A stretch of DNA of 51,259 nt, taken from Bacteroidota bacterium. Its GTDB lineage: Bacteria > Bacteroidota > Bacteroidia > Chitinophagales > Saprospiraceae. The stretch covers positions 37,942 to 89,200 of the forward strand of contig JAHEAR010000007.1 in the NCBI GenBank assembly GCA_024642665.1, read 5' to 3'. Numbering within the stretch: position 1 is the stretch's first letter; each line of letters begins with the position of its first letter. This document shows, piece by piece, positions 1 to 51,259 of the stretch. A program made the position numbers and the translations under genes. The notes below the pieces were generated by a model that was given only the letters and a program-made list of their open reading frames with translations, was not told where the DNA came from and searched no databases.

Positions 1-275
1 ATACTGAGATGAAGGACTACGCCTTCACTGTAAACTGAGATGAAGGACTCAAAGTCGTTGGAGCAAACTCCAACAACGGCCATTATGGTAGATGAGTCGT
101 TGTGTGATTAATTAATTGGCCGGTGTGGGGAGTCTCGCGTCTCGCTCCCAATGGATCGTGATCGGGTCTCATTTCTATTGGAAAATGTGTTTAGAATGGT
201 TTTCCCGCTTAGCGGGAGAAGTGCCATGGGCAATTGTTGTTGAGTTTTAGTTTCCTGATTCGTAAATTTTCCCTT
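1..275. repeat. Intergenic repeat region downstream of purD
   Basis: No gene is visible here. A 16-nt direct repeat (ACTGAGATGAAGGACT) lies at 3-18 and 34-49. A small inverted repeat, GTTGGAG-CAAA-CTCCAAC, lies at 57-74. GTCTCGC-type heptamer words occur around 129-150. Copy 1 of the dispersed GTTTAG element occupies about 186-253. GTTCACC heptamers at about 279-298 run into the 3' end of purD. The upstream gene is outside the window. Confidence 0.7.
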
Positions 276-1574
276 TTACCGTTCACCGTTCACCCTTGAC
301 CTTTCCATAAGATCCTTCCCAATATCCTTCCGATAATATTTTCCTTCAAATTGAATCGTTTCAGCATTCAGGAGGGACTGTTCGATGGCTCCTTCAAGGG
401 AACTGGCCAGACTCGTGATGGCGATTACGCGACCACCTGAAGTGACAATGGCATCCTCTTTTTGGGTAGTGCCTGCATGATACACCCGACTACCGGCGAT
501 AAGGTCAAGACCATTGATGACTTTTCCTTTTTCATAAGCCTCCGGATATCCCCCGGAAGCCAGAATAATCGATACAGCAAATCGAGCATCAAACTCAACT
601 TGCATTTTATCCAACGTGCCATGCCAGGTGGCCATCAACAATGCTACTAAGTCTGTGCGCAATCGCGGCAAAATAGCCTCCGTTTCCGGATCCCCTAAGC
701 GGCAATTATACTCAATGACATATGGATCGCCATTGACGAGAATGAGTCCAAAAAACACAAAACCTCGGTATTTAATATTTTCTACTCTTAAACCATCAAT
801 AGTTGGTTCAATGACTTGTCTGACCACTTTTTCATACACTTCCTTATCCACAAACGGAACAGGAGAAACCGCACCCATTCCCCCGGTATTGAGTCCCTGA
901 TCTCCCTCACCAATTCGTTTGTAATCTTTTGCTTCAGGTAACAAAACATAATGATTGCCATCCGTTAGAGCAAAAACTGAAAATTCAATACCAGATAAAA
1001 ATTCTTCAATCACCACAGTTGCACTTGCAGAACCAAATTTTCCGGACAGCATCTCCCTGATTTCATACTGCGCTTCTTCTTTGGTATGACAGATCAACAC
1101 GCCTTTTCCGGCAGCTAGACCATCCGCTTTTAAGACCACCGGATAAGCGTGGACACTTAGATAATCCAATGCTTCATTTAATTGGTCCTGAGCAAAGGAT
1201 TTATAAGCTGCAGTAGGAATTCCATGTCTGCCCATAAATTCTTTCGCATATGCTTTACTGCCTTCAAGTTGTGCGCCTTCCGCCGAAGGTCCGATGATTG
1301 GAATGTTTTTGAGAACTTCATCATGGCTAAAGAAATCAGTAATTCCCTCCACCAGAGGCACTTCCGGCCCAACGATGACCAGTTCAATTGCATTTCCCAA
1401 AACAGCAGTCTTGATAGCCGCAAAATCATCCACTACTATCGAAAGATTTTGTCCTATCAATGCAGTGCCGGCGTTTCCCGGAGAAATAAACAAATGAGTA
1501 CAAAGTGAACTGGACGCCAGTTTGTCGGCCAAAGCATGTTCCCTGCCTCCGCCACCAATAATCAGAATATTCAT
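276..1574 (-). CDS. purD: Phosphoribosylamine--glycine ligase (GAR synthetase)
   Basis: Ligates glycine to phosphoribosylamine with ATP, the second step of de novo purine synthesis, in the cytoplasm. At 432 aa it has the normal PurD length. The N-terminal domain opens with GGGGREHAL (residues 7-15), followed by GPEVPLVEGI (about 69-78). The ATP-grasp core shows KADGLAAGKG (149-158), GGMGAVSP (231-238) and GDPETE (294-299). The ATG start is set by the canonical MNILIIGGGGREHAL opening. The gene diverges from ruvA across 71 bp. The last codons (RVNGER) are encoded by GTTCACC-type heptamer repeats, so the extreme C-terminus is probably repeat-derived and not part of the enzyme fold. A TATCTTTA box about 12-19 bp upstream of the start is a weak promoter candidate. 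Confidence 0.97.
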   Translation of the reverse strand: MNILIIGGGGREHALADKLASSSLCTHLFISPGNAGTALIGQNLSIVVDDFAAIKTAVLGNAIELVIVGPEVPLVEGITDFFSHDEVLKNIPIIGPSAEGAQLEGSKAYAKEFMGRHGIPTAAYKSFAQDQLNEALDYLSVHAYPVVLKADGLAAGKGVLICHTKEEAQYEIREMLSGKFGSASATVVIEEFLSGIEFSVFALTDGNHYVLLPEAKDYKRIGEGDQGLNTGGMGAVSPVPFVDKEVYEKVVRQVIEPTIDGLRVENIKYRGFVFFGLILVNGDPYVIEYNCRLGDPETEAILPRLRTDLVALLMATWHGTLDKMQVEFDARFAVSIILASGGYPEAYEKGKVINGLDLIAGSRVYHAGTTQKEDAIVTSGGRVIAITSLASSLEGAIEQSLLNAETIQFEGKYYRKDIGKDLMERSRVNGER

Positions 1575-1598
1575 AGACCGTAAAGATAGGGCGAGACT

Positions 1599-1632
1599 TT
1601 TGGAGTTAATTGCACAGGGTTACTTATATTTG
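1599..1632 (+). promoter_or_regulatory. Putative Bacteroidota promoter of ruvA
   Basis: A TTTG at 1599-1602 and TATATTTG at 1625-1632 match the Bacteroidota -33 TTTG / -7 TAnnTTTG pattern, with a slightly long 22-nt spacer. Transcription would start about 1638, giving only a short leader before the ATG at 1646. Confidence 0.4.
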
Positions 1633-1645
1633 TAACTTTTATAAT

Positions 1646-2242
1646 ATGTTCGATTACATTCTCGGAAAAGTGGTCTCAAAACAACCGACGCATGTCGTCC
1701 TGGAAACAGGCGGAATCGGCTATCTTTTAAATATCACTTTAAATAGTTTTGACCAGATAAAAGAGGGGGAAAATCAGAAGATTTTCACCTGGCTACAGGT
1801 TCAGGAAGATGCGCATCGCCTGTGGGGATTTCATGATCCGGCAGAAAGGGACGTTTTCCTGCACCTTATCAGTGTCTCCGGCATAGGGCCGAACACGGCC
1901 AGATTGATTTTGTCCGGGATGACGCCGGAAGAGTGCAGACAGGCGATTATTACAGATAATGAACTGGCTTTCAAGCAAGTAAAGGGTGTAGGGCCTAAGA
2001 CTGCCAAGCGCCTGATGATGGAGTTGAAGGATAAAATGTTAAAAACAGACATTGATCCGCTCGATGGACCTGCCAATAGTCAAAAGCATCAATCCATAGA
2101 AGAAGCCCAATCTGCATTGGTTACTTTGGGATTCGTAAAAAGCAGAGTAGAGAAGGCGATCAGCCAGATTGTCAGGGAACAGGGAGGGGACGTTCCCACT
2201 GAAACTTTGGTCAGACTGGCATTGCGCATGTTATCTGCTTAA
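1646..2242 (+). CDS. ruvA: Holliday junction branch migration protein RuvA
   Basis: DNA-binding subunit of the RuvAB branch-migration motor acting on Holliday junctions in recombinational repair. I place the start at the ATG at 1646 because RuvA proteins begin with M(F/Y)DYIxG and here MFDYILGKVV starts there. An upstream in-frame Met at 1610 would add a 12-residue tail outside the family. The resulting 198 aa is typical. The N-terminal OB fold is followed by helix-hairpin-helix motifs (VSGIGPNTARLIL, then VKGVGPKTAKRLM), and the C-terminal RuvB-binding three-helix domain ends with LVRLALRML. It lies 124 bp upstream of sprA, a neighbourhood often seen in Bacteroidota. Confidence 0.96.
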   Translation: MFDYILGKVVSKQPTHVVLETGGIGYLLNITLNSFDQIKEGENQKIFTWLQVQEDAHRLWGFHDPAERDVFLHLISVSGIGPNTARLILSGMTPEECRQAIITDNELAFKQVKGVGPKTAKRLMMELKDKMLKTDIDPLDGPANSQKHQSIEEAQSALVTLGFVKSRVEKAISQIVREQGGDVPTETLVRLALRMLSA

Positions 2243-2366
2243 ATTCATATAATTCAAATGGAATTGTATCGTTATACAACCTATTAACATTATCAAACTG
2301 CCCTGAAAAGGGACAAAAGAGGGGTAAAATGACCCTCTAAGCGCATAGAGAAGGCATAACAAGTAC

Positions 2367-5300
2367 ATGAGCAGAACCGCGTCGTTTTTATTAAAGTCAT
2401 CCCTGGCTATAGTCACTTTCCTTTTCATTACTGAACAGGTTACCGCTTCATATAACCTCCCGGACCCTTATTCGGATGTAAGTGGCATGATCCAGAGTGC
2501 CTTAGTCGCGACTGACTCTATTCCCATCCAGGATCGATTCGGCAATTGGATTGAGGATCCAAATAATAACCCATTTGATCTTTTGGATCCTATAGATCTG
2601 GTCCAGCAAGTGGAATACGATCCGGCTACCAATACGTATATACTCACAGAGACCATTGGCGGTGAAAATTATCGGTCACCGACGACCATGACCTATGAGG
2701 AATACCTGGAGTGGGACGCCCGAAAGTCTGAGGGTGATTATTTTAAAAAACTTGCAGGCGCCGCCTCCGGAGATAGAAGTAAGGGCGGTAATCTGGATCC
2801 GGTGGCAGAAGTGGATGTGTCAAAGGATATCATCGATCGACTTTTTGGTGGGACAAAAGTTGATATCCGTCCTCAGGGAAATGTTGACCTTACGTTTGGA
2901 CTTGATTATTATCGGCAGGATAATCCCATTTTACCTATTCGCCAGCAACGGAATGGACCAAGATTTGATTTTGATATGGACATTCAGGTAGATGTCAATG
3001 GGCAGATCGGCGAGAAACTAAATACCAGTTTCAATTATAATACCTCCCGAACCTTTGATTTTCAAAACAAATTAAAACTTGATTATAACTCTGATCTCTT
3101 TAGTGAAGATGAAATTCTAAAATCGATTGAGGCCGGGGATGTGAGTCTTCCATTAAACTCAACACTTATTAAAGGAAGCCAAAGCCTGTTTGGTATCAAA
3201 GCAGAATTACAGTTTGGTCATCTTCGATTGACGATGATTGCCTCTCAGCAAAACTCGAAGCAAAATAGCTTGCAGATACAAGGAGGAAGTGTAGAGAATG
3301 AGTTTACCATTTATGGGGATCAGTATGATGAAAACCGCCACTTCTTTTTGTCCCAGTTTAATCGAAATGCATTTGAAAAAGCTCTTGTCAATCTTCCGCA
3401 GATCAATAGTCTTTTTCGCATTACCCGAATGGAGGTCTGGGTGACGAATGACCGTAATCAAACAACGGATATTAGAGATATCGTTGCTTTGTCTGATGCG
3501 GGGGAGTACAAGCGTATGACAAATGATGATCCGGATGCCTGGCGCATTGCAGACACTGCCAGTTATAAGGATATCTGTATGGAAGATATTTTGACGGATA
3601 ATAATATCAATACCATCCTTCCTAAACTTCGGAATATTCCTGAAGCCAGAGATATAAATAATGTAGTAAATGTACTCCAGGGTCCACAGTTTAATTTTGT
3701 CGGTGGGAGGGACTTTGAAAAAATACAGGGAAGAAAGCTGAGCTCAAATGAGTTTCGCTATAATCCGGATCTGGGATTTATCTCGTTAAATATTCGTCTG
3801 GACCAGGATGAAGTACTCGGTGTCGCTTTCGAATATACGTATAACGGAAAGGTGTTTCAGGTAGGTGAATTCTCAACGGAAATTGAAAATACGGATACCA
3901 CCGGATCGCAAAAAGTTCTTTTTGTAAAGATGTTGAAGGCAACGAATCAACGCGTTGATCTTCCGCTATGGGACTTAATGATGAAAAACGTGTATCGGAT
4001 CAGTGGGGGTGAACTGGATCCAACCGATTTCGAATTGGATGTTTATTATGATGATACCAAGGAAGGTTTTAAGCGCTATCTGCCGGATCAGGCGATGCTT
4101 TCAAATGTTCCGCTGCTCAATATTTTCGCATTAGACAAATTGAATGCCACCGGTGATCCTCAGCCGGATGGAAAGTTTGACTTTGTCACCGGTATCACCA
4201 TTAATCCACCATTAGGTGTCGTCATGTTTCCCGTGCTGGAACCTTTTGCCGGAACGCTGAAAAACTTTATCTTAAATAACGGAGGTAACGCAACGTATGT
4301 TGATTCACTAATCTATCCACAACTTTACGATAGTACACTCACCATAGCCAGAGAATATCCTGAACTGAATCGATTTACCCTTCGGGGAAAATCGAAATCA
4401 AGCACCTCTTCAGATATTTCTCTGGGAGCATTTAATATTCCACCAGGCTCAGTTAGAGTCACTGCAGGAGGGCAGCAGCTTAAAGAGAATGAGGATTATA
4501 CCATAGATTATAACATTGGAAGAATAAAGATTATCAATCCTGCTTTTCTGCAGCCCAGCACACCCATCAATGTGAGCTTTGAAGACAATGCGCTGTTTAG
4601 TTTCAATAAGAAAACTATGCTTGGTCTGCGCGCGGATTATGAAGTCAATGACCACTTAAGTTTCGGTGGTACTTACCTTCACTTATACGAACGTCCTTAT
4701 ACGCAAAAGGTAAACATCGGTGATGACCCGATCAACAACAGGATCTATGGGTTGGATATGAATTACAGCGATGAAGCGCCCTGGTTGACCAAACTTGTGG
4801 ATAAAATTCCAGGTATCAATACGAAGGCTCCTTCCAATATTACCTTCGAAGCAGAGATGGCTGCATTAAGACCCGGTCACTCACGAGCTATAAATTTAAA
4901 TAAGCAAGATAAAGATGGAACGATCTATCTGGACGACTTCGAAGGCACCAAAAGTAATTTTGATCTCAGGACACCGACGACCTCGTGGTTTTTAGCTTCG
5001 ACTCCTCAGAATGCAGTGATAGACGGAGTACCGGCTTTTCCGGAATCAGCACTTATCAATGACCGGGCGTACGGTGCTAATCGCGCATTGATTAATTGGT
5101 ATAGAATTGATCAGGGTGCCCGCAACGGTGCACCCGGTGCTAACGAAAATCCATATACCCGCCTCGTTTCCCAACAGGAAATTTTTGAAAATCGAACACC
5201 AAACTTTGGTCTCAACGACTTCAGAACGTTTGATATTACCTATTATCCTGATCAGAGAGGGCCGTATAATTTTGATATACCCGGCGGTATCCCAGGAATA

Positions 5301-8300
5301 ACCAGTGGAATTGATAAAGCAACTGCAAAATTAATTGATCCTGAGACGCGATGGGGTGGGATCATGCGAAGTTTGAATCAGGTCAACTTTGAACAAGCTA
5401 ACATCGACCTGATCGAATTTTGGGTGCTGGATCCATTTCTTGAAGAAGGTATGGGAGGTGATCATGGTAAACTCGTTTTCCAAATTGGTAATGTTTCCGA
5501 AGATATACTTCGGGATAGTCGAAAGTTTTTTGAACATGGACTTCCATTAAATGATAACGATGGTCCTACTGATAGCACCAATTGGGGTAAGATCCCTCGG
5601 GTCAATGCAACCGTTAATGCGTTTTCAAATGCCACCGGTGGAAGAGACCAGCAGGATGTTGGTTTGGATGGACTGACAGATGATGACGAACGGAGTTGGT
5701 TCGGAGATTATCTCCAGGTTTTACAAAATGAATTGACCTGTGCAGATTGTCTGATCGAAGCACAAAGAGATCCAGCCAATGACAACTTTGTGTACTTTCT
5801 TGACAACAATGTATATCCTCCGGGGACCGATGTGTTTACACGATATAGTAAGTTTAATGGAACGCATGGCAACTCACCCCTTTCCAAAGATGGGGATACA
5901 AGGGTACAAGCAGCGACCAATATACCCGATAGCGAGGATATCAATCAGGATAACACGATGAGTGAAACGGAGTCTTACTTTGAATACGTTGTCGAATTGG
6001 ATAAGTTTCCGGGAGGAAGCAATGCAATAGGTAACCTCAATCCGGATAATCCGCAGATTACAGACTACGTCAATACGCCAAATGGAACATGGTATAAGTT
6101 CAGACTGCCACTTGATGATTACTCGAGAGCAGTTGGAGGCATTCAGGATTTCAGATCGATTCGTTTTATGCGGATGTTTTTAACCCAGTTTACAGAACGC
6201 ACAACGCTTCGTTTTGCTACGTTTGATTTGGTCAGAAATCAATGGCGTGTGGTCTCAAGAGGATTGGAATGTGGGGATGCCGGTTCCAGCACTTCCCTAT
6301 TTGTAGATGCCGTAAACATTGAAGAAAACTCAACGCGTGTGCCATTTCGATATGACTTGCCATTAGGTATACAGCGCGAGCAAATCACCAGTAGTTCGTA
6401 TCAGAATGTCTATCAGAATGAGCAATCGTTATCCCTTAAGTATGACAACCTGCAGGATGGCTGTCAACGCGGCGTGTATAAAAATCTTGATTTGGATCTT
6501 CGGGTATATCAGGGACTTGAAATGTTCGTCCATGCAGAAGAATTAAACTTAAATGATAATGTAGATGGCATTCCGGATAATGCCGTCAAACTTTTCCTTC
6601 GACTGGGGTCTGATTTTGTAAACAACTATTACGAGTATGAAGTACCGTTAGTGATGTCACGCAATCCTGATCTGGTTGGGGATGATTACAAGGAGGAGTT
6701 GTGGAAAGTAGAAAACCAGGTGGAGTTTGCATTGGAGGATCTGACCAATCTCAAAATTGAAAGAAATGAAGCTGGCTTTCCTTCCAGTGAAGTATATACG
6801 ATACCAGTTACGCAAAGTATTGGAGGTGTCACGGTAGACCGGAATTTCTCCATCAAGGGAAATCCAACGTTAGGGTATGTTCGCAATGTATTGATAGGGG
6901 TGCGAAATGCTGAAGGAGATGAATTTATCCTTCCGTATTCCGGTGAGGTTTGGGTTAATGAATTACGGATGGTCGGCTTGGATGAACGAGGTGGTGTTGC
7001 CGCAGTAGCCAGACTGGATGCTGATCTGGCAGATTTTGGAAGTATTGGGCTTGCCGGAGGGTATTCAAGTATTGGATTTGGGGCGTTGGATCAGAAACTT
7101 GATGATCGGGCCAAGGAGAGTGTCACGCAAGTTGACTTTTCAACAAACCTGGCCTTGGGTAAATTTTTTGGAGCCAACTCTAAAATTCAAATTCCATTTT
7201 ATTACCAGTATAGTGAGACATTGCGGAAGCCTCAATTTGATGCGTTGGATCTCGACCTTGTACTCGCTGATAAGTTAAAGCGAACAAGTGATCAGGCAGT
7301 GCGTGATAGTGTGCGGCAACAGTCGCAGGATTTTAGCTCGATCAAGCAAATTAGTATTACCAATCTGAGGGTAAATGGTAGCGGTGCCGGAAAACCGATG
7401 CCGTATGATATATCCAATTTTGCTGCGAGTTATTCCTATTCAAGATCATACTTGAGAAATATTGTGGTGCAAAAGGATCAGGTGGATCAGCATCGTGCGT
7501 CCTTAGACTACATCTATAGTATACCTTCAAAGCCACTCCAGCCTTTCAAGAATTTATCGAAAAGCAATTGGATGAAATGGTTGACAGAACTAAATCTGAA
7601 TCCAATACCGAGCAGCTTTACGTTTAGTACCATCATGGACCGAAAGTTTGGTGAACGATCGTATCGTTTTTCAGATCCGGTCTTTCAGACCTGGTATGCT
7701 AAACGCTTCACTTGGGATCGGACATATAGCCTTCGCTGGGATTTGGCGAAGTCCATCAAGATCAATTTCAATGCAGCCAATGCGTCCGTCATAGATGAAC
7801 CGGATGAATATATCGATCGATATAATGACATTAAAATTTCTCCCAAGGAAAGAAGAGATTCCATCTATAAAAATATTTTGAATGGTGGTCGCACTAAAGA
7901 TTACAATCAGCAGATCAGAGTAACCTTTGCTGTGCCGCTTAAGACCATTCCTATCATCGATTGGATCAGAATGGATATCAGTTATGATGCCACCTATAGT
8001 TGGAGGGCCGCCTCCATGAATACTGATTCGTTGGGAAATGTTATTTCGAATGGTCAAACGACTAATGTTTCTACTGAATTTGATTTTGTCAGTCTTTATA
8101 ATAAATCGAAACTTCTGTCCCGAGTAAATTCCGGAGGAAAACCAGGGGCATCCAACAGAGGAGGAAGGACACCTGCGCAGGCCCCGGCAAAAACATTGGA
8201 TCCAAAGAAAGATCCGAATCAAAAGAATGCACCGGATCCAAAGAAAGATCCTAAAAAGGCAGATGGAGAAATCAATCCGCTTACGAAAGCTGCGCTTCGT

Positions 8301-9758
8301 TTATTAATGTCTTTCCGTAAGTTTAGAATTAATTATGGCATTACAAGTGGTACCACGATTCCCGGATTTACACCGGCTACTGGTTTCTTTGGGTTGAGTG
8401 AAGGATTGACGGCTCCCGGGTTTGGTTTTGTCACCGGAGGGCAGCCAAAGATTAATAAGAATGTGTATGCGACCTCAGAGGATTTTCTCGAAAAAGCCAG
8501 AACTAAAAACTGGATCACTACAAATGCTTTCCAGAACGCTCCCGTTCTGCAATCCCGTACCGAGTCACTGGATAGCAGAATATCGATTGAGCCGGTCAAA
8601 GATTTTAAAATAGATGTTGACTTCACCCGAAATCTGTCAACGAACTTTTCCGTCTTTTTCAAAACGTATAATAAAACTGGAAATACCATAGATGATATTG
8701 GAAAAATGTCTGCAAGGGAGATCGGTAGTTTTACTATTTCTTATCTCGCTATACCGACGTTGTTTATGGGAGATTCGCTTGAGATAAACCAGTTGTTTAA
8801 AAAGTATGAAGCGAACAGAGCTATCATATCACAAGTAAGGGGTGTTGGAGAACATGAGCTTGATGGCGATGAGTATGCGGAAGGATTCGGTAGAAAGCAA
8901 CAGGATATTCTGACACCGGCATTCTTATCCGCTTATACCAACAAAGATCCGGCTAATTTTAATTTTACGGATATGTTCAAGTGGATACCCAGTCCAAACT
9001 GGACATTAAACTATAGTGGCCTTAGCAAGATACCGGCTTTGCAGAAGATATTCAGCAATGTGCGATTAACTCATAGCTATAAAGCGACCTTAAGTGTAAA
9101 TCAATTTAATTCAGATTTGAATTATGTGGATTATGATCCGGATACCGGCGACTATTTAGGGCAGCAAAATCCATTAAACCTTGACACGATCAATAAGAAT
9201 TATCATTCGGAGTTTTTAGTGCCAACGGTGGTGATAGAAGAAGCATTCTCACCATTACTAGGGATAGATGTAAAACTGAAGAACGATATGAATATCAGTT
9301 TCGGCTATGCCAAGAGAAGGACCTTGTCGATGGGTTATACTTCTTACGAACTTGCTGAAACAAGATCGACAACGGTGGACTTTGGATTTGACTGGAAAAT
9401 GAAAAATGTGCGTATTGGTTTCTTGCCCGGATTTAATAGTGCTGCCAAGAAGAAAAAACCAAGCAATGCCAGACCGGGGGCAGGTACACCTAAGCTGGGG
9501 AATGATTTAAATATCCTACTGGACGTTTCGTTTTCAGATAATATCACGTTGAATCACTTACTCGATCAGATTGTCGGTGCAAGAGCGACCAGAGGTTCTA
9601 AAGACATTACTATTTCACCGGCGATCAGCTATGATGTCAGTAAGAATATCAGCCTTCGATTCTTTGTTGATTACAGACGTCAGTCACCTTATGTCAGTAA
9701 CTCCTTCCTCGTCATTAACACGCAGGGAGGTATTACAGTCAGAGTGAAACTGGAGTAA
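2367..9758 (+). CDS. sprA: T9SS outer membrane translocon Sov/SprA
   Basis: The giant beta-barrel channel of the type 9 secretion system, which passes folded cargo across the outer membrane and is also needed for gliding in motile relatives. At 2463 aa the length fits the family (about 2400-2500). A signal peptide covers residues 1 to about 27 (hydrophobic LLKSSLAIVTFLFITEQVTA). The rest is rich in aromatic-alternating beta strands and ends in an aromatic/hydrophobic strand (GITVRVKLE), as expected for an outer membrane barrel. A Pro/Lys/Asp-rich low-complexity insertion (DPKKDPNQKNAPDPKKDPKK and flanks, about residues 1920-1970) probably forms a surface or periplasmic loop. Unlike four other exported proteins here, it does not have Gln after the predicted cleavage site. 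It follows ruvA and converges on the M28 lipoprotein gene with a 14-bp gap. Confidence 0.95.
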   Translation: MSRTASFLLKSSLAIVTFLFITEQVTASYNLPDPYSDVSGMIQSALVATDSIPIQDRFGNWIEDPNNNPFDLLDPIDLVQQVEYDPATNTYILTETIGGENYRSPTTMTYEEYLEWDARKSEGDYFKKLAGAASGDRSKGGNLDPVAEVDVSKDIIDRLFGGTKVDIRPQGNVDLTFGLDYYRQDNPILPIRQQRNGPRFDFDMDIQVDVNGQIGEKLNTSFNYNTSRTFDFQNKLKLDYNSDLFSEDEILKSIEAGDVSLPLNSTLIKGSQSLFGIKAELQFGHLRLTMIASQQNSKQNSLQIQGGSVENEFTIYGDQYDENRHFFLSQFNRNAFEKALVNLPQINSLFRITRMEVWVTNDRNQTTDIRDIVALSDAGEYKRMTNDDPDAWRIADTASYKDICMEDILTDNNINTILPKLRNIPEARDINNVVNVLQGPQFNFVGGRDFEKIQGRKLSSNEFRYNPDLGFISLNIRLDQDEVLGVAFEYTYNGKVFQVGEFSTEIENTDTTGSQKVLFVKMLKATNQRVDLPLWDLMMKNVYRISGGELDPTDFELDVYYDDTKEGFKRYLPDQAMLSNVPLLNIFALDKLNATGDPQPDGKFDFVTGITINPPLGVVMFPVLEPFAGTLKNFILNNGGNATYVDSLIYPQLYDSTLTIAREYPELNRFTLRGKSKSSTSSDISLGAFNIPPGSVRVTAGGQQLKENEDYTIDYNIGRIKIINPAFLQPSTPINVSFEDNALFSFNKKTMLGLRADYEVNDHLSFGGTYLHLYERPYTQKVNIGDDPINNRIYGLDMNYSDEAPWLTKLVDKIPGINTKAPSNITFEAEMAALRPGHSRAINLNKQDKDGTIYLDDFEGTKSNFDLRTPTTSWFLASTPQNAVIDGVPAFPESALINDRAYGANRALINWYRIDQGARNGAPGANENPYTRLVSQQEIFENRTPNFGLNDFRTFDITYYPDQRGPYNFDIPGGIPGITSGIDKATAKLIDPETRWGGIMRSLNQVNFEQANIDLIEFWVLDPFLEEGMGGDHGKLVFQIGNVSEDILRDSRKFFEHGLPLNDNDGPTDSTNWGKIPRVNATVNAFSNATGGRDQQDVGLDGLTDDDERSWFGDYLQVLQNELTCADCLIEAQRDPANDNFVYFLDNNVYPPGTDVFTRYSKFNGTHGNSPLSKDGDTRVQAATNIPDSEDINQDNTMSETESYFEYVVELDKFPGGSNAIGNLNPDNPQITDYVNTPNGTWYKFRLPLDDYSRAVGGIQDFRSIRFMRMFLTQFTERTTLRFATFDLVRNQWRVVSRGLECGDAGSSTSLFVDAVNIEENSTRVPFRYDLPLGIQREQITSSSYQNVYQNEQSLSLKYDNLQDGCQRGVYKNLDLDLRVYQGLEMFVHAEELNLNDNVDGIPDNAVKLFLRLGSDFVNNYYEYEVPLVMSRNPDLVGDDYKEELWKVENQVEFALEDLTNLKIERNEAGFPSSEVYTIPVTQSIGGVTVDRNFSIKGNPTLGYVRNVLIGVRNAEGDEFILPYSGEVWVNELRMVGLDERGGVAAVARLDADLADFGSIGLAGGYSSIGFGALDQKLDDRAKESVTQVDFSTNLALGKFFGANSKIQIPFYYQYSETLRKPQFDALDLDLVLADKLKRTSDQAVRDSVRQQSQDFSSIKQISITNLRVNGSGAGKPMPYDISNFAASYSYSRSYLRNIVVQKDQVDQHRASLDYIYSIPSKPLQPFKNLSKSNWMKWLTELNLNPIPSSFTFSTIMDRKFGERSYRFSDPVFQTWYAKRFTWDRTYSLRWDLAKSIKINFNAANASVIDEPDEYIDRYNDIKISPKERRDSIYKNILNGGRTKDYNQQIRVTFAVPLKTIPIIDWIRMDISYDATYSWRAASMNTDSLGNVISNGQTTNVSTEFDFVSLYNKSKLLSRVNSGGKPGASNRGGRTPAQAPAKTLDPKKDPNQKNAPDPKKDPKKADGEINPLTKAALRLLMSFRKFRINYGITSGTTIPGFTPATGFFGLSEGLTAPGFGFVTGGQPKINKNVYATSEDFLEKARTKNWITTNAFQNAPVLQSRTESLDSRISIEPVKDFKIDVDFTRNLSTNFSVFFKTYNKTGNTIDDIGKMSAREIGSFTISYLAIPTLFMGDSLEINQLFKKYEANRAIISQVRGVGEHELDGDEYAEGFGRKQQDILTPAFLSAYTNKDPANFNFTDMFKWIPSPNWTLNYSGLSKIPALQKIFSNVRLTHSYKATLSVNQFNSDLNYVDYDPDTGDYLGQQNPLNLDTINKNYHSEFLVPTVVIEEAFSPLLGIDVKLKNDMNISFGYAKRRTLSMGYTSYELAETRSTTVDFGFDWKMKNVRIGFLPGFNSAAKKKKPSNARPGAGTPKLGNDLNILLDVSFSDNITLNHLLDQIVGARATRGSKDITISPAISYDVSKNISLRFFVDYRRQSPYVSNSFLVINTQGGITVRVKLE

Positions 9759-9772
9759 AGTAGAAATCTCTT

Positions 9773-10780
9773 TTACAGGGGTGCTTTCGAAGAGTTGTAA
9801 ATGAAAGCCGTTACGACCTGACCCACGGCACCTAAGGTGTTAGGATCAATGACATTCATATTGTCATCATGTGTATGCCAGTGAGCACCAAATCCATTAG
9901 GATGCTCGATGGATTTGTAGATGATATCAATCATTGGAATTTCCGTGTTCAGATTGACAAAGAAATGATCATCTGTCACCGGTCCGGTATACATATCCAC
10001 AAAGTAGTTGGATTTGTTCATTCCTTTTGCGAGAGCCCATACGTTATTATATACTTTTTGAATATTGCTCACCTTCGCAGGAAAGAATACACCGGTCAGT
10101 TGCTCTTTTCTAAAAACAGCACCTTTTGCTCCCACCATATCCAATAGGATGCCATACTCTGCGCGGTAACTGTTTACATGCGGGTTTTTACTCCAATATT
10201 GTGATCCCAGGCACCAGCTTTCGCTGCCTCCGCTGGTAGAACCCTGATCTTCCGCATCAAATAAAATGATGTCAACACCAATGCCAATTGGATTATCCTG
10301 GATCAATCTGGCGACTTCGAGTAAAACACCTACACCACTTCCTCCATCATCGGCCCCATCATGTGGCTTGTCCGGATTAGTAATATCTTCATCTGCCACA
10401 TAGCGTGTATCCCAATGCGCGGCCAGCACCACACGTCTGGCATAGGTAGGATTGAAAGAAGCGATGATATTGGCGGAGCGTACTTCACCGATGGTGGAAG
10501 TTTTTGCCTTAAAGGTTTGTTCTTTAACGGAAGCACCTGTAGATTTTAATGTATTCACCAACCATTCACGCGTTGCCTGATGACCATCAGTGCCCGGTAC
10601 CCTTGGCCCAAAAGCCACCTGTTGACTTACATAGTGAAAGGCAGAGTCTTTTGAAAACACCGGCACTTTAACCGGTGCAGCTGATGTCGGATGGTCCTCA
10701 ACCGGGGTCGTAGTCGCCGGATCGTTTTTACAAGCGACGATCAGTAGGAGCAGGAAGATTGAAAAGAATATCTGTTTCAT
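9773..10780 (-). CDS. M28 family metallopeptidase / glutaminyl-peptide cyclotransferase-like lipoprotein
   Basis: Predicted zinc-dependent enzyme of the M28 fold, anchored as a lipoprotein. I use the ATG at 10780 and not an upstream in-frame start at 10840, because MKQIFFSIFLLLLIVAC is a clean lipoprotein signal with Cys17 as the lipidated residue. The protein is then 335 aa. Zinc-ligand motifs in order are LAAHWDTRY (His), DGADDGGSG (Asp), DAEDQG (Glu/Asp) and a C-terminal HWHTHDD. This arrangement resembles animal and Bacteroidota M28-type glutaminyl cyclases as much as aminopeptidases. A cyclase role would suit this genome, where several exported proteins start with Gln after signal cleavage. 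Substrate choice cannot be settled from sequence alone. Copy 2 of the dispersed element begins 16 bp upstream of the start codon. Confidence 0.85.
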   Translation of the reverse strand: MKQIFFSIFLLLLIVACKNDPATTTPVEDHPTSAAPVKVPVFSKDSAFHYVSQQVAFGPRVPGTDGHQATREWLVNTLKSTGASVKEQTFKAKTSTIGEVRSANIIASFNPTYARRVVLAAHWDTRYVADEDITNPDKPHDGADDGGSGVGVLLEVARLIQDNPIGIGVDIILFDAEDQGSTSGGSESWCLGSQYWSKNPHVNSYRAEYGILLDMVGAKGAVFRKEQLTGVFFPAKVSNIQKVYNNVWALAKGMNKSNYFVDMYTGPVTDDHFFVNLNTEIPMIDIIYKSIEHPNGFGAHWHTHDDNMNVIDPNTLGAVGQVVTAFIYNSSKAPL

Positions 10781-10795
10781 TTGATGAGTGGTGAA

Positions 10796-10910
10796 TGTGT
10801 TTATGCGTTTAGAGAGTTTAGCACTCAGCGCCGTTGGCACTTGTTGCTTAGAAGGTTTAGTTTATTATATGTGTAGGCTATTTGATATAGGTTTAAATGG
10901 TTAGGATCCT
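10796..10910 (+). repeat. Dispersed GTTTAG hairpin element, copy 2
   Basis: Reads TGTGTTTA, then a GTTTAGAGAGTTTAG arm, a GCGCCGTTGGCAC hairpin core, and a CTTAGAAGGTTTAG arm. The tail GGTTTAAATGGTTAG follows at about 10890-10904. It lies in the 310-bp space between the cysS stop and the M28 lipoprotein start, immediately upstream of the latter. Confidence 0.75.
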
Positions 10911-10983
10911 TTAAAGCTATCTGTTGGAAAATTATTTCGCACACAGAAGCGCAGTTTTGATTTTTTCTGTTAAGCAATTTTTG

Positions 10984-11095
10984 TAATTCGTAATTCGTAA
11001 TTCGTAATTTTTATTTTATCCTACGCCCTACGCCCTACGCCCTACGCCCTACGCCCTGCGCCCTGCGCCCTTTGCCCTTTGCCCTGCGCCCTATG
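10984..11095. repeat. Heptanucleotide repeat arrays (TAATTCG and CCCTACG)
   Basis: Three tandem TAATTCG units (10984-11004) are followed, after a short T-rich spacer, by eleven consecutive heptamers from 11019 to 11095: TCCTACG, CCCTACG four times, CCCTGCG twice, CCCTTTG twice, CCCTGCG and CCCTATG. The phase is never broken. The last unit contains the cysS stop codon (11091-11093, read on the minus strand). The 45461-45649 array belongs to the same heptamer family. Confidence 0.9.
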
Positions 11096-12590
11096 CTTTC
11101 AGCGCCCAACTTGTTCCATCCTTTCCATCTTTGAGATCAATTTTAATTTCATTCAATGTATCTCTGATTTTATCGGAAGTAGGCCAGTCTTTATTTTCAC
11201 GTGCCTGTTGACGCATATCAATGACGAGTTTCATCAAACCATCTAACTGATCCATGTGTCCATTATGATCTTCTGTTTCTTTTTTCAAACCAAAAACGAC
11301 AAACAGTAAGTCTTCAAAACCTTTTTTTGCAAGGTCCAGCGCATATTGTCCTGCATCATCGACATTTAATTGCCCATCAGACAGTTTGTTGATGGTAGGT
11401 ATCAACTCAAACAATCTGGCCAGAGCTTTTGGCGTATTGAAATCATCGTTCATTTCTTCAACGGCCGCCTGTATCGTTTGTTCAATTTCTATAGCCACGG
11501 GTGAGTCGCTTTTAGGATTTGCGGATGAAAGCTCCAGAAGTGTTTTGTATGCCTCCATCAAACGCTGATATCCTTTTTCAGCGGCTTGTAGCGAAGTATC
11601 ATTCAGATCAAGTGTGCTGCCGTAATGCGCCTGGAGAAAAAAGAATCTCAAAACCATTGGCGAATAGGCTTTGCTGATATGATCACTATCCCCTGTAAAT
11701 AACTCTGTGGGGGTGATATTATTGCCATCGCTTTTGGACATCTTTTTTCCATTTAACAACAGCATATTACTATGAATCCAATAGTTGGCCGGTGTGTTTC
11801 CGCAAGCTCCGTAATTCTGGGCTATTTCATTTTCATGATGGGGAAATTTCAGATCATTTCCTCCGCCATGGATATCAAAACGCTCTCCTAAATATTTTGT
11901 GCTCATCACAGAACATTCGAGGTGCCAGCCCGGAAATCCATCCGACCATGGCGCATTCCATCGCAGCAGGTGTCGTTCATCTGCTTTAATCCAGATCGCA
12001 AAATCTGATGGGTGTCTTTTCTCACCCTGATTTTTCAGATCTCTTGTTTCCACCAATAGGTCTTCAACTTTTCTTCCGGACAGCTTTCCATAAATGTCTG
12101 CTTCCTGGATCAGCTTGTTCGTATCAAAATAAACGCTGCCATTAGCTTCATAGCCATATCCTCGCTTGATGATTTCCTCGACCATTTCAATTTGTTCAAG
12201 GATATGTCCGGTGGCCCTGGGCTCGATGCTTGGTTCCAGCGTGTTGAAACGACGCATGATATCATGAAACCCATTCGAATATCGCTGGACAATTTCCATG
12301 GGCTCGATTTGTTCAAGTCGTGCTTTCTTACTGATTTTATCCTCAGCATTTGAATCTGCATCTCCTTCCAGATGACCTACATCCGTAATATTTCGCACAT
12401 ACCTGACCTTGTATCCGAGATACATCAGATATCGGTAGATGATGTCAAAACTGACAAAGGTGCGGCAATTACCAATGTGGACATCACTATAAACGGTTGG
12501 ACCACAGACGTACATGCCTATTCGTCCTTCATGGATGGGCTGGAATACTTCCTTCGTGCCACTGATGCTATTTTGGATTTTTAAGCTCAT
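11091..12590 (-). CDS. cysS: Cysteinyl-tRNA synthetase
   Basis: Charges tRNA-Cys with cysteine in the cytoplasm; class I synthetase. At 499 aa it is slightly longer than the typical 460-490. The class I signatures are HIGN (38-41, after PTVYSDV) and KKMSKSDGN (about residue 283). The catalytic zinc site is indicated by Cys29 (MYVCGPT) and GWHLECSVMS with HHENEIAQ. An anticodon-binding C-terminal domain follows. The ATG at 12590 gives the canonical N-terminus. The stop codon is supplied by a heptamer repeat array. A TATTTTTG box lies just upstream of the start. Confidence 0.97.
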   Translation of the reverse strand: MSLKIQNSISGTKEVFQPIHEGRIGMYVCGPTVYSDVHIGNCRTFVSFDIIYRYLMYLGYKVRYVRNITDVGHLEGDADSNAEDKISKKARLEQIEPMEIVQRYSNGFHDIMRRFNTLEPSIEPRATGHILEQIEMVEEIIKRGYGYEANGSVYFDTNKLIQEADIYGKLSGRKVEDLLVETRDLKNQGEKRHPSDFAIWIKADERHLLRWNAPWSDGFPGWHLECSVMSTKYLGERFDIHGGGNDLKFPHHENEIAQNYGACGNTPANYWIHSNMLLLNGKKMSKSDGNNITPTELFTGDSDHISKAYSPMVLRFFFLQAHYGSTLDLNDTSLQAAEKGYQRLMEAYKTLLELSSANPKSDSPVAIEIEQTIQAAVEEMNDDFNTPKALARLFELIPTINKLSDGQLNVDDAGQYALDLAKKGFEDLLFVVFGLKKETEDHNGHMDQLDGLMKLVIDMRQQARENKDWPTSDKIRDTLNEIKIDLKDGKDGTSWALKA

Positions 12591-12595
12591 AGCGG

Positions 12596-12603
12596 CAAAA
12601 ATA
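12596..12603 (-). promoter_or_regulatory. Putative -7 promoter box of cysS
   Basis: On the minus strand this reads TATTTTTG, matching TAnnTTTG, six bases upstream of the cysS ATG. No clear -33 TTTG is visible. Transcription would begin at or just before the start codon, so the leader would be extremely short. Confidence 0.35.
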
Positions 12604-12622
12604 AGCTATTGAAACGAAGCCA

Positions 12623-13720
12623 TCAGGATCCCGGGGTATTGTTGATACAAATCCCTGTTGTGATAGGGTAGTGATCACTGAATTTCAGGCGATAGGTATG
12701 GTGATCTTTGAAGCTGATCTGTGAGGTGCCAAATATATAATCGATTCTTAATAAAGGTAATTGACTCGCATAGGTCGTGCTTAATCCGGTACCTCGATCT
12801 AAAAAGCTATCCTTCAAGTCCTTTGACAGGAGGTGATATACATGAGACAAGGGGGGATCATTACCATCCCCTGCCAGTACTGATGGATAGGGAGAGTGTA
12901 TAACATGGTCCTGGACTTTTTGCGCCTCAAGCGCGCGGAGTCTGGTGGTGTGTCTGTAACGCCTGACAATAAATCGGATATTGTGCCAGGTGTTTTCATT
13001 TTTGAGATCCATGTCCTGGATGAGTTCTTCCGTAGTATTCGTGACACGGTTGGAGACAAGATGCATATTATATACCCGCAACACCCCCTGAGGGGTTTTG
13101 AGGTCAGCCCACATGGCACTCGGACTGGTTTCTTCTCCTTCTATTTCACCATTGGCCAGCACCGGAAAGCGGGATAACATCCAAAGCGAGGATTTTGATG
13201 CATGTAATACATGACCCATACCGAATCGAGCAGCAATTTCTTTCCCGTTAGATACTTCCTGAAGGCACAGTATATCAGGAAACTCTTTCAGGTCACTAAT
13301 CGCCTTATAGAGAGAGTCAATTTTGCCGGCTACATCTTTTTCTGATTTAGCAGGAATCATGGACATCCCCTTTAAATTATAGGACATAATTCGGATTGAC
13401 TCAATACAAGAGGCTGCTTCTTTGGTACTAATAGAAAACATCTTGATGTATCGGACATGATTTGGAATGCCGGCCAGAATGGCTAAGATGGAGAGAATTG
13501 CATACCAACTTCTGAAAAATACCCACCCTAAGGCTAACAACCCATTGACAAACAAAATGAATGGATAAGCAAGGGCCAGCAGGGAAAACCAGCCCCATAT
13601 TTCTACGTTGACATATGGTGTGAGATAGGTGAGCAAAAGAATGGCTGCAAAAATACCATTCAACCAGATGATACACTTTTTTAGCCAGCTGGACTTTCGT
13701 CTATTTTTGGCTCGCGTCAT
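12623..13720 (-). CDS. Endonuclease/exonuclease/phosphatase family membrane protein
   Basis: 365 aa, with a basic N-terminus, about three hydrophobic segments (roughly residues 15-35, 40-62 and 64-90) and then a DNase I-like EEP domain. Visible catalytic motifs are RIMSYNLKG, CLQEVS (metal-binding Glu), VLAGDGNDPPLSH (Asp/Asn position), RIDYIFG and SDHYP (terminal Asp-His). The fold cleaves phosphodiesters or phosphate esters, but the substrate is unknown. It could be a nuclease or a lipid/inositol phosphatase, and the membrane anchor places the domain at the cell envelope. Its start overlaps the end of the upstream rhomboid gene by 20 bp, suggesting translational coupling. Confidence 0.88.
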   Translation of the reverse strand: MTRAKNRRKSSWLKKCIIWLNGIFAAILLLTYLTPYVNVEIWGWFSLLALAYPFILFVNGLLALGWVFFRSWYAILSILAILAGIPNHVRYIKMFSISTKEAASCIESIRIMSYNLKGMSMIPAKSEKDVAGKIDSLYKAISDLKEFPDILCLQEVSNGKEIAARFGMGHVLHASKSSLWMLSRFPVLANGEIEGEETSPSAMWADLKTPQGVLRVYNMHLVSNRVTNTTEELIQDMDLKNENTWHNIRFIVRRYRHTTRLRALEAQKVQDHVIHSPYPSVLAGDGNDPPLSHVYHLLSKDLKDSFLDRGTGLSTTYASQLPLLRIDYIFGTSQISFKDHHTYRLKFSDHYPITTGICINNTPGS

Positions 13721-14621
13721 CTAGATATTTTTTATCCTCCGTGCTGAGCGTCTCGTACCCTGATTGTTTTATTTTATCGAGAATGGCATCGAGCCTTTCC
13801 TGCTCACCCCTATAAGCTTGATCTGTGGGTAAATCACTATCGCTCTTTCGGTTGGCAGACCGATGACTTACTTCCATCGTCACTTTGCGTTTAACTGGCC
13901 TGCGAGCCTGGTGAATGGGTTTTTTAAAGAAGGATAAAATTCGGTTAAAACCATTCGTCAGGTCAGTACCCCGTCGCAGCATATACACATAGAAGAAACC
14001 AAATGCAGCGCCCCCCAAATGAGCCATATGGCCACCCAAATTATCCATATTAGCAATGCCTATTACATAAATCGCCAGCAGACCGGCGACAATATATTTC
14101 AATCGGACATCGCCCAGCAGGAGCAAACGCATTTGATAATCAGGAGCTGTCATCCCTGCTGCGGCTACAATACCCATAATAGCTGCTGAGGCTCCGTGCA
14201 CTGTACTTGATCCGGCATAAATGAGAGGGGCCGTAATCAGAAAAGCGAATGCACCTGCAAGTCCGGAATAAAGATATAATGGCAGCATCCGATGGTCACC
14301 CAGAAGGTCACCGGCTATTCGGCCAAACCAATACAGGATCAACATATTGAATAGCAAATGGAAAAAACCAACATGAGTAAACATATGAGTGATGATCACC
14401 CATGGATGGGAAAGATTCCAAACGAAGTCATTCGAAAGGTATAGGTAATTCATGGTGTTCCCGAAAAGCCCTGATTCCGGGTTAAATCCGGTACCCAGCG
14501 TTATGGCCAGCTGAAATGCCATGACCAGCAGAAATATGAAGACATTGACGATAATTAGTCTTGTAATCGTATTTCCAGACTGAAACTGGAATTGTATGTC
14601 ATTTAAAATCGATCGAAACAC
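13701..14621 (-). CDS. Rhomboid family intramembrane serine protease (long form)
   Basis: 306 aa, about six membrane helices over the first 225 residues and a soluble C-terminal tail. The Ser-His dyad is clear: Ser145 in VHGASAAIMG and His201 in GGHMAHLGG. The accessory HLLFNMLILYWFG helix is typical of rhomboids. It cleaves membrane proteins within the bilayer; substrates are unknown. The tail (about 230-306) is basic, then acidic-helical (LDAILDKIKQSGYETLSTED), like tails I associate with Bacteroidota rhomboids. The start codon is GTG at 14621, and a TACTTTTG promoter box sits only 5 bp upstream. The downstream EEP gene overlaps it. A second rhomboid lies 379 bp upstream across a repeat-filled gap. 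Confidence 0.93.
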   Translation of the reverse strand: MFRSILNDIQFQFQSGNTITRLIIVNVFIFLLVMAFQLAITLGTGFNPESGLFGNTMNYLYLSNDFVWNLSHPWVIITHMFTHVGFFHLLFNMLILYWFGRIAGDLLGDHRMLPLYLYSGLAGAFAFLITAPLIYAGSSTVHGASAAIMGIVAAAGMTAPDYQMRLLLLGDVRLKYIVAGLLAIYVIGIANMDNLGGHMAHLGGAAFGFFYVYMLRRGTDLTNGFNRILSFFKKPIHQARRPVKRKVTMEVSHRSANRKSDSDLPTDQAYRGEQERLDAILDKIKQSGYETLSTEDKKYLDDASQK

Positions 14622-14626
14622 AATAT

Positions 14627-14634
14627 CAAAAGTA
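14627..14634 (-). promoter_or_regulatory. Putative -7 promoter box of the long rhomboid gene
   Basis: Minus-strand TACTTTTG matches TAnnTTTG. It ends five bases from the GTG start codon, which would make the transcript leaderless or nearly so. Confidence 0.35.
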
Positions 14635-14698
14635 CGTGATATACAGGAAACGAATAAATCAAAAGGAAAGTTGGGGATAATTAAAATGATAAGTCATT

Positions 14699-14785
14699 TG
14701 TGTTGAGAAAGTTGAGCACGCAGCACCGTGGGCGCCTGTTGTTGAGAAGGTTTAGTTTCAGAAATAAGGTTAAATGGTTAGCGGA
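14699..14785 (+). repeat. Dispersed GTTTAG hairpin element, copy 3
   Basis: TGTGTTGAGAAAGTTGAG arm, CACCGTGGGCGCC hairpin core, GTTGAGAAGGTTTAG arm, then TTTCAGAAATAAGG and TTAAATGGTTAG. This is one of two copies with the full tail. The other is at 21034-21123, inverted. Confidence 0.75.
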
Positions 14786-14832
14786 ATAGAAGGTTATTTT
14801 GGTTTATGGTTGAAAGTTTAAGGGATAGTAGG

Positions 14833-14990
14833 GTCGCGTGTCGTCTAGTCGCGCGTCTGATGTCTCATTTGGTGAGTTAGTGATTGCGTGAGTTAGTGAG
14901 TCGCGCGTCGCGTGTCGTCTAGTCTCGCGTCTCAGGTCTCATTTGGTGATTGCGTGAGGTAGTGAGTCTCGCGTCAGGAGTCTCGTGTCT
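14833..14990. repeat. GTCTCGC-word tandem repeat between the two rhomboid genes
   Basis: A unit of about 74 bp starting GTCGCGTGTCGTCTAGTC at 14833 recurs at 14907 with one internal 8-base difference. Within it, heptamer words such as GTCTCGC, GTCTCAG and GTCTCAT recur in a 7-nt rhythm. With the element at 14699-14785 it fills the 379-bp gap 14622-15000. No coding frame or RNA gene is visible. Confidence 0.8.
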
Positions 14991-15000
14991 TAAAAAAATC

Positions 15001-15615
15001 CTAACTCAAAAAACGTCCGCCTTTCTTCCAATATTTAGCCAGAATAAATCCTGCTAAAGCACCACCCAGGTGAGCGAAATGTGCCACATTGCCGCCGGAA
15101 CCGGTAAGGCCGGAATAGAGTCCAATCCCGATAAGGATCACTGCCATCAGCCAGGCTTTGATGGGGATTGGAGGAAATAAAAGCATCAGCTCACGATCCG
15201 GAAATAATGTTGCAAATGCAATAGTGACCCCAAATACGGCACCGGAGGCGCCCAGTACTGAAAAGAAAGGAGGTCCGGTAGCAGGGTCAAGTAAGTAAGG
15301 CACATACCCCACCAGTACGTGCGCTGCAAGTCCTACAAGTCCGGAGATCATATACAAGGCTAAGAAACGCTTAGGGCCTAAATACATCTCTACCATCGGG
15401 CCCAGAAAATACAAACTGAGCATATTGAAAAGAATATGCGTAACACCGGCATGCGCAAACATGTAAGTAATAATCTGGAAAGGCTGGAAATGTCCTGTAG
15501 CCGGTGAATAAAAGGGAAGCATGTTTCCAATCGCAGGAGGTAATATCATCATGCCAACAAATACAATGACATTAATGATGATCAGATGTTTTACTATACC
15601 GGTAAGGGGCATCAT
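15001..15615 (-). CDS. Rhomboid family intramembrane serine protease (short form)
   Basis: 204 aa, six hydrophobic helices and almost no soluble part. The catalytic Ser124 lies in VLGASGAVFG and His182 in FAHLGGALAG. The HILFNMLSLYFLG segment is the usual rhomboid helix 2. It starts 23 bp after the mutL stop in the same direction, so it probably belongs to the PurF-like/mutL transcript. The longer paralogue lies downstream. The two differ mainly by the soluble tail and may divide substrates, which is inference. Confidence 0.93.
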   Translation of the reverse strand: MMPLTGIVKHLIIINVIVFVGMMILPPAIGNMLPFYSPATGHFQPFQIITYMFAHAGVTHILFNMLSLYFLGPMVEMYLGPKRFLALYMISGLVGLAAHVLVGYVPYLLDPATGPPFFSVLGASGAVFGVTIAFATLFPDRELMLLFPPIPIKAWLMAVILIGIGLYSGLTGSGGNVAHFAHLGGALAGFILAKYWKKGGRFLS

Positions 15616-15638
15616 AAGGCAATAAATTCAAGTAGGTG

Positions 15639-17456
15639 TTATGATTGAAATCGTTTCAGAATTTCTTCTTTTCCAAATGTAATAAAGGTCTTTCTTCCGG
15701 ACGGACTGGTGTACGGGTTATCAGAAGCCATCAATTGATTGATCAGTTGTTGCATTTCTTCAGCAGTCATCAACTCCCCTCTGGGTCGGCTCAAATTGGA
15801 TGCCAGAGCAAAAGCAATTTTCTCTACAGGCTTCATTTCAATTTTCTGATGACCTTCTTTAAAGCGATCTAATATGTCTTCAATCGCCTGCTCCGCAGCC
15901 ATTAAATGGGTCATGATAGCAGGTATGCCATGTACAATAAAAGCATCATGTCCAAATTCAGCCAGATCAAATCCGAGTTGCTGAAGCGAAGGGATTATTT
16001 CTCTAAGGATAGCAGCATCTCCCGTATTGCACTGAATCGTTTCCGGCCAAAGTAATTTTTGTGTAGCAGTTTTTTCTGTTTTCAGATCATTCAGCAATGA
16101 CTCAAACAACACGCGTTCATGGGCTGCCCTCTGGTCTATGACCAGCATGTCGGCGAGACCTGTGACGACGATATAGCGCTGCCATAGTTGCGTAGTGAAA
16201 ATATTGAGTAATGGATCTGTGTCTGTATATTGATTTTCGATTCCGGGTGCTGCCTCAGAAATGAAACTCGATTGATCTTCAGTTTTTTCAATTGAAAATC
16301 CCTCAATAGACTGGAGCAAAGCACCCCATTTTTTAATGTTTTCTTTTTCCTGATGCTGGTCTCGCTGATGCGAACTAAATCCAATATCACCCGATTCCCG
16401 TTTACTACTATCACTTGTTGACCTGTTCAATCCCACTTCCTGATCAAAATCAAGCGAAGGCATGATACTGTACTTTCCTAAAGCATGACGACAGGCAACA
16501 CGCAGATAGTTGTATATAATACGCTCATCTTCAAATTTGATCTCCTGTTTAGTCGGGTGCACATTGACATCAATTTTTTCAGCATCAATGGCAAGAAATA
16601 ATACATAAAAAGGATGTTGATCAGACGGAAGAATTTCTTCATAGGCACTCTTCACCGCGTGCTGAAGATAAGGACTGCGAATATATCGGCGGTTAACAAA
16701 AATGAATTGTTCGCCTCTTGACTTTTTTCCAAGCTTGGGTTTTCCAATATAACCGGCGAAGTTGACATAGTTTGTATCTTCTTCAACAGGAACCAGATGC
16801 TCGTTAACCTTTTTACCAAAAATTCCAATGATACGATTTCGCAAGGAACCAGCCGATAGGTTATACACTTCCTGATCGTTGTGAAACAGCTTAAATTGTA
16901 TATGTTCAAAGGCAAGCGAGAGTCGGTGGAATTCATCCAGTATATGGCGCATTTCCACAGGATCGCTTTTCAGGAATTTTCTTCGTGCCGGCACATTATA
17001 AAACAAATTGCGAACAATGATCGATGTGCCTACAGGGCATTGACAACCTTCCTGTGCAGTTACGACAGAACCTTCGATCAGGATTCTGGTCCCAATGGCA
17101 TCCGCTTCGCGTCTTGTTTTGATTTCCATGTGAGCAATAGCAGCTATTGAAGCCAGGGCTTCTCCCCGGAAACCCATCGTTTGGATATCAAAAAGATCCT
17201 CTGCCGTCTTTAGTTTCGACGTAGCATGGCGTTCAAGACTCATGCGAGCATCGGTGGGGGACATGCCTGATCCATTGTCCTGAACCTGGATAATCGTTTT
17301 GCCGGCATCCTTGACGATCACGTTGATTTCAGTAGCTCCTGCATCGACCGCATTATCGAGCAACTCTTTGATGACAGAAGCAGGCCGCTGGATGACTTCA
17401 CCAGCAGCAATTTGGTTTGCAATCGAATCGGGCAGAAGCCTAATGATATCCGACAT
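15639..17456 (-). CDS. mutL: DNA mismatch repair protein MutL
   Basis: Matchmaker between MutS and the downstream excision machinery. 605 aa. The N-terminal GHKL ATPase (about 1-330) shows the E-N motif in IKELLDNAVDAGA, DNGSGM and TMGFRGEALASIA. A variable linker (about 335-410) leads to the C-terminal dimerisation domain. Endonuclease-type MutL proteins carry DQHA-x2-E-x4-E, a C-containing ACHxA segment and CPHGRP. Here the first reads DQRAAHERVLFE (about 441-452, His to Arg). The second is replaced by ALASNLSRPRG and the third by SPSGRK (about 583-588). The nuclease site therefore looks incomplete. Other Bacteroidota MutLs, from memory, also lack CPHGRP. Eight bases separate it from the PurF-like gene upstream. 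Confidence 0.96.
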   Translation of the reverse strand: MSDIIRLLPDSIANQIAAGEVIQRPASVIKELLDNAVDAGATEINVIVKDAGKTIIQVQDNGSGMSPTDARMSLERHATSKLKTAEDLFDIQTMGFRGEALASIAAIAHMEIKTRREADAIGTRILIEGSVVTAQEGCQCPVGTSIIVRNLFYNVPARRKFLKSDPVEMRHILDEFHRLSLAFEHIQFKLFHNDQEVYNLSAGSLRNRIIGIFGKKVNEHLVPVEEDTNYVNFAGYIGKPKLGKKSRGEQFIFVNRRYIRSPYLQHAVKSAYEEILPSDQHPFYVLFLAIDAEKIDVNVHPTKQEIKFEDERIIYNYLRVACRHALGKYSIMPSLDFDQEVGLNRSTSDSSKRESGDIGFSSHQRDQHQEKENIKKWGALLQSIEGFSIEKTEDQSSFISEAAPGIENQYTDTDPLLNIFTTQLWQRYIVVTGLADMLVIDQRAAHERVLFESLLNDLKTEKTATQKLLWPETIQCNTGDAAILREIIPSLQQLGFDLAEFGHDAFIVHGIPAIMTHLMAAEQAIEDILDRFKEGHQKIEMKPVEKIAFALASNLSRPRGELMTAEEMQQLINQLMASDNPYTSPSGRKTFITFGKEEILKRFQS

Positions 17457-17464
17457 AATTTTTT

Positions 17465-19360
17465 TTAATACGAACGAACATCAAGCCCTTCCATATAATT
17501 GACAAAGGCTTTGTTCACTACTTTATTTCCTCCCGGTGTCGGGTAGTCCCCTGAAAAATACCAATCACCTGTATCGTTTGGACAGGAGGCATGCAGGCCT
17601 TCCAATGTTTGATAGATGACTTTAACTTCTACCGGTAAATCTTTTGGGGAAACGATTTGTGCTATACGTTCAGAAATTTCTTCAGGAGTTACTTCTGAAT
17701 ATAGCGATTTCAATTCGTTTTTTATTTCTTCCTTCGGCAATTCCAATTGGGCTTTGCATCGCTCATAGCATTCCTGCATAAGGGATTCCTGCCCTCGCTC
17801 TTTGAGAATATCAACCAATCCTTTGAAGGCAATAAATTCATTCATCTTTGACATATCGATTCCATAGCAATCAGGATATCGAATTTGTGGGGCACTGCTG
17901 ACGACAATAATTCTTTTTGGTTTCAATCTAAGCGATACCATTCGAATGATCGAATCCCGCAATGTCGTCCCTCTGACAATAGAATCATCCATCAACACCA
18001 GTGTGTCGATTCCATTTCTAATGATCCCATAGGTGACATCATAGACATGGGATACCATTTCATGGCGTGTATCAGAATTGGCTATAAACGTTCTTAGTTT
18101 TTCATCCTTATTCGCCAGCTTTTCAATGCGCGGTGCCTTCGCCATCAGGGCATGGATATCTTTACCACTCATTTTACCTCCGGCAGCAATGATTTGATCT
18201 GCTTTTATTTTATTGTAGGCCTCATGCAATCCTTCCATCAGTCCGTAAAATGCACCTTCTGCTGTATTGGGAACATACGTAAAGACAGTATCCTCAAAAT
18301 TGTAATCTACTGCTTTCAGTATGGGCTCCACAAGATGTTTGCCGAGATTTTTTCGCTCGACATAAATATCCTTGTCTGAGCCACGGCTGAAATATATTCT
18401 TTCAAAAGAGCAGCTGCGCTTTTTGCCGGGTTTAGTAAAGGGAACGACTTCGTGTCCCCCATTCTTTTTAATAATTAACGCATGACCCGGTTTGAGCTCC
18501 TGGATAAATTTAGCGCTGACATTAAGGGTAGTCTGCAACGCGGGGCGTTCAGAGGCTGCAGCGATGATCTCGTCATCTGCATAAAAAAAGCAAGGGCGAA
18601 TACCATTAGGGTCTCTCATGATAAATGCATCACCATGCCCTATCATCCCCGCCATAACATACCCACCATCGAATTTGCGACATGCATTTTTGAGCACCCG
18701 CTGGACGTCCATATTTTCAGTGATCATTTCTGTGATCTGCTCATTACCGGCGCCATCGTGTTTATACCATTTAAACAGCCGTTCAACTTCTGCATCAATG
18801 AAATGACCGATTTTTTCTAAGACCGTAACGGTATCTGATCGTTCTTTTGGATATTGACCCAGTTGAACAAGTTCGTCAAATAGTTCATCAACATTTGTCA
18901 GGTTAAAATTGCCGGCCAGGACAAGATTTCTGGTAATCCAGTTATTTAAACGGACAAATGGATGACAGGTTTCAATGGAATTGTCACCATGCGTTCCATA
19001 TCGGAGGTGTCCCATAAGGACTTCACCGGTATAGGGTTTATTGGTTTTAAGCCATTCACCATCTTTTAATTGTTCCGGTGTGCAGTCTTCAAAGTGGGTA
19101 AAAATGCCCTGGAAAACCTCTTTCAGGTATTGACTGCCATTGCTGCGTTTTCGGCTGATATATCGAGTCCCGGGTGAAGGATTTAGCTTAATAGTGGCGA
19201 CCCCGGCACCATCCTGACCACGATTACGCATTTTCTGCAGGAGCAGTTGCATGGTATAGAGTCCGTGGAGAGCAGTCCCATACTTATCCTGGTAATGCTG
19301 CAGCGGTTTGAGAAGCCGGATTAGTGCGATACCGCACTCATGTTTGATTTGATCACTCAT
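17465..19360 (-). CDS. Amidophosphoribosyltransferase family protein (PurF-like, long form)
   Basis: 631 aa, against about 470-510 for canonical PurF. An N-terminal class II glutaminase domain begins at Cys9 (HECGIALIRL), with RNRGQDGAG and RYGTHGDNS. The C-terminal phosphoribosyltransferase domain carries the PRPP loop VLMDDSIVRGTT. Canonical PurF makes phosphoribosylamine from PRPP and glutamine, the first purine step. Here the oxyanion-loop HNGNLTN is altered to GNFNLTN, and there are insertions around the glutaminase domain and C-terminus. From memory, Bacteroidota carry this long form besides an ordinary PurF, so it may be a paralogue with a shifted role. No other purF is in the window. 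It starts the operon with mutL. Confidence 0.85.
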   Translation of the reverse strand: MSDQIKHECGIALIRLLKPLQHYQDKYGTALHGLYTMQLLLQKMRNRGQDGAGVATIKLNPSPGTRYISRKRSNGSQYLKEVFQGIFTHFEDCTPEQLKDGEWLKTNKPYTGEVLMGHLRYGTHGDNSIETCHPFVRLNNWITRNLVLAGNFNLTNVDELFDELVQLGQYPKERSDTVTVLEKIGHFIDAEVERLFKWYKHDGAGNEQITEMITENMDVQRVLKNACRKFDGGYVMAGMIGHGDAFIMRDPNGIRPCFFYADDEIIAAASERPALQTTLNVSAKFIQELKPGHALIIKKNGGHEVVPFTKPGKKRSCSFERIYFSRGSDKDIYVERKNLGKHLVEPILKAVDYNFEDTVFTYVPNTAEGAFYGLMEGLHEAYNKIKADQIIAAGGKMSGKDIHALMAKAPRIEKLANKDEKLRTFIANSDTRHEMVSHVYDVTYGIIRNGIDTLVLMDDSIVRGTTLRDSIIRMVSLRLKPKRIIVVSSAPQIRYPDCYGIDMSKMNEFIAFKGLVDILKERGQESLMQECYERCKAQLELPKEEIKNELKSLYSEVTPEEISERIAQIVSPKDLPVEVKVIYQTLEGLHASCPNDTGDWYFSGDYPTPGGNKVVNKAFVNYMEGLDVRSY

Positions 19361-19379
19361 GAGGTTGAAAAAGAAGGGG

Positions 19380-19387
19380 CAAAAATA
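19380..19387 (-). promoter_or_regulatory. Putative -7 promoter box of the PurF-like/mutL operon
   Basis: Minus-strand TATTTTTG matches TAnnTTTG, 20 bp before the ATG at 19360. No good -33 TTTG is seen. Confidence 0.4.
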
Positions 19388-19462
19388 CAGTTTTTTAACT
19401 CCCTTTGTTTGGAAAGTACATTCAACAATACGATATCGATTAAGTTTATTAGGATACCGGTA

Positions 19463-20716
19463 TTAAACTGCTTTCATGATATAGGCACAAATTAATGCGC
19501 CATAGGTGCCCATAGCGTATCCCAATACGGCCAAAAGAACCCCCACAGGGGCCAATGACGGGCTAAAGGCAGAAGCAACTACCGGAGCAGAGGCCGCACC
19601 GCCTATATTGGCCTGGGAGCCCACTGCTACAAAGAAGAATGGCGCTTTAATGAGTTTGGCCACAATAATCATAATGGAAGCATGAATGATCATCCAGATG
19701 ATTCCAATAGCAAAGAGTCCAAGATTATCGAACACCTCCGCCAGGTTCATTTTCATTCCGATGGTGGCTACCAGGATATAGATAAAGACGGATCCCCATT
19801 TTGAGGCACCAACGCCCTCCAGTTTGCGGAACTTTGTAAAAGAGATAATCAATCCATAACTCGTCGAGATCAAAACAATCCAGAAAAAACCGCTGATGAT
19901 AGATTCAAGCCTTAGTGATTTTAAGGTGGGTTCGAAACGCTGCAGGAGTGGTACAATCAGATCAGATCCCCAATGGGATAAAGCGACCCCCCCGAAGGCC
20001 ACAGCCAGCAATTTAAACATATCCAAAGTGGAAGGGATCTTTTCTATGCTTGCCCGATAATCATTTATCTTTTTCTTGAGGCTTTCAATAGCCGACGTAT
20101 CTGCTTTCAGCCATTTATCTATGCGGGCCGTAACATGGTCATTGGCCCCATATAATAAAAAAGCCATCCATATATTGGCGACTACTACGTCTACGACCAC
20201 CATGGTACCGAACAAACTATCCTGTACATCAAATATTTCTTTCATGGCGGCCTGGTTGGCTCCACCTCCAATCCAGCTCCCTGCGATCGTACTCAATCCG
20301 CGCCATAATTCCTCCGGAGAAGCCCCGATGACATCGGGGAATAACCAAGTGGTAGCCAGTAGTGCAATTGGCCCCCCCAGAATAATACCTGCCGTTGCCG
20401 TAAAAAACATAATCAATGCTTTTGGTCCAAGGCCAAAAACACCCTTCAAATCAATACTTAAACAGAATAATATAAGTGAGGCAGGCAGAAAATAACGGGA
20501 AGCAATAAAGTAGAGATTACTTTCTTCCCCGGAAATTAAACCTAATGGCCAATTCATCAGGGCTGGTACAAAATAACACAGAAGTAAAGCAGGTATGTAA
20601 GTGTAAAATTTTTTCCAGAAAGGATGCTCAGAATGGGCTGTATAAAAAATTCCGGCGAGAGCACATATCAGTAAGCCGAAGACTACGGCGTCATTTGTAA
20701 AAAGTGGATAATTCAT
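19463..20716 (-). CDS. DUF819 family integral membrane protein
   Basis: Polytopic membrane protein of 417 aa with about ten or more hydrophobic helices. The best start is the ATG at 20716 (MNYPLFTNDAVVFG); a TTG nine bases upstream is less likely. Family-like features are the early FTNDAVVFGLL segment, SIDLKGVFGLGPKAL, the Gly-rich GSWIGGGANQAAM and the C-terminal SQANIGGAASAPVVASAF. The two related Gly/Ala-rich re-entrant-like segments suggest a transporter. The DUF819 (YjcL-like) family has no firmly established substrate that I know of. It is a single gene between the PurF-like operon and a long repeat-rich gap. Confidence 0.85.
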   Translation of the reverse strand: MNYPLFTNDAVVFGLLICALAGIFYTAHSEHPFWKKFYTYIPALLLCYFVPALMNWPLGLISGEESNLYFIASRYFLPASLILFCLSIDLKGVFGLGPKALIMFFTATAGIILGGPIALLATTWLFPDVIGASPEELWRGLSTIAGSWIGGGANQAAMKEIFDVQDSLFGTMVVVDVVVANIWMAFLLYGANDHVTARIDKWLKADTSAIESLKKKINDYRASIEKIPSTLDMFKLLAVAFGGVALSHWGSDLIVPLLQRFEPTLKSLRLESIISGFFWIVLISTSYGLIISFTKFRKLEGVGASKWGSVFIYILVATIGMKMNLAEVFDNLGLFAIGIIWMIIHASIMIIVAKLIKAPFFFVAVGSQANIGGAASAPVVASAFSPSLAPVGVLLAVLGYAMGTYGALICAYIMKAV

Positions 20717-20736
20717 AGCAGCCAAGATAATTATTT

Positions 20737-20744
20737 CAAATATA
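20737..20744 (-). promoter_or_regulatory. Putative -7 promoter box of the DUF819 gene
   Basis: Minus-strand TATATTTG matches TAnnTTTG about 20 bp before the ATG at 20716. The place for a -33 element is occupied by the GACCTGAGACTTGGA tandem repeat. Confidence 0.4.
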
Positions 20745-20747
20745 AGA

Positions 20748-20822
20748 ACCTGAGACTTGGAGACCTGAGACTTGGAGACCTGAGACTTGGAGACCAGGGA
20801 CCTAGGACTTATGGACCTAAGT
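20748..20822. repeat. 15-bp tandem repeat GACCTGAGACTTGGA
   Basis: Three near-perfect tandem copies of a 15-bp unit that can be read as 7+8 nt words, followed by decayed copies (GGACCTAGGACTT). On the opposite strand the words are CCAAGTC and CAGGTCT, the same vocabulary as the arrays at 14920-14990, 29955-29985 and 51223-51240. Confidence 0.85.
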
Positions 20823-21033
20823 CAGCTTTGATTAAATTACCTACTTACTACTCACCACATCACTCACACCTAACGGATGTGATCTACGCTGAGCTCCGAT
20901 TTTCACTTTTCACTTAAATAGGGATAATAGGCTAAATTTTCTCACTTTATAATTTCCATAACGAGGATAACCTCATAACCCCAATATCCTTCCTTTGGTC
21001 GCCATTTCCGACAGATCGGAATTGGCGGCGGCG

Positions 21034-21123
21034 ACTAACCATTTAACCTTATTTCTGAAACTAAACTTCCTCAACAACAAGAGCCTACGGCGCTTCGTGC
21101 TCAACCCTCTCAACGCATCAACT
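21034..21123 (-). repeat. Dispersed GTTTAG hairpin element, copy 4 (inverted)
   Basis: Read on the minus strand: a GTTGAGAGGGTTGAG arm, GCGCCGTAGGCTC core, GTTGAGGAAGTTTAG arm, then TTTCAGAAATAAGG and TTAAATGGTTAG. The tail is almost identical to copy 3. Confidence 0.75.
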
Positions 21124-21139
21124 ATCATGAAATTAGCAT

Positions 21140-21175
21140 AAAAAAAAGGGGTACCAAGCTAGCACCTGGCACCCC
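21140..21175 (-). terminator. Intrinsic terminator with no visible upstream gene
   Basis: On the minus strand GGGGTGCCA pairs with TGGTACCCC (one mismatch) and is followed by eight T residues. It would stop a minus-strand transcript coming from 21180-21640, where no gene is visible. On the plus strand there is no U run, so it does not serve a plus-strand gene. Confidence 0.6.
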
Positions 21176-21639
21176 AAAAACCCCAAAAAACCAATTGAAA
21201 ACTATATCTATAAACTGTTATGAAAACAGGGTATATTTTTCCGAGTCGCGAATTTACAATATAAACAACCTATATAGGTGTTACGTTTAGAGGGATTATT
21301 ATTTTTTATCCTTTGATAACAAAATATGACCTTTTATGGTTAAAATAGTGCAAATGATAAGATGTCAATATGCTGTTAATGTCAAAGTAAATAATATCCC
21401 AACGAATTGAATTTGATTTGGGTAGTTTGACAAAAAAGCAACCGGTATTAACGCAAGAATTCAAGGCTAAATTTTTATTTAGGGGTGTTTAGTTTACTTT
21501 TAATCTTCCGCAAACCACATAAACTAATTCCTATATAGTATCAAAAACGTATCATCCGTACTATTCGTTTCTAATATACGGCATTTACAATGATTACCGG
21601 CAAAATATTTCAGTCATCAATTAATTAACAGAATTTAGT

Positions 21640-22995
21640 ATGTCTAAGGTAAAGACAAGGTATATATGTTCCAGTTGCGGAGCCACAGCTTCAGGATGGA
21701 TGGGTAAATGCCCTGAGTGCAATGAATGGGATACGATGACCGAAGAGGTAATAGGAACCATCAAGGGAAATAAAGGCAAAACTACGAATGGAGAGGTAGC
21801 CAAACCGACTTTGCTTTCTGAAATCAGTGAAGCAGATGAAATGCGGGTACAAATTGGCGATCCTGAGCTGGAAAGAGTTTTAGGGGGTGGAGTTGTTCCA
21901 GGATCGGTGATATTGCTCGCCGGTGAGCCCGGTGCCGGCAAATCAACGCTTCTGTTGCAAATGGCTGGTTATAAAAACCTTAACCTGCTCTATATCTCCG
22001 GTGAGGAGAGCCCTTCCCAAATAAAGATGAGAGCTTCCCGGCTTGGGTTGAAAGGAGAGAAATGTCATATTCTTGCAGAAACAGATCTCACTCGAATTGT
22101 AGACACTATCTCCACTATCAACTCCGGTATTGTCATTATCGATTCAATCCAGACAATGTTCTCACCGGAATTGGAATCTGTACCCGGTTCAGTCAGCCAG
22201 ATACGAGAATGCAGCTATCGGCTACAGCAATTAGGGAAGGCCACAGGTACAACGATTATTCTGGTTGGTCATATCACAAAGGAAGGCGATATCGCCGGAC
22301 CAAAATTGATGGAACATATCGTGGATGTTGTCCTTCATCTGGAAGGAGACAGACAGTATAATTTTCGAATGTTGCGCTGTATCAAAAACAGATTTGGATC
22401 AACACGCGAAATTGGAATTTATGAGATGAAGGGGCTGGGGCTTATTCCAGTGGAAAACCCGTCTGAATGGTTGATTCCGGCGGACCATAATCATCGTGCT
22501 TCCGGCTCATGTATTGCATTGGTTTGTGAAGGGTTCAGACCTTTTTTGATTGAGACACAAGCGTTGGTGAGTACAGCGGTTTATGGGACAGCACAGCGAT
22601 CTACGTCCGGGTATGACACCAGAAGACTTCATCTGATGTTAGCCGTGCTTGAGAAGCGATGTGGATTTTTCTTCGGAAATCAGGATGTATTCATTAATGT
22701 AGCAGGCGGGCTTAGAGTCTCAGAACCGGCGATAGATCTATCGCTGGCTGTAGCGCTTGTATCCTCGCTGCAGGATATCCCGGTTTCAAGAGATATATGT
22801 TTTGCTGGTGAAGTCGGGCTTTCAGGAGAAATCAGGCCTATCCAGCAATTGGATAAACGGATTGCAGAAGCTACGCGGTTGGGCTATAAGAAAATCTATA
22901 TACCAGTTTCCCCGAATGTGGATATTCCAAAATCAAATACAACCGTTGTACAGGTTCGGTTGTTAACAGAGATGTTCGAACAGTTGTTTGGCTAA
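21640..22995 (+). CDS. radA: DNA repair protein RadA
   Basis: RecA-related ATPase that drives branch migration of recombination intermediates. 451 aa, the usual length. The N-terminal C4 zinc finger uses Cys10, Cys13, Cys24 and Cys27. Walker A is GEPGAGKST (95-103). The RadA-specific KNRFG motif lies at about residue 250 (RCIKNRFGSTRE). The C-terminal Lon-protease-like domain ends with a QLDKRIAEATRLGYKKIYIP segment. The ATG at 21640 begins directly with the zinc-finger region. It is followed 38 bp later by the DCC protein gene, possibly co-transcribed. Confidence 0.97.
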   Translation: MSKVKTRYICSSCGATASGWMGKCPECNEWDTMTEEVIGTIKGNKGKTTNGEVAKPTLLSEISEADEMRVQIGDPELERVLGGGVVPGSVILLAGEPGAGKSTLLLQMAGYKNLNLLYISGEESPSQIKMRASRLGLKGEKCHILAETDLTRIVDTISTINSGIVIIDSIQTMFSPELESVPGSVSQIRECSYRLQQLGKATGTTIILVGHITKEGDIAGPKLMEHIVDVVLHLEGDRQYNFRMLRCIKNRFGSTREIGIYEMKGLGLIPVENPSEWLIPADHNHRASGSCIALVCEGFRPFLIETQALVSTAVYGTAQRSTSGYDTRRLHLMLAVLEKRCGFFFGNQDVFINVAGGLRVSEPAIDLSLAVALVSSLQDIPVSRDICFAGEVGLSGEIRPIQQLDKRIAEATRLGYKKIYIPVSPNVDIPKSNTTVVQVRLLTEMFEQLFG

Positions 22996-23033
22996 ATGGC
23001 CATATAGCAATTGTACAGACCCAATTTGTATTT

Positions 23034-23423
23034 ATGAAAATCATATTCTTTGATGGTAATTGTCCGATGTGTCACTCCTGGGTGAAGCGGATCATCCGAT
23101 GGGATAAACAAAGGATCTTTATGTTTTCACCCTTGGAAGGAGAAGAAGCACAAAAGAAATTATTGCCATTACTGCCAAATTATATTGAAGAAGATACGAT
23201 TGTATTTTATGATGAGGGTAAGGTGTATTTACGCAGTGATGCTGCTTTGCAAATTTTTAATCATTTGGGTTTCCCCTTTCTCCTACTGTCACCCGGAAAG
23301 ATTATTCCACAAAATCTAAGAGATAGTGTTTATCGATGGGTGGCAAATCGAAGATATAAGTTTGGTGCGCGGTATGATGCTTGTCCGGTGCCTCCTGCTG
23401 AATGGAAGAATCGATTTATTTAA
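23034..23423 (+). CDS. Thiol-disulfide oxidoreductase, DCC family (DUF393)
   Basis: Small protein of 129 aa, the usual size for DUF393. The name-giving DxxCxxC motif is present as DGNCPMC (residues 7-13), followed by the family WD (IIRWDK) and the C-terminal region with RYDACPVPP. The CxxC-containing domain is thioredoxin-like, and partners are unknown. It follows radA and converges on the esterase gene with seven bases between stops. Confidence 0.9.
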   Translation: MKIIFFDGNCPMCHSWVKRIIRWDKQRIFMFSPLEGEEAQKKLLPLLPNYIEEDTIVFYDEGKVYLRSDAALQIFNHLGFPFLLLSPGKIIPQNLRDSVYRWVANRRYKFGARYDACPVPPAEWKNRFI

Positions 23424-23430
23424 CGCTGAT

Positions 23431-24408
23431 TTATTTTTCTGGAATTTTCATGGCGTCCATGCTTTTGATGTAAGCCAAAATATAGTCTCGATATATGCAA
23501 TCGTTCTGTTTGCTGAGTTTCGTCCACAGACTATTGTGCGTTTCGTTATGACAATTTAGTACCTGAAAATTATCCCTTCCCAAGTCCTTTAAAGCTTGTT
23601 CAAAGAGGGTAGTATACTGATAAGTCTCACTTTCTGAAATAAGCAGCATCGGGGTGTGAAAAGTTTCTATAAAAGTCATGGGTGAGGCCGCCACTTGTTC
23701 TTCATACGTAGTACCGAAAACAGGGTTGATATGATTTTCCAGATAGCTTGAGTCTTCCTCTATCAGTGACTGTCGGTAGTGTGGAATATCAAATCCGCCG
23801 GCTACCGGAACAATTGCTCTGATGTCCTCTGTAGAAAGTCCGACATCTTCCAGGAACTTTCCATTTGACGCCAGCATTGCGGAAAGATGTGCGCCGGAAG
23901 AATAGCCCCCCACAAAGATATTTTTCTTTGAATAGCCATACACATCGGCGTGATCATAGACCCATCGGAATGCATGCGCAAGATCAATCACATGCGCCGG
24001 ATATTGGACACCCTCGTACACTTTTGTTTTACCTAATAATTGGGGACTCAACCGATGACCGACAGATACCATGAGGATTCCCTGACGGGCTAAAGCCCTG
24101 CACAAATCCATTTCTTTGTGACGATCCACATACGCCCAGGCACCTCCACCGATCCACATAAATACAGGAGGACTTTCAACACCTTCCGGGATGATAAGAT
24201 TGACTTGCGTGCGCTCTGAATCAAATGCCGGATCATCGTAATACGATAGGTTATTGATTTCTTTGATTGGATAGGGTTTGCTTGCCTGGGCAAATATTTG
24301 GACTGATCCCAAGATCAGAATAATACAAAAAAGGATTATGCTTAAGACTTTTAAATAGTGGGAAATGCTAAAACAATTCATCTGCTGAAAGTTAGGTGAT
24401 TGATTCAT
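23431..24408 (-). CDS. Secreted alpha/beta hydrolase (carboxylesterase-like)
   Basis: 325 aa. An N-terminal signal peptide (hydrophobic residues 20-39, VLSIILFCIILILGSVQIFA) is followed directly by Gln41 at the predicted cleavage site. The hydrolase core shows an oxyanion motif WIGGGAW (HGGGW-like, first residue changed), the nucleophile elbow GGYSSGAH with the catalytic Ser at about residue 170, an Asp/Glu region near LLISESE and a terminal His in CHNETHN. This is the BD-FAE/acetyl-esterase-like subgroup, so ester hydrolysis is likely. The exact substrate is unknown. It starts at the far end of a 250-bp gap from the amine oxidase gene and probably has its own promoter. Confidence 0.88.
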   Translation of the reverse strand: MNQSPNFQQMNCFSISHYLKVLSIILFCIILILGSVQIFAQASKPYPIKEINNLSYYDDPAFDSERTQVNLIIPEGVESPPVFMWIGGGAWAYVDRHKEMDLCRALARQGILMVSVGHRLSPQLLGKTKVYEGVQYPAHVIDLAHAFRWVYDHADVYGYSKKNIFVGGYSSGAHLSAMLASNGKFLEDVGLSTEDIRAIVPVAGGFDIPHYRQSLIEEDSSYLENHINPVFGTTYEEQVAASPMTFIETFHTPMLLISESETYQYTTLFEQALKDLGRDNFQVLNCHNETHNSLWTKLSKQNDCIYRDYILAYIKSMDAMKIPEK

Positions 24409-24658
24409 TGAGAAATTAAACTTAGTGTTTGATTCATCACCCTGGAATTAAATTCTTTTAAACGCGTCAGATCTTAGACGAATGGGAATTACATTTCATT
24501 CCTAACTAGCATAGTATGGTGAAATGGGACTTGAACTTTAAAACGGTAGGTTGACACCAGTTTAATAAAAAGCAGACAGTTGCCGAGCATGCTGCAGCAA
24601 CGTACTGTGTTTGTTTTTGATCGGGCGTTTATCAGCCTCCTGAACCTTTACAAAATGA

Positions 24659-26257
24659 TTAATCCAGCCTTTTTAGAATTTCCTCTGCTGCTTCTCTACC
24701 ACTCTGGGCGGCACCATTCATGAAACCGGCATAGGCACCACCACAATGCTCTCCGGCAAAAAGTATATTACCAACCGGCATTTGTTCTGCACCGGAGATG
24801 CTTGTAAACTGCCCTTTGGTATAGCAACTATAACTTCCCAGATTGAAGGGATAAGAAGGCCAGTGCATGCGAGCAACTTTTCCATTAAATTGCTCTTCAG
24901 CGCCGGGATATATTTTTTCCCATAAGGGCAGATATTTATTTTTTTGGAATTCTGGTGTGCCCTCTCCGGCCTTCATGCCCTTCTCACCACCAAAGAGTAT
25001 GGACAGACCGGCAGGCTCGTCAGCTTTATTTTGCAATTGTGCATTATCCCATCCGTTCGGGATTCCTGTGTCACTGTACACTAAGCCGCCGTATCCTTGC
25101 TTTCTCCAAAAATGGGATTTCATACCCAGCATCAGTTTCGCATTTGTACCATAACCCAGGGTGTCAATACATTTGCGTTTTACTTCCGGCATATCAATAG
25201 GCATAGTGATCGCACGCAATCTGGTGAAGGGTAGTGCAAGAATGACATAATCTGCAGTCACCACATCACTCTTACCGGCAAAATGAAGTTGGTAGGTCTC
25301 GTCGTCTTGACGAAGAGACTCCAGCGAGTGATTTATTTGAATGTCCTCAGCATATTTTTTTGCGAGCGCATCAACGATGGTTTGATTGCCCCCTTTTGCT
25401 TTGTATCGTTCATCACTATCCCCGAAGAAAGAAAGAGCACCTTCACTGGTATCAGCTGAAATGAGGAGCGTAAGATTTAAGCTGGATTGATCTTTAGGAG
25501 AACGACCGTATTCTGATTCATAGGCCATTTCGAGCATTCGTTTGATCCAGCCTTTGGCGCCTATCTTTTTCAGGTATTTGGATAGACTCATGTTATCCAG
25601 TTCAATAATAAATGGATCCGTCGTGGTATAGGAAATATCGCCATCGAGTTTATTCATATCGGCTTGCATCCGAGGGGCGAAAGTCCGAAATCCATCGACC
25701 ACTTCTTCCATGGTCCGGTGCTTCCCTTCGAAGTAAAAGGCCTCTGCTTCCAGTTCAGCTTCACTTTCCTGCTGATAATCAATAAGCTCTATATTGAACT
25801 CATCCGCCAACGCCCACATATCGGCATGATCTGTGTCGATAAACTCTCCACCAAATTCCGTCCAGGTGCCTTTTCCCATAGCTTCCTGCACCGTAAACAT
25901 GCGACCACCGGTTCGTCCGCTGGCTTCATAAATGGTACCGGTCAGGTTATTTTTTTTCAAGATATGCAGCGCGTGTAAGCCGGCTATCCCACCACCGATG
26001 ATAGCAATTCGTGGTGGGGACCCGCCTAAAAATGGCCGTAAAAATGATTTTGACGAATTGATTAATAGCCCCGGTGTAATGGCTCCTCCAATCATTACTT
26101 TTCCGGTATTCTTTAGAAAATTTCTGCGTTGGTTGATGGCCTCCTGGGCCTGACTGATCACTTCAGCGGTATCGATGTGCTGCTCTTCGGCTCGAAGTGC
26201 CAACGTGAAGGCTTTTCGGATCGAGGAGAAAAAGGGTGTACGAACGGTTTTTTTCAT
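24659..26257 (-). CDS. Tat-exported flavin-containing amine oxidase
   Basis: 532 aa FAD-dependent amine oxidase. About 40 charged residues precede a twin-arginine motif (NQRRNFLKNTG, Arg44-Arg45) and a hydrophobic stretch, so the protein is probably exported folded with its FAD. The dinucleotide-binding motif is IAIIGGGIAGLHAL (85-98), then EASGRTGGRM. The C-terminal FAD motif is ILFAGEHCGGAYAGFMNGA. The family oxidises primary or secondary amines or L-amino acids to imines with H2O2. Its nearest relatives appear to be monoamine/L-amino-acid oxidases. Lying next to the epimerase-DUF1611-PLP set, an amino-acid substrate is plausible but is inference. Confidence 0.9.
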   Translation of the reverse strand: MKKTVRTPFFSSIRKAFTLALRAEEQHIDTAEVISQAQEAINQRRNFLKNTGKVMIGGAITPGLLINSSKSFLRPFLGGSPPRIAIIGGGIAGLHALHILKKNNLTGTIYEASGRTGGRMFTVQEAMGKGTWTEFGGEFIDTDHADMWALADEFNIELIDYQQESEAELEAEAFYFEGKHRTMEEVVDGFRTFAPRMQADMNKLDGDISYTTTDPFIIELDNMSLSKYLKKIGAKGWIKRMLEMAYESEYGRSPKDQSSLNLTLLISADTSEGALSFFGDSDERYKAKGGNQTIVDALAKKYAEDIQINHSLESLRQDDETYQLHFAGKSDVVTADYVILALPFTRLRAITMPIDMPEVKRKCIDTLGYGTNAKLMLGMKSHFWRKQGYGGLVYSDTGIPNGWDNAQLQNKADEPAGLSILFGGEKGMKAGEGTPEFQKNKYLPLWEKIYPGAEEQFNGKVARMHWPSYPFNLGSYSCYTKGQFTSISGAEQMPVGNILFAGEHCGGAYAGFMNGAAQSGREAAEEILKRLD

Positions 26258-26425
26258 TTGGTTTTATTTAAATGGGTTAAATCGAAGTACCAAAGAGGTA
26301 AGTAAACACCAATTGGATTTTTCTCTGGTATGACTCTAAATTTAATCAATTCCCTGAATAGAAAAAGCCAATTATTTTCACAGACCTAAATCATCCATGT
26401 GGGGTACTTCTGCCGGAACTGATTA

Positions 26426-27490
26426 TTAAAGCGAAATAGGGCCTAATCCATAATCTTTGGAAGGATAAAGGATCCCATTCTTCAGATCAAAAAGATCGGT
26501 AAATGGATCCTCCAGCAAATCGAGGTGTCCATCGAGGTCAGCATACTCAATATTTGGTCGACTTAAGGCAAAATGGAGGCCGGCAGATATCCCTAAAGCA
26601 CATTCGTCAAGACAACCCACCATCACTTCCATTCCAGCAGCTTTAGCAACAGAGTTGATATGTTGGGATTCAAGAATGCCGCCTACTTTCATGAGTTTGA
26701 TATTGACCATATCGATCAGATTATTGCTCGTCAGACGAAAAGCATCTTTGAGGGTCTTCATGCTTTCATCGGCCATCACCGGAATGTGAATATTCCTTTT
26801 CACTTCGCCCAGATGCTCCTCGTTTCCATGCTGTGTAGGTTGTTCAAGAATTTCGATTTTAGCACTGGTTGTTTTTTTAATAAATGAAATAGCTTCGCTC
26901 GGCGTATACCCCTGATTGGCATCAAAGCGGAGGAGAAATTCATCGCCATGATGTTCGCGAAGTTTTAGAATCTTTTCAATGTCTTCCTCCATCGAAATGC
27001 CCCCTTTGAGTTTGATGATGGTAAAGCCTTTTTTCAGAAAATATGTGGCTTGCTCTAAAGTTTCTCGTAGGGGTAAAATTCCAATTGTAATGCTGGTAGG
27101 AATTTTGTTTCTATACCCCCCCAGCAGTTTGTATAATGGTAGTTTTGCTTTTCTGGCCAACAGGTCATGAAGTGCAATATCCACCATCGCCATGGTAGAG
27201 GAGGCATGGGGACATAACTGTTTGAGTTGATGTGTAAAGTAAGCAAGTTGAAAAGGCGATTGATTTTGCAACAACTCCTTCACTGTGGTTTCAATGTTAT
27301 GGATGACATCTTCTGCTGTTTCACCGGTCACTTCCAGATCGGGTGAAGCACATCCCCAGCCGATTATCCCTTTGTCTGTAGTGAGTTTTAGAATAACATT
27401 CGTAGCACTACTGACCGTTTCGTAAGCAATCGTATACGGAATAGCCAAAGGCATCTCAAGCTTAAAGTATTCGATAGATGTGATCTTCAT
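26426..27490 (-). CDS. Dipeptide epimerase, enolase superfamily (L-Ala-D/L-Glu epimerase or DgcA-like)
   Basis: 354 aa from the ATG at 27490 (MKITSIEYFKLEMPL). A TTG 30 bases upstream only adds an odd tail. The enolase-superfamily acid/base residues are all present: Lys160-x-Lys162 (IIKLKGG), metal ligands Asp190 (RFDANQG), Glu216 (EQPTQ) and Asp241 (MADESM), Lys265 opposite, and the dipeptide-epimerase DxD motif Asp318-Leu-Asp320 (EYADLDGHLD). Known relatives epimerise L-Ala-D-Glu from peptidoglycan. Others, paired with DUF1611, racemise N-acetyl-D-glutamate. The DxD motif favours a dipeptide, while the adjacent DUF1611 gene favours the second role. It lies 99 bp downstream of DUF1611 in the same direction. 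Confidence 0.92.
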   Translation of the reverse strand: MKITSIEYFKLEMPLAIPYTIAYETVSSATNVILKLTTDKGIIGWGCASPDLEVTGETAEDVIHNIETTVKELLQNQSPFQLAYFTHQLKQLCPHASSTMAMVDIALHDLLARKAKLPLYKLLGGYRNKIPTSITIGILPLRETLEQATYFLKKGFTIIKLKGGISMEEDIEKILKLREHHGDEFLLRFDANQGYTPSEAISFIKKTTSAKIEILEQPTQHGNEEHLGEVKRNIHIPVMADESMKTLKDAFRLTSNNLIDMVNIKLMKVGGILESQHINSVAKAAGMEVMVGCLDECALGISAGLHFALSRPNIEYADLDGHLDLLEDPFTDLFDLKNGILYPSKDYGLGPISL

Positions 27491-27589
27491 CTTAATTCCT
27501 GTTTTGATATAGATTATCAAAAAGGGGTGTTAAGATTTCTTTTTTGATAAGCAATTTATGATTCAATATCTCAGTGGATGGATAGGCTT

Positions 27590-28660
27590 TCACTTCTTCA
27601 GTGATTTTAAAAGTTCAACCAATTCATCGGCTCCATAGGCGAGCACATCATAGGCGGGTAAGCCGGTTTCCTGTGTGATTTTAGCACACGCTGGCAATAT
27701 TTCCTCTTTCGTCATCTCCTCGTGATTGACGGTAATAGCGATGACTTTTTTCCCGGAGATCATTTCAATGGCATTGATTTGTTCTTTGATCGGATGCAGA
27801 ATATACCCAGGGAAACCATCATACTCTATTCGTTTTGGGGCATGTTGCAAGATCACATAATCGGGTCTTCCTGCTGCCAGAATTTCGAATCCACCGGGAT
27901 AGGCAGGATTCATAAGACTTCCTTGCCCTTCAATGACAATCAAATCGGGGGACTCATTTTTCCATGCTTCATGCACGGCATGTTCTATCTCACCGGCAAC
28001 AAAATCATTGATACAGCTATCTAGAATCATGGAATATTTTGCGCCCTGCATCCAGGCAGTTTGTCCTGTTCCCACCATTTCTGCTTTCAATCCTGCTTTC
28101 TGAAAACCATGTACCAAAATCCAGGAGGTCGTTCTTTTCCCGATCGCGGAATCTGTTCCCAACAGGGCCACTTTCAAACAATTCACCTCTTCAATTTTTC
28201 CTGTAAAAAAATGCAGGTCATCTCGATCAGGTGTGCGACGCACATCCCGGATGCGGCAATTGTTTTTCTCTGCAATCGCCATCAGTTCGCTGTCCTTGTA
28301 TAGAAAATCGTGTAAACCATTGTCCACATTCAATCCTAATTCCAAAGCCAAACGAATCGTTTTTTTGGCGTCCGAAGGCAAGCGGCCTCCATCGGTGGCA
28401 AGACCAATTACAAACGATTTGGGTTTGTTGCTTTCACCTAATTGAGTCATCGCTGAGGCCAGATCACTGAATATAAGAATGCGATTTTCTTTGCCATCAA
28501 GCACCTGTCCGGCATCCTGTCCTGCGTAGGCGTGGTCAATCACACCGACGACCTCATATCGCTCTGTAAATCGTACCAGTCCGTGGGCTGTCTTTCCATT
28601 GGGCGTATTAAAAGCACCATCGCAATAGACGATCGCTTTTCCATCTATAGTTGTTTTCAT
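27590..28660 (-). CDS. DUF1611 family P-loop protein (DgcN-like, putative D-glutamate N-acetyltransferase)
   Basis: 356 aa. An N-terminal Rossmann-like half (about 1-150, with VIDHAYAGQDAGQVLD and GLATDGGRLP) is followed by a P-loop domain (GTDSAIGKRTTS, about 168-179) and conserved IEGQGSLMNP and GFPGYILHP segments. In marine bacteria and haloarchaea, DUF1611 proteins named DgcN acetylate D-glutamate, and the product is racemised by an enolase-superfamily partner, DgcA. The partner-type gene is directly downstream here. The start lies 3 bp after the stop of the PLP-enzyme gene, indicating tight coupling. Function is assigned by family and context. Confidence 0.82.
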   Translation of the reverse strand: MKTTIDGKAIVYCDGAFNTPNGKTAHGLVRFTERYEVVGVIDHAYAGQDAGQVLDGKENRILIFSDLASAMTQLGESNKPKSFVIGLATDGGRLPSDAKKTIRLALELGLNVDNGLHDFLYKDSELMAIAEKNNCRIRDVRRTPDRDDLHFFTGKIEEVNCLKVALLGTDSAIGKRTTSWILVHGFQKAGLKAEMVGTGQTAWMQGAKYSMILDSCINDFVAGEIEHAVHEAWKNESPDLIVIEGQGSLMNPAYPGGFEILAAGRPDYVILQHAPKRIEYDGFPGYILHPIKEQINAIEMISGKKVIAITVNHEEMTKEEILPACAKITQETGLPAYDVLAYGADELVELLKSLKK

Positions 28661-28663
28661 GAT

Positions 28664-29734
28664 TTAGTATTTGCCGGTTAAGATAGCGACATATCTGTCG
28701 TTGATCATTTCCTTTACTTCATGCATATGAATTAAGGCGATCAGTCCGGCTGTCGAGGCCGGTAATATTCGGTAGCCTTCTTTTTTGTGCAGGAAGGTAC
28801 TCATCTCTTTCATTTTATTGTCGCTTATGTGGCTTGCTTCGCCGCCTGATTGTCGGATGGCATACAGCGCTTCATTACCATCAAAGCTATGCCAGTTGAT
28901 CAGGGGTTCGTTGACGAGTGTTTCTTTAATCATTTTCGGATCTATGTCTACACATGTATCATATCCTGCACGAAAAGAAGAGATAATTGGATTTTGATGT
29001 GCGGCGGATCCTGCAATAAACTTTGGTATCCGGGAGGTTTTACCACGTTTGTATAAATTCACAAATCCGCGATAAACGCCTGCTATCAGTGTACCGTTGG
29101 AGACTGGTGAGGCGATATATTTTGGGGCATCGCGCAAGGTGTCATATATCTCATTGGCTATTTCAGCGTAGGCAGAAATCTGAAGAGACGTATTGGCTCC
29201 TCCGGGATTGGCGTCATACCATCGGTGTTCCAGAGCCATTTTGCTTGATGCCGTTACAGTGTCTTCGTACGTCCCGGGGAGTCTGATGATTTCAGCATCA
29301 AAGGCTTCCATTTCTTTGATCCTTTCGGTGTGGTACGATTCTGGTATAAATATTTTGCAATGGATCCCGGCGAGGTAGGCGGCATAGGCCACAGCTACAC
29401 CATAGTTGCCACATGTTGCTAAGGAAATGATATGAAATTTTCTGCGTAGGGCATCTCTCACCTGTGCAAAAGCAATACGATCTTTTTGGGTTCCGGAAGG
29501 ATTTTCTCCTTCATATTTGATAAAGAGTTGTCGAATACTTAACTCTCTTTCCAGGTTGCGTGCGCGATTAAGTGAGGTGTCACCGATCTCCAGAGATATG
29601 ATGTCTTCAAAAGATTCCACGCGGTCTACCAGCGAAAGGCTTTTGTCTTTGACCATCTCGCTGAGATGGGTGACCTCTTTGGTGATTTTTATATCGGCAG
29701 TTTTAACGCCGTCCAGTAGGTTGTTCATATTCAT
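28664..29734 (-). CDS. Fold-type II PLP enzyme, threonine synthase-like
   Basis: 356 aa member of the tryptophan-synthase-beta superfamily. The PLP lysine is probably Lys84 in NPSGTQKDR, followed by TCGNYGVAVAYAA (the Asn-containing loop that holds the cofactor) and the phosphate-binding ASPVSNGT near residue 208. Threonine synthase itself is normally longer and reads PTGSFKDRG, so the reaction is probably different: a lyase, dehydratase, racemase or beta-replacement enzyme. It is the first gene of the set with DUF1611 and the epimerase. An in-frame ATG two codons downstream is an equally good start. I cannot name a substrate. Confidence 0.82.
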   Translation of the reverse strand: MNMNNLLDGVKTADIKITKEVTHLSEMVKDKSLSLVDRVESFEDIISLEIGDTSLNRARNLERELSIRQLFIKYEGENPSGTQKDRIAFAQVRDALRRKFHIISLATCGNYGVAVAYAAYLAGIHCKIFIPESYHTERIKEMEAFDAEIIRLPGTYEDTVTASSKMALEHRWYDANPGGANTSLQISAYAEIANEIYDTLRDAPKYIASPVSNGTLIAGVYRGFVNLYKRGKTSRIPKFIAGSAAHQNPIISSFRAGYDTCVDIDPKMIKETLVNEPLINWHSFDGNEALYAIRQSGGEASHISDNKMKEMSTFLHKKEGYRILPASTAGLIALIHMHEVKEMINDRYVAILTGKY

Positions 29735-30021
29735 TCATTTATCTACAAAGTAGATTTTTCTTTAAAGATAATCTGTTGTTTGCTGAGTTTCTTGTCAGAC
29801 CTGAAAAGATTGGACCTTAGACCTCAGAGCATCATCGCTGGAAACAATTGCAATTCAGTTAGAAAATTGAAGGGTTGTTTGGGTGATGAAGGTTAAATGG
29901 TTAGTTGGGTAAAAAAATCTCATATCGTATGTCGCTTGTCGTGCGTCGAAAATCTTAGGTCTAAAAGTCTCAGGTCCCAGGTCTTTTTTCGCAATTCGCA
30001 ATTACTTACGCCATCAAAGTT
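29735..30021. repeat. Intergenic region with heptamer words upstream of the PLP-enzyme gene
   Basis: No gene is visible. A tail-like fragment AAGGTTAAATGGTTAG of the dispersed element lies at about 29888-29903. Heptamer-phased words follow at 29930-29985 (TCG spaced every seven bases, then CTTAGGT, CTCAGG and CCCAGGTCT), then TTCGCAATTCGCAATT (about 29989-30003), a variant of the TAATTCG family. Confidence 0.7.
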
Positions 30022-30936
30022 CTAAAAAATTGACTGCTCTGACCTGGTCGTAAACTCTTCCAAAAATCGCATCCCTTTGTAAGAATTTCCTTTAGCATTT
30101 AAACGTGGACCCCAGACAGCGATAGCGTATTGTTTTGGATGGATAGCAACAATACCGCCCCCCACGCCGCTTTTCCCAGGAAGTCCAACCTTAAAAGCAA
30201 ATTCTCCGGACTCATCATAAAAGCCGCAAGTCTGCATGAGGGCATTAATACGCTTGGTTTGGCTTCGGGTCAGAATTTGTCTTTGGTCATGCAAGGTGAA
30301 TCCATCGTTGGCCAGAAAGAGAAATATCTTCGACAGTTCTTCGCAATTCATTTCCAGCGAACAAAGGTCAAAGTAAAAATCAAGTACATCCACCGGATCG
30401 TTTTCAATGTTTCCGAATGCCTTAATTAAATTACATAAGGCAACATTTCGATACCCTGCTTTTTTCTCTGAGGAGGCTATTTTGTCAGAATAGTTTATTT
30501 CACCATGCCCGGAAAGGCTTCTGACAAAGGCTAGAAAATCTTCTTTGGGGTTATCTAAATGACTTAACAGGATGTCGCAAATGACGATGGCTCCGGCATT
30601 AATAAACGGATTGCGCGGAATACCATGTTCAAGTTCAAGTTGAATGAGAGAGTTAAAGGAAGTGCCTGATGGTTCCACGCCAACGCGTTCCCAGGTCTTG
30701 CTATCCAGGATGCTGTAGGCTAAGGTCAATGAAAAGACTTTGGCAATACTCTGTGCAGAGAATCTGTCATAGCAATCGCCAATTCCAAAATGACCGTAAT
30801 GGAGGGTGGAGATATAGACGCCAAACTTGTCAGGATCCACAAGCTTTAATTCGGGGATATAATCTGCCAATTGCCCTTCATCGCTGATCAGCTTTTTCTT
30901 TTCGTAGACCTCTTTGATGATTTCTTCAAAATTCAC
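30022..30936 (-). CDS. glsA: Glutaminase A
   Basis: Hydrolyses glutamine to glutamate and ammonia; cytoplasmic serine-dependent enzyme with a beta-lactamase-like fold. 304 aa, the usual length for bacterial glutaminase. The catalytic Ser63-x-x-Lys66 lies in AQSIAKVFSL. Further family motifs are the NAGAIV segment and the C-terminal LPGKSGVGGGI. The ATG start is clear. It lies upstream of the PLP-enzyme/DUF1611/epimerase set on the same strand, separated by 287 bp of repeats. It is probably a separate transcript but converges on the same metabolite, glutamate. Confidence 0.96.
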   Translation of the reverse strand: MNFEEIIKEVYEKKKLISDEGQLADYIPELKLVDPDKFGVYISTLHYGHFGIGDCYDRFSAQSIAKVFSLTLAYSILDSKTWERVGVEPSGTSFNSLIQLELEHGIPRNPFINAGAIVICDILLSHLDNPKEDFLAFVRSLSGHGEINYSDKIASSEKKAGYRNVALCNLIKAFGNIENDPVDVLDFYFDLCSLEMNCEELSKIFLFLANDGFTLHDQRQILTRSQTKRINALMQTCGFYDESGEFAFKVGLPGKSGVGGGIVAIHPKQYAIAVWGPRLNAKGNSYKGMRFLEEFTTRSEQSIF

Positions 30937-31205
30937 ATTGACGTGTTTAGTGAGTCAAACCTAATTGAAAATTAGTGGTTTTCAAACGAAAAGATATTAG
31001 TTAGTAAACTTGATTCCGCAGCAGAGGACAAAACAGGGAAGAAAGTGGTTTACTACCTTTAGAATTGCTTTTCCGTCCTTTCAAATGGTAAAATGAGAAC
31101 AGGTTGGGAGTTTTTATAACCCGACTTTTTATATCGGGTTGAATATATGAATTCAATATTTATCTTTAATTGAATATTTAAAACCTTAACAAACCTCTAT
31201 ACCTC

Positions 31206-32912
31206 ATGAAAAAACCAATTATCCTTAGGATTATTATTTGTTGGCTTTTCCTTGGCATTGTACTCCATGCAGATGGCCAGCTGACACTTGATTTTGCTTT
31301 CTCTCAAGGAAGTAAAGGTTCTGACAATCCGGGATACACCCAACTCGATAGGGATGGAAATTTCTATACTACCATTAACCTCAGGGATACTGCAGATATG
31401 GATCCGGGGGCCGGTATAGACCTGGTGTATGCTACGGCTACAAACAGAGCTGTAGTCATTTCTAAATTTGATTCTACCGGAACCTATCAATGGAATGGAA
31501 CTTTTCGAAGTAAAGGGAACAAAGGAGGATCTGCCTATGGGCATAAGGATGGTGAACTTCTCCTTGGGTTATCCTTTGTTGACACCTTGACCTATGTCTT
31601 TCAAAACGACACGTTTATGTACACCAATGGCCTGGGGCAGCAGTTTTGCATTCTGAAAATGAATGGGCAAGGACAAATTACCTGGGCAAGATATTTTGAT
31701 TCCCCTTATACTGTTTATCTGAACAGTATGTCCATTTTGCAAGATGGATCATTTCTTTTATGCGGTTCGTTTGAGGACACGCTCAGATTTTCTTCTGATA
31801 GTAATACACCCACGGTTACTTCAAATGGAAAATTTGATTCTTTTATAGCGTTATGTAATGCCGATTTTGAGGCCCAGTGGATCTATGGAATGGGTGGGAA
31901 AGGTGATGATTACATGGGTGAGGTATTCTATAAGAATGACGACGAAATTTATTTTGCCCTGACGTATGATTCTACGTTTAGTATTACAACAACAAACGAA
32001 GTCGTAACCCTTAATAGCAACGGGCAGGATAACGGTGCTTACGGGATGATCAATATACATGGGGAAGTTCAAAAAGCTTTTTCATTTGGGGGTGACCTTG
32101 ACGATGCCTTGGAGCATATCACTGCTGATAGCGAAGGAAATATGTATATCGGGGGTTACTTTGAAGGGGAAGTGCATTTCGAAAAGCCTGGGGAACTGCC
32201 GGTCATACATACTGCCAGTGCTGAATCGGATGGATTTATTGCAAAATACTCACCGGAAGGAATGCTGCTATGGACCAGAATATATAGCAGCAGTGAATAT
32301 GGCGGAATGAGTTCACTTTCGCTGCAAAGAAATTCAGAACTATATATCAGTGGCTATTTTGCCGGGGTGGCTGACCTGGATCCGGGCGATGATTCAATTA
32401 CTGTCGATGCAGTATACCGAACAGATATTTATATTGCAAAAATGAACACAGATGGCCAACAGCAATGGGTCTATAGCTTCCATGGAACAGACATTGAGGG
32501 TGTCATTTCGCTCTTGCATGGCCAAAATGGAAAACTAATGGTCTGTGGCTTTTTTTATGATACGCTCAACTGTAGTATTACGGAAGATGAATTGTTGTTA
32601 TCTACCGTTAGTGGGGCCAACCAGTTTATCATGAGTTTTACGGAAGAAGGCATTATAAACCAAACAAAAAACCTGAATACTTTTGAGACGCTTGTATATC
32701 CAAATCCAACAAGCGATTTGGTTTATGTTCAAAGTGCATTGCCTGTAGATCATATATATCTTTATGCTATGGATGGTACCCATATTCAGATGCCGGTACA
32801 GTATAATGGGCTGTTGTCAACAGTTGACGTCAGTACTCTGCCGCAAGGATTATACGTCATCAGGATTAAATCCGGTGCGACAATGACTACATCCAGATTT
32901 ATTAAACAGTAA
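31206..32912 (+). CDS. T9SS-secreted beta-propeller-like protein with C-terminal sorting domain
   Basis: 568 aa. The signal peptide (MKKPIILRIIICWLFLGIVLHADG) is followed by Gln25. The body holds recurring units of the kind xxDxxGNxYxxGxF and FIAKYSPEGMLLWTRxY, with blades every 50-60 residues, consistent with an SBBP-type propeller or extended repeat protein. The C-terminal domain (about 495-568: YPNPTSDLVYV, then LPQGLYVIRI and RFIKQ) is a type A T9SS sorting signal, so the protein should be secreted through SprA and anchored or released at the surface. The ligand or function is unknown. The leader is AT-rich with two small inverted repeats (31118-31140 and about 31140-31180). Confidence 0.9.
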   Translation: MKKPIILRIIICWLFLGIVLHADGQLTLDFAFSQGSKGSDNPGYTQLDRDGNFYTTINLRDTADMDPGAGIDLVYATATNRAVVISKFDSTGTYQWNGTFRSKGNKGGSAYGHKDGELLLGLSFVDTLTYVFQNDTFMYTNGLGQQFCILKMNGQGQITWARYFDSPYTVYLNSMSILQDGSFLLCGSFEDTLRFSSDSNTPTVTSNGKFDSFIALCNADFEAQWIYGMGGKGDDYMGEVFYKNDDEIYFALTYDSTFSITTTNEVVTLNSNGQDNGAYGMINIHGEVQKAFSFGGDLDDALEHITADSEGNMYIGGYFEGEVHFEKPGELPVIHTASAESDGFIAKYSPEGMLLWTRIYSSSEYGGMSSLSLQRNSELYISGYFAGVADLDPGDDSITVDAVYRTDIYIAKMNTDGQQQWVYSFHGTDIEGVISLLHGQNGKLMVCGFFYDTLNCSITEDELLLSTVSGANQFIMSFTEEGIINQTKNLNTFETLVYPNPTSDLVYVQSALPVDHIYLYAMDGTHIQMPVQYNGLLSTVDVSTLPQGLYVIRIKSGATMTTSRFIKQ

Positions 32913-32965
32913 AACCGTTGTGTTTGCTCCTCTTTGTAACAAAATGGAGGTATGAATTATAGCAT

Positions 32966-33000
32966 AAAAAAAGCCTGAAAGCAATAGCTGCTTCCAGGCC
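32966..33000 (-). terminator. Intrinsic terminator of the fasciclin gene
   Basis: On the minus strand GCCTGGAAGC pairs with GCTTTCAGGC (one mismatch) around a 7-nt loop and is followed by seven T residues. It lies 31 bp past the fasciclin stop codon. Confidence 0.8.
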
Positions 33001-33030
33001 TTCCATAATTAGTGAAGAGATTTTAACTTT

Positions 33031-33978
33031 CTACGGTAAGAGTACCTGATCGACAACATGTACGACCCCATTTGATCCTTGTGCATCAGTCAGTATGATG
33101 TTGACTGATTGATTACTTGTTGTTTCCAGTTTAGCACCATTTGATAAATCAACGGTAAGCATACCACCAAGAGAGGCCACTTCCTGATTATCGGTTAATT
33201 GTCCTGACTGCACATTTGCACCACTGATAACATGGTAATTGAGTACAGCTTCGAGTGTGGCAACAGGTATGTCATTCAGAGAAGTCCACGCCGGGTTTGA
33301 ATCAAGAAGCGCCTGGAATGCAGCATTGGTTGGTGCGAATATTGTAAATGGTCCCGTACCGGATAGAATGCTAACATAGTCTGTCGTCAGGTCAGCTCTT
33401 GTCAAAGCAGCCACCAAAGATGAAAAGTTAGGATTGTTAAGTGCTAGGTTAACTACGGATGGTGGTAACATCACCTTATTAATGATATGTACGGTTCCAT
33501 TGGCTGTTTTGATGTCAGTAGTGACTGGTGAAGATGAACCATTAAATTTAACGCCTCCCGTCACATCAATCTGCAAAACGATCTGCTCATTATTAGGGCC
33601 AGTAGCCAGCGTGGTTGCATAGGAATCGGTAAGGTCAGCAGCTTTGATGTCTGCAGCTATGACGTGAAATTTCAGCACCTTGGTGAGTGTGGCATTGTCG
33701 ATATCACTTAATGAATTCCAGGCCGGGTTGGAGTCAAGTAGTTCTTGGAAAGCGGCATTAGTTGGTGCAAACACAGTAAAAGGACCATCACCTTGAAGGG
33801 CGGAAACTAATCCGGCTTGTGTCAGGGCTTCTACTAAAATACTGAGGTCATCCGTTGCAACAGCTGTTTCTACCAAATCCATTGCCGGAGTGGGGTTGTC
33901 GTCATCTTTGTCGCAGGAGGTGAAGGTGAACGCACTTACGAACAGTAATCCAGCGAGTAAAAATTTGAGATTTTTCAT
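33031..33978 (-). CDS. Lipoprotein with two fasciclin (FAS1) domains
   Basis: 315 aa surface or periplasmic lipoprotein. The lipobox TFTSC gives lipidated Cys22, followed by an Asp-rich stretch (DKDDDNP) that may act as a surface-export signal in Bacteroidota. FAS1 domain 1 spans about 33-175 and domain 2 about 178-315. Each has the fasciclin blocks GPFTVFAPTNAAFQ or GPFTIFAPTNAAFQ, a YHVI/FHVI segment and a final VxxxxxVLLP or VMLPP. The domains are similar enough (LLDSNPAW in both) to suggest a recent internal duplication. FAS1 proteins mediate adhesion. The ligand is unknown. Confidence 0.95.
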   Translation of the reverse strand: MKNLKFLLAGLLFVSAFTFTSCDKDDDNPTPAMDLVETAVATDDLSILVEALTQAGLVSALQGDGPFTVFAPTNAAFQELLDSNPAWNSLSDIDNATLTKVLKFHVIAADIKAADLTDSYATTLATGPNNEQIVLQIDVTGGVKFNGSSSPVTTDIKTANGTVHIINKVMLPPSVVNLALNNPNFSSLVAALTRADLTTDYVSILSGTGPFTIFAPTNAAFQALLDSNPAWTSLNDIPVATLEAVLNYHVISGANVQSGQLTDNQEVASLGGMLTVDLSNGAKLETTSNQSVNIILTDAQGSNGVVHVVDQVLLP

Positions 33979-34091
33979 TGATTTATTTTTTATGATTGAA
34001 AGAATGGGGTTAGAACAGAGAAATTTGAGACAATGTTTAAATAAAACAACAAAAAGTTAAACAATATATGTCATCTATCTGTCTTTAGCGT

Positions 34092-34625
34092 ATGAAACTT
34101 GCATCGATACTACTATTTGGGTCTTTCTTCTTCCTGGAGGAAATGATTCTCTTTGATTTTCAAAAAGACAAAAACATAAGCCAATGGGTCGTAGTAGACG
34201 ATTCTGTCATGGGTGGTCGGTCAAAGGGCAACCTTGAACGCACTGCCGAGGGGCATGCACTATATTATGGGAAGGTCTCCCTGGAGAATAATGGCGGATT
34301 CTCTTCCCTACGGTACCGATTTGATCAGAAAAATGTGGAAGCCTACACCACAGCATCTATTCACCTTAAAGGGGATGGTAAGCGATACCAGTTCAGAGTC
34401 AAATCAGATCAAAGTGACTATCACTCCTACATTTATTACTTCGAAACAACTGGTGATTGGGAAACCATCGAAATCCCCCTGAAAGAGATGAAACCTAGTT
34501 TTCGCGGCCGAGCCTTGGACATCCCCGACTACGAGGGGCAGATCTTGGAGGAGCTTGCCTTCCTCATCGCCAATTATAAAGCGGAATCATTTCAGCTAGA
34601 GATTGATCGCATAATTTTAAAGTAA
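34092..34625 (+). CDS. CIA30 family protein
   Basis: 177 aa. A short hydrophobic N-terminus (MKLASILLFGSFFFLEEM) could be a weak signal or anchor. The rest is a single CIA30 (NDUFAF1-like) jelly-roll domain, with the family pattern VVDDSVMGGRSKG, a GGFSSLRYRF strand and late WETIEIPLKEMKPSFRGR. In mitochondria CIA30 assists complex I assembly. Bacterial members resemble carbohydrate-binding modules, and their role is not established. It is a single gene diverging from the fasciclin gene across 113 bp. Confidence 0.9.
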   Translation: MKLASILLFGSFFFLEEMILFDFQKDKNISQWVVVDDSVMGGRSKGNLERTAEGHALYYGKVSLENNGGFSSLRYRFDQKNVEAYTTASIHLKGDGKRYQFRVKSDQSDYHSYIYYFETTGDWETIEIPLKEMKPSFRGRALDIPDYEGQILEELAFLIANYKAESFQLEIDRIILK

Positions 34626-34658
34626 TAAATAAAGCCCCTGAACCTAGGCATTCAATTT

Positions 34659-34730
34659 TAGCGTGAGGCGGGATTGAACCGCCGACCTTCCGCCTAAGGC
34701 GGACTAACTAACCACCTGAGCTAGGTTTTG
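34659..34730 (-). pseudogene. tRNA-Met pseudogene with palindromic insert in place of the anticodon arm
   Basis: Thirty bases at the 3' end (T-arm and 3' acceptor strand, 34659-34688) are identical to those of the intact tRNA-Met at 34767-34840, and 16 bases of the D-arm region (34708-34723) match as well. The 5' acceptor strand (AAAACC) no longer pairs, the D-stem lacks its closing half, and the anticodon arm is replaced by the perfect palindrome TCCGCCTAAGGCGGA (34689-34703). It cannot fold as a tRNA. It lies downstream of the terminator of the intact gene. Confidence 0.85.
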
Positions 34731-34734
34731 AAAT

Positions 34735-34762
34735 AAAAAAGTCCCTGTAAAAAGGGACTTTA
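34735..34762 (-). terminator. Intrinsic terminator of tRNA-Met
   Basis: On the minus strand AAAGTCCCT-TTTTAC-AGGGACTTT is followed by further T residues, immediately after the 3' end of the tRNA gene. Confidence 0.8.
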
Positions 34763-34766
34763 AAAG

Positions 34767-34840
34767 TAGCGTGAGGCGGGATTGAACCGCCGACCTCATG
34801 ATTATGAATCATGCGCTCTAACCACCTGAGCTACCACGCC
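34767..34840 (-). tRNA. tRNA-Met (anticodon CAU, elongator type)
   Basis: Folds as a 74-nt cloverleaf on the minus strand. The acceptor is GGCGUGG paired with UCACGCU (two G-U pairs at the ends) with discriminator A. The D-arm is GCUC/GAGC, the anticodon stem CAUGA/UCAUG with loop UUCAUAA (anticodon CAU), and the T-arm GGCGG-UUCAAUC-CCGCC. No CCA is encoded. The body resembles elongator methionine tRNA (GUAGCUCAG-GUGGUUAGAGC) and not initiator tRNA, which lacks the first pair. An Ile2 tRNA with lysidine at C34 cannot be fully excluded. Confidence 0.92.
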
Positions 34841-34911
34841 AAAAAATTGGAGTGCAAATATATAGGTTTCTGATTAATAACTCTATCTGCCAGCCATATT
34901 CTCAAGGTAAT

Positions 34912-35052
34912 TGGCTGAAAGGCTGAAAGGCTGAAAGGCCGAAGGGACTAAAGGCAGAAACAAAACTAGTTTACAGATGATTGCTAATATTCCATAAACC
35001 CACTAAACAACTGGCACCAAAGGCGCCATGAACTAAACTATTCTAAACACAT
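34912..35052. repeat. GGCTGAAA octamers and inverted copy 5 of the dispersed element
   Basis: Tandem octamers GGCTGAAA (three), then GGCCGAAG, GGACTAAA and GGCAGAAA, at about 34914-34962. Copy 5 of the dispersed element, inverted, lies at 34993-35052. On the minus strand it reads TGTGTTTAGAATAGTTTAG, a GGCGCCTTTGGTGCC core, then GTTGTTTAGTGGGTTTATG. With the tRNA gene, its pseudogene and the terminator, this explains the gap 34626-35070. Confidence 0.75.
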
Positions 35053-35070
35053 TAGACTACCTCTCCTTCC

Positions 35071-36576
35071 TCAATTTCCGACCCGATTGAGCCCCATCCG
35101 CGCCTTCTGATGCAATCCGGTACTATAAGCCTCCGGCTCCATCTCAAGACACATATTATAGAATTTTCGGGCAGTAGGCGGGCTGCCAAGCTTTTCATGG
35201 ATGATCCCACATTGCAGCGCAGCACTACAGGCAAAATAGTAGCGCTCAAATTGGCCGGTGGTGATCGTCAGCATAAGATAATGCAAGGCTTCCGCATCCG
35301 ATTGTTGCGCCTGAAGAATACGACCCTTACGATACAGATATTCCAGACGCTGCTCATGCTGAACCAGCGTAGAGTAAAGTGCCTCATTCATCATCGCCAG
35401 TGCCTTGTCATAGTAGCCGCCATCATAGTACAAACGGCTTCTTAATAATTTAGGATTAGGTACCGCATGGGTTTCCGCTTCTATCATTGCCTGTTGGTCT
35501 TCATCCGTCTTGTTGGATCCTTTGATCAGAATCTGCTGCATGTAATGGCGGTATCCTTCTTTGTCGCCCTTGAGCAAAGCATACCATGCCAGTTTCTGAT
35601 AGGCTTCCTTGATAAAATGCTTGCCCTTATGATTGACCAGAAAATCTTTTAAATAGATGTTGGCATCAGCATCTCCGCGAAATAACTTACACTCCCCAAG
35701 CATAAAATCCAGAAAAGGTATTTGCACCGAACCGGGTATACCGGAAGCCGTGCTGAGTACTTTAATGGCTTCATCATTACGACCGAGCGCAATTAACATA
35801 TTCGACATGAGATATTGCGCTGATTCGCTGTCAGGGGTATTGCCAAAATATTTTTTCAATAATGCAAGTCCACCTTCCGGATTGTTATTTAAACGACCCT
35901 CCGCTAAGGCAGCATAAAGCACTGTTTCTTTGAAAAATATATTGGTTTCAGGAGTTGTTGTTTCCAGGATACCTTCGAGTTCTTCGAGACCCTCTTCAAT
36001 GGTTCCACTCAGGCTGGTGACGATCTGCACCAACAAACGATATTTGTCTGGGATAGCCCCAAAAACCACTTTGAGTGATGCATACAATCGCAAGTTGGCA
36101 ACATCATCAGGAAAAAGTTTTTGATTTTTGCGGAGTAGTTTAAAAGCACTATTGATATCCGTTCCCGCCGCAATCATCTTGCCTTGCTGCAGGTGTAGCG
36201 CTGATTGATGCAGCGCGATCTGCCCTTGCGCCATCAGCGAAAGCGGATTAGTGATAGGCACTTCCTCAATTTGCTCTAACCGAATATCAGAAGCTTCAAA
36301 AAAAGAATCAATTGCCAGGATATCCTCCTGAACAAAAATTCTCAGGAAGTTGCCATAGTCTTCAAGATACGGCCAGATCAAATTATCAGGATGTGAAATG
36401 GATTGGAGTTGTACAGCCGTCAGTCCTTCATCAATGCGAAGTGCAGTAATTAACTGATAAGCATTTCTCGCCTCAGGCGTCCAGTACATATCCTGAGCAG
36501 GAGATGCACCATGCACCAAAAGAAAAATCCAGACACAAAGAAAGGCTTTCAAATGTGTCTGGATTTTTTTATTCAC
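35071..36576 (-). CDS. Exported tetratricopeptide-repeat protein
   Basis: 501 aa. It starts at a GTG codon (36574-36576), and the signal peptide MNKKIQTHLKAFLCVWIFLLVHGASPA is followed by Gln28. The remainder is all-helical with degenerate TPR-like pairs. The clearest parts are residues 230-330 (LLKKYFGNTPDSESAQYLMSN and following) and 375-495 (YYDGGYYDKALAMMNEA, LEYLYRKGRILQAQ, GIIHEKLGSPPTARKFYNM). It is probably a periplasmic scaffold; the partner is unknown. It is last in the panD operon, 17 bp after the zinc-ribbon gene. A strong terminator-like hairpin lies inside its signal-peptide codons (36526-36565). Confidence 0.85.
   Translation of the reverse strand: MNKKIQTHLKAFLCVWIFLLVHGASPAQDMYWTPEARNAYQLITALRIDEGLTAVQLQSISHPDNLIWPYLEDYGNFLRIFVQEDILAIDSFFEASDIRLEQIEEVPITNPLSLMAQGQIALHQSALHLQQGKMIAAGTDINSAFKLLRKNQKLFPDDVANLRLYASLKVVFGAIPDKYRLLVQIVTSLSGTIEEGLEELEGILETTTPETNIFFKETVLYAALAEGRLNNNPEGGLALLKKYFGNTPDSESAQYLMSNMLIALGRNDEAIKVLSTASGIPGSVQIPFLDFMLGECKLFRGDADANIYLKDFLVNHKGKHFIKEAYQKLAWYALLKGDKEGYRHYMQQILIKGSNKTDEDQQAMIEAETHAVPNPKLLRSRLYYDGGYYDKALAMMNEALYSTLVQHEQRLEYLYRKGRILQAQQSDAEALHYLMLTITTGQFERYYFACSAALQCGIIHEKLGSPPTARKFYNMCLEMEPEAYSTGLHQKARMGLNRVGN
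36526..36570. terminator. Terminator-like hairpin inside the TPR gene's signal-peptide codons
   Basis: A perfect 12-bp stem AATCCAGACACA/TGTGTCTGGATT (36526-36537 with 36554-36565) encloses a smaller GAAA-GGC-TTTC hairpin. It is followed by T-rich sequence in both directions: T7 on the plus strand, TTTCTTTT on the minus strand. It lies 12-51 bases inside the TPR coding region and just after the zinc-ribbon stop codon. Confidence 0.7.
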
Positions 36577-36593
36577 GAATCAATACAATGTAA

Positions 36594-37349
36594 TTACGCG
36601 TCTGCAGTAATGCCTGCTATTTCGCTGTCCACAAGGATTCTTCCGCAATGCTCACAAGCTATAATTTTCTTGTGCTGCGTCACTTCCAATTGAATTTGTG
36701 GTGGTATTTGATTGAAACATCCGCCGCATGCATCACGCTCAACAGCTACTAAAGCAAGGCCGTTTCGGTAGTTGCCCCGGATCCTATTGTAGGCTTTCAT
36801 CAATCGTTCTTCGATTTTTGCCTGTGCAGCCGTTGCATTTTTACGCAAAGCTTTTTCTTCCTTTTCGGTTTTGGCAACGATAGACTTCAGCTCATCTTTT
36901 TTAACATCAAGATTTGCTTTTTTAGTCTTCAGCTTTTCCTTTGCTTCTTTGATAACTGCATTTTTAACAGAGATCTTTTCGTTGACTTCACGCGCTTTTT
37001 TCTCAGCCAACTGGATTTCCAGTTTCTGCATTTCAAGCTCTTTAGACAAGGCATCAAACTCCCGGTTGTTTTTCACATCATCGAGCTGTTTGGTGTACTT
37101 GGCGATCAAAGCTTCGCCTTCAGCCATTTTAGCCGTGTACTTAGCAGCTTCATTTTCGACCTCTTTGACGGTTTCGTTGAGATTCTTTAATCTGGTTTCA
37201 AGACCGGTAATCTCGTCCTCCAGATCACTTACTTCAATAGGAAGTTCGCCCTTGAGGATCTCAATTGCATCTATTTTAGAATCAATTTGCTGAAGCTCAT
37301 ATAGCTGTCTTAGCTTGTCTTCAATACTGATTTCAGTTGTTTTAGCCAT
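36594..37349 (-). CDS. Coiled-coil protein with C4 zinc ribbon (CdsZ/YbgI-neighbour family)
   Basis: 251 aa. A long, highly charged coiled coil (about residues 15-185, full of K/E/A heptads) leads to a C4-type zinc ribbon: CGGC near residue 208 and CEHC near residue 235. The architecture matches the zinc-ribbon protein called CdsZ in Chlamydia and HP0958 in Helicobacter, where it acts as a chaperone or RNA-binding factor. In Bacteroidota it commonly follows nif3, as it does here (15-bp gap). Its exact role in this phylum is not known to me. Confidence 0.88.
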   Translation of the reverse strand: MAKTTEISIEDKLRQLYELQQIDSKIDAIEILKGELPIEVSDLEDEITGLETRLKNLNETVKEVENEAAKYTAKMAEGEALIAKYTKQLDDVKNNREFDALSKELEMQKLEIQLAEKKAREVNEKISVKNAVIKEAKEKLKTKKANLDVKKDELKSIVAKTEKEEKALRKNATAAQAKIEERLMKAYNRIRGNYRNGLALVAVERDACGGCFNQIPPQIQLEVTQHKKIIACEHCGRILVDSEIAGITADA

Positions 37350-37364
37350 AAGTATATTAGAAAA

Positions 37365-38159
37365 TCAGGTGAAATAATGAACGGGATTTGTATTGATCTC
37401 CGTGCAATGGGCGGCAAAAGTAGCAAATTTCCCTGAAATAAGCTCCTGTAAAAGGTTGATTGTATACTGCTCACTTTCATAATGCCCAATATCACAGGCC
37501 AGAAGGTCACCATCCACATCAAAAAAGTCATGATATTTGAAATCTGCTGTTATCAGAGCATCTGCACCCGCTTTTTTTGCATCCTTCAGAAGAAAAGCCC
37601 CGGAGCCGCCACTGATCGCTACTTTTTGTATCTGTCTGTTAATCAGTGATGTATGTCTGATTAGGGTCGCACCCATCTCCTTCTTAATATGGTTAAGGAA
37701 TTGATGTTCAGGCATTGGTGATGTAAAATGCCCAATAATACCGGCTCCCTGATCAGGATTTTCAGCCATTGGACGCAGGATTCCATCGATAACCATCCCT
37801 ATTTTTTGAGCGATGCGCTCATTAACTCCATGTTTGAGCGTATTGTCCAGATTAGTATGAATCGCATAGATAGTAAGGTCGTTTTTTATAGCATTCCGGA
37901 TGATTCGCTCTGTTGCATTAGCTTGAGTAAAGCTTTTGACCCCGTAAAAGATGGCCGGATGATGCGAAATGATAAGATTGCAACCTTTCGCCATAGCCTC
38001 CTCCAGTATTTCTTCTGTACAATCAAGACTGATCACGACCCCGGTCACTTCCTGATCCCTCGAGCCAATCAGCAATCCACTATTATCATAGGATTCCTGG
38101 AGATGGAGTGGCGCAATGCCTTCCAAAAAATCAATCACTTCGCCAACTGGTATTCTCAT
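37365..38159 (-). CDS. Nif3-like dinuclear metal centre hexameric protein
   Basis: 264 aa, the short form without the PII-like insertion that gives many Gram-positive and Bacteroidota members about 365 aa. Metal-binding residues are visible as IISHHPAIF (His66-His67), TNLDNT and the C-terminal CDIGHYESEQ (His and Glu). The family may act as a GTP cyclohydrolase I type 2-like or metal-handling protein, but its real function is uncertain. Its ATG overlaps the stop of rfaE2 (ATGA), and the zinc-ribbon gene follows closely. Confidence 0.93.
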   Translation of the reverse strand: MRIPVGEVIDFLEGIAPLHLQESYDNSGLLIGSRDQEVTGVVISLDCTEEILEEAMAKGCNLIISHHPAIFYGVKSFTQANATERIIRNAIKNDLTIYAIHTNLDNTLKHGVNERIAQKIGMVIDGILRPMAENPDQGAGIIGHFTSPMPEHQFLNHIKKEMGATLIRHTSLINRQIQKVAISGGSGAFLLKDAKKAGADALITADFKYHDFFDVDGDLLACDIGHYESEQYTINLLQELISGKFATFAAHCTEINTNPVHYFT

Positions 38160-38668
38160 TCGTCTGCTGATTTTTTGCGATGTAATTCAAGAATTCTACT
38201 CTCGAGTCGAGTGGTGCTAAAGCCATTCACAAATGGGATTACTTCTACCTTACCTCCCCAGCCTATGACTTCTTCGGCACCCACAATGCTCTCCGGACTA
38301 TAATCTCCGCCTTTTACGAGAATATCAGGACGCAATGTTTTGATCACTTCCAGTGGAGTATCTTCCGAAAAAGATACAACGCCATCAATGCAACTTAAAG
38401 AAGCCAGAAGATAGAGTCGGCTATCTAAAATATTGATGGGACGAGTAGGGCCTTTCAGTCTGACGACTGAATCATCATCATTGACCGCAACGATCATTCG
38501 CTGGCCCAGCATGGAAGCAGATTCCAGGTATTTTATATGTCCCGCATGCAGTATATCAAAACAACCATTAGTGAAAACAATTCGATCACCATCCTTTCGC
38601 CAAAGGGCCACTTGATCGAACAATCCCTCCAGATCGAAAATTTTAGACGTTGCCGGTTTGCGGTTCAT
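38156..38668 (-). CDS. rfaE2: D-glycero-beta-D-manno-heptose 1-phosphate adenylyltransferase
   Basis: Stand-alone nucleotidyltransferase domain corresponding to the C-terminal half of HldE. It would activate heptose-1-phosphate to ADP-heptose for lipopolysaccharide core. 170 aa from the ATG at 38668; a TTG two codons upstream is less likely. The cytidylyltransferase-fold signature is FTNGCFDILHAGH (HAGH at 41-44), then DDDSVVRLKG, RPINILDSRL and VKGGDY. The kinase half is not in the window. It overlaps the upstream flippase-like gene by 26 bp and nif3 by 4 bp. Confidence 0.93.
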   Translation of the reverse strand: MNRKPATSKIFDLEGLFDQVALWRKDGDRIVFTNGCFDILHAGHIKYLESASMLGQRMIVAVNDDDSVVRLKGPTRPINILDSRLYLLASLSCIDGVVSFSEDTPLEVIKTLRPDILVKGGDYSPESIVGAEEVIGWGGKVEVIPFVNGFSTTRLESRILELHRKKSADE

Positions 38669-39719
38669 GATCAATTATCTTTGGTTTCCTGTTGATAATA
38701 GGTAATACGATGAGGCCAACGATCCCCATCAGGACACAGCCAAGGAGTTGTATGGAAAAATACTGAATATTTGCAAAAGAGAATGCATCATTTCCGTTAA
38801 GACCATAGATGGCTAATGCCATAATCACCATGGCATGAAAAGTTCCCATGCCTCCTGGTGATGGAAATACAATACCCAATCCGCCAAAAACAAAGACCAT
38901 TAACCCGGCCATTCCGCCGAGATGCGCGGTAGGCGCAAAGGCCTTGAAGCAAAGAAACATCATGAGATAATACAGCACCCAGATACCCACTGTGTCGAGG
39001 AGCAACAACCACGGATGTTCGACACGTCTCAAACTTCTCAATCCATCTCTGAATCCTTCTACTAAATGATGAATCCGCTGGTATAAGCTCCAACGCTTGA
39101 TGATGTGTCGAAATCGGTATAAAAGAAACAAAAACAAGATTCCAAGACCTAAAGCAATGTAAATCCAGGTCTGGGCAAGAATTGAATTTCCGATTTCATG
39201 TTCAAAGAAATGAAAGAGAAGATTCCCCTGTAGTACCAGAGCCAGTATAATGGCAAATAGCAGACTTAATAAGTCCATAATGCGATCCACCACGATAGTA
39301 CCCATGACTTTTCCGGCACTTATATTTTCATATTTGGCAAACAGACCTGCACGCACGACTTCACCAACTCTAGGTAAACCCATATTTGCAAAATAACCTA
39401 CCATAACGGTGAAGAATGCATTGGACATCCGGGCTTTGACGCCAAGTGTTTTTATCAATAATAACCATCGATGGGCTCTAAGGACATTGCTGACAATAAA
39501 GGAGGAAACGATCACCAGAATCCACCAGTAATTAACCCCCGCAAAATCTGATTTTAATTTTTCCATCAGACTGCACTCATCGGCAGGAATTCCCTTTTGA
39601 CTACAATCAGCTATATAGGAGGCATTCTGGCTCTGATAGACCAGATATAATATCCCGGCACCTACCCCGGTAAACAGGATAAATTTCAAAAAAGAACTAA
39701 CTCCCTTTGGTATGGCCAC
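38643..39719 (-). CDS. Flippase-like / lysylphosphatidylglycerol synthase transmembrane family protein (UPF0104)
   Basis: 358 aa integral membrane protein with about eight helices. The family pattern is visible in GYFANMGLPRVGEVVRAGL (residues about 107-125) and FPSPGGMGTFHAMV (about 286-299). The domain is the membrane half of MprF-like proteins without the aminoacyl-transfer domain, so a role in lipid flipping or envelope biogenesis is likely but the substrate is unknown. The start codon is GTG at 39719, 3 bp after the panD stop. Linkage of panD with this gene is common in Bacteroidota. Confidence 0.9.
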   Translation of the reverse strand: MAIPKGVSSFLKFILFTGVGAGILYLVYQSQNASYIADCSQKGIPADECSLMEKLKSDFAGVNYWWILVIVSSFIVSNVLRAHRWLLLIKTLGVKARMSNAFFTVMVGYFANMGLPRVGEVVRAGLFAKYENISAGKVMGTIVVDRIMDLLSLLFAIILALVLQGNLLFHFFEHEIGNSILAQTWIYIALGLGILFLFLLYRFRHIIKRWSLYQRIHHLVEGFRDGLRSLRRVEHPWLLLLDTVGIWVLYYLMMFLCFKAFAPTAHLGGMAGLMVFVFGGLGIVFPSPGGMGTFHAMVIMALAIYGLNGNDAFSFANIQYFSIQLLGCVLMGIVGLIVLPIINRKPKIIDHEPQTGNV

Positions 39720-39722
39720 TGG

Positions 39723-40073
39723 CTAGAATTTAATCTTGTTATGCTCATCCGGATAAGCATTTTGTGGCTTGAAGTTTTTGGCTTCCTCCGGCGTCATCAG
39801 GCCAAATCCCATGACGATGAGAATGTCTCCTACCTGCACTTGCCGCGCGGCGGACCCGTTCAGGCAAATCTGCCCGGAATCGCGTTCTCCTTTGATAACG
39901 TAGGTTTCGAGCCTTGCCCCATTGTTATTATTCACAATCAGGACGCGTTCGCCTTCAATGAGGCCGGAAGCATCCATCAGGTCTTCATCAATGGTGATGC
40001 TCCCTACATAGTTGAGATTAGCCTCTGTTACGACGGCCCTATGAATCTTGGATTTAAGTACGTTTATCAACAT
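39723..40073 (-). CDS. panD: Aspartate 1-decarboxylase
   Basis: Makes beta-alanine from aspartate for pantothenate synthesis. It self-cleaves to form a pyruvoyl cofactor. From the ATG at 40073 ([20 protein letters not shown]) the protein is 116 aa, and the cleavage site Gly24-Ser25 in YVGSITID falls exactly at the family position, which decides this start over a TTG at 40082. The catalytic Lys9, Tyr/Arg-rich loop and NGSAAR (about 72-77) are present. It is first gene of a six-gene minus-strand operon and diverges from panC. Confidence 0.97.
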
Positions 40074-40227
40074 GGTTGGCAAAAGTAAGGGTAAATTGGA
40101 AATGGACGGATTTTAAGGCCTTGAATAATAACAAAGTTCAGATATACCACCTTTTGGAAGGGTTTTTACTACCTTTTCCCGCTCTTTACACAGGATGAGT
40201 TTTGGTTAAAACGCAAAGAAATCGTCA

Positions 40228-41091
40228 ATGTTCATTTTTAAGCGCGTGGCGCACTTACAGGATTGGATTCAAAAGAAGAAAGCTGACGGGAGAAAAGTCG
40301 GTTTTGTGCCTACCATGGGTGCATTGCACTATGGACATTTGTCTCTGGTGGAAAAGAGCAGGGCAGAAAGCGATGTGACAATAGTTTCCATTTTTGTCAA
40401 TCCAAAACAGTTTAATGATCCTGCAGATTTAGTGAAATACCCAAAACCGATTGAAAAGGATCTTGAACTTCTCTATACGAGTGGGGTAGAGGCGGTCTTC
40501 CTGCCGGAAGTGGAGGACATATACCCGTCTCATCATTCTACCGCTATTCATTTTGATCCTGGTCCGGCGGCTTCGACAATGGAAGGTGAATTCCGTCCGG
40601 GGCATTTCTCCGGTATGGCAGAAGTGGTGTACAGACTTTTGGATATTACAAAGCCTGACAACTTATTTATGGGGCAAAAAGATTTCCAGCAACTTTCAAT
40701 CATCAGAAAATTAATTGAGGATTTCAAACTTCCGGTCAACCTCATCATGTGTCCCACGGTCCGTGAGGCGAATGGACTGGCGATGAGTTCAAGGAATGTT
40801 CGACTCAGTCCTGAGGCCAGAGATAAAGCAGGTATCATTCACAACAGTCTGGTGGAAGCAAAAGCAGCTTTTAAAACCGGTGCATCAGTGGAGGAAATCA
40901 GACGAAATGTTTTTGAAGTATTCAAAATGGAAAACTTCAGGCCTGAATACCTGGAAGTAGTCGATGGGTTTACACTAGCGAAGGTTCAATCCTATAATGA
41001 TGCCAATCAAATCGTTGTTTGCTGTGCCGTTTATGTGGAGGACGTGCGACTCATTGATAATTTGATTTGGAAACAGAACGTATTAAATTAA
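40228..41091 (+). CDS. panC: Pantothenate synthetase (pantoate--beta-alanine ligase)
   Basis: Joins pantoate to the beta-alanine produced by PanD, via a pantoyl adenylate. 287 aa, the usual length. The nucleotide-binding motif is PTMGALHYGHLSL (28-40, with the HxGH pair). Substrate motifs are IFVNPKQF, FxGxKDFQQL (MGQKDFQQLS) and the KMSKS-equivalent GLAMSSRNV. The ATG start gives the expected short lead into VAHLQDWI. It diverges from panD across about 150 bp and is followed 5 bp later by the secreted phosphatase gene. Confidence 0.97.
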   Translation: MFIFKRVAHLQDWIQKKKADGRKVGFVPTMGALHYGHLSLVEKSRAESDVTIVSIFVNPKQFNDPADLVKYPKPIEKDLELLYTSGVEAVFLPEVEDIYPSHHSTAIHFDPGPAASTMEGEFRPGHFSGMAEVVYRLLDITKPDNLFMGQKDFQQLSIIRKLIEDFKLPVNLIMCPTVREANGLAMSSRNVRLSPEARDKAGIIHNSLVEAKAAFKTGASVEEIRRNVFEVFKMENFRPEYLEVVDGFTLAKVQSYNDANQIVVCCAVYVEDVRLIDNLIWKQNVLN

Positions 41092-41096
41092 TAGAA

Positions 41097-43466
41097 ATGA
41101 ATAAGAAATGGCTGCCTCTTGTATTTGTCATATTCCTGGCGTTCTCCTTGAAGGCACAATTACTGAATATACATCCCTATCTGCAGGATGCTTCCCCGCA
41201 TTCCATCTTCGTTTTATGGGAAACTTCTGATGGTGAAGAAAGTATTGTTGAATGGGGATTGACAGACACACTTGGGATGACAACGTCAGGAACTTTTATG
41301 CCCAATAATGGAGGTATACTGCATGAAGTGAATCTGGAAGGGCTTGAAAGCCATACTAAATATTATTACCGAGTGATCACAGGTGATGTAGTATCCGCTA
41401 TAAATAACTTTAAAACGCCACCTCATGCATCAGCGCATGAATCATTTCGCATTATTGCGATGAGTGATATGCAACGGGATAATGCATTTCCTGATAAATT
41501 TCAAGAGATCATTCAGGAAGGCATCCTGCATTATCTGAGTGATCATTTCGGAGATGATGTAAGTGACCATCTCGCGCTAGTGATGATTCCCGGAGATCTG
41601 GTAGATAATGGAAATAATTTTGCATCCTGGAAAAATGAATTCTTCAACCCTGCACAAGATTTATTCAGTCAGGTGCCGATCTATCCTGTGCTTGGAAATC
41701 ATGAAGTAAACACACCTTTTTACTTCCAGTATTTTAGGTTGCCGGAGAATGGAACACCGGGATTTGAAGAGCATTGGTGGTATAAAGATTATGGGAATGT
41801 CAGGATCATTGGCATGGACTCTAATGGCTCTTTTGCCGGTCAGGAACAACTGGATTGGCTTGAAACTGTTTTAGATGAGACATGCGGATCAGATTCAATA
41901 GATTTTGTTTTTGCACAACTCCACCATCCGTTTAAATCAGAATTGTGGACGCCGGGTGAATCCGATTTTACAGGAGATATGATCCATCGATTAGAGCAGT
42001 TTACGACGGATTGCGGGAAACCCAGTATTCATTTTTTTGGTCATACACATGCCTATTCGAGAGGGCAATCAAGAGATCATAAACATTTATGGATTAATGT
42101 GGCTACTGCAGGAGGAGCTATTGACAATTGGGGTGAATTTCCCAACTTCGATTATGATGAATTTTCTGTCTCCCAGGATGATTATGGATTTGTCTCTGTA
42201 GAAATAACGGATGATGACGATCCTAAAATTGTCATCAAAAGAATATCCAGAGGCGATCAGGATGTGTTGATTGACAATGAGCTTACCGATAGTCTTGTCA
42301 TTAGATTGTATCCATCAATGGTCAGTACACCTGTTCCAACTTCGCCCATAGAAGAAGAGGTCCGGCCGGAGTGCATTACCCTTAAAGCAAATGCATTTTC
42401 ATCACCGGCTAATCCGTCCGGGCTTCATGGTCAAACACATTGGCAGGTTTCATCAGATGCAAATGACTTTTCTAGTCCTGTTTTTGAAAGTTGGAAAAAC
42501 TATGAAAACTGGTATAACGAAGTAGACACACAGGCCGAGGATAATCTGACGGACGAAATTGTTTTCGGTCTTTCAGAAAATTCCTCATTTTGGTGGAGAG
42601 TACGTTACAGGGATAGAGAATTGAATTGGTCCGATTGGTCAACTTCTGTTTTTTTTACCACAGGCACTTCCTCTCTTTCACCAAATCTTTTAATTAATCC
42701 GGGTGCTGAGGATAGTCTGACAAGTTGGATTGTTTTAGAAGGAGTGGTCGAAGCATTAACAGCGAATGTTTGTGATGGTGTGTCGCCACATTCCGGCGAT
42801 CGCTATTTTATTGTTGGAGGACTGTGTACGGAAAGTGCGGTGGCCAGATGTATTCAGGATGTATATGTGGACACGTATGCAGATTCAATTGACAATGGAA
42901 ATTTTAAGGTAGATTTCGGTGGTTATTTATCTGATTATAGTGGACAGGATCTGCCTGAGATGAAATTGATCTTTCTGGATCAGGATTCATTTGAACTTGG
43001 TACAAGCAGCACGCTGTCAACACTTAGCAATTCATGGCTGCAAGTGAACGAGCGTGTCCTGATTCCAAAGTTGACAAGAATCATTCAAATGGAATTAATA
43101 GGCACGCGAAATGCAGGAACTGATAATGATTCTTACTTCGATGACTTGTTTTTACGTCTTGGTGGTAGCGAAGTTGATTGTGATGACATTAGTGGAGTGA
43201 CATATCCCTTTGCTCCGCGAATTCCTTCGCTGGACATTATTCCCAATCCGATTCAATCCTCTTCATTTATTTCAACACGAGATCTTAAGGCTTCAGGTAT
43301 CAAATTATTTGTAGTGGATGCGAATGGATCAAAAGTAAATTGTACTATAAAATATGAAGCTGATAAAATTGTGGTCGAGAAAGGTGATTTACCTGCCGGA
43401 GCCTATTTTTTCTGGGTTCGTTCGCATGGTATAATTATTGGAAATGGAAAGTTTTTAGTCCTTTAA
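41097..43466 (+). CDS. T9SS-secreted purple acid phosphatase-like metallophosphoesterase
   Basis: 789 aa from the ATG at 41097. An in-frame start at 41067 inside panC would bury the signal peptide. The signal peptide MNKKWLPLVFVIFLAFSLKA is followed by Gln21. A purple-acid-phosphatase N-terminal (fibronectin-like) domain (about 22-115) precedes the metallophosphatase core with IIAMSDMQ, MIPGDLVDNG, VLGNHE, QLHHP and FFGHTHAYSRG. A fibronectin-like and a carbohydrate-binding-like beta region (about 430-690) come next, then a T9SS sorting domain (about 712-789, with IIPNPIQSSSF and LPAGAYFFWV). It probably scavenges phosphate outside the cell. It may ride on the panC transcript (5-bp gap). Confidence 0.93.
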   Translation: MNKKWLPLVFVIFLAFSLKAQLLNIHPYLQDASPHSIFVLWETSDGEESIVEWGLTDTLGMTTSGTFMPNNGGILHEVNLEGLESHTKYYYRVITGDVVSAINNFKTPPHASAHESFRIIAMSDMQRDNAFPDKFQEIIQEGILHYLSDHFGDDVSDHLALVMIPGDLVDNGNNFASWKNEFFNPAQDLFSQVPIYPVLGNHEVNTPFYFQYFRLPENGTPGFEEHWWYKDYGNVRIIGMDSNGSFAGQEQLDWLETVLDETCGSDSIDFVFAQLHHPFKSELWTPGESDFTGDMIHRLEQFTTDCGKPSIHFFGHTHAYSRGQSRDHKHLWINVATAGGAIDNWGEFPNFDYDEFSVSQDDYGFVSVEITDDDDPKIVIKRISRGDQDVLIDNELTDSLVIRLYPSMVSTPVPTSPIEEEVRPECITLKANAFSSPANPSGLHGQTHWQVSSDANDFSSPVFESWKNYENWYNEVDTQAEDNLTDEIVFGLSENSSFWWRVRYRDRELNWSDWSTSVFFTTGTSSLSPNLLINPGAEDSLTSWIVLEGVVEALTANVCDGVSPHSGDRYFIVGGLCTESAVARCIQDVYVDTYADSIDNGNFKVDFGGYLSDYSGQDLPEMKLIFLDQDSFELGTSSTLSTLSNSWLQVNERVLIPKLTRIIQMELIGTRNAGTDNDSYFDDLFLRLGGSEVDCDDISGVTYPFAPRIPSLDIIPNPIQSSSFISTRDLKASGIKLFVVDANGSKVNCTIKYEADKIVVEKGDLPAGAYFFWVRSHGIIIGNGKFLVL

Positions 43467-43521
43467 ATGAAGGACATCGGAAGTTTTTTTGATAGTATTA
43501 CCGGATCAATAATAGAATAAT

Positions 43522-44631
43522 ATGAGAAATGTATACATCGCTGCATCAAGTCAGCATGTCGGCAAGACGACCAGCACATTGGGTTTGGTCTCTGCCTTGA
43601 TCAAAAGAGGGTTTAAGGTGGGGTATTGCAAACCGGTTGGACAAAAGTCCCTGGAGGTAGACAATCTTCGGGTAGATAAGGATACCGTACTTTTTGCAGA
43701 TCTCATTGACTTTAATCTTGATCCGAAGCTCCATAGTCCGGTGATCCTTGGCAAAGGGGCCACGACACGGATTCTTGAACATCCGGAAGAGTTTGATCTT
43801 GAAAAAGATATCAAGATAGCGGCTGACGAAATGGATCGATTACATGACGTAGTCATTTTTGAAGGTACCGGGCATCCCGGAGTTGGCAGTATCGCAAGAA
43901 TTTCGAATGCACGTGTAGCAAAGATTGTTAACGCTCCGGTGATTATGATCGTCGAAGGAGGTATAGGAAGTACTATCGATATGCTCAACATGAACCTGGC
44001 GCTATTTAGAGAAGAAGGTGTCCCTATTCTTGGTGTCATTGTTAATAAGGTGATTCCTGAAAAAATGGAAAGAGTCAGAAAATATCTGACGATGTGGCTG
44101 GAGCCTCGGGGTATTCCATTGTTAGGTTGCATTCCCTATGAAAAAAGTTTGGCTTATCCCGTGATGCGCACGGTCATGGATTCTATCTCCGGATTGGTCA
44201 CGCACAATCCGGAAAACCTTGATAATAAAGTTGGCGATATCATGGCGGGTTCACTGATCGATATACAGGAATTAAAGTCCTTTGAAAATATTCTTTTGGT
44301 CGCTGCAGTGCGGCAATTAGAGCCGGCGCTTGAAAAAATTAATGCTATTACCCAGGTATTGCGCACCACGCAGTCTCCTTTGTCCGGAATTGTGCTGACG
44401 GGTCAGGGTACGCCGGAGAGTCGATCGATCGATTATATCATCAAACATAAAATCCCGATGGTCCGAACGGAGCTGGATACCTATGGTTCAGTGCTCCAGA
44501 TCAGTAAGATTGAAGTAAAAATCAATCGCGATACGCCATGGAAAGTTCGTCGTGCGGTTGAACTGATAGGAGAGTACGTAGATATTGATTTGATTATTGA
44601 AAAGCTTGGACTTGAGAAAAGTGAAAAGTGA
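43522..44631 (+). CDS. BioD-like P-loop / DRTGG domain protein (phosphotransacetylase N-terminal-like)
   Basis: 369 aa. The N-terminal dethiobiotin-synthetase-like P-loop domain (about 1-215) has the Walker A ASSQHVGKTTSTLG (8-21), a YCKPVGQK segment and an IFEGTGHPGVGS motif. The C-terminal DRTGG domain (about 220-335) contains LSGIVLTGQGTPES. The arrangement is the N-terminal regulatory part of long phosphate acetyltransferases without the catalytic PTA_PTB domain, so it is more likely a nucleotide-sensing regulator than an acetyltransferase. The last codons and stop lie in AAAAGTG heptamers, so the SEK C-terminus may be repeat-derived. Confidence 0.85.
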   Translation: MRNVYIAASSQHVGKTTSTLGLVSALIKRGFKVGYCKPVGQKSLEVDNLRVDKDTVLFADLIDFNLDPKLHSPVILGKGATTRILEHPEEFDLEKDIKIAADEMDRLHDVVIFEGTGHPGVGSIARISNARVAKIVNAPVIMIVEGGIGSTIDMLNMNLALFREEGVPILGVIVNKVIPEKMERVRKYLTMWLEPRGIPLLGCIPYEKSLAYPVMRTVMDSISGLVTHNPENLDNKVGDIMAGSLIDIQELKSFENILLVAAVRQLEPALEKINAITQVLRTTQSPLSGIVLTGQGTPESRSIDYIIKHKIPMVRTELDTYGSVLQISKIEVKINRDTPWKVRRAVELIGEYVDIDLIIEKLGLEKSEK

Positions 44632-44782
44632 AGAGAGAGAGTGGTGAGTAGTCAGTAGAAAATCCCAACGGGGTGGATCTTGTAGCGTTGGGGTTTACCC
44701 CTAAGCTTGGTGAAAATTGAAAACAGAAAATTTTAATTGCGATTTTGAAATATCATTTTTCAATTGAAAGATTCCTTTGCTC

Positions 44783-44825
44783 AAAAAAAAAGGAAGCGCG
44801 TGAAGCAACTTCCTTTTTTTATTTT
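44783..44825. terminator. Bidirectional intrinsic terminator
   Basis: AAAAAAAAAGGAAG and CTTCCTTTTTTT form a stem around a short loop, with A and T runs on both sides. It serves both the plus-strand DRTGG gene and the minus-strand DUF4920 gene, which converge here. Confidence 0.85.
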
Positions 44826-44880
44826 TCGTCATTCGTAATTTTCACCACTCACCACTCACCACTCACCACTACTTCACCAC
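44826..44880. repeat. TCGTAAT and CACCACT heptamer array
   Basis: TCGTCAT-TCGTAAT followed by four perfect CACCACT heptamers (44843-44870). The array contains the stop codon of the DUF4920 gene (44869-44871). The same CACCACT words recur at 50221-50239, next to the stop of the polyprenyl synthase gene. Confidence 0.85.
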
Positions 44881-45351
44881 AACTACGCCGGTGGCCATAA
44901 ACTTCTTTTCAAAAAGTGGCTCGGTGATCGCGGCGATTTCTTCTTCACTTTTGCCTTCGTCTTCTGCATAGTGCTTTAATTCTTCTACGCTGGTACGTTC
45001 AGAATATGCTTTCCCTTCAACGATGACTTCACTGCCGGAAAGATCTTTGGGCATAAAAAATCCATAATCGAAAAACTGAACAAAAATCTCGCCGTCTGAA
45101 GCTCCTGAAGGATCCACCAGATTCATCCAGCATCCTTTCGTCTGACAGACACTTTCTACTTTGCCTTTCATAACAACATTCATAGAATCAGCTGTATCGA
45201 GCTGCGCATAAACCTCTGAAAAGCTTACCGCAGATGCCGTATTGGAAACGCCGGCACCATAAATGCCGTCCTCTGATACTTCTGCACTTTTACATGAAGC
45301 CAAAAGGATAATGCCTAGAAAGAGGGTTGATAAAATTTGAATAATTTTCAT
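44869..45351 (-). CDS. DUF4920 domain lipoprotein
   Basis: 160 aa. The lipobox LLASC gives lipidated Cys20. The mature domain matches DUF4920: a VVMKGKVESVCQTKGCWMNL segment (CxxxGCWM, about 64-77), a DGEIFVQFFDYGFFMPKD strand pair and SEVIVEGKAY. The CQTKGCW cysteine pair might bind metal or form a disulfide. No function is established for the family that I know of. Its stop codon is inside a CACCACT array. Confidence 0.9.
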   Translation of the reverse strand: MKIIQILSTLFLGIILLASCKSAEVSEDGIYGAGVSNTASAVSFSEVYAQLDTADSMNVVMKGKVESVCQTKGCWMNLVDPSGASDGEIFVQFFDYGFFMPKDLSGSEVIVEGKAYSERTSVEELKHYAEDEGKSEEEIAAITEPLFEKKFMATGVVVVK

Positions 45352-45745
45352 AAGTCGTTTGATATAAATGATTTAGGGCGCAAATATATGTTGATTTGCC
45401 GAATATGTATTTTTTTGGATGTTGTTCTGCAGTGAAACATGAGTTCAGGGTGTTTACCCCCACGCCCCATGCCCGATGCTCCCTGCCCTTTGCCCCACGC
45501 CTCCTGCCCTATGCTCCATGCTCCATGCCCTTTGCCCTTTGCCCCACGCCTCCTGCCTCCTGCCCCATGCCCCATGCTCCATGCCCCATGCCCCATGCCT
45601 CCTGCCTCCTGCCCTATGCTCCATGCCTCCTGCCCTACGCCCCATGCCCTTTTTCGTAATTCGTAATTTTTATAATTCATTGAAAATCAGCCGTTCACCT
45701 TTTACCGCCCAACGATCACCCTTTTTACAATATTTCTCCTTTTTC
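45352..45745. repeat. Long heptanucleotide array GCYYNNY upstream of rpsF
   Basis: From 45461 to 45649 there are 27 uninterrupted heptamers of pattern NNYGCYY (for example CATGCCC, CCTGCCC, TATGCTC, TTTGCCC, CACGCCT) with no phase slip, followed by TTTTT, TCGTAAT, TCGTAAT and TTTTT. GTTCACC-type words (CGTTCAC, CTTTTAC, CGATCAC) follow at 45692-45722. Open frames through this array exist on both strands but only because the repeat lacks stops. No real gene is seen in 45352-45854. Confidence 0.93.
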
Positions 45746-45775
45746 TTGCATAACCCGCTCTTTTCCTTATCTTTG
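45746..45775 (+). promoter_or_regulatory. Promoter of the rpsF-rpsR-rplI operon
   Basis: TTG at 45746-45748 and TATCTTTG at 45768-45775 with a 19-nt spacer fit the Bacteroidota -33/-7 consensus closely. Transcription would start near 45781, giving a leader of about 73 nt. Confidence 0.7.
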
Positions 45776-45807
45776 CCGCCCATTTTGACATTATTTCATT
45801 AAAACGC

Positions 45808-45834
45808 GCTTGCAGCCCCAGGGAGTGTGCAGGC
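45808..45834 (+). promoter_or_regulatory. Leader hairpin upstream of rpsF
   Basis: GCUUGCA (45808-45814) pairs over seven positions with UGCAGGC (45828-45834), closing a 13-nt loop with a CCC/GGG inner pair. Its place in the leader of an S6/S18 operon suggests a site for autoregulation. It does not obviously show the CCG bulge of the known S6:S18 motif. Confidence 0.4.
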
Positions 45835-45854
45835 TACAAATCCAAGTAAACGCC

Positions 45855-46376
45855 ATGCGGCATTATGAACTAACATTCGTGGTCGATCCTGTTTTGTCCA
45901 ATGAGGAGATTCAATCCATCAGACAGACATATGAGGATCTGGTTAAGACCCAAGGTTGTACGATCATCCATATGGAGGACGGCGGCCTTAAACAATTAGC
46001 CTACCCAATCAACAAACGCAATTCAGGAATTTATTTCACCATCGAGTTTGCAGGAGAAACAGGTGAAGCCATTGCTCCAATCGAATTGGCCCTGCGCCGT
46101 GACGAAAGGATCATGCGCTTTCTGACCATCGGACTGGACAAATTCGGTGTGAAGTACAATGAAGACAAGCGTAACGGACTGATCAAGAAAGTTCAGCGGT
46201 TGAAAAAGAAGGCTTCCAAACCGGCTGATTCAGCTGCTTCTGATAGACCTGCCGAAAAGGTAGCTGAGAAAACAGCTGAACCCGCAGCAGTAAAAACAGC
46301 AGTACCGGAAGAAGTCTCTGTTGAAGTAGCAGCCCCTGAAACGGAGGCATCTAATGTAGTTGAAGGAGAAGAGTAG
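45855..46376 (+). CDS. rpsF: 30S ribosomal protein bS6
   Basis: Binds 16S rRNA together with bS18 in the small-subunit platform. The start is the ATG at 45855, because MRHYELTFVVDPVLS is the canonical S6 opening. An in-frame start at 45810 would lie inside the leader hairpin. 173 aa: the S6 domain occupies about 1-115, and an Ala/Glu/Lys/Pro-rich acidic tail (about 116-173) extends it, as in other Bacteroidota. First gene of rpsF-rpsR-rplI. Confidence 0.97.
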   Translation: MRHYELTFVVDPVLSNEEIQSIRQTYEDLVKTQGCTIIHMEDGGLKQLAYPINKRNSGIYFTIEFAGETGEAIAPIELALRRDERIMRFLTIGLDKFGVKYNEDKRNGLIKKVQRLKKKASKPADSAASDRPAEKVAEKTAEPAAVKTAVPEEVSVEVAAPETEASNVVEGEE

Positions 46377-46420
46377 GCCTCTTTCCTGTATTCCTTAAAT
46401 CGTCATAACTCATATATATC

Positions 46421-46687
46421 ATGGCAACAAAAGAAGATATTAAATTTCTCAGCAATCCAAATATTGGAAAGCTGCATAAAAAATACTGTCGTTTTAAAAA
46501 ATTCGGCATTCGTCATATCGATTATAAAGACCCTGATTTTCTTGCTCAGTTTCTAAACGAACAAGGAAAAATTCTTCCACGTCGCATCACGGGTAATTCA
46601 TTGAAATACCAACGTAAAGTATCAGAAGCTATCAAGCGTGCTCGTCACCTTGCTTTACTACCTTATGTAACCGACTTATTGAAGTAA
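46421..46687 (+). CDS. rpsR: 30S ribosomal protein bS18
   Basis: Partner of bS6. 88 aa. Family segments are [16 protein letters not shown], then [21 protein letters not shown] and the terminal [11 protein letters not shown]. It begins 44 bp after rpsF and precedes rplI by 25 bp; one transcript is likely. Confidence 0.97.
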
Positions 46688-46712
46688 TCATTTATCAAAA
46701 GACAAAGACATC

Positions 46713-47159
46713 ATGGAAATTATATTGTTAAAAGATATAGGTACACTGGGCGAGCGTCACGAAGTAGTCAATGTAAAACCAGGCTATGCACGTAACTACC
46801 TTATCCCTGGGAAATTAGCCCTGACCGCTAATGCAACCAATCTGGCCAAGCTGGATAAACTGCGTGAAGATGCAGCTGCCAATGAAGCAGGTCGCATTGT
46901 AGAATACAAAGAACTGGCTGCTAAATTGCAGGATCAAGTGCTTAAGATTGGGGCAAAAGCCGGAACGACAGGTAAGATCTTTGGTAGTGTGACCAGCGTA
47001 CAAATCATGCAGGCCCTGAAAGATCAGCAAGGCATCGAAGTAGTCCGAAAGAAAATTGAAATGGCAGAGGAGGTGAAGACGATAGGAAGTTATGAAGCCA
47101 CTATCAATTTTCACCCGGAAGTGCAGGCAACTATCAAATTTGAAGTTGTCGAGGAATAA
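46713..47159 (+). CDS. rplI: 50S ribosomal protein bL9
   Basis: Binds 23S rRNA near the L1 stalk with its N-terminal domain. 148 aa. The N-domain is canonical (MEIILLKDIGTLGERHEVVNVKPGYARNYL in order; the VKPGYARNYLIP signature is at about 21-32). A connecting helix (about 40-75) leads to the C-terminal domain (GKIFGSVTSVQI onward). A strong terminator follows. Confidence 0.97.
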   Translation: MEIILLKDIGTLGERHEVVNVKPGYARNYLIPGKLALTANATNLAKLDKLREDAAANEAGRIVEYKELAAKLQDQVLKIGAKAGTTGKIFGSVTSVQIMQALKDQQGIEVVRKKIEMAEEVKTIGSYEATINFHPEVQATIKFEVVEE

Positions 47160-47200
47160 ACCAACCTGATTTCCTGGTTTTAGACCTGGAAATAACCTAT

Positions 47201-47238
47201 AGAGGTCCGCTTAGAGAATGGTGGACCTCTTTTTTTTT
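47201..47238 (+). terminator. Intrinsic terminator after rplI
   Basis: AGAGGTCC pairs with GGACCTCT and is followed by a run of T residues, 41 bp past the rplI stop. Confidence 0.9.
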
Positions 47239-47539
47239 GCCCCCTGTCAAAGTCTCAATGAATGACAGCAATTCAATCATGCCTTAATCACCAGAGAGCC
47301 TTCTTAATTTCAACAGGAGAAAGTAGGTGTAAACCCTGAATTTGGGATGTTTCGACAATTTTTAGCACCATAAGTGTCGTTTTATGACCGTAAATAAATT
47401 ATATTTATAATTCTCTTCCTTTTATAAGCCATTATAGTTCGGCATATGCCACATATGAAATAATGGTAGCCCCCATCGGAATATCCGATTATTTGTCTCT
47501 CACCCTTGAAGTTATTTGTCACTAACTAAACTTCTACAT
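47239..47539. other. Non-coding gap between rplI terminator and the DUF4394 gene
   Basis: About 300 bp without a gene, heptamer array or dispersed element. AT-rich in the middle (47390-47450), with a short inverted pair GGCATATGCCACATATG around 47443. I could not identify a clear TAnnTTTG promoter for the downstream lipoprotein gene. Confidence 0.5.
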
Positions 47540-48439
47540 ATGAGACTCAGTGTTAAATTATTCAGCGTAGGCGCTATTGTGCTTTCGGGGATGTTTTTTT
47601 TGGCCGGTTGTGCCAAGGAAGATAATGCTACACCATTAGATGATGCCCAAATTGAAAACCGCGGTGGCCTGACCTCCGGGTTTATCCCAAATACTGCGCT
47701 TATTGGCCTTTCGCCAAATAACGAATTAGTAAATTTTATGTCCGGGCCACCAGCTCAGGATTTGGGTGTCGTGCCTATCAGTGGTATGCGTGATCAGGAG
47801 TCAGCTCTGGCCATTGACACCCGACCAAGAACCAATGAATTATATGCCATTACAAATTTGAATTTGATTTACACTATTGATCCGGCAACAGGGTTGGCCA
47901 CCCAGGTATCCACTACACCTTTGGCTCCTATTGTGGATGGTGCAATGCTTGGATTTGATTTTGATCCGGAACTGGATGTGATTCGTTTGATCACAGATAA
48001 TGGTCAAAACCTTAGAATTAGTCCGGTTACGGGAGCAGTCATTGCGATAGACAATATGATCAACTCGTTTACCGCAGACATTAATGGAGCTGCCTATACC
48101 TATCCGGGTATCGGCTCAAAAACCAAATTGTTTTCCATCGATATTGCCAACGCGGTGCTTTATAAGCAAAGGGATCCCAATTCAGGACAACTGAATTTAG
48201 TCGGTCCACTTGGCTATTATTGGTCAGGAGACGGTGGTTTTGAGATTACAAAAAACAATGTTGCCTTTGCCGTTCAATTTGGGCATAGTCGATTTCCAAT
48301 GCCTGATGGTGGTGGCACTATTGGAGGAGGAGATGATACGACACAAGATGCCTATCGATTGTTTTACATTAATCTGAAAACCGGTCTTGCCACTTCTTAT
48401 GGAAAAGTTAGACCGATGATTGGAATGGCATCAATCTAA
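47540..48439 (+). CDS. DUF4394 domain lipoprotein
   Basis: 299 aa from the ATG at 47540. A TTG at 47516 would put eight extra residues before the signal. The lipobox FLAGC gives lipidated Cys24. The DUF4394 domain (about 60-295) is recognisable from ALAIDTRPRTNELYAI, LGFDFDPELDVIRLITDNGQNLRISP and the final Gly-rich loop. It is a beta-propeller-like fold predicted from sequence alone. A Gly-rich loop (DGGGTIGGGDD, about 258-268) is unusual. No function is known to me. Confidence 0.88.
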   Translation: MRLSVKLFSVGAIVLSGMFFLAGCAKEDNATPLDDAQIENRGGLTSGFIPNTALIGLSPNNELVNFMSGPPAQDLGVVPISGMRDQESALAIDTRPRTNELYAITNLNLIYTIDPATGLATQVSTTPLAPIVDGAMLGFDFDPELDVIRLITDNGQNLRISPVTGAVIAIDNMINSFTADINGAAYTYPGIGSKTKLFSIDIANAVLYKQRDPNSGQLNLVGPLGYYWSGDGGFEITKNNVAFAVQFGHSRFPMPDGGGTIGGGDDTTQDAYRLFYINLKTGLATSYGKVRPMIGMASI

Positions 48440-48480
48440 CCTATTGATTTTTCCTTTCGTTTTGCAATGTTGTATAACAG

Positions 48481-48513
48481 CCTGCCGTTGAATTTCAACG
48501 GCAGGTTTTTTTT
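48481..48513 (+). terminator. Intrinsic terminator after the DUF4394 gene
   Basis: Perfect stem CCTGCCGTTGAA/TTCAACGGCAGG with a one-base loop, followed by eight T residues. Confidence 0.92.
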
Positions 48514-48667
48514 ATTAGAAATGCCCAGATGCACAAGGCAGTGGTGGAGGTTTTATTTCATAATAGCTTATTTGATTGCAAATGCCCAAAAATCATCATC
48601 TTGTATTAAATATTAATGTAATGCGTTTTGGATTCATTACATTTACAAGCATAACCTTTAGAAACGT

Positions 48668-49990
48668 ATGAGTCAGTCACAGGCATTTGAAGTTACCGGA
48701 GGACGAATCTTATCAGGCGATCTGTATCCGCAAGGAGCTAAAAATGAAGCACTCCAAATCATCAGTGCCGTTTTACTTACTGCCGAACCGGTAGAAATCA
48801 CCAACATTCCCGACATTATCGATATCAATATGTTGATTGATTTACTGCGTGGTCTGGGCGTAAAAGTGGATGAACTTGGAAAAGGTCATTTCCGCTTTCA
48901 GGCGGATGATATAGATCTCGATCATTTTGAATCTGAGACTTTTAAATCAAAAAGTCGAAGAATCCGCGGTAGTGTCATGATGATAGGTCCTCTGCTTGCA
49001 AGATTTAAAAAAGCTTTTTTACCAAAACCCGGGGGCGATAAAATCGGCAGACGGCGTCTCGATACGCACTTTCATGGTTTTCAAAATCTGGGTGCCAGAT
49101 TTGTTTATGATGATGCCGCCGGACAGTATTACGTTGAAGCACCGGAGGGATTGTATGGAGCATATATCCTAATGGATGAAATTTCTGTCACAGGTACTGC
49201 CAATATTCTTATGGCGGCAGCCCTCGCGAAAGGAACAACCACGATTTATAATGCAGCTTGTGAGCCTTATCTTCAGCAACTTTGCAGATTGCTTACCGCG
49301 ATGGGTGCCCACATCGAAGGACAAGGCTCAAATAAACTCATCATCCATGGGGTAGAAAAATTAGGTGGTGCCAGCCACCGCGTATTTCCTGATATGATTG
49401 AAATCGGTTCATTTATTGGACTGGCAGCCATGACTCAATCTAATATTCGAATTAAGGATTGTCAGGTGCAGGAGCTTGGAATCATTCCACGCATATTCAG
49501 GCAACTCGGAATCGTCATCAATGTAGAGGAGGATGATCTTGTCATTCCGGCACAGGATGTTTATGAAATACAAACGTTTATTGACGGTTCTATCATGACG
49601 ATTTATGACGCCCCGTGGCCGGGCTTTACGCCGGACCTCATGAGTATTGTTTTGGTGGTCGCTACACAGGCAAGGGGAAGTGTACTGATTCATCAGAAGA
49701 TGTTTGAGAGTCGATTGTTTTTTGTGGACAAACTCATCGATATGGGCGCGCAGATTATTCTGTGTGATCCTCATCGAGCCACAGTGATAGGTATGGAAAG
49801 GAAAAATCAATTACGAGGAATTGAAATGAGCTCCCCGGATATCCGTGCCGGTGTAGCACTCTTAATTGCTGCACTTTCTGCACAAGGCACCTCTATGATT
49901 CACAACATCAATCAGATAGATCGTGGCTATCAGAATATCGATGGCCGCCTCAATGCCATCGGCGCAAATATCAGAAGGATTGACGTTTAA
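48668..49990 (+). CDS. murA: UDP-N-acetylglucosamine 1-carboxyvinyltransferase
   Basis: Transfers enolpyruvate from PEP to UDP-GlcNAc, the first committed step of peptidoglycan synthesis, in the cytoplasm. 440 aa. AKNEAL (Lys25-Asn26) matches the catalytic Lys-Asn of the family. The active-site loop reads PKPGGDKIGRRRLDTH, with Asp124 where E. coli MurA has Cys115. That Cys-to-Asp form is the one associated with intrinsic fosfomycin resistance in Mycobacterium and Chlamydia. The C-terminal PDIRAGVALLIAALSAQG and RGYQNIDGRL motifs are intact. Single gene. Confidence 0.97.
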   Translation: MSQSQAFEVTGGRILSGDLYPQGAKNEALQIISAVLLTAEPVEITNIPDIIDINMLIDLLRGLGVKVDELGKGHFRFQADDIDLDHFESETFKSKSRRIRGSVMMIGPLLARFKKAFLPKPGGDKIGRRRLDTHFHGFQNLGARFVYDDAAGQYYVEAPEGLYGAYILMDEISVTGTANILMAAALAKGTTTIYNAACEPYLQQLCRLLTAMGAHIEGQGSNKLIIHGVEKLGGASHRVFPDMIEIGSFIGLAAMTQSNIRIKDCQVQELGIIPRIFRQLGIVINVEEDDLVIPAQDVYEIQTFIDGSIMTIYDAPWPGFTPDLMSIVLVVATQARGSVLIHQKMFESRLFFVDKLIDMGAQIILCDPHRATVIGMERKNQLRGIEMSSPDIRAGVALLIAALSAQGTSMIHNINQIDRGYQNIDGRLNAIGANIRRIDV

Positions 49991-50007
49991 TAATTGCGGT
50001 CAATTTC

Positions 50008-50067
50008 ATGTGTTTAGAAAGTTTAGCAAGGCGTGCCGTAGGCACTTGTTGTTTAGAAGGTTTAGGG
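50008..50067 (+). repeat. Dispersed GTTTAG hairpin element, copy 6
   Basis: The cleanest copy: a GTTTAGAAAGTTTAG arm, CGTGCCGTAGGCAC hairpin core, and a GTTTAGAAGGTTTAG arm. It lies 18 bp after the murA stop, in the 251-bp gap to the convergent polyprenyl synthase gene. That gap also holds CACCACT heptamers (50221-50239). Confidence 0.8.
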
Positions 50068-50241
50068 CTGATCATTCGTAATAGAATCGATAATTGGAGA
50101 GGATCAAAAACTAAACGCTATCCTTTTCAGATGGTAGTACTCAACTTCGATACCACAAGGTGTCGAAACTAAAATCCTCAACACAATGTCAAAAGCATAA
50201 TCAAAGAATAGACCAAACACTACTCACCACTCACCACTTTT

Positions 50242-51216
50242 CTATTTCTTCCGATCTATTACATAAGCGATGAGTTCTCTCATCGAATCAGTAGCGGGTG
50301 AAGCAGGAATCGCTTCTACGACCTGAAGTGCTTTCTGAACATATTGTTCCATCACCTGCTCGGCATATTGAATCCCACCACAGGCATGGACTTCGCGTAT
50401 TAATTCACGGACCTTTTTTGTATCGGTGTTGTATTTCTCAACGGTTTTGATTAATTCTTTTCGACGAGAGGAACTAACTTGTTGGAGTGTATAAATCAAG
50501 GGCAAAGTCATTTTCTTCTCTTTAATATCAATCGCTCGAGGTTTCCCTACATCAGCATCACCGTAATCGAAAAGGTCATCTTTGATCTGGAAGGCAATAC
50601 CGATACTTTCACCAAAACGATAAAATTGATCAATAAGGTCTTTGTCACTGGTGACCGAAGCAGCACCTGCAGCACATGAAGCTGCGATGAGTGACGCAGT
50701 TTTTTTGCTGATGATATCGAAATAGATTTGTTCGGAAATATCAAGACGTCTGGCTTTTTCAATTTGCAGCAACTCACCTTCACTCATATCACGCACCGCC
50801 CTTGACATAATCTGAAGGATGTCATAGGCTTCATTGTCCAAGGCAACAAGCAATCCACGGGAAAGTAAATAGTCTCCAACCAGCACGGCTATTTTGTTTT
50901 TCCAAAGCGCATTAATACTGAACATGCCTCTCCGCTCATGGGAGTCATCCACCACATCGTCATGTACTAAAGTAGCGGTGTGCAATAGTTCAACTAAAGA
51001 AGCGGCGGTATAAGATTTTGGGGTTATCTCACCGCACATTTTTGCGGACAATAGGACGAAAATGGGGCGCATTTGCTTCCCTTTTCGATGCACGATATAG
51101 TGCATGATTTTATCCAGTAAAGCCACCCTGCTGCGGACCGAATCCCTGAAGTGCTTTTCAAACGCTTCAAGCTCGTTGGCAATAGGTGCTTTTATGTCCT
51201 GGAGTTGTTTTTTCAT
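50242..51216 (-). CDS. Polyprenyl diphosphate synthase (trans-isoprenyl diphosphate synthase)
   Basis: Extends farnesyl-type diphosphates with isopentenyl diphosphate, probably to the menaquinone side chain. 324 aa. The first Asp-rich motif is HDDVVDDSHERRG (Asp86-Asp91), preceded by GKQMRP. The second is IKDDLFDYG (about 216-224). Small residues (Leu-Leu-His-Thr-Ala) four to six positions before the first Asp-rich motif suggest a long product, but the exact length cannot be read. The stop lies beside CACCACT heptamers, and the sequence upstream of the ATG again holds CAGGTCT/GTCTCGC words. Confidence 0.92.
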   Translation of the reverse strand: MKKQLQDIKAPIANELEAFEKHFRDSVRSRVALLDKIMHYIVHRKGKQMRPIFVLLSAKMCGEITPKSYTAASLVELLHTATLVHDDVVDDSHERRGMFSINALWKNKIAVLVGDYLLSRGLLVALDNEAYDILQIMSRAVRDMSEGELLQIEKARRLDISEQIYFDIISKKTASLIAASCAAGAASVTSDKDLIDQFYRFGESIGIAFQIKDDLFDYGDADVGKPRAIDIKEKKMTLPLIYTLQQVSSSRRKELIKTVEKYNTDTKKVRELIREVHACGGIQYAEQVMEQYVQKALQVVEAIPASPATDSMRELIAYVIDRKK

Positions 51217-51221
51217 TTTAG

Positions 51222-51259
51222 TAGACCTGAGATTTCATACGCGAGACACGCGACTTAAT
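51222..51259. repeat. GTCTCGC/CAGGTCT heptamer words at the window edge
   Basis: On the minus strand the words GTCGCGT, GTCTCGC, GTATGAA, ATCTCAG and GTCT follow each other in a 7-nt rhythm. It may continue beyond the window. Confidence 0.7.

Follow-up and report, generated by a model that had tools for sequence, protein, structure and literature searches.

The array of 27 heptanucleotides upstream of rpsF in the genome studied here is probably a solo arm, or a repeat derived from an arm, of small mobile elements that carry a PF05635 (IVP) gene, and heptanucleotide arrays of this kind would be the complete or cast-off arms of intergenic IVS-like elements. PF05635 is the family 23S_rRNA_IVP, a four-helix bundle (IVP / S23p / Avd-like). 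Sequence comparison indicates that most of the IVP loci tested have an inverted-arm architecture, that the arms of one element usually belong to one word family and that unrelated elements differ in word. By the same comparison elements are inserted between genes at sites that are empty in relatives, and homologous IVP genes with arms of the same family stand at different loci in sister species. Words of IVP arms also recur in gene-less palindromes and solo arrays of the source genome.

The array upstream of rpsF

The window is the whole stretch of 51,259 nucleotides that was analysed. It belongs to contig C5 of a 3.7 Mb assembly of 72 contigs that is 98.3% complete. This source genome is referred to as G000 and a relative of the same genus, the sister species, as G001; C denotes contigs and L loci. 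The features of the window used below are as follows.

45461..45649, + strand (C-rich strand on +): solo array of 27 heptads, family A (NNYGCYY = GCYYNNY), no strong partner, no fold
45653..45668, + strand: family B word TTCGTAA, 2.3 copies (TRF), directly 3' of the array
44869..45351, - strand: 160-aa ORF, divergent neighbour, same order in G001
45746..45775, + strand: promoter-like stretch of rpsF, TTGC ... TATCTTTG, downstream of the array and conserved in G001
45855..46376, + strand: rpsF (gene name from the earlier note)
44842..44870, + strand: family C array (TCACCAC)4; in G001 the orthologous gap has family C arms as a full inverted pair
50218..50238, + strand: family C array (CACCACT)3; the orthologous gap in G001 holds family A words instead
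10983..11009, + strand: family B array (GTAATTC)3.9
11020..11103, + strand: family A array, with the family B array before it
265..306, + strand: family D array (TTTTACC/GTTCACC)

The promoter-like stretch was judged by the Bacteroidota -33/-7 consensus. The array is situated 205 bp 5' of rpsF, between divergent genes, and is made up of 27 in-phase heptads with zero indels. In the register NNYGCYY the G and the C are invariant in 27/27 units, and the two final Y are C in 22/27 and 21/27 units, respectively. Identity at lag 7 is 0.736, as compared to a mean of 0.365 and a maximum of 0.478 in 2000 shuffles. The exact period of 7 and the 27 uninterrupted heptads described in the earlier note are confirmed, as is the noncoding position of the array. 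There are 11 distinct words among the 27 units. The description of the array as a mosaic of related words, and not one slipped word, also holds. TRF scored a 49-bp (7-unit) period higher than the 7-bp period (223 and 160), identity at lag 49 is 0.807, and whole identical units are in weak excess at lags of 7 and 8 units (4/20 and 5/19, with 1.8 expected each). The earlier note had suggested an origin by recombination, and duplication of a 49-bp block is indeed visible; the larger explanation in terms of arms of IVP elements was not anticipated.

The best inverted partner within 900 bp of the array scores just 16, which is not strong, and as RNA the + strand of the array does not fold (z +1.15). 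On the minus strand, runs of 3-4 G are visible every 7 nt. There is no PF05635 ORF inside the array, and 0/8 of the IVP loci of G000 are on contig C5. By eye, the array shares the words GCCCCAT and GCCCTTT with the right arm of IVP locus L216. Used as a query against plasmid records, it returned one weak Providencia record only, and an Rfam search of the window gave a tRNA as the sole match.

Heptanucleotide arrays across the genome

A BLAST search of G000 with the array resulted in 49 matches, the array itself counted. Periodicity was evaluated in 451 kb of G000, comprising the window and 20 stretches of 20 kb, at least 5 of which were picked to include known matches. Intergenic identity in this sample was 0.309 at lag 7, 0.301 at lag 14 and 0.295 at lag 21, while the other lags from 2 to 20 spanned 0.272-0.290 with lag 8 the highest at 0.2896; three 100-N gaps were left unmasked in this count and raise every lag about equally. 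No excess at lag 7 was observed in the coding DNA of the sample (identity 0.252). The lag-7 autocorrelation of intergenic DNA that the earlier note had put forward as a check is thus present in the sample and confined to noncoding sequence. A 15-bp unit that looks like 7+8, (ACCTGAGACTTGGAG)3.2 at positions 20748-20795 of the window, may partly explain a small excess at lags 8 and 15.

G000 contains dozens of arrays that fall into few word families and whose period is always 7. The families, by our own grouping, are A (GCYYNNY), B (TTCGTAA), C (TCACCAC/CACTGAC), D (GGTTAAA/GTTCACC), E (GTGATGG) and F (CGACGCG). Transitions made up 649 of 887 changes between adjacent units in 66 family A arrays (625 units), at places partly picked for holding such arrays. 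The family B word was found within 60 nt of family A arrays 14 times on the 5' side on the same strand, three times on the 3' side on the same strand and once on the opposite strand; at the array upstream of rpsF it is on the 3' side. The same word, TTCGTAA, also forms the arms of IVP elements in Nostoc and Dolichospermum plasmids. At one further place (L152 1788-2227, G000:C33), a tandem block of about 121 bp combines family A heptads with CCCCGACCCCTAAAGGGGAGAATACA.

Most of the sampled G000 arrays are solo, like the one upstream of rpsF. A strong inverted partner within 900 bp was lacking at 38 of 43 arrays, and inverted partners (5/43) were not commoner than direct ones (9/43). When arrays were compared with the neighbourhood of another array as a control, 5.3% passed as well.

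Copies of the array were located at or near the ends of contigs C23, C38, C47, C54, C67, C70 and C72, some of them near 100-N gaps, which indicates that the assembly tends to break at arrays. Exact array lengths in this fragmented assembly are therefore uncertain. The repeats themselves are no artefact of assembly, an outcome that the earlier note had allowed for, since heptad arrays of TTCGTAA, a word family of G000, occur in complete plasmid records. A query holding the TTCGTAA array at 10983 matched 14 plasmid records, 13 of them cyanobacterial and one from Bernardetia, in line with the tie to cyanobacterial heptanucleotides drawn in the earlier note. Visual inspection also showed one run of TCAGTTA next to TTCGTAA in Bernardetia.

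Inverted arms around PF05635 genes

One of the plasmid matches of the 10983 query abuts a gene for a 'four helix bundle protein'. PF05635 matches were found in 232 of 296 sampled Bacteroidota genomes, and G000 has 8 PF05635 loci. By eye, heptad-like words flank the gene at 8/8 of these, mostly inverted and with matching words (L216 GCAGGAG/CTCCTGC; L214 GTCAGTG/CACTGAC; L215 GTGAAAA/TTTTCAC; L218 GGGTGAT/ATCACCC; L212 CGACGCG/CGCGTCG). Flanks were scored by local alignment of the left flank with the reverse complement of the right flank, at a common cut-off of >27. Six of the eight scored as an inverted match; L213 has an exact match of 12 bp, and L219, a partial gene, has no match.

The analysis was extended to 84 IVP loci, namely the 8 of G000, 29 from other genomes of the same family, 30 from across the Bacteroidota and 17 from plasmids. 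The 29 and the 30 are the best-scoring loci and not a random draw. The plasmid loci are 13 cyanobacterial, one from Treponema, one from Bernardetia and two from Chlorohelix (Chloroflexota); they are the 17 examined out of 26 plasmid records with an IVP match (H19, H20, H21, H23, H25, H30, H31, H39 and H41 being left out). Inverted flanks scoring >27 were observed at 58/84 IVP loci as compared to 13/219 control ORFs of 95-170 aa (3/42 from G000 and 10/177 from named Bacteroidota), and 25 flanks of rpsF scored at most 27. By group the counts were 6/8 in the source genome, 20/29 in the same family, 16/30 across the Bacteroidota and 16/17 in plasmids, the one failure among the last being a Chlorohelix locus (L290). 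No significant inverted flanks were found at the other 26 of the 84 loci.

Flanks were also scored in permuted pairs, for which the family gave a median of 19, a 95th percentile of 27 and a maximum of 196; 26 of the 37 loci of the family exceeded this 95th percentile. Of the 30 loci from across the Bacteroidota, 16 exceeded 26 and 9 exceeded the permuted 99th percentile. Sixteen of the 17 plasmid loci exceeded 32, and just 7 passed the 99th percentile of permuted pairs (58) because different loci share words. Further IVP sets, which overlap with the 84 loci and were not added to them, scored >27 at 12/25 and 21/28 loci (L262 and L335 omitted from the latter).

Tracts with a period of 7 were present at 39/84 IVP loci and at 8/219 controls, and any other lag from 4 to 12 was found at no more than 6/84. 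Inverted flanks that are not heptads also occur, as in L280 with a unique inverted repeat of 50 bp and likewise in L255. In complete records, the arms include a perfect inverted TTCGTAA repeat of 39 bp in Nostoc (C052) and one of 33 bp in Dolichospermum, and the arm words GAGAGCG in Treponema, CCAGTGA in Euhalothece and GATTAGT in Bernardetia. Among the 56/84 loci scoring >30, to which the polarity and wobble counts were limited, the 5' arm had more G than C at 47/56 and less at 8/56, and the RNA-sense wobble bias between arms was not significant (G/A 65, A/G 52). The IVP element L284 folds together with its flanks at z -6.4. In orthologous IVP loci, inspected by eye only for compensatory change, the arms drift.

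None of 20 IVP loci tested had a match in Rfam, rRNA included, and the elements there are thus not inserted in 23S rRNA; those in plasmids are positioned between protein genes. A search of phage records with one IVP query gave no match. The PDB entry matched by the Nostoc IVP is 2rld, whose protein is uncharacterised.

Insertion, empty sites and the sister species

At the rpsF locus, G001 has the same neighbours (the 160-aa gene and rpsF) and a conserved promoter-like stretch, and no array. On the syntenic contig, 7 of 12 G000 arrays fall in 6 gaps that are bracketed by alignments, the other 5 being not bracketable. G001 has arrays in 3 of these gaps, one of the same word family and two of another, and none in the remaining 3, among which is the gap upstream of rpsF. 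In the adjacent gap (window 44842), G000 has a short solo array, whereas in G001 family C arms form a complete inverted pair. This G001 palindrome lies between convergent genes and folds at -146 kcal/mol (z -12).

Empty sites were also found among plasmids. An element of about 480 bp with TTCAAAA arms is located at the junction of two genes in an Aulosira plasmid, and the same two genes are 2 bp apart in four related plasmids, the four fetched out of 36 matching records. The element stands in place of about 30 bp, among them the initial codons of one of the genes, and no target-site duplication was recognised in this one aligned insertion. Similarly, an IVP element separates cas2 and cas1 in two plasmids, and the two genes are 2 bp apart in a Nostoc plasmid that is without the element.

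Some gene neighbourhoods recur. In plasmids of Nostoc TCL26-01 (L283), Anabaena cylindrica (L285) and Pseudanabaena galeata (L288), an IVP with inverted repeat-like flanks is found between cas2 and cas1 (twice) or beside cas1. At five loci from Cyanobacteria and Chloroflexota (L210, L286, L289, L290 and L292), the IVP is between helicase/DUF1156 and DNA-methylase/Swt1-HEPN genes, and drmD is named in two Planktothrix records. The recurrent helicase-methylase position could also reflect a functional partnership.

Orthology between the sister species was evaluated at 4 IVP loci, from the 8 in G000 and 6 in G001. At three of these, all in G000, no IVP is present at the orthologous place in G001, where the gaps are about 160, 370 and 490 bp; the fourth (L242/L212) is common to both species. 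The homologue of L217 in G001, which is also the best match of L216, is at C87:33.5 kb with family A arms, and that of L214 is at C35:28.0 kb with family C arms. At the empty L216 locus of G001, GTGATGG/GTGAGTA words are still present to the left and family A words to the right, and the empty L214 locus has a GGTTAAA/CTAACCC pair without an IVP. The comparison thus indicates that sites gain and lose IVP genes, and that the heptad arms there are kept, changed or lost. A dispersed sequence, GTCGCCGTAGCTTYAGCGAAGGAGA, was noted beside heptad arms at G001:C33 ~4.0 kb and G001:C35 ~28.5 kb.

In the Bacteroidota, several IVP loci are of old standing, with synteny across genera, so that mobility there is slow or past. 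Within one Bacteroidota family (L258, L259, L264, L305-L313, L317, L320-L324 and L333), some IVP genes are at the same place across genera with differing arm words; one such place, seen by eye, is just before a gene starting MSEAYIIDGI.

Shared words and correlation across genomes

Copies of arm 12-mers were counted in dispersed G000 DNA with the IVP loci masked, for loci with at least 8 arm 12-mers (7/8 of the source genome, L242, 15 others of the family, 20/30 from across the Bacteroidota and 16/17 from plasmids). Median copies were 0.72 for the IVPs of G000 and 1.24 for L242 of G001, as compared to 0.04 for other genera of the family, 0.03 for other Bacteroidota and 0.18 for plasmids. The TTCGTAA arms of the Nostoc and Dolichospermum plasmids had 4.2 and 2.9 copies.

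In 100 genomes of the family, the copy number of IVP was correlated with the number of heptad-pattern matches (Spearman 0.59, and 0.52 after genome size, with kinship ignored). The heptad pattern comprises the GCYY pattern and its reversed control, which also catches heptads. Any match to it was found in 37 of 83 genomes with IVP and in 1 of 17 without.

Proposed origin of the arrays and alternatives

A complete element spans roughly half a kilobase or somewhat more and has three parts. Its core is the PF05635 gene for the four-helix-bundle protein. On the 5' side of the gene is an arm of tandem heptanucleotides, usually reading as the G-richer strand, and on the 3' side an arm with the reverse-complement sequence of the first. 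By analogy with the IVSs of 23S rRNA, the arms would fold into an RNA stem that RNase III cuts, and insertion in transcription units would therefore be tolerated. Palindromes and solo arrays may then arise when an element loses its gene or one of its arms, and replication slippage in steps of 7, together with block duplication and C/T transitions, may generate the mosaic. The array upstream of rpsF would be one such solo, cast-off arm. As many arrays are unpaired (38/43) and inverted partners are no commoner than direct ones, the descent of solo arrays rests on shared words and on sister loci that have a pair or another arm.

Alternatively, arrays could arise locally by polymerase slippage that favours units of 7 nt, as put forward by Mrazek, with IVP genes merely situated in repeat-rich intergenic DNA. 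Heptanucleotides are reportedly the most abundant long simple repeats in most of the genomes surveyed, for which an explanation by polymerase contacts has been given (Mrazek 2007 as cited in PMC4679880), and the block duplication and the 649/887 transitions fit slippage plus point mutation. Local slippage would likewise fit the finding that arrays have a strong direct partner as often as an inverted one (9/43 and 5/43). Slippage alone would however not put the same words at dozens of unrelated loci, and the inverted match between the two flanks of IVP genes is far stronger than in permuted pairs or at control genes. We consider it an unlikely source of the arrays, although it probably still shapes their length. 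Templated addition of repeats at DNA breaks by a telomerase-like reverse transcriptase would account for the exact 7-nt phase, for the G-richer strand reading inward at both ends (47/56) and for the usual single word family in the arms of an element. It was rejected as scarcely credible on the account of there being no RVT_1 (PF00078) match in the 98.3%-complete G000, and the units vary beyond what one template would yield.

Two further explanations place the cause in the array itself. Regulation of rpsF, or a phase-variable promoter repeat, is suggested by the location 205 bp upstream of the gene between divergent genes, but G001 has the same gene order and the conserved promoter-like stretch without the array. 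Moreover, the array is upstream of that stretch and its words recur at many other places, which renders such a role very improbable. Selection acting on the solo array, as raised in the earlier note, finds no support: the sister locus has the same neighbours and no array, and the array fails to fold (z +1.15). Selection for nucleic-acid structure, either a G-quadruplex on the G-rich strand or a bidirectional terminator hairpin, would agree with the G runs seen at 7-nt intervals on the minus strand (3-4 G each), with the G4-forming heptads of Xanthomonas and Nostoc studied by Rehm 2015 (PMC4692102) and with the G001 palindrome between convergent genes (-146 kcal/mol, z -12). Other families in G000 (TTCGTAA, TCACCAC and GTGATGG) are however without such G runs, the array upstream of rpsF has no RNA fold on + (in a calculation that covered RNA folding only), and arrays turn over between the sister species. 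This explanation was accordingly considered quite improbable.

The origin from arms of IVP elements may, more tentatively, extend further. Bacterial heptanucleotide repeats, including cyanobacterial STRRs, Bacteroidota arrays and perhaps the TAACTGA and GGGAATC repeats, might largely be footprints of IVP elements, although we place the odds slightly against so broad a scheme. Arms made of 7-nt units would be recognised by the toroidal four-helix-bundle protein of the element, and the word would serve as that element's own tag. Elements of the class would have entered 23S rRNA genes, as the classical IVS, as well as cas2/cas1 junctions, defence operons with a helicase and a methylase, and ordinary DNA between genes, and would have done so in several phyla. 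With arrays as arms of IVP elements, two old and separate puzzles, the heptanucleotide repeats of Cyanobacteria and Bacteroidota and the IVS elements, would have one testable explanation. PF05635, so far an orphan family, would be the likely core of a mobile element of wide distribution, and inverted heptads around the gene would offer a way to find such elements. A caution follows for arrays 5' of genes such as rpsF, which need not be regulatory.

Comparison with known systems

The closest counterpart is the IVS of 23S rRNA. In Coxiella this IVS is 428 nt long and has tandem GACAGAT heptamers before the S23p ORF, the number of which varies by strain; RNase III cuts the IVS RNA, on the 5' side at the first GACAGAT heptamer (PMC4990558). 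As in the IVSs of Coxiella and Leptospira, a PF05635-type ORF is combined here with terminal inverted repeats that form a stem, and repeats able to do so were found at 58/84 IVP loci and not at 26. In contrast to the 23S rRNA IVSs, the present elements are between protein genes (0/20 tested in rRNA), their arms are often longer heptad arrays whose word differs between elements, and gene-less and solo forms predominate in G000. The S23p protein of Xanthomonas (Xcc0516) is described as a homopentameric toroid of four-helix bundles (PMC4990558). PF05635 is said to resemble Avd of diversity-generating retroelements (PMC10053308), and unlike these G000 has no RVT_1 reverse transcriptase.

Heptanucleotide repeats have been reported in several contexts. 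Heptamers of TAACTGA occur in Beggiatoaceae, Cyanobacteria and 5 Bacteroidetes (MacGregor 2015, PMC4679880), and the statement in the earlier note that no Bacteroidota counterpart has been described is therefore to be corrected. Two Cyanothece strains differ in these arrays mostly by 7-nt indels, and the arrays were read as possible sites of a translational regulator, without mention of IVP as far as the text was available (PMC4679880). GGGAATC and GGGGAYT repeats in Xanthomonas and Nostoc, which were read as G-quadruplex elements, are like the arrays here G-rich heptads whose length differs between close relatives (Rehm 2015, PMC4692102), and Xanthomonas, with its GGGAATC repeats, also carries the S23p protein Xcc0516 (PMC4990558). 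In the literature searched, as far as the texts were available, no paper drew a general link between heptamer arrays and IVP elements, heptamers being noted for a single IVS in the Coxiella study (PMC4990558).

Cyanobacterial heptanucleotide STRRs resemble the arrays described here in that tandem 7-nt units are found at many intergenic places. The word in common, TTCGTAA, is one that G000 shares with cyanobacterial plasmids. To our knowledge, STRRs have been described as repeats only, whereas here TTCGTAA arrays serve as arms of IVP elements in two plasmids of Cyanobacteria.
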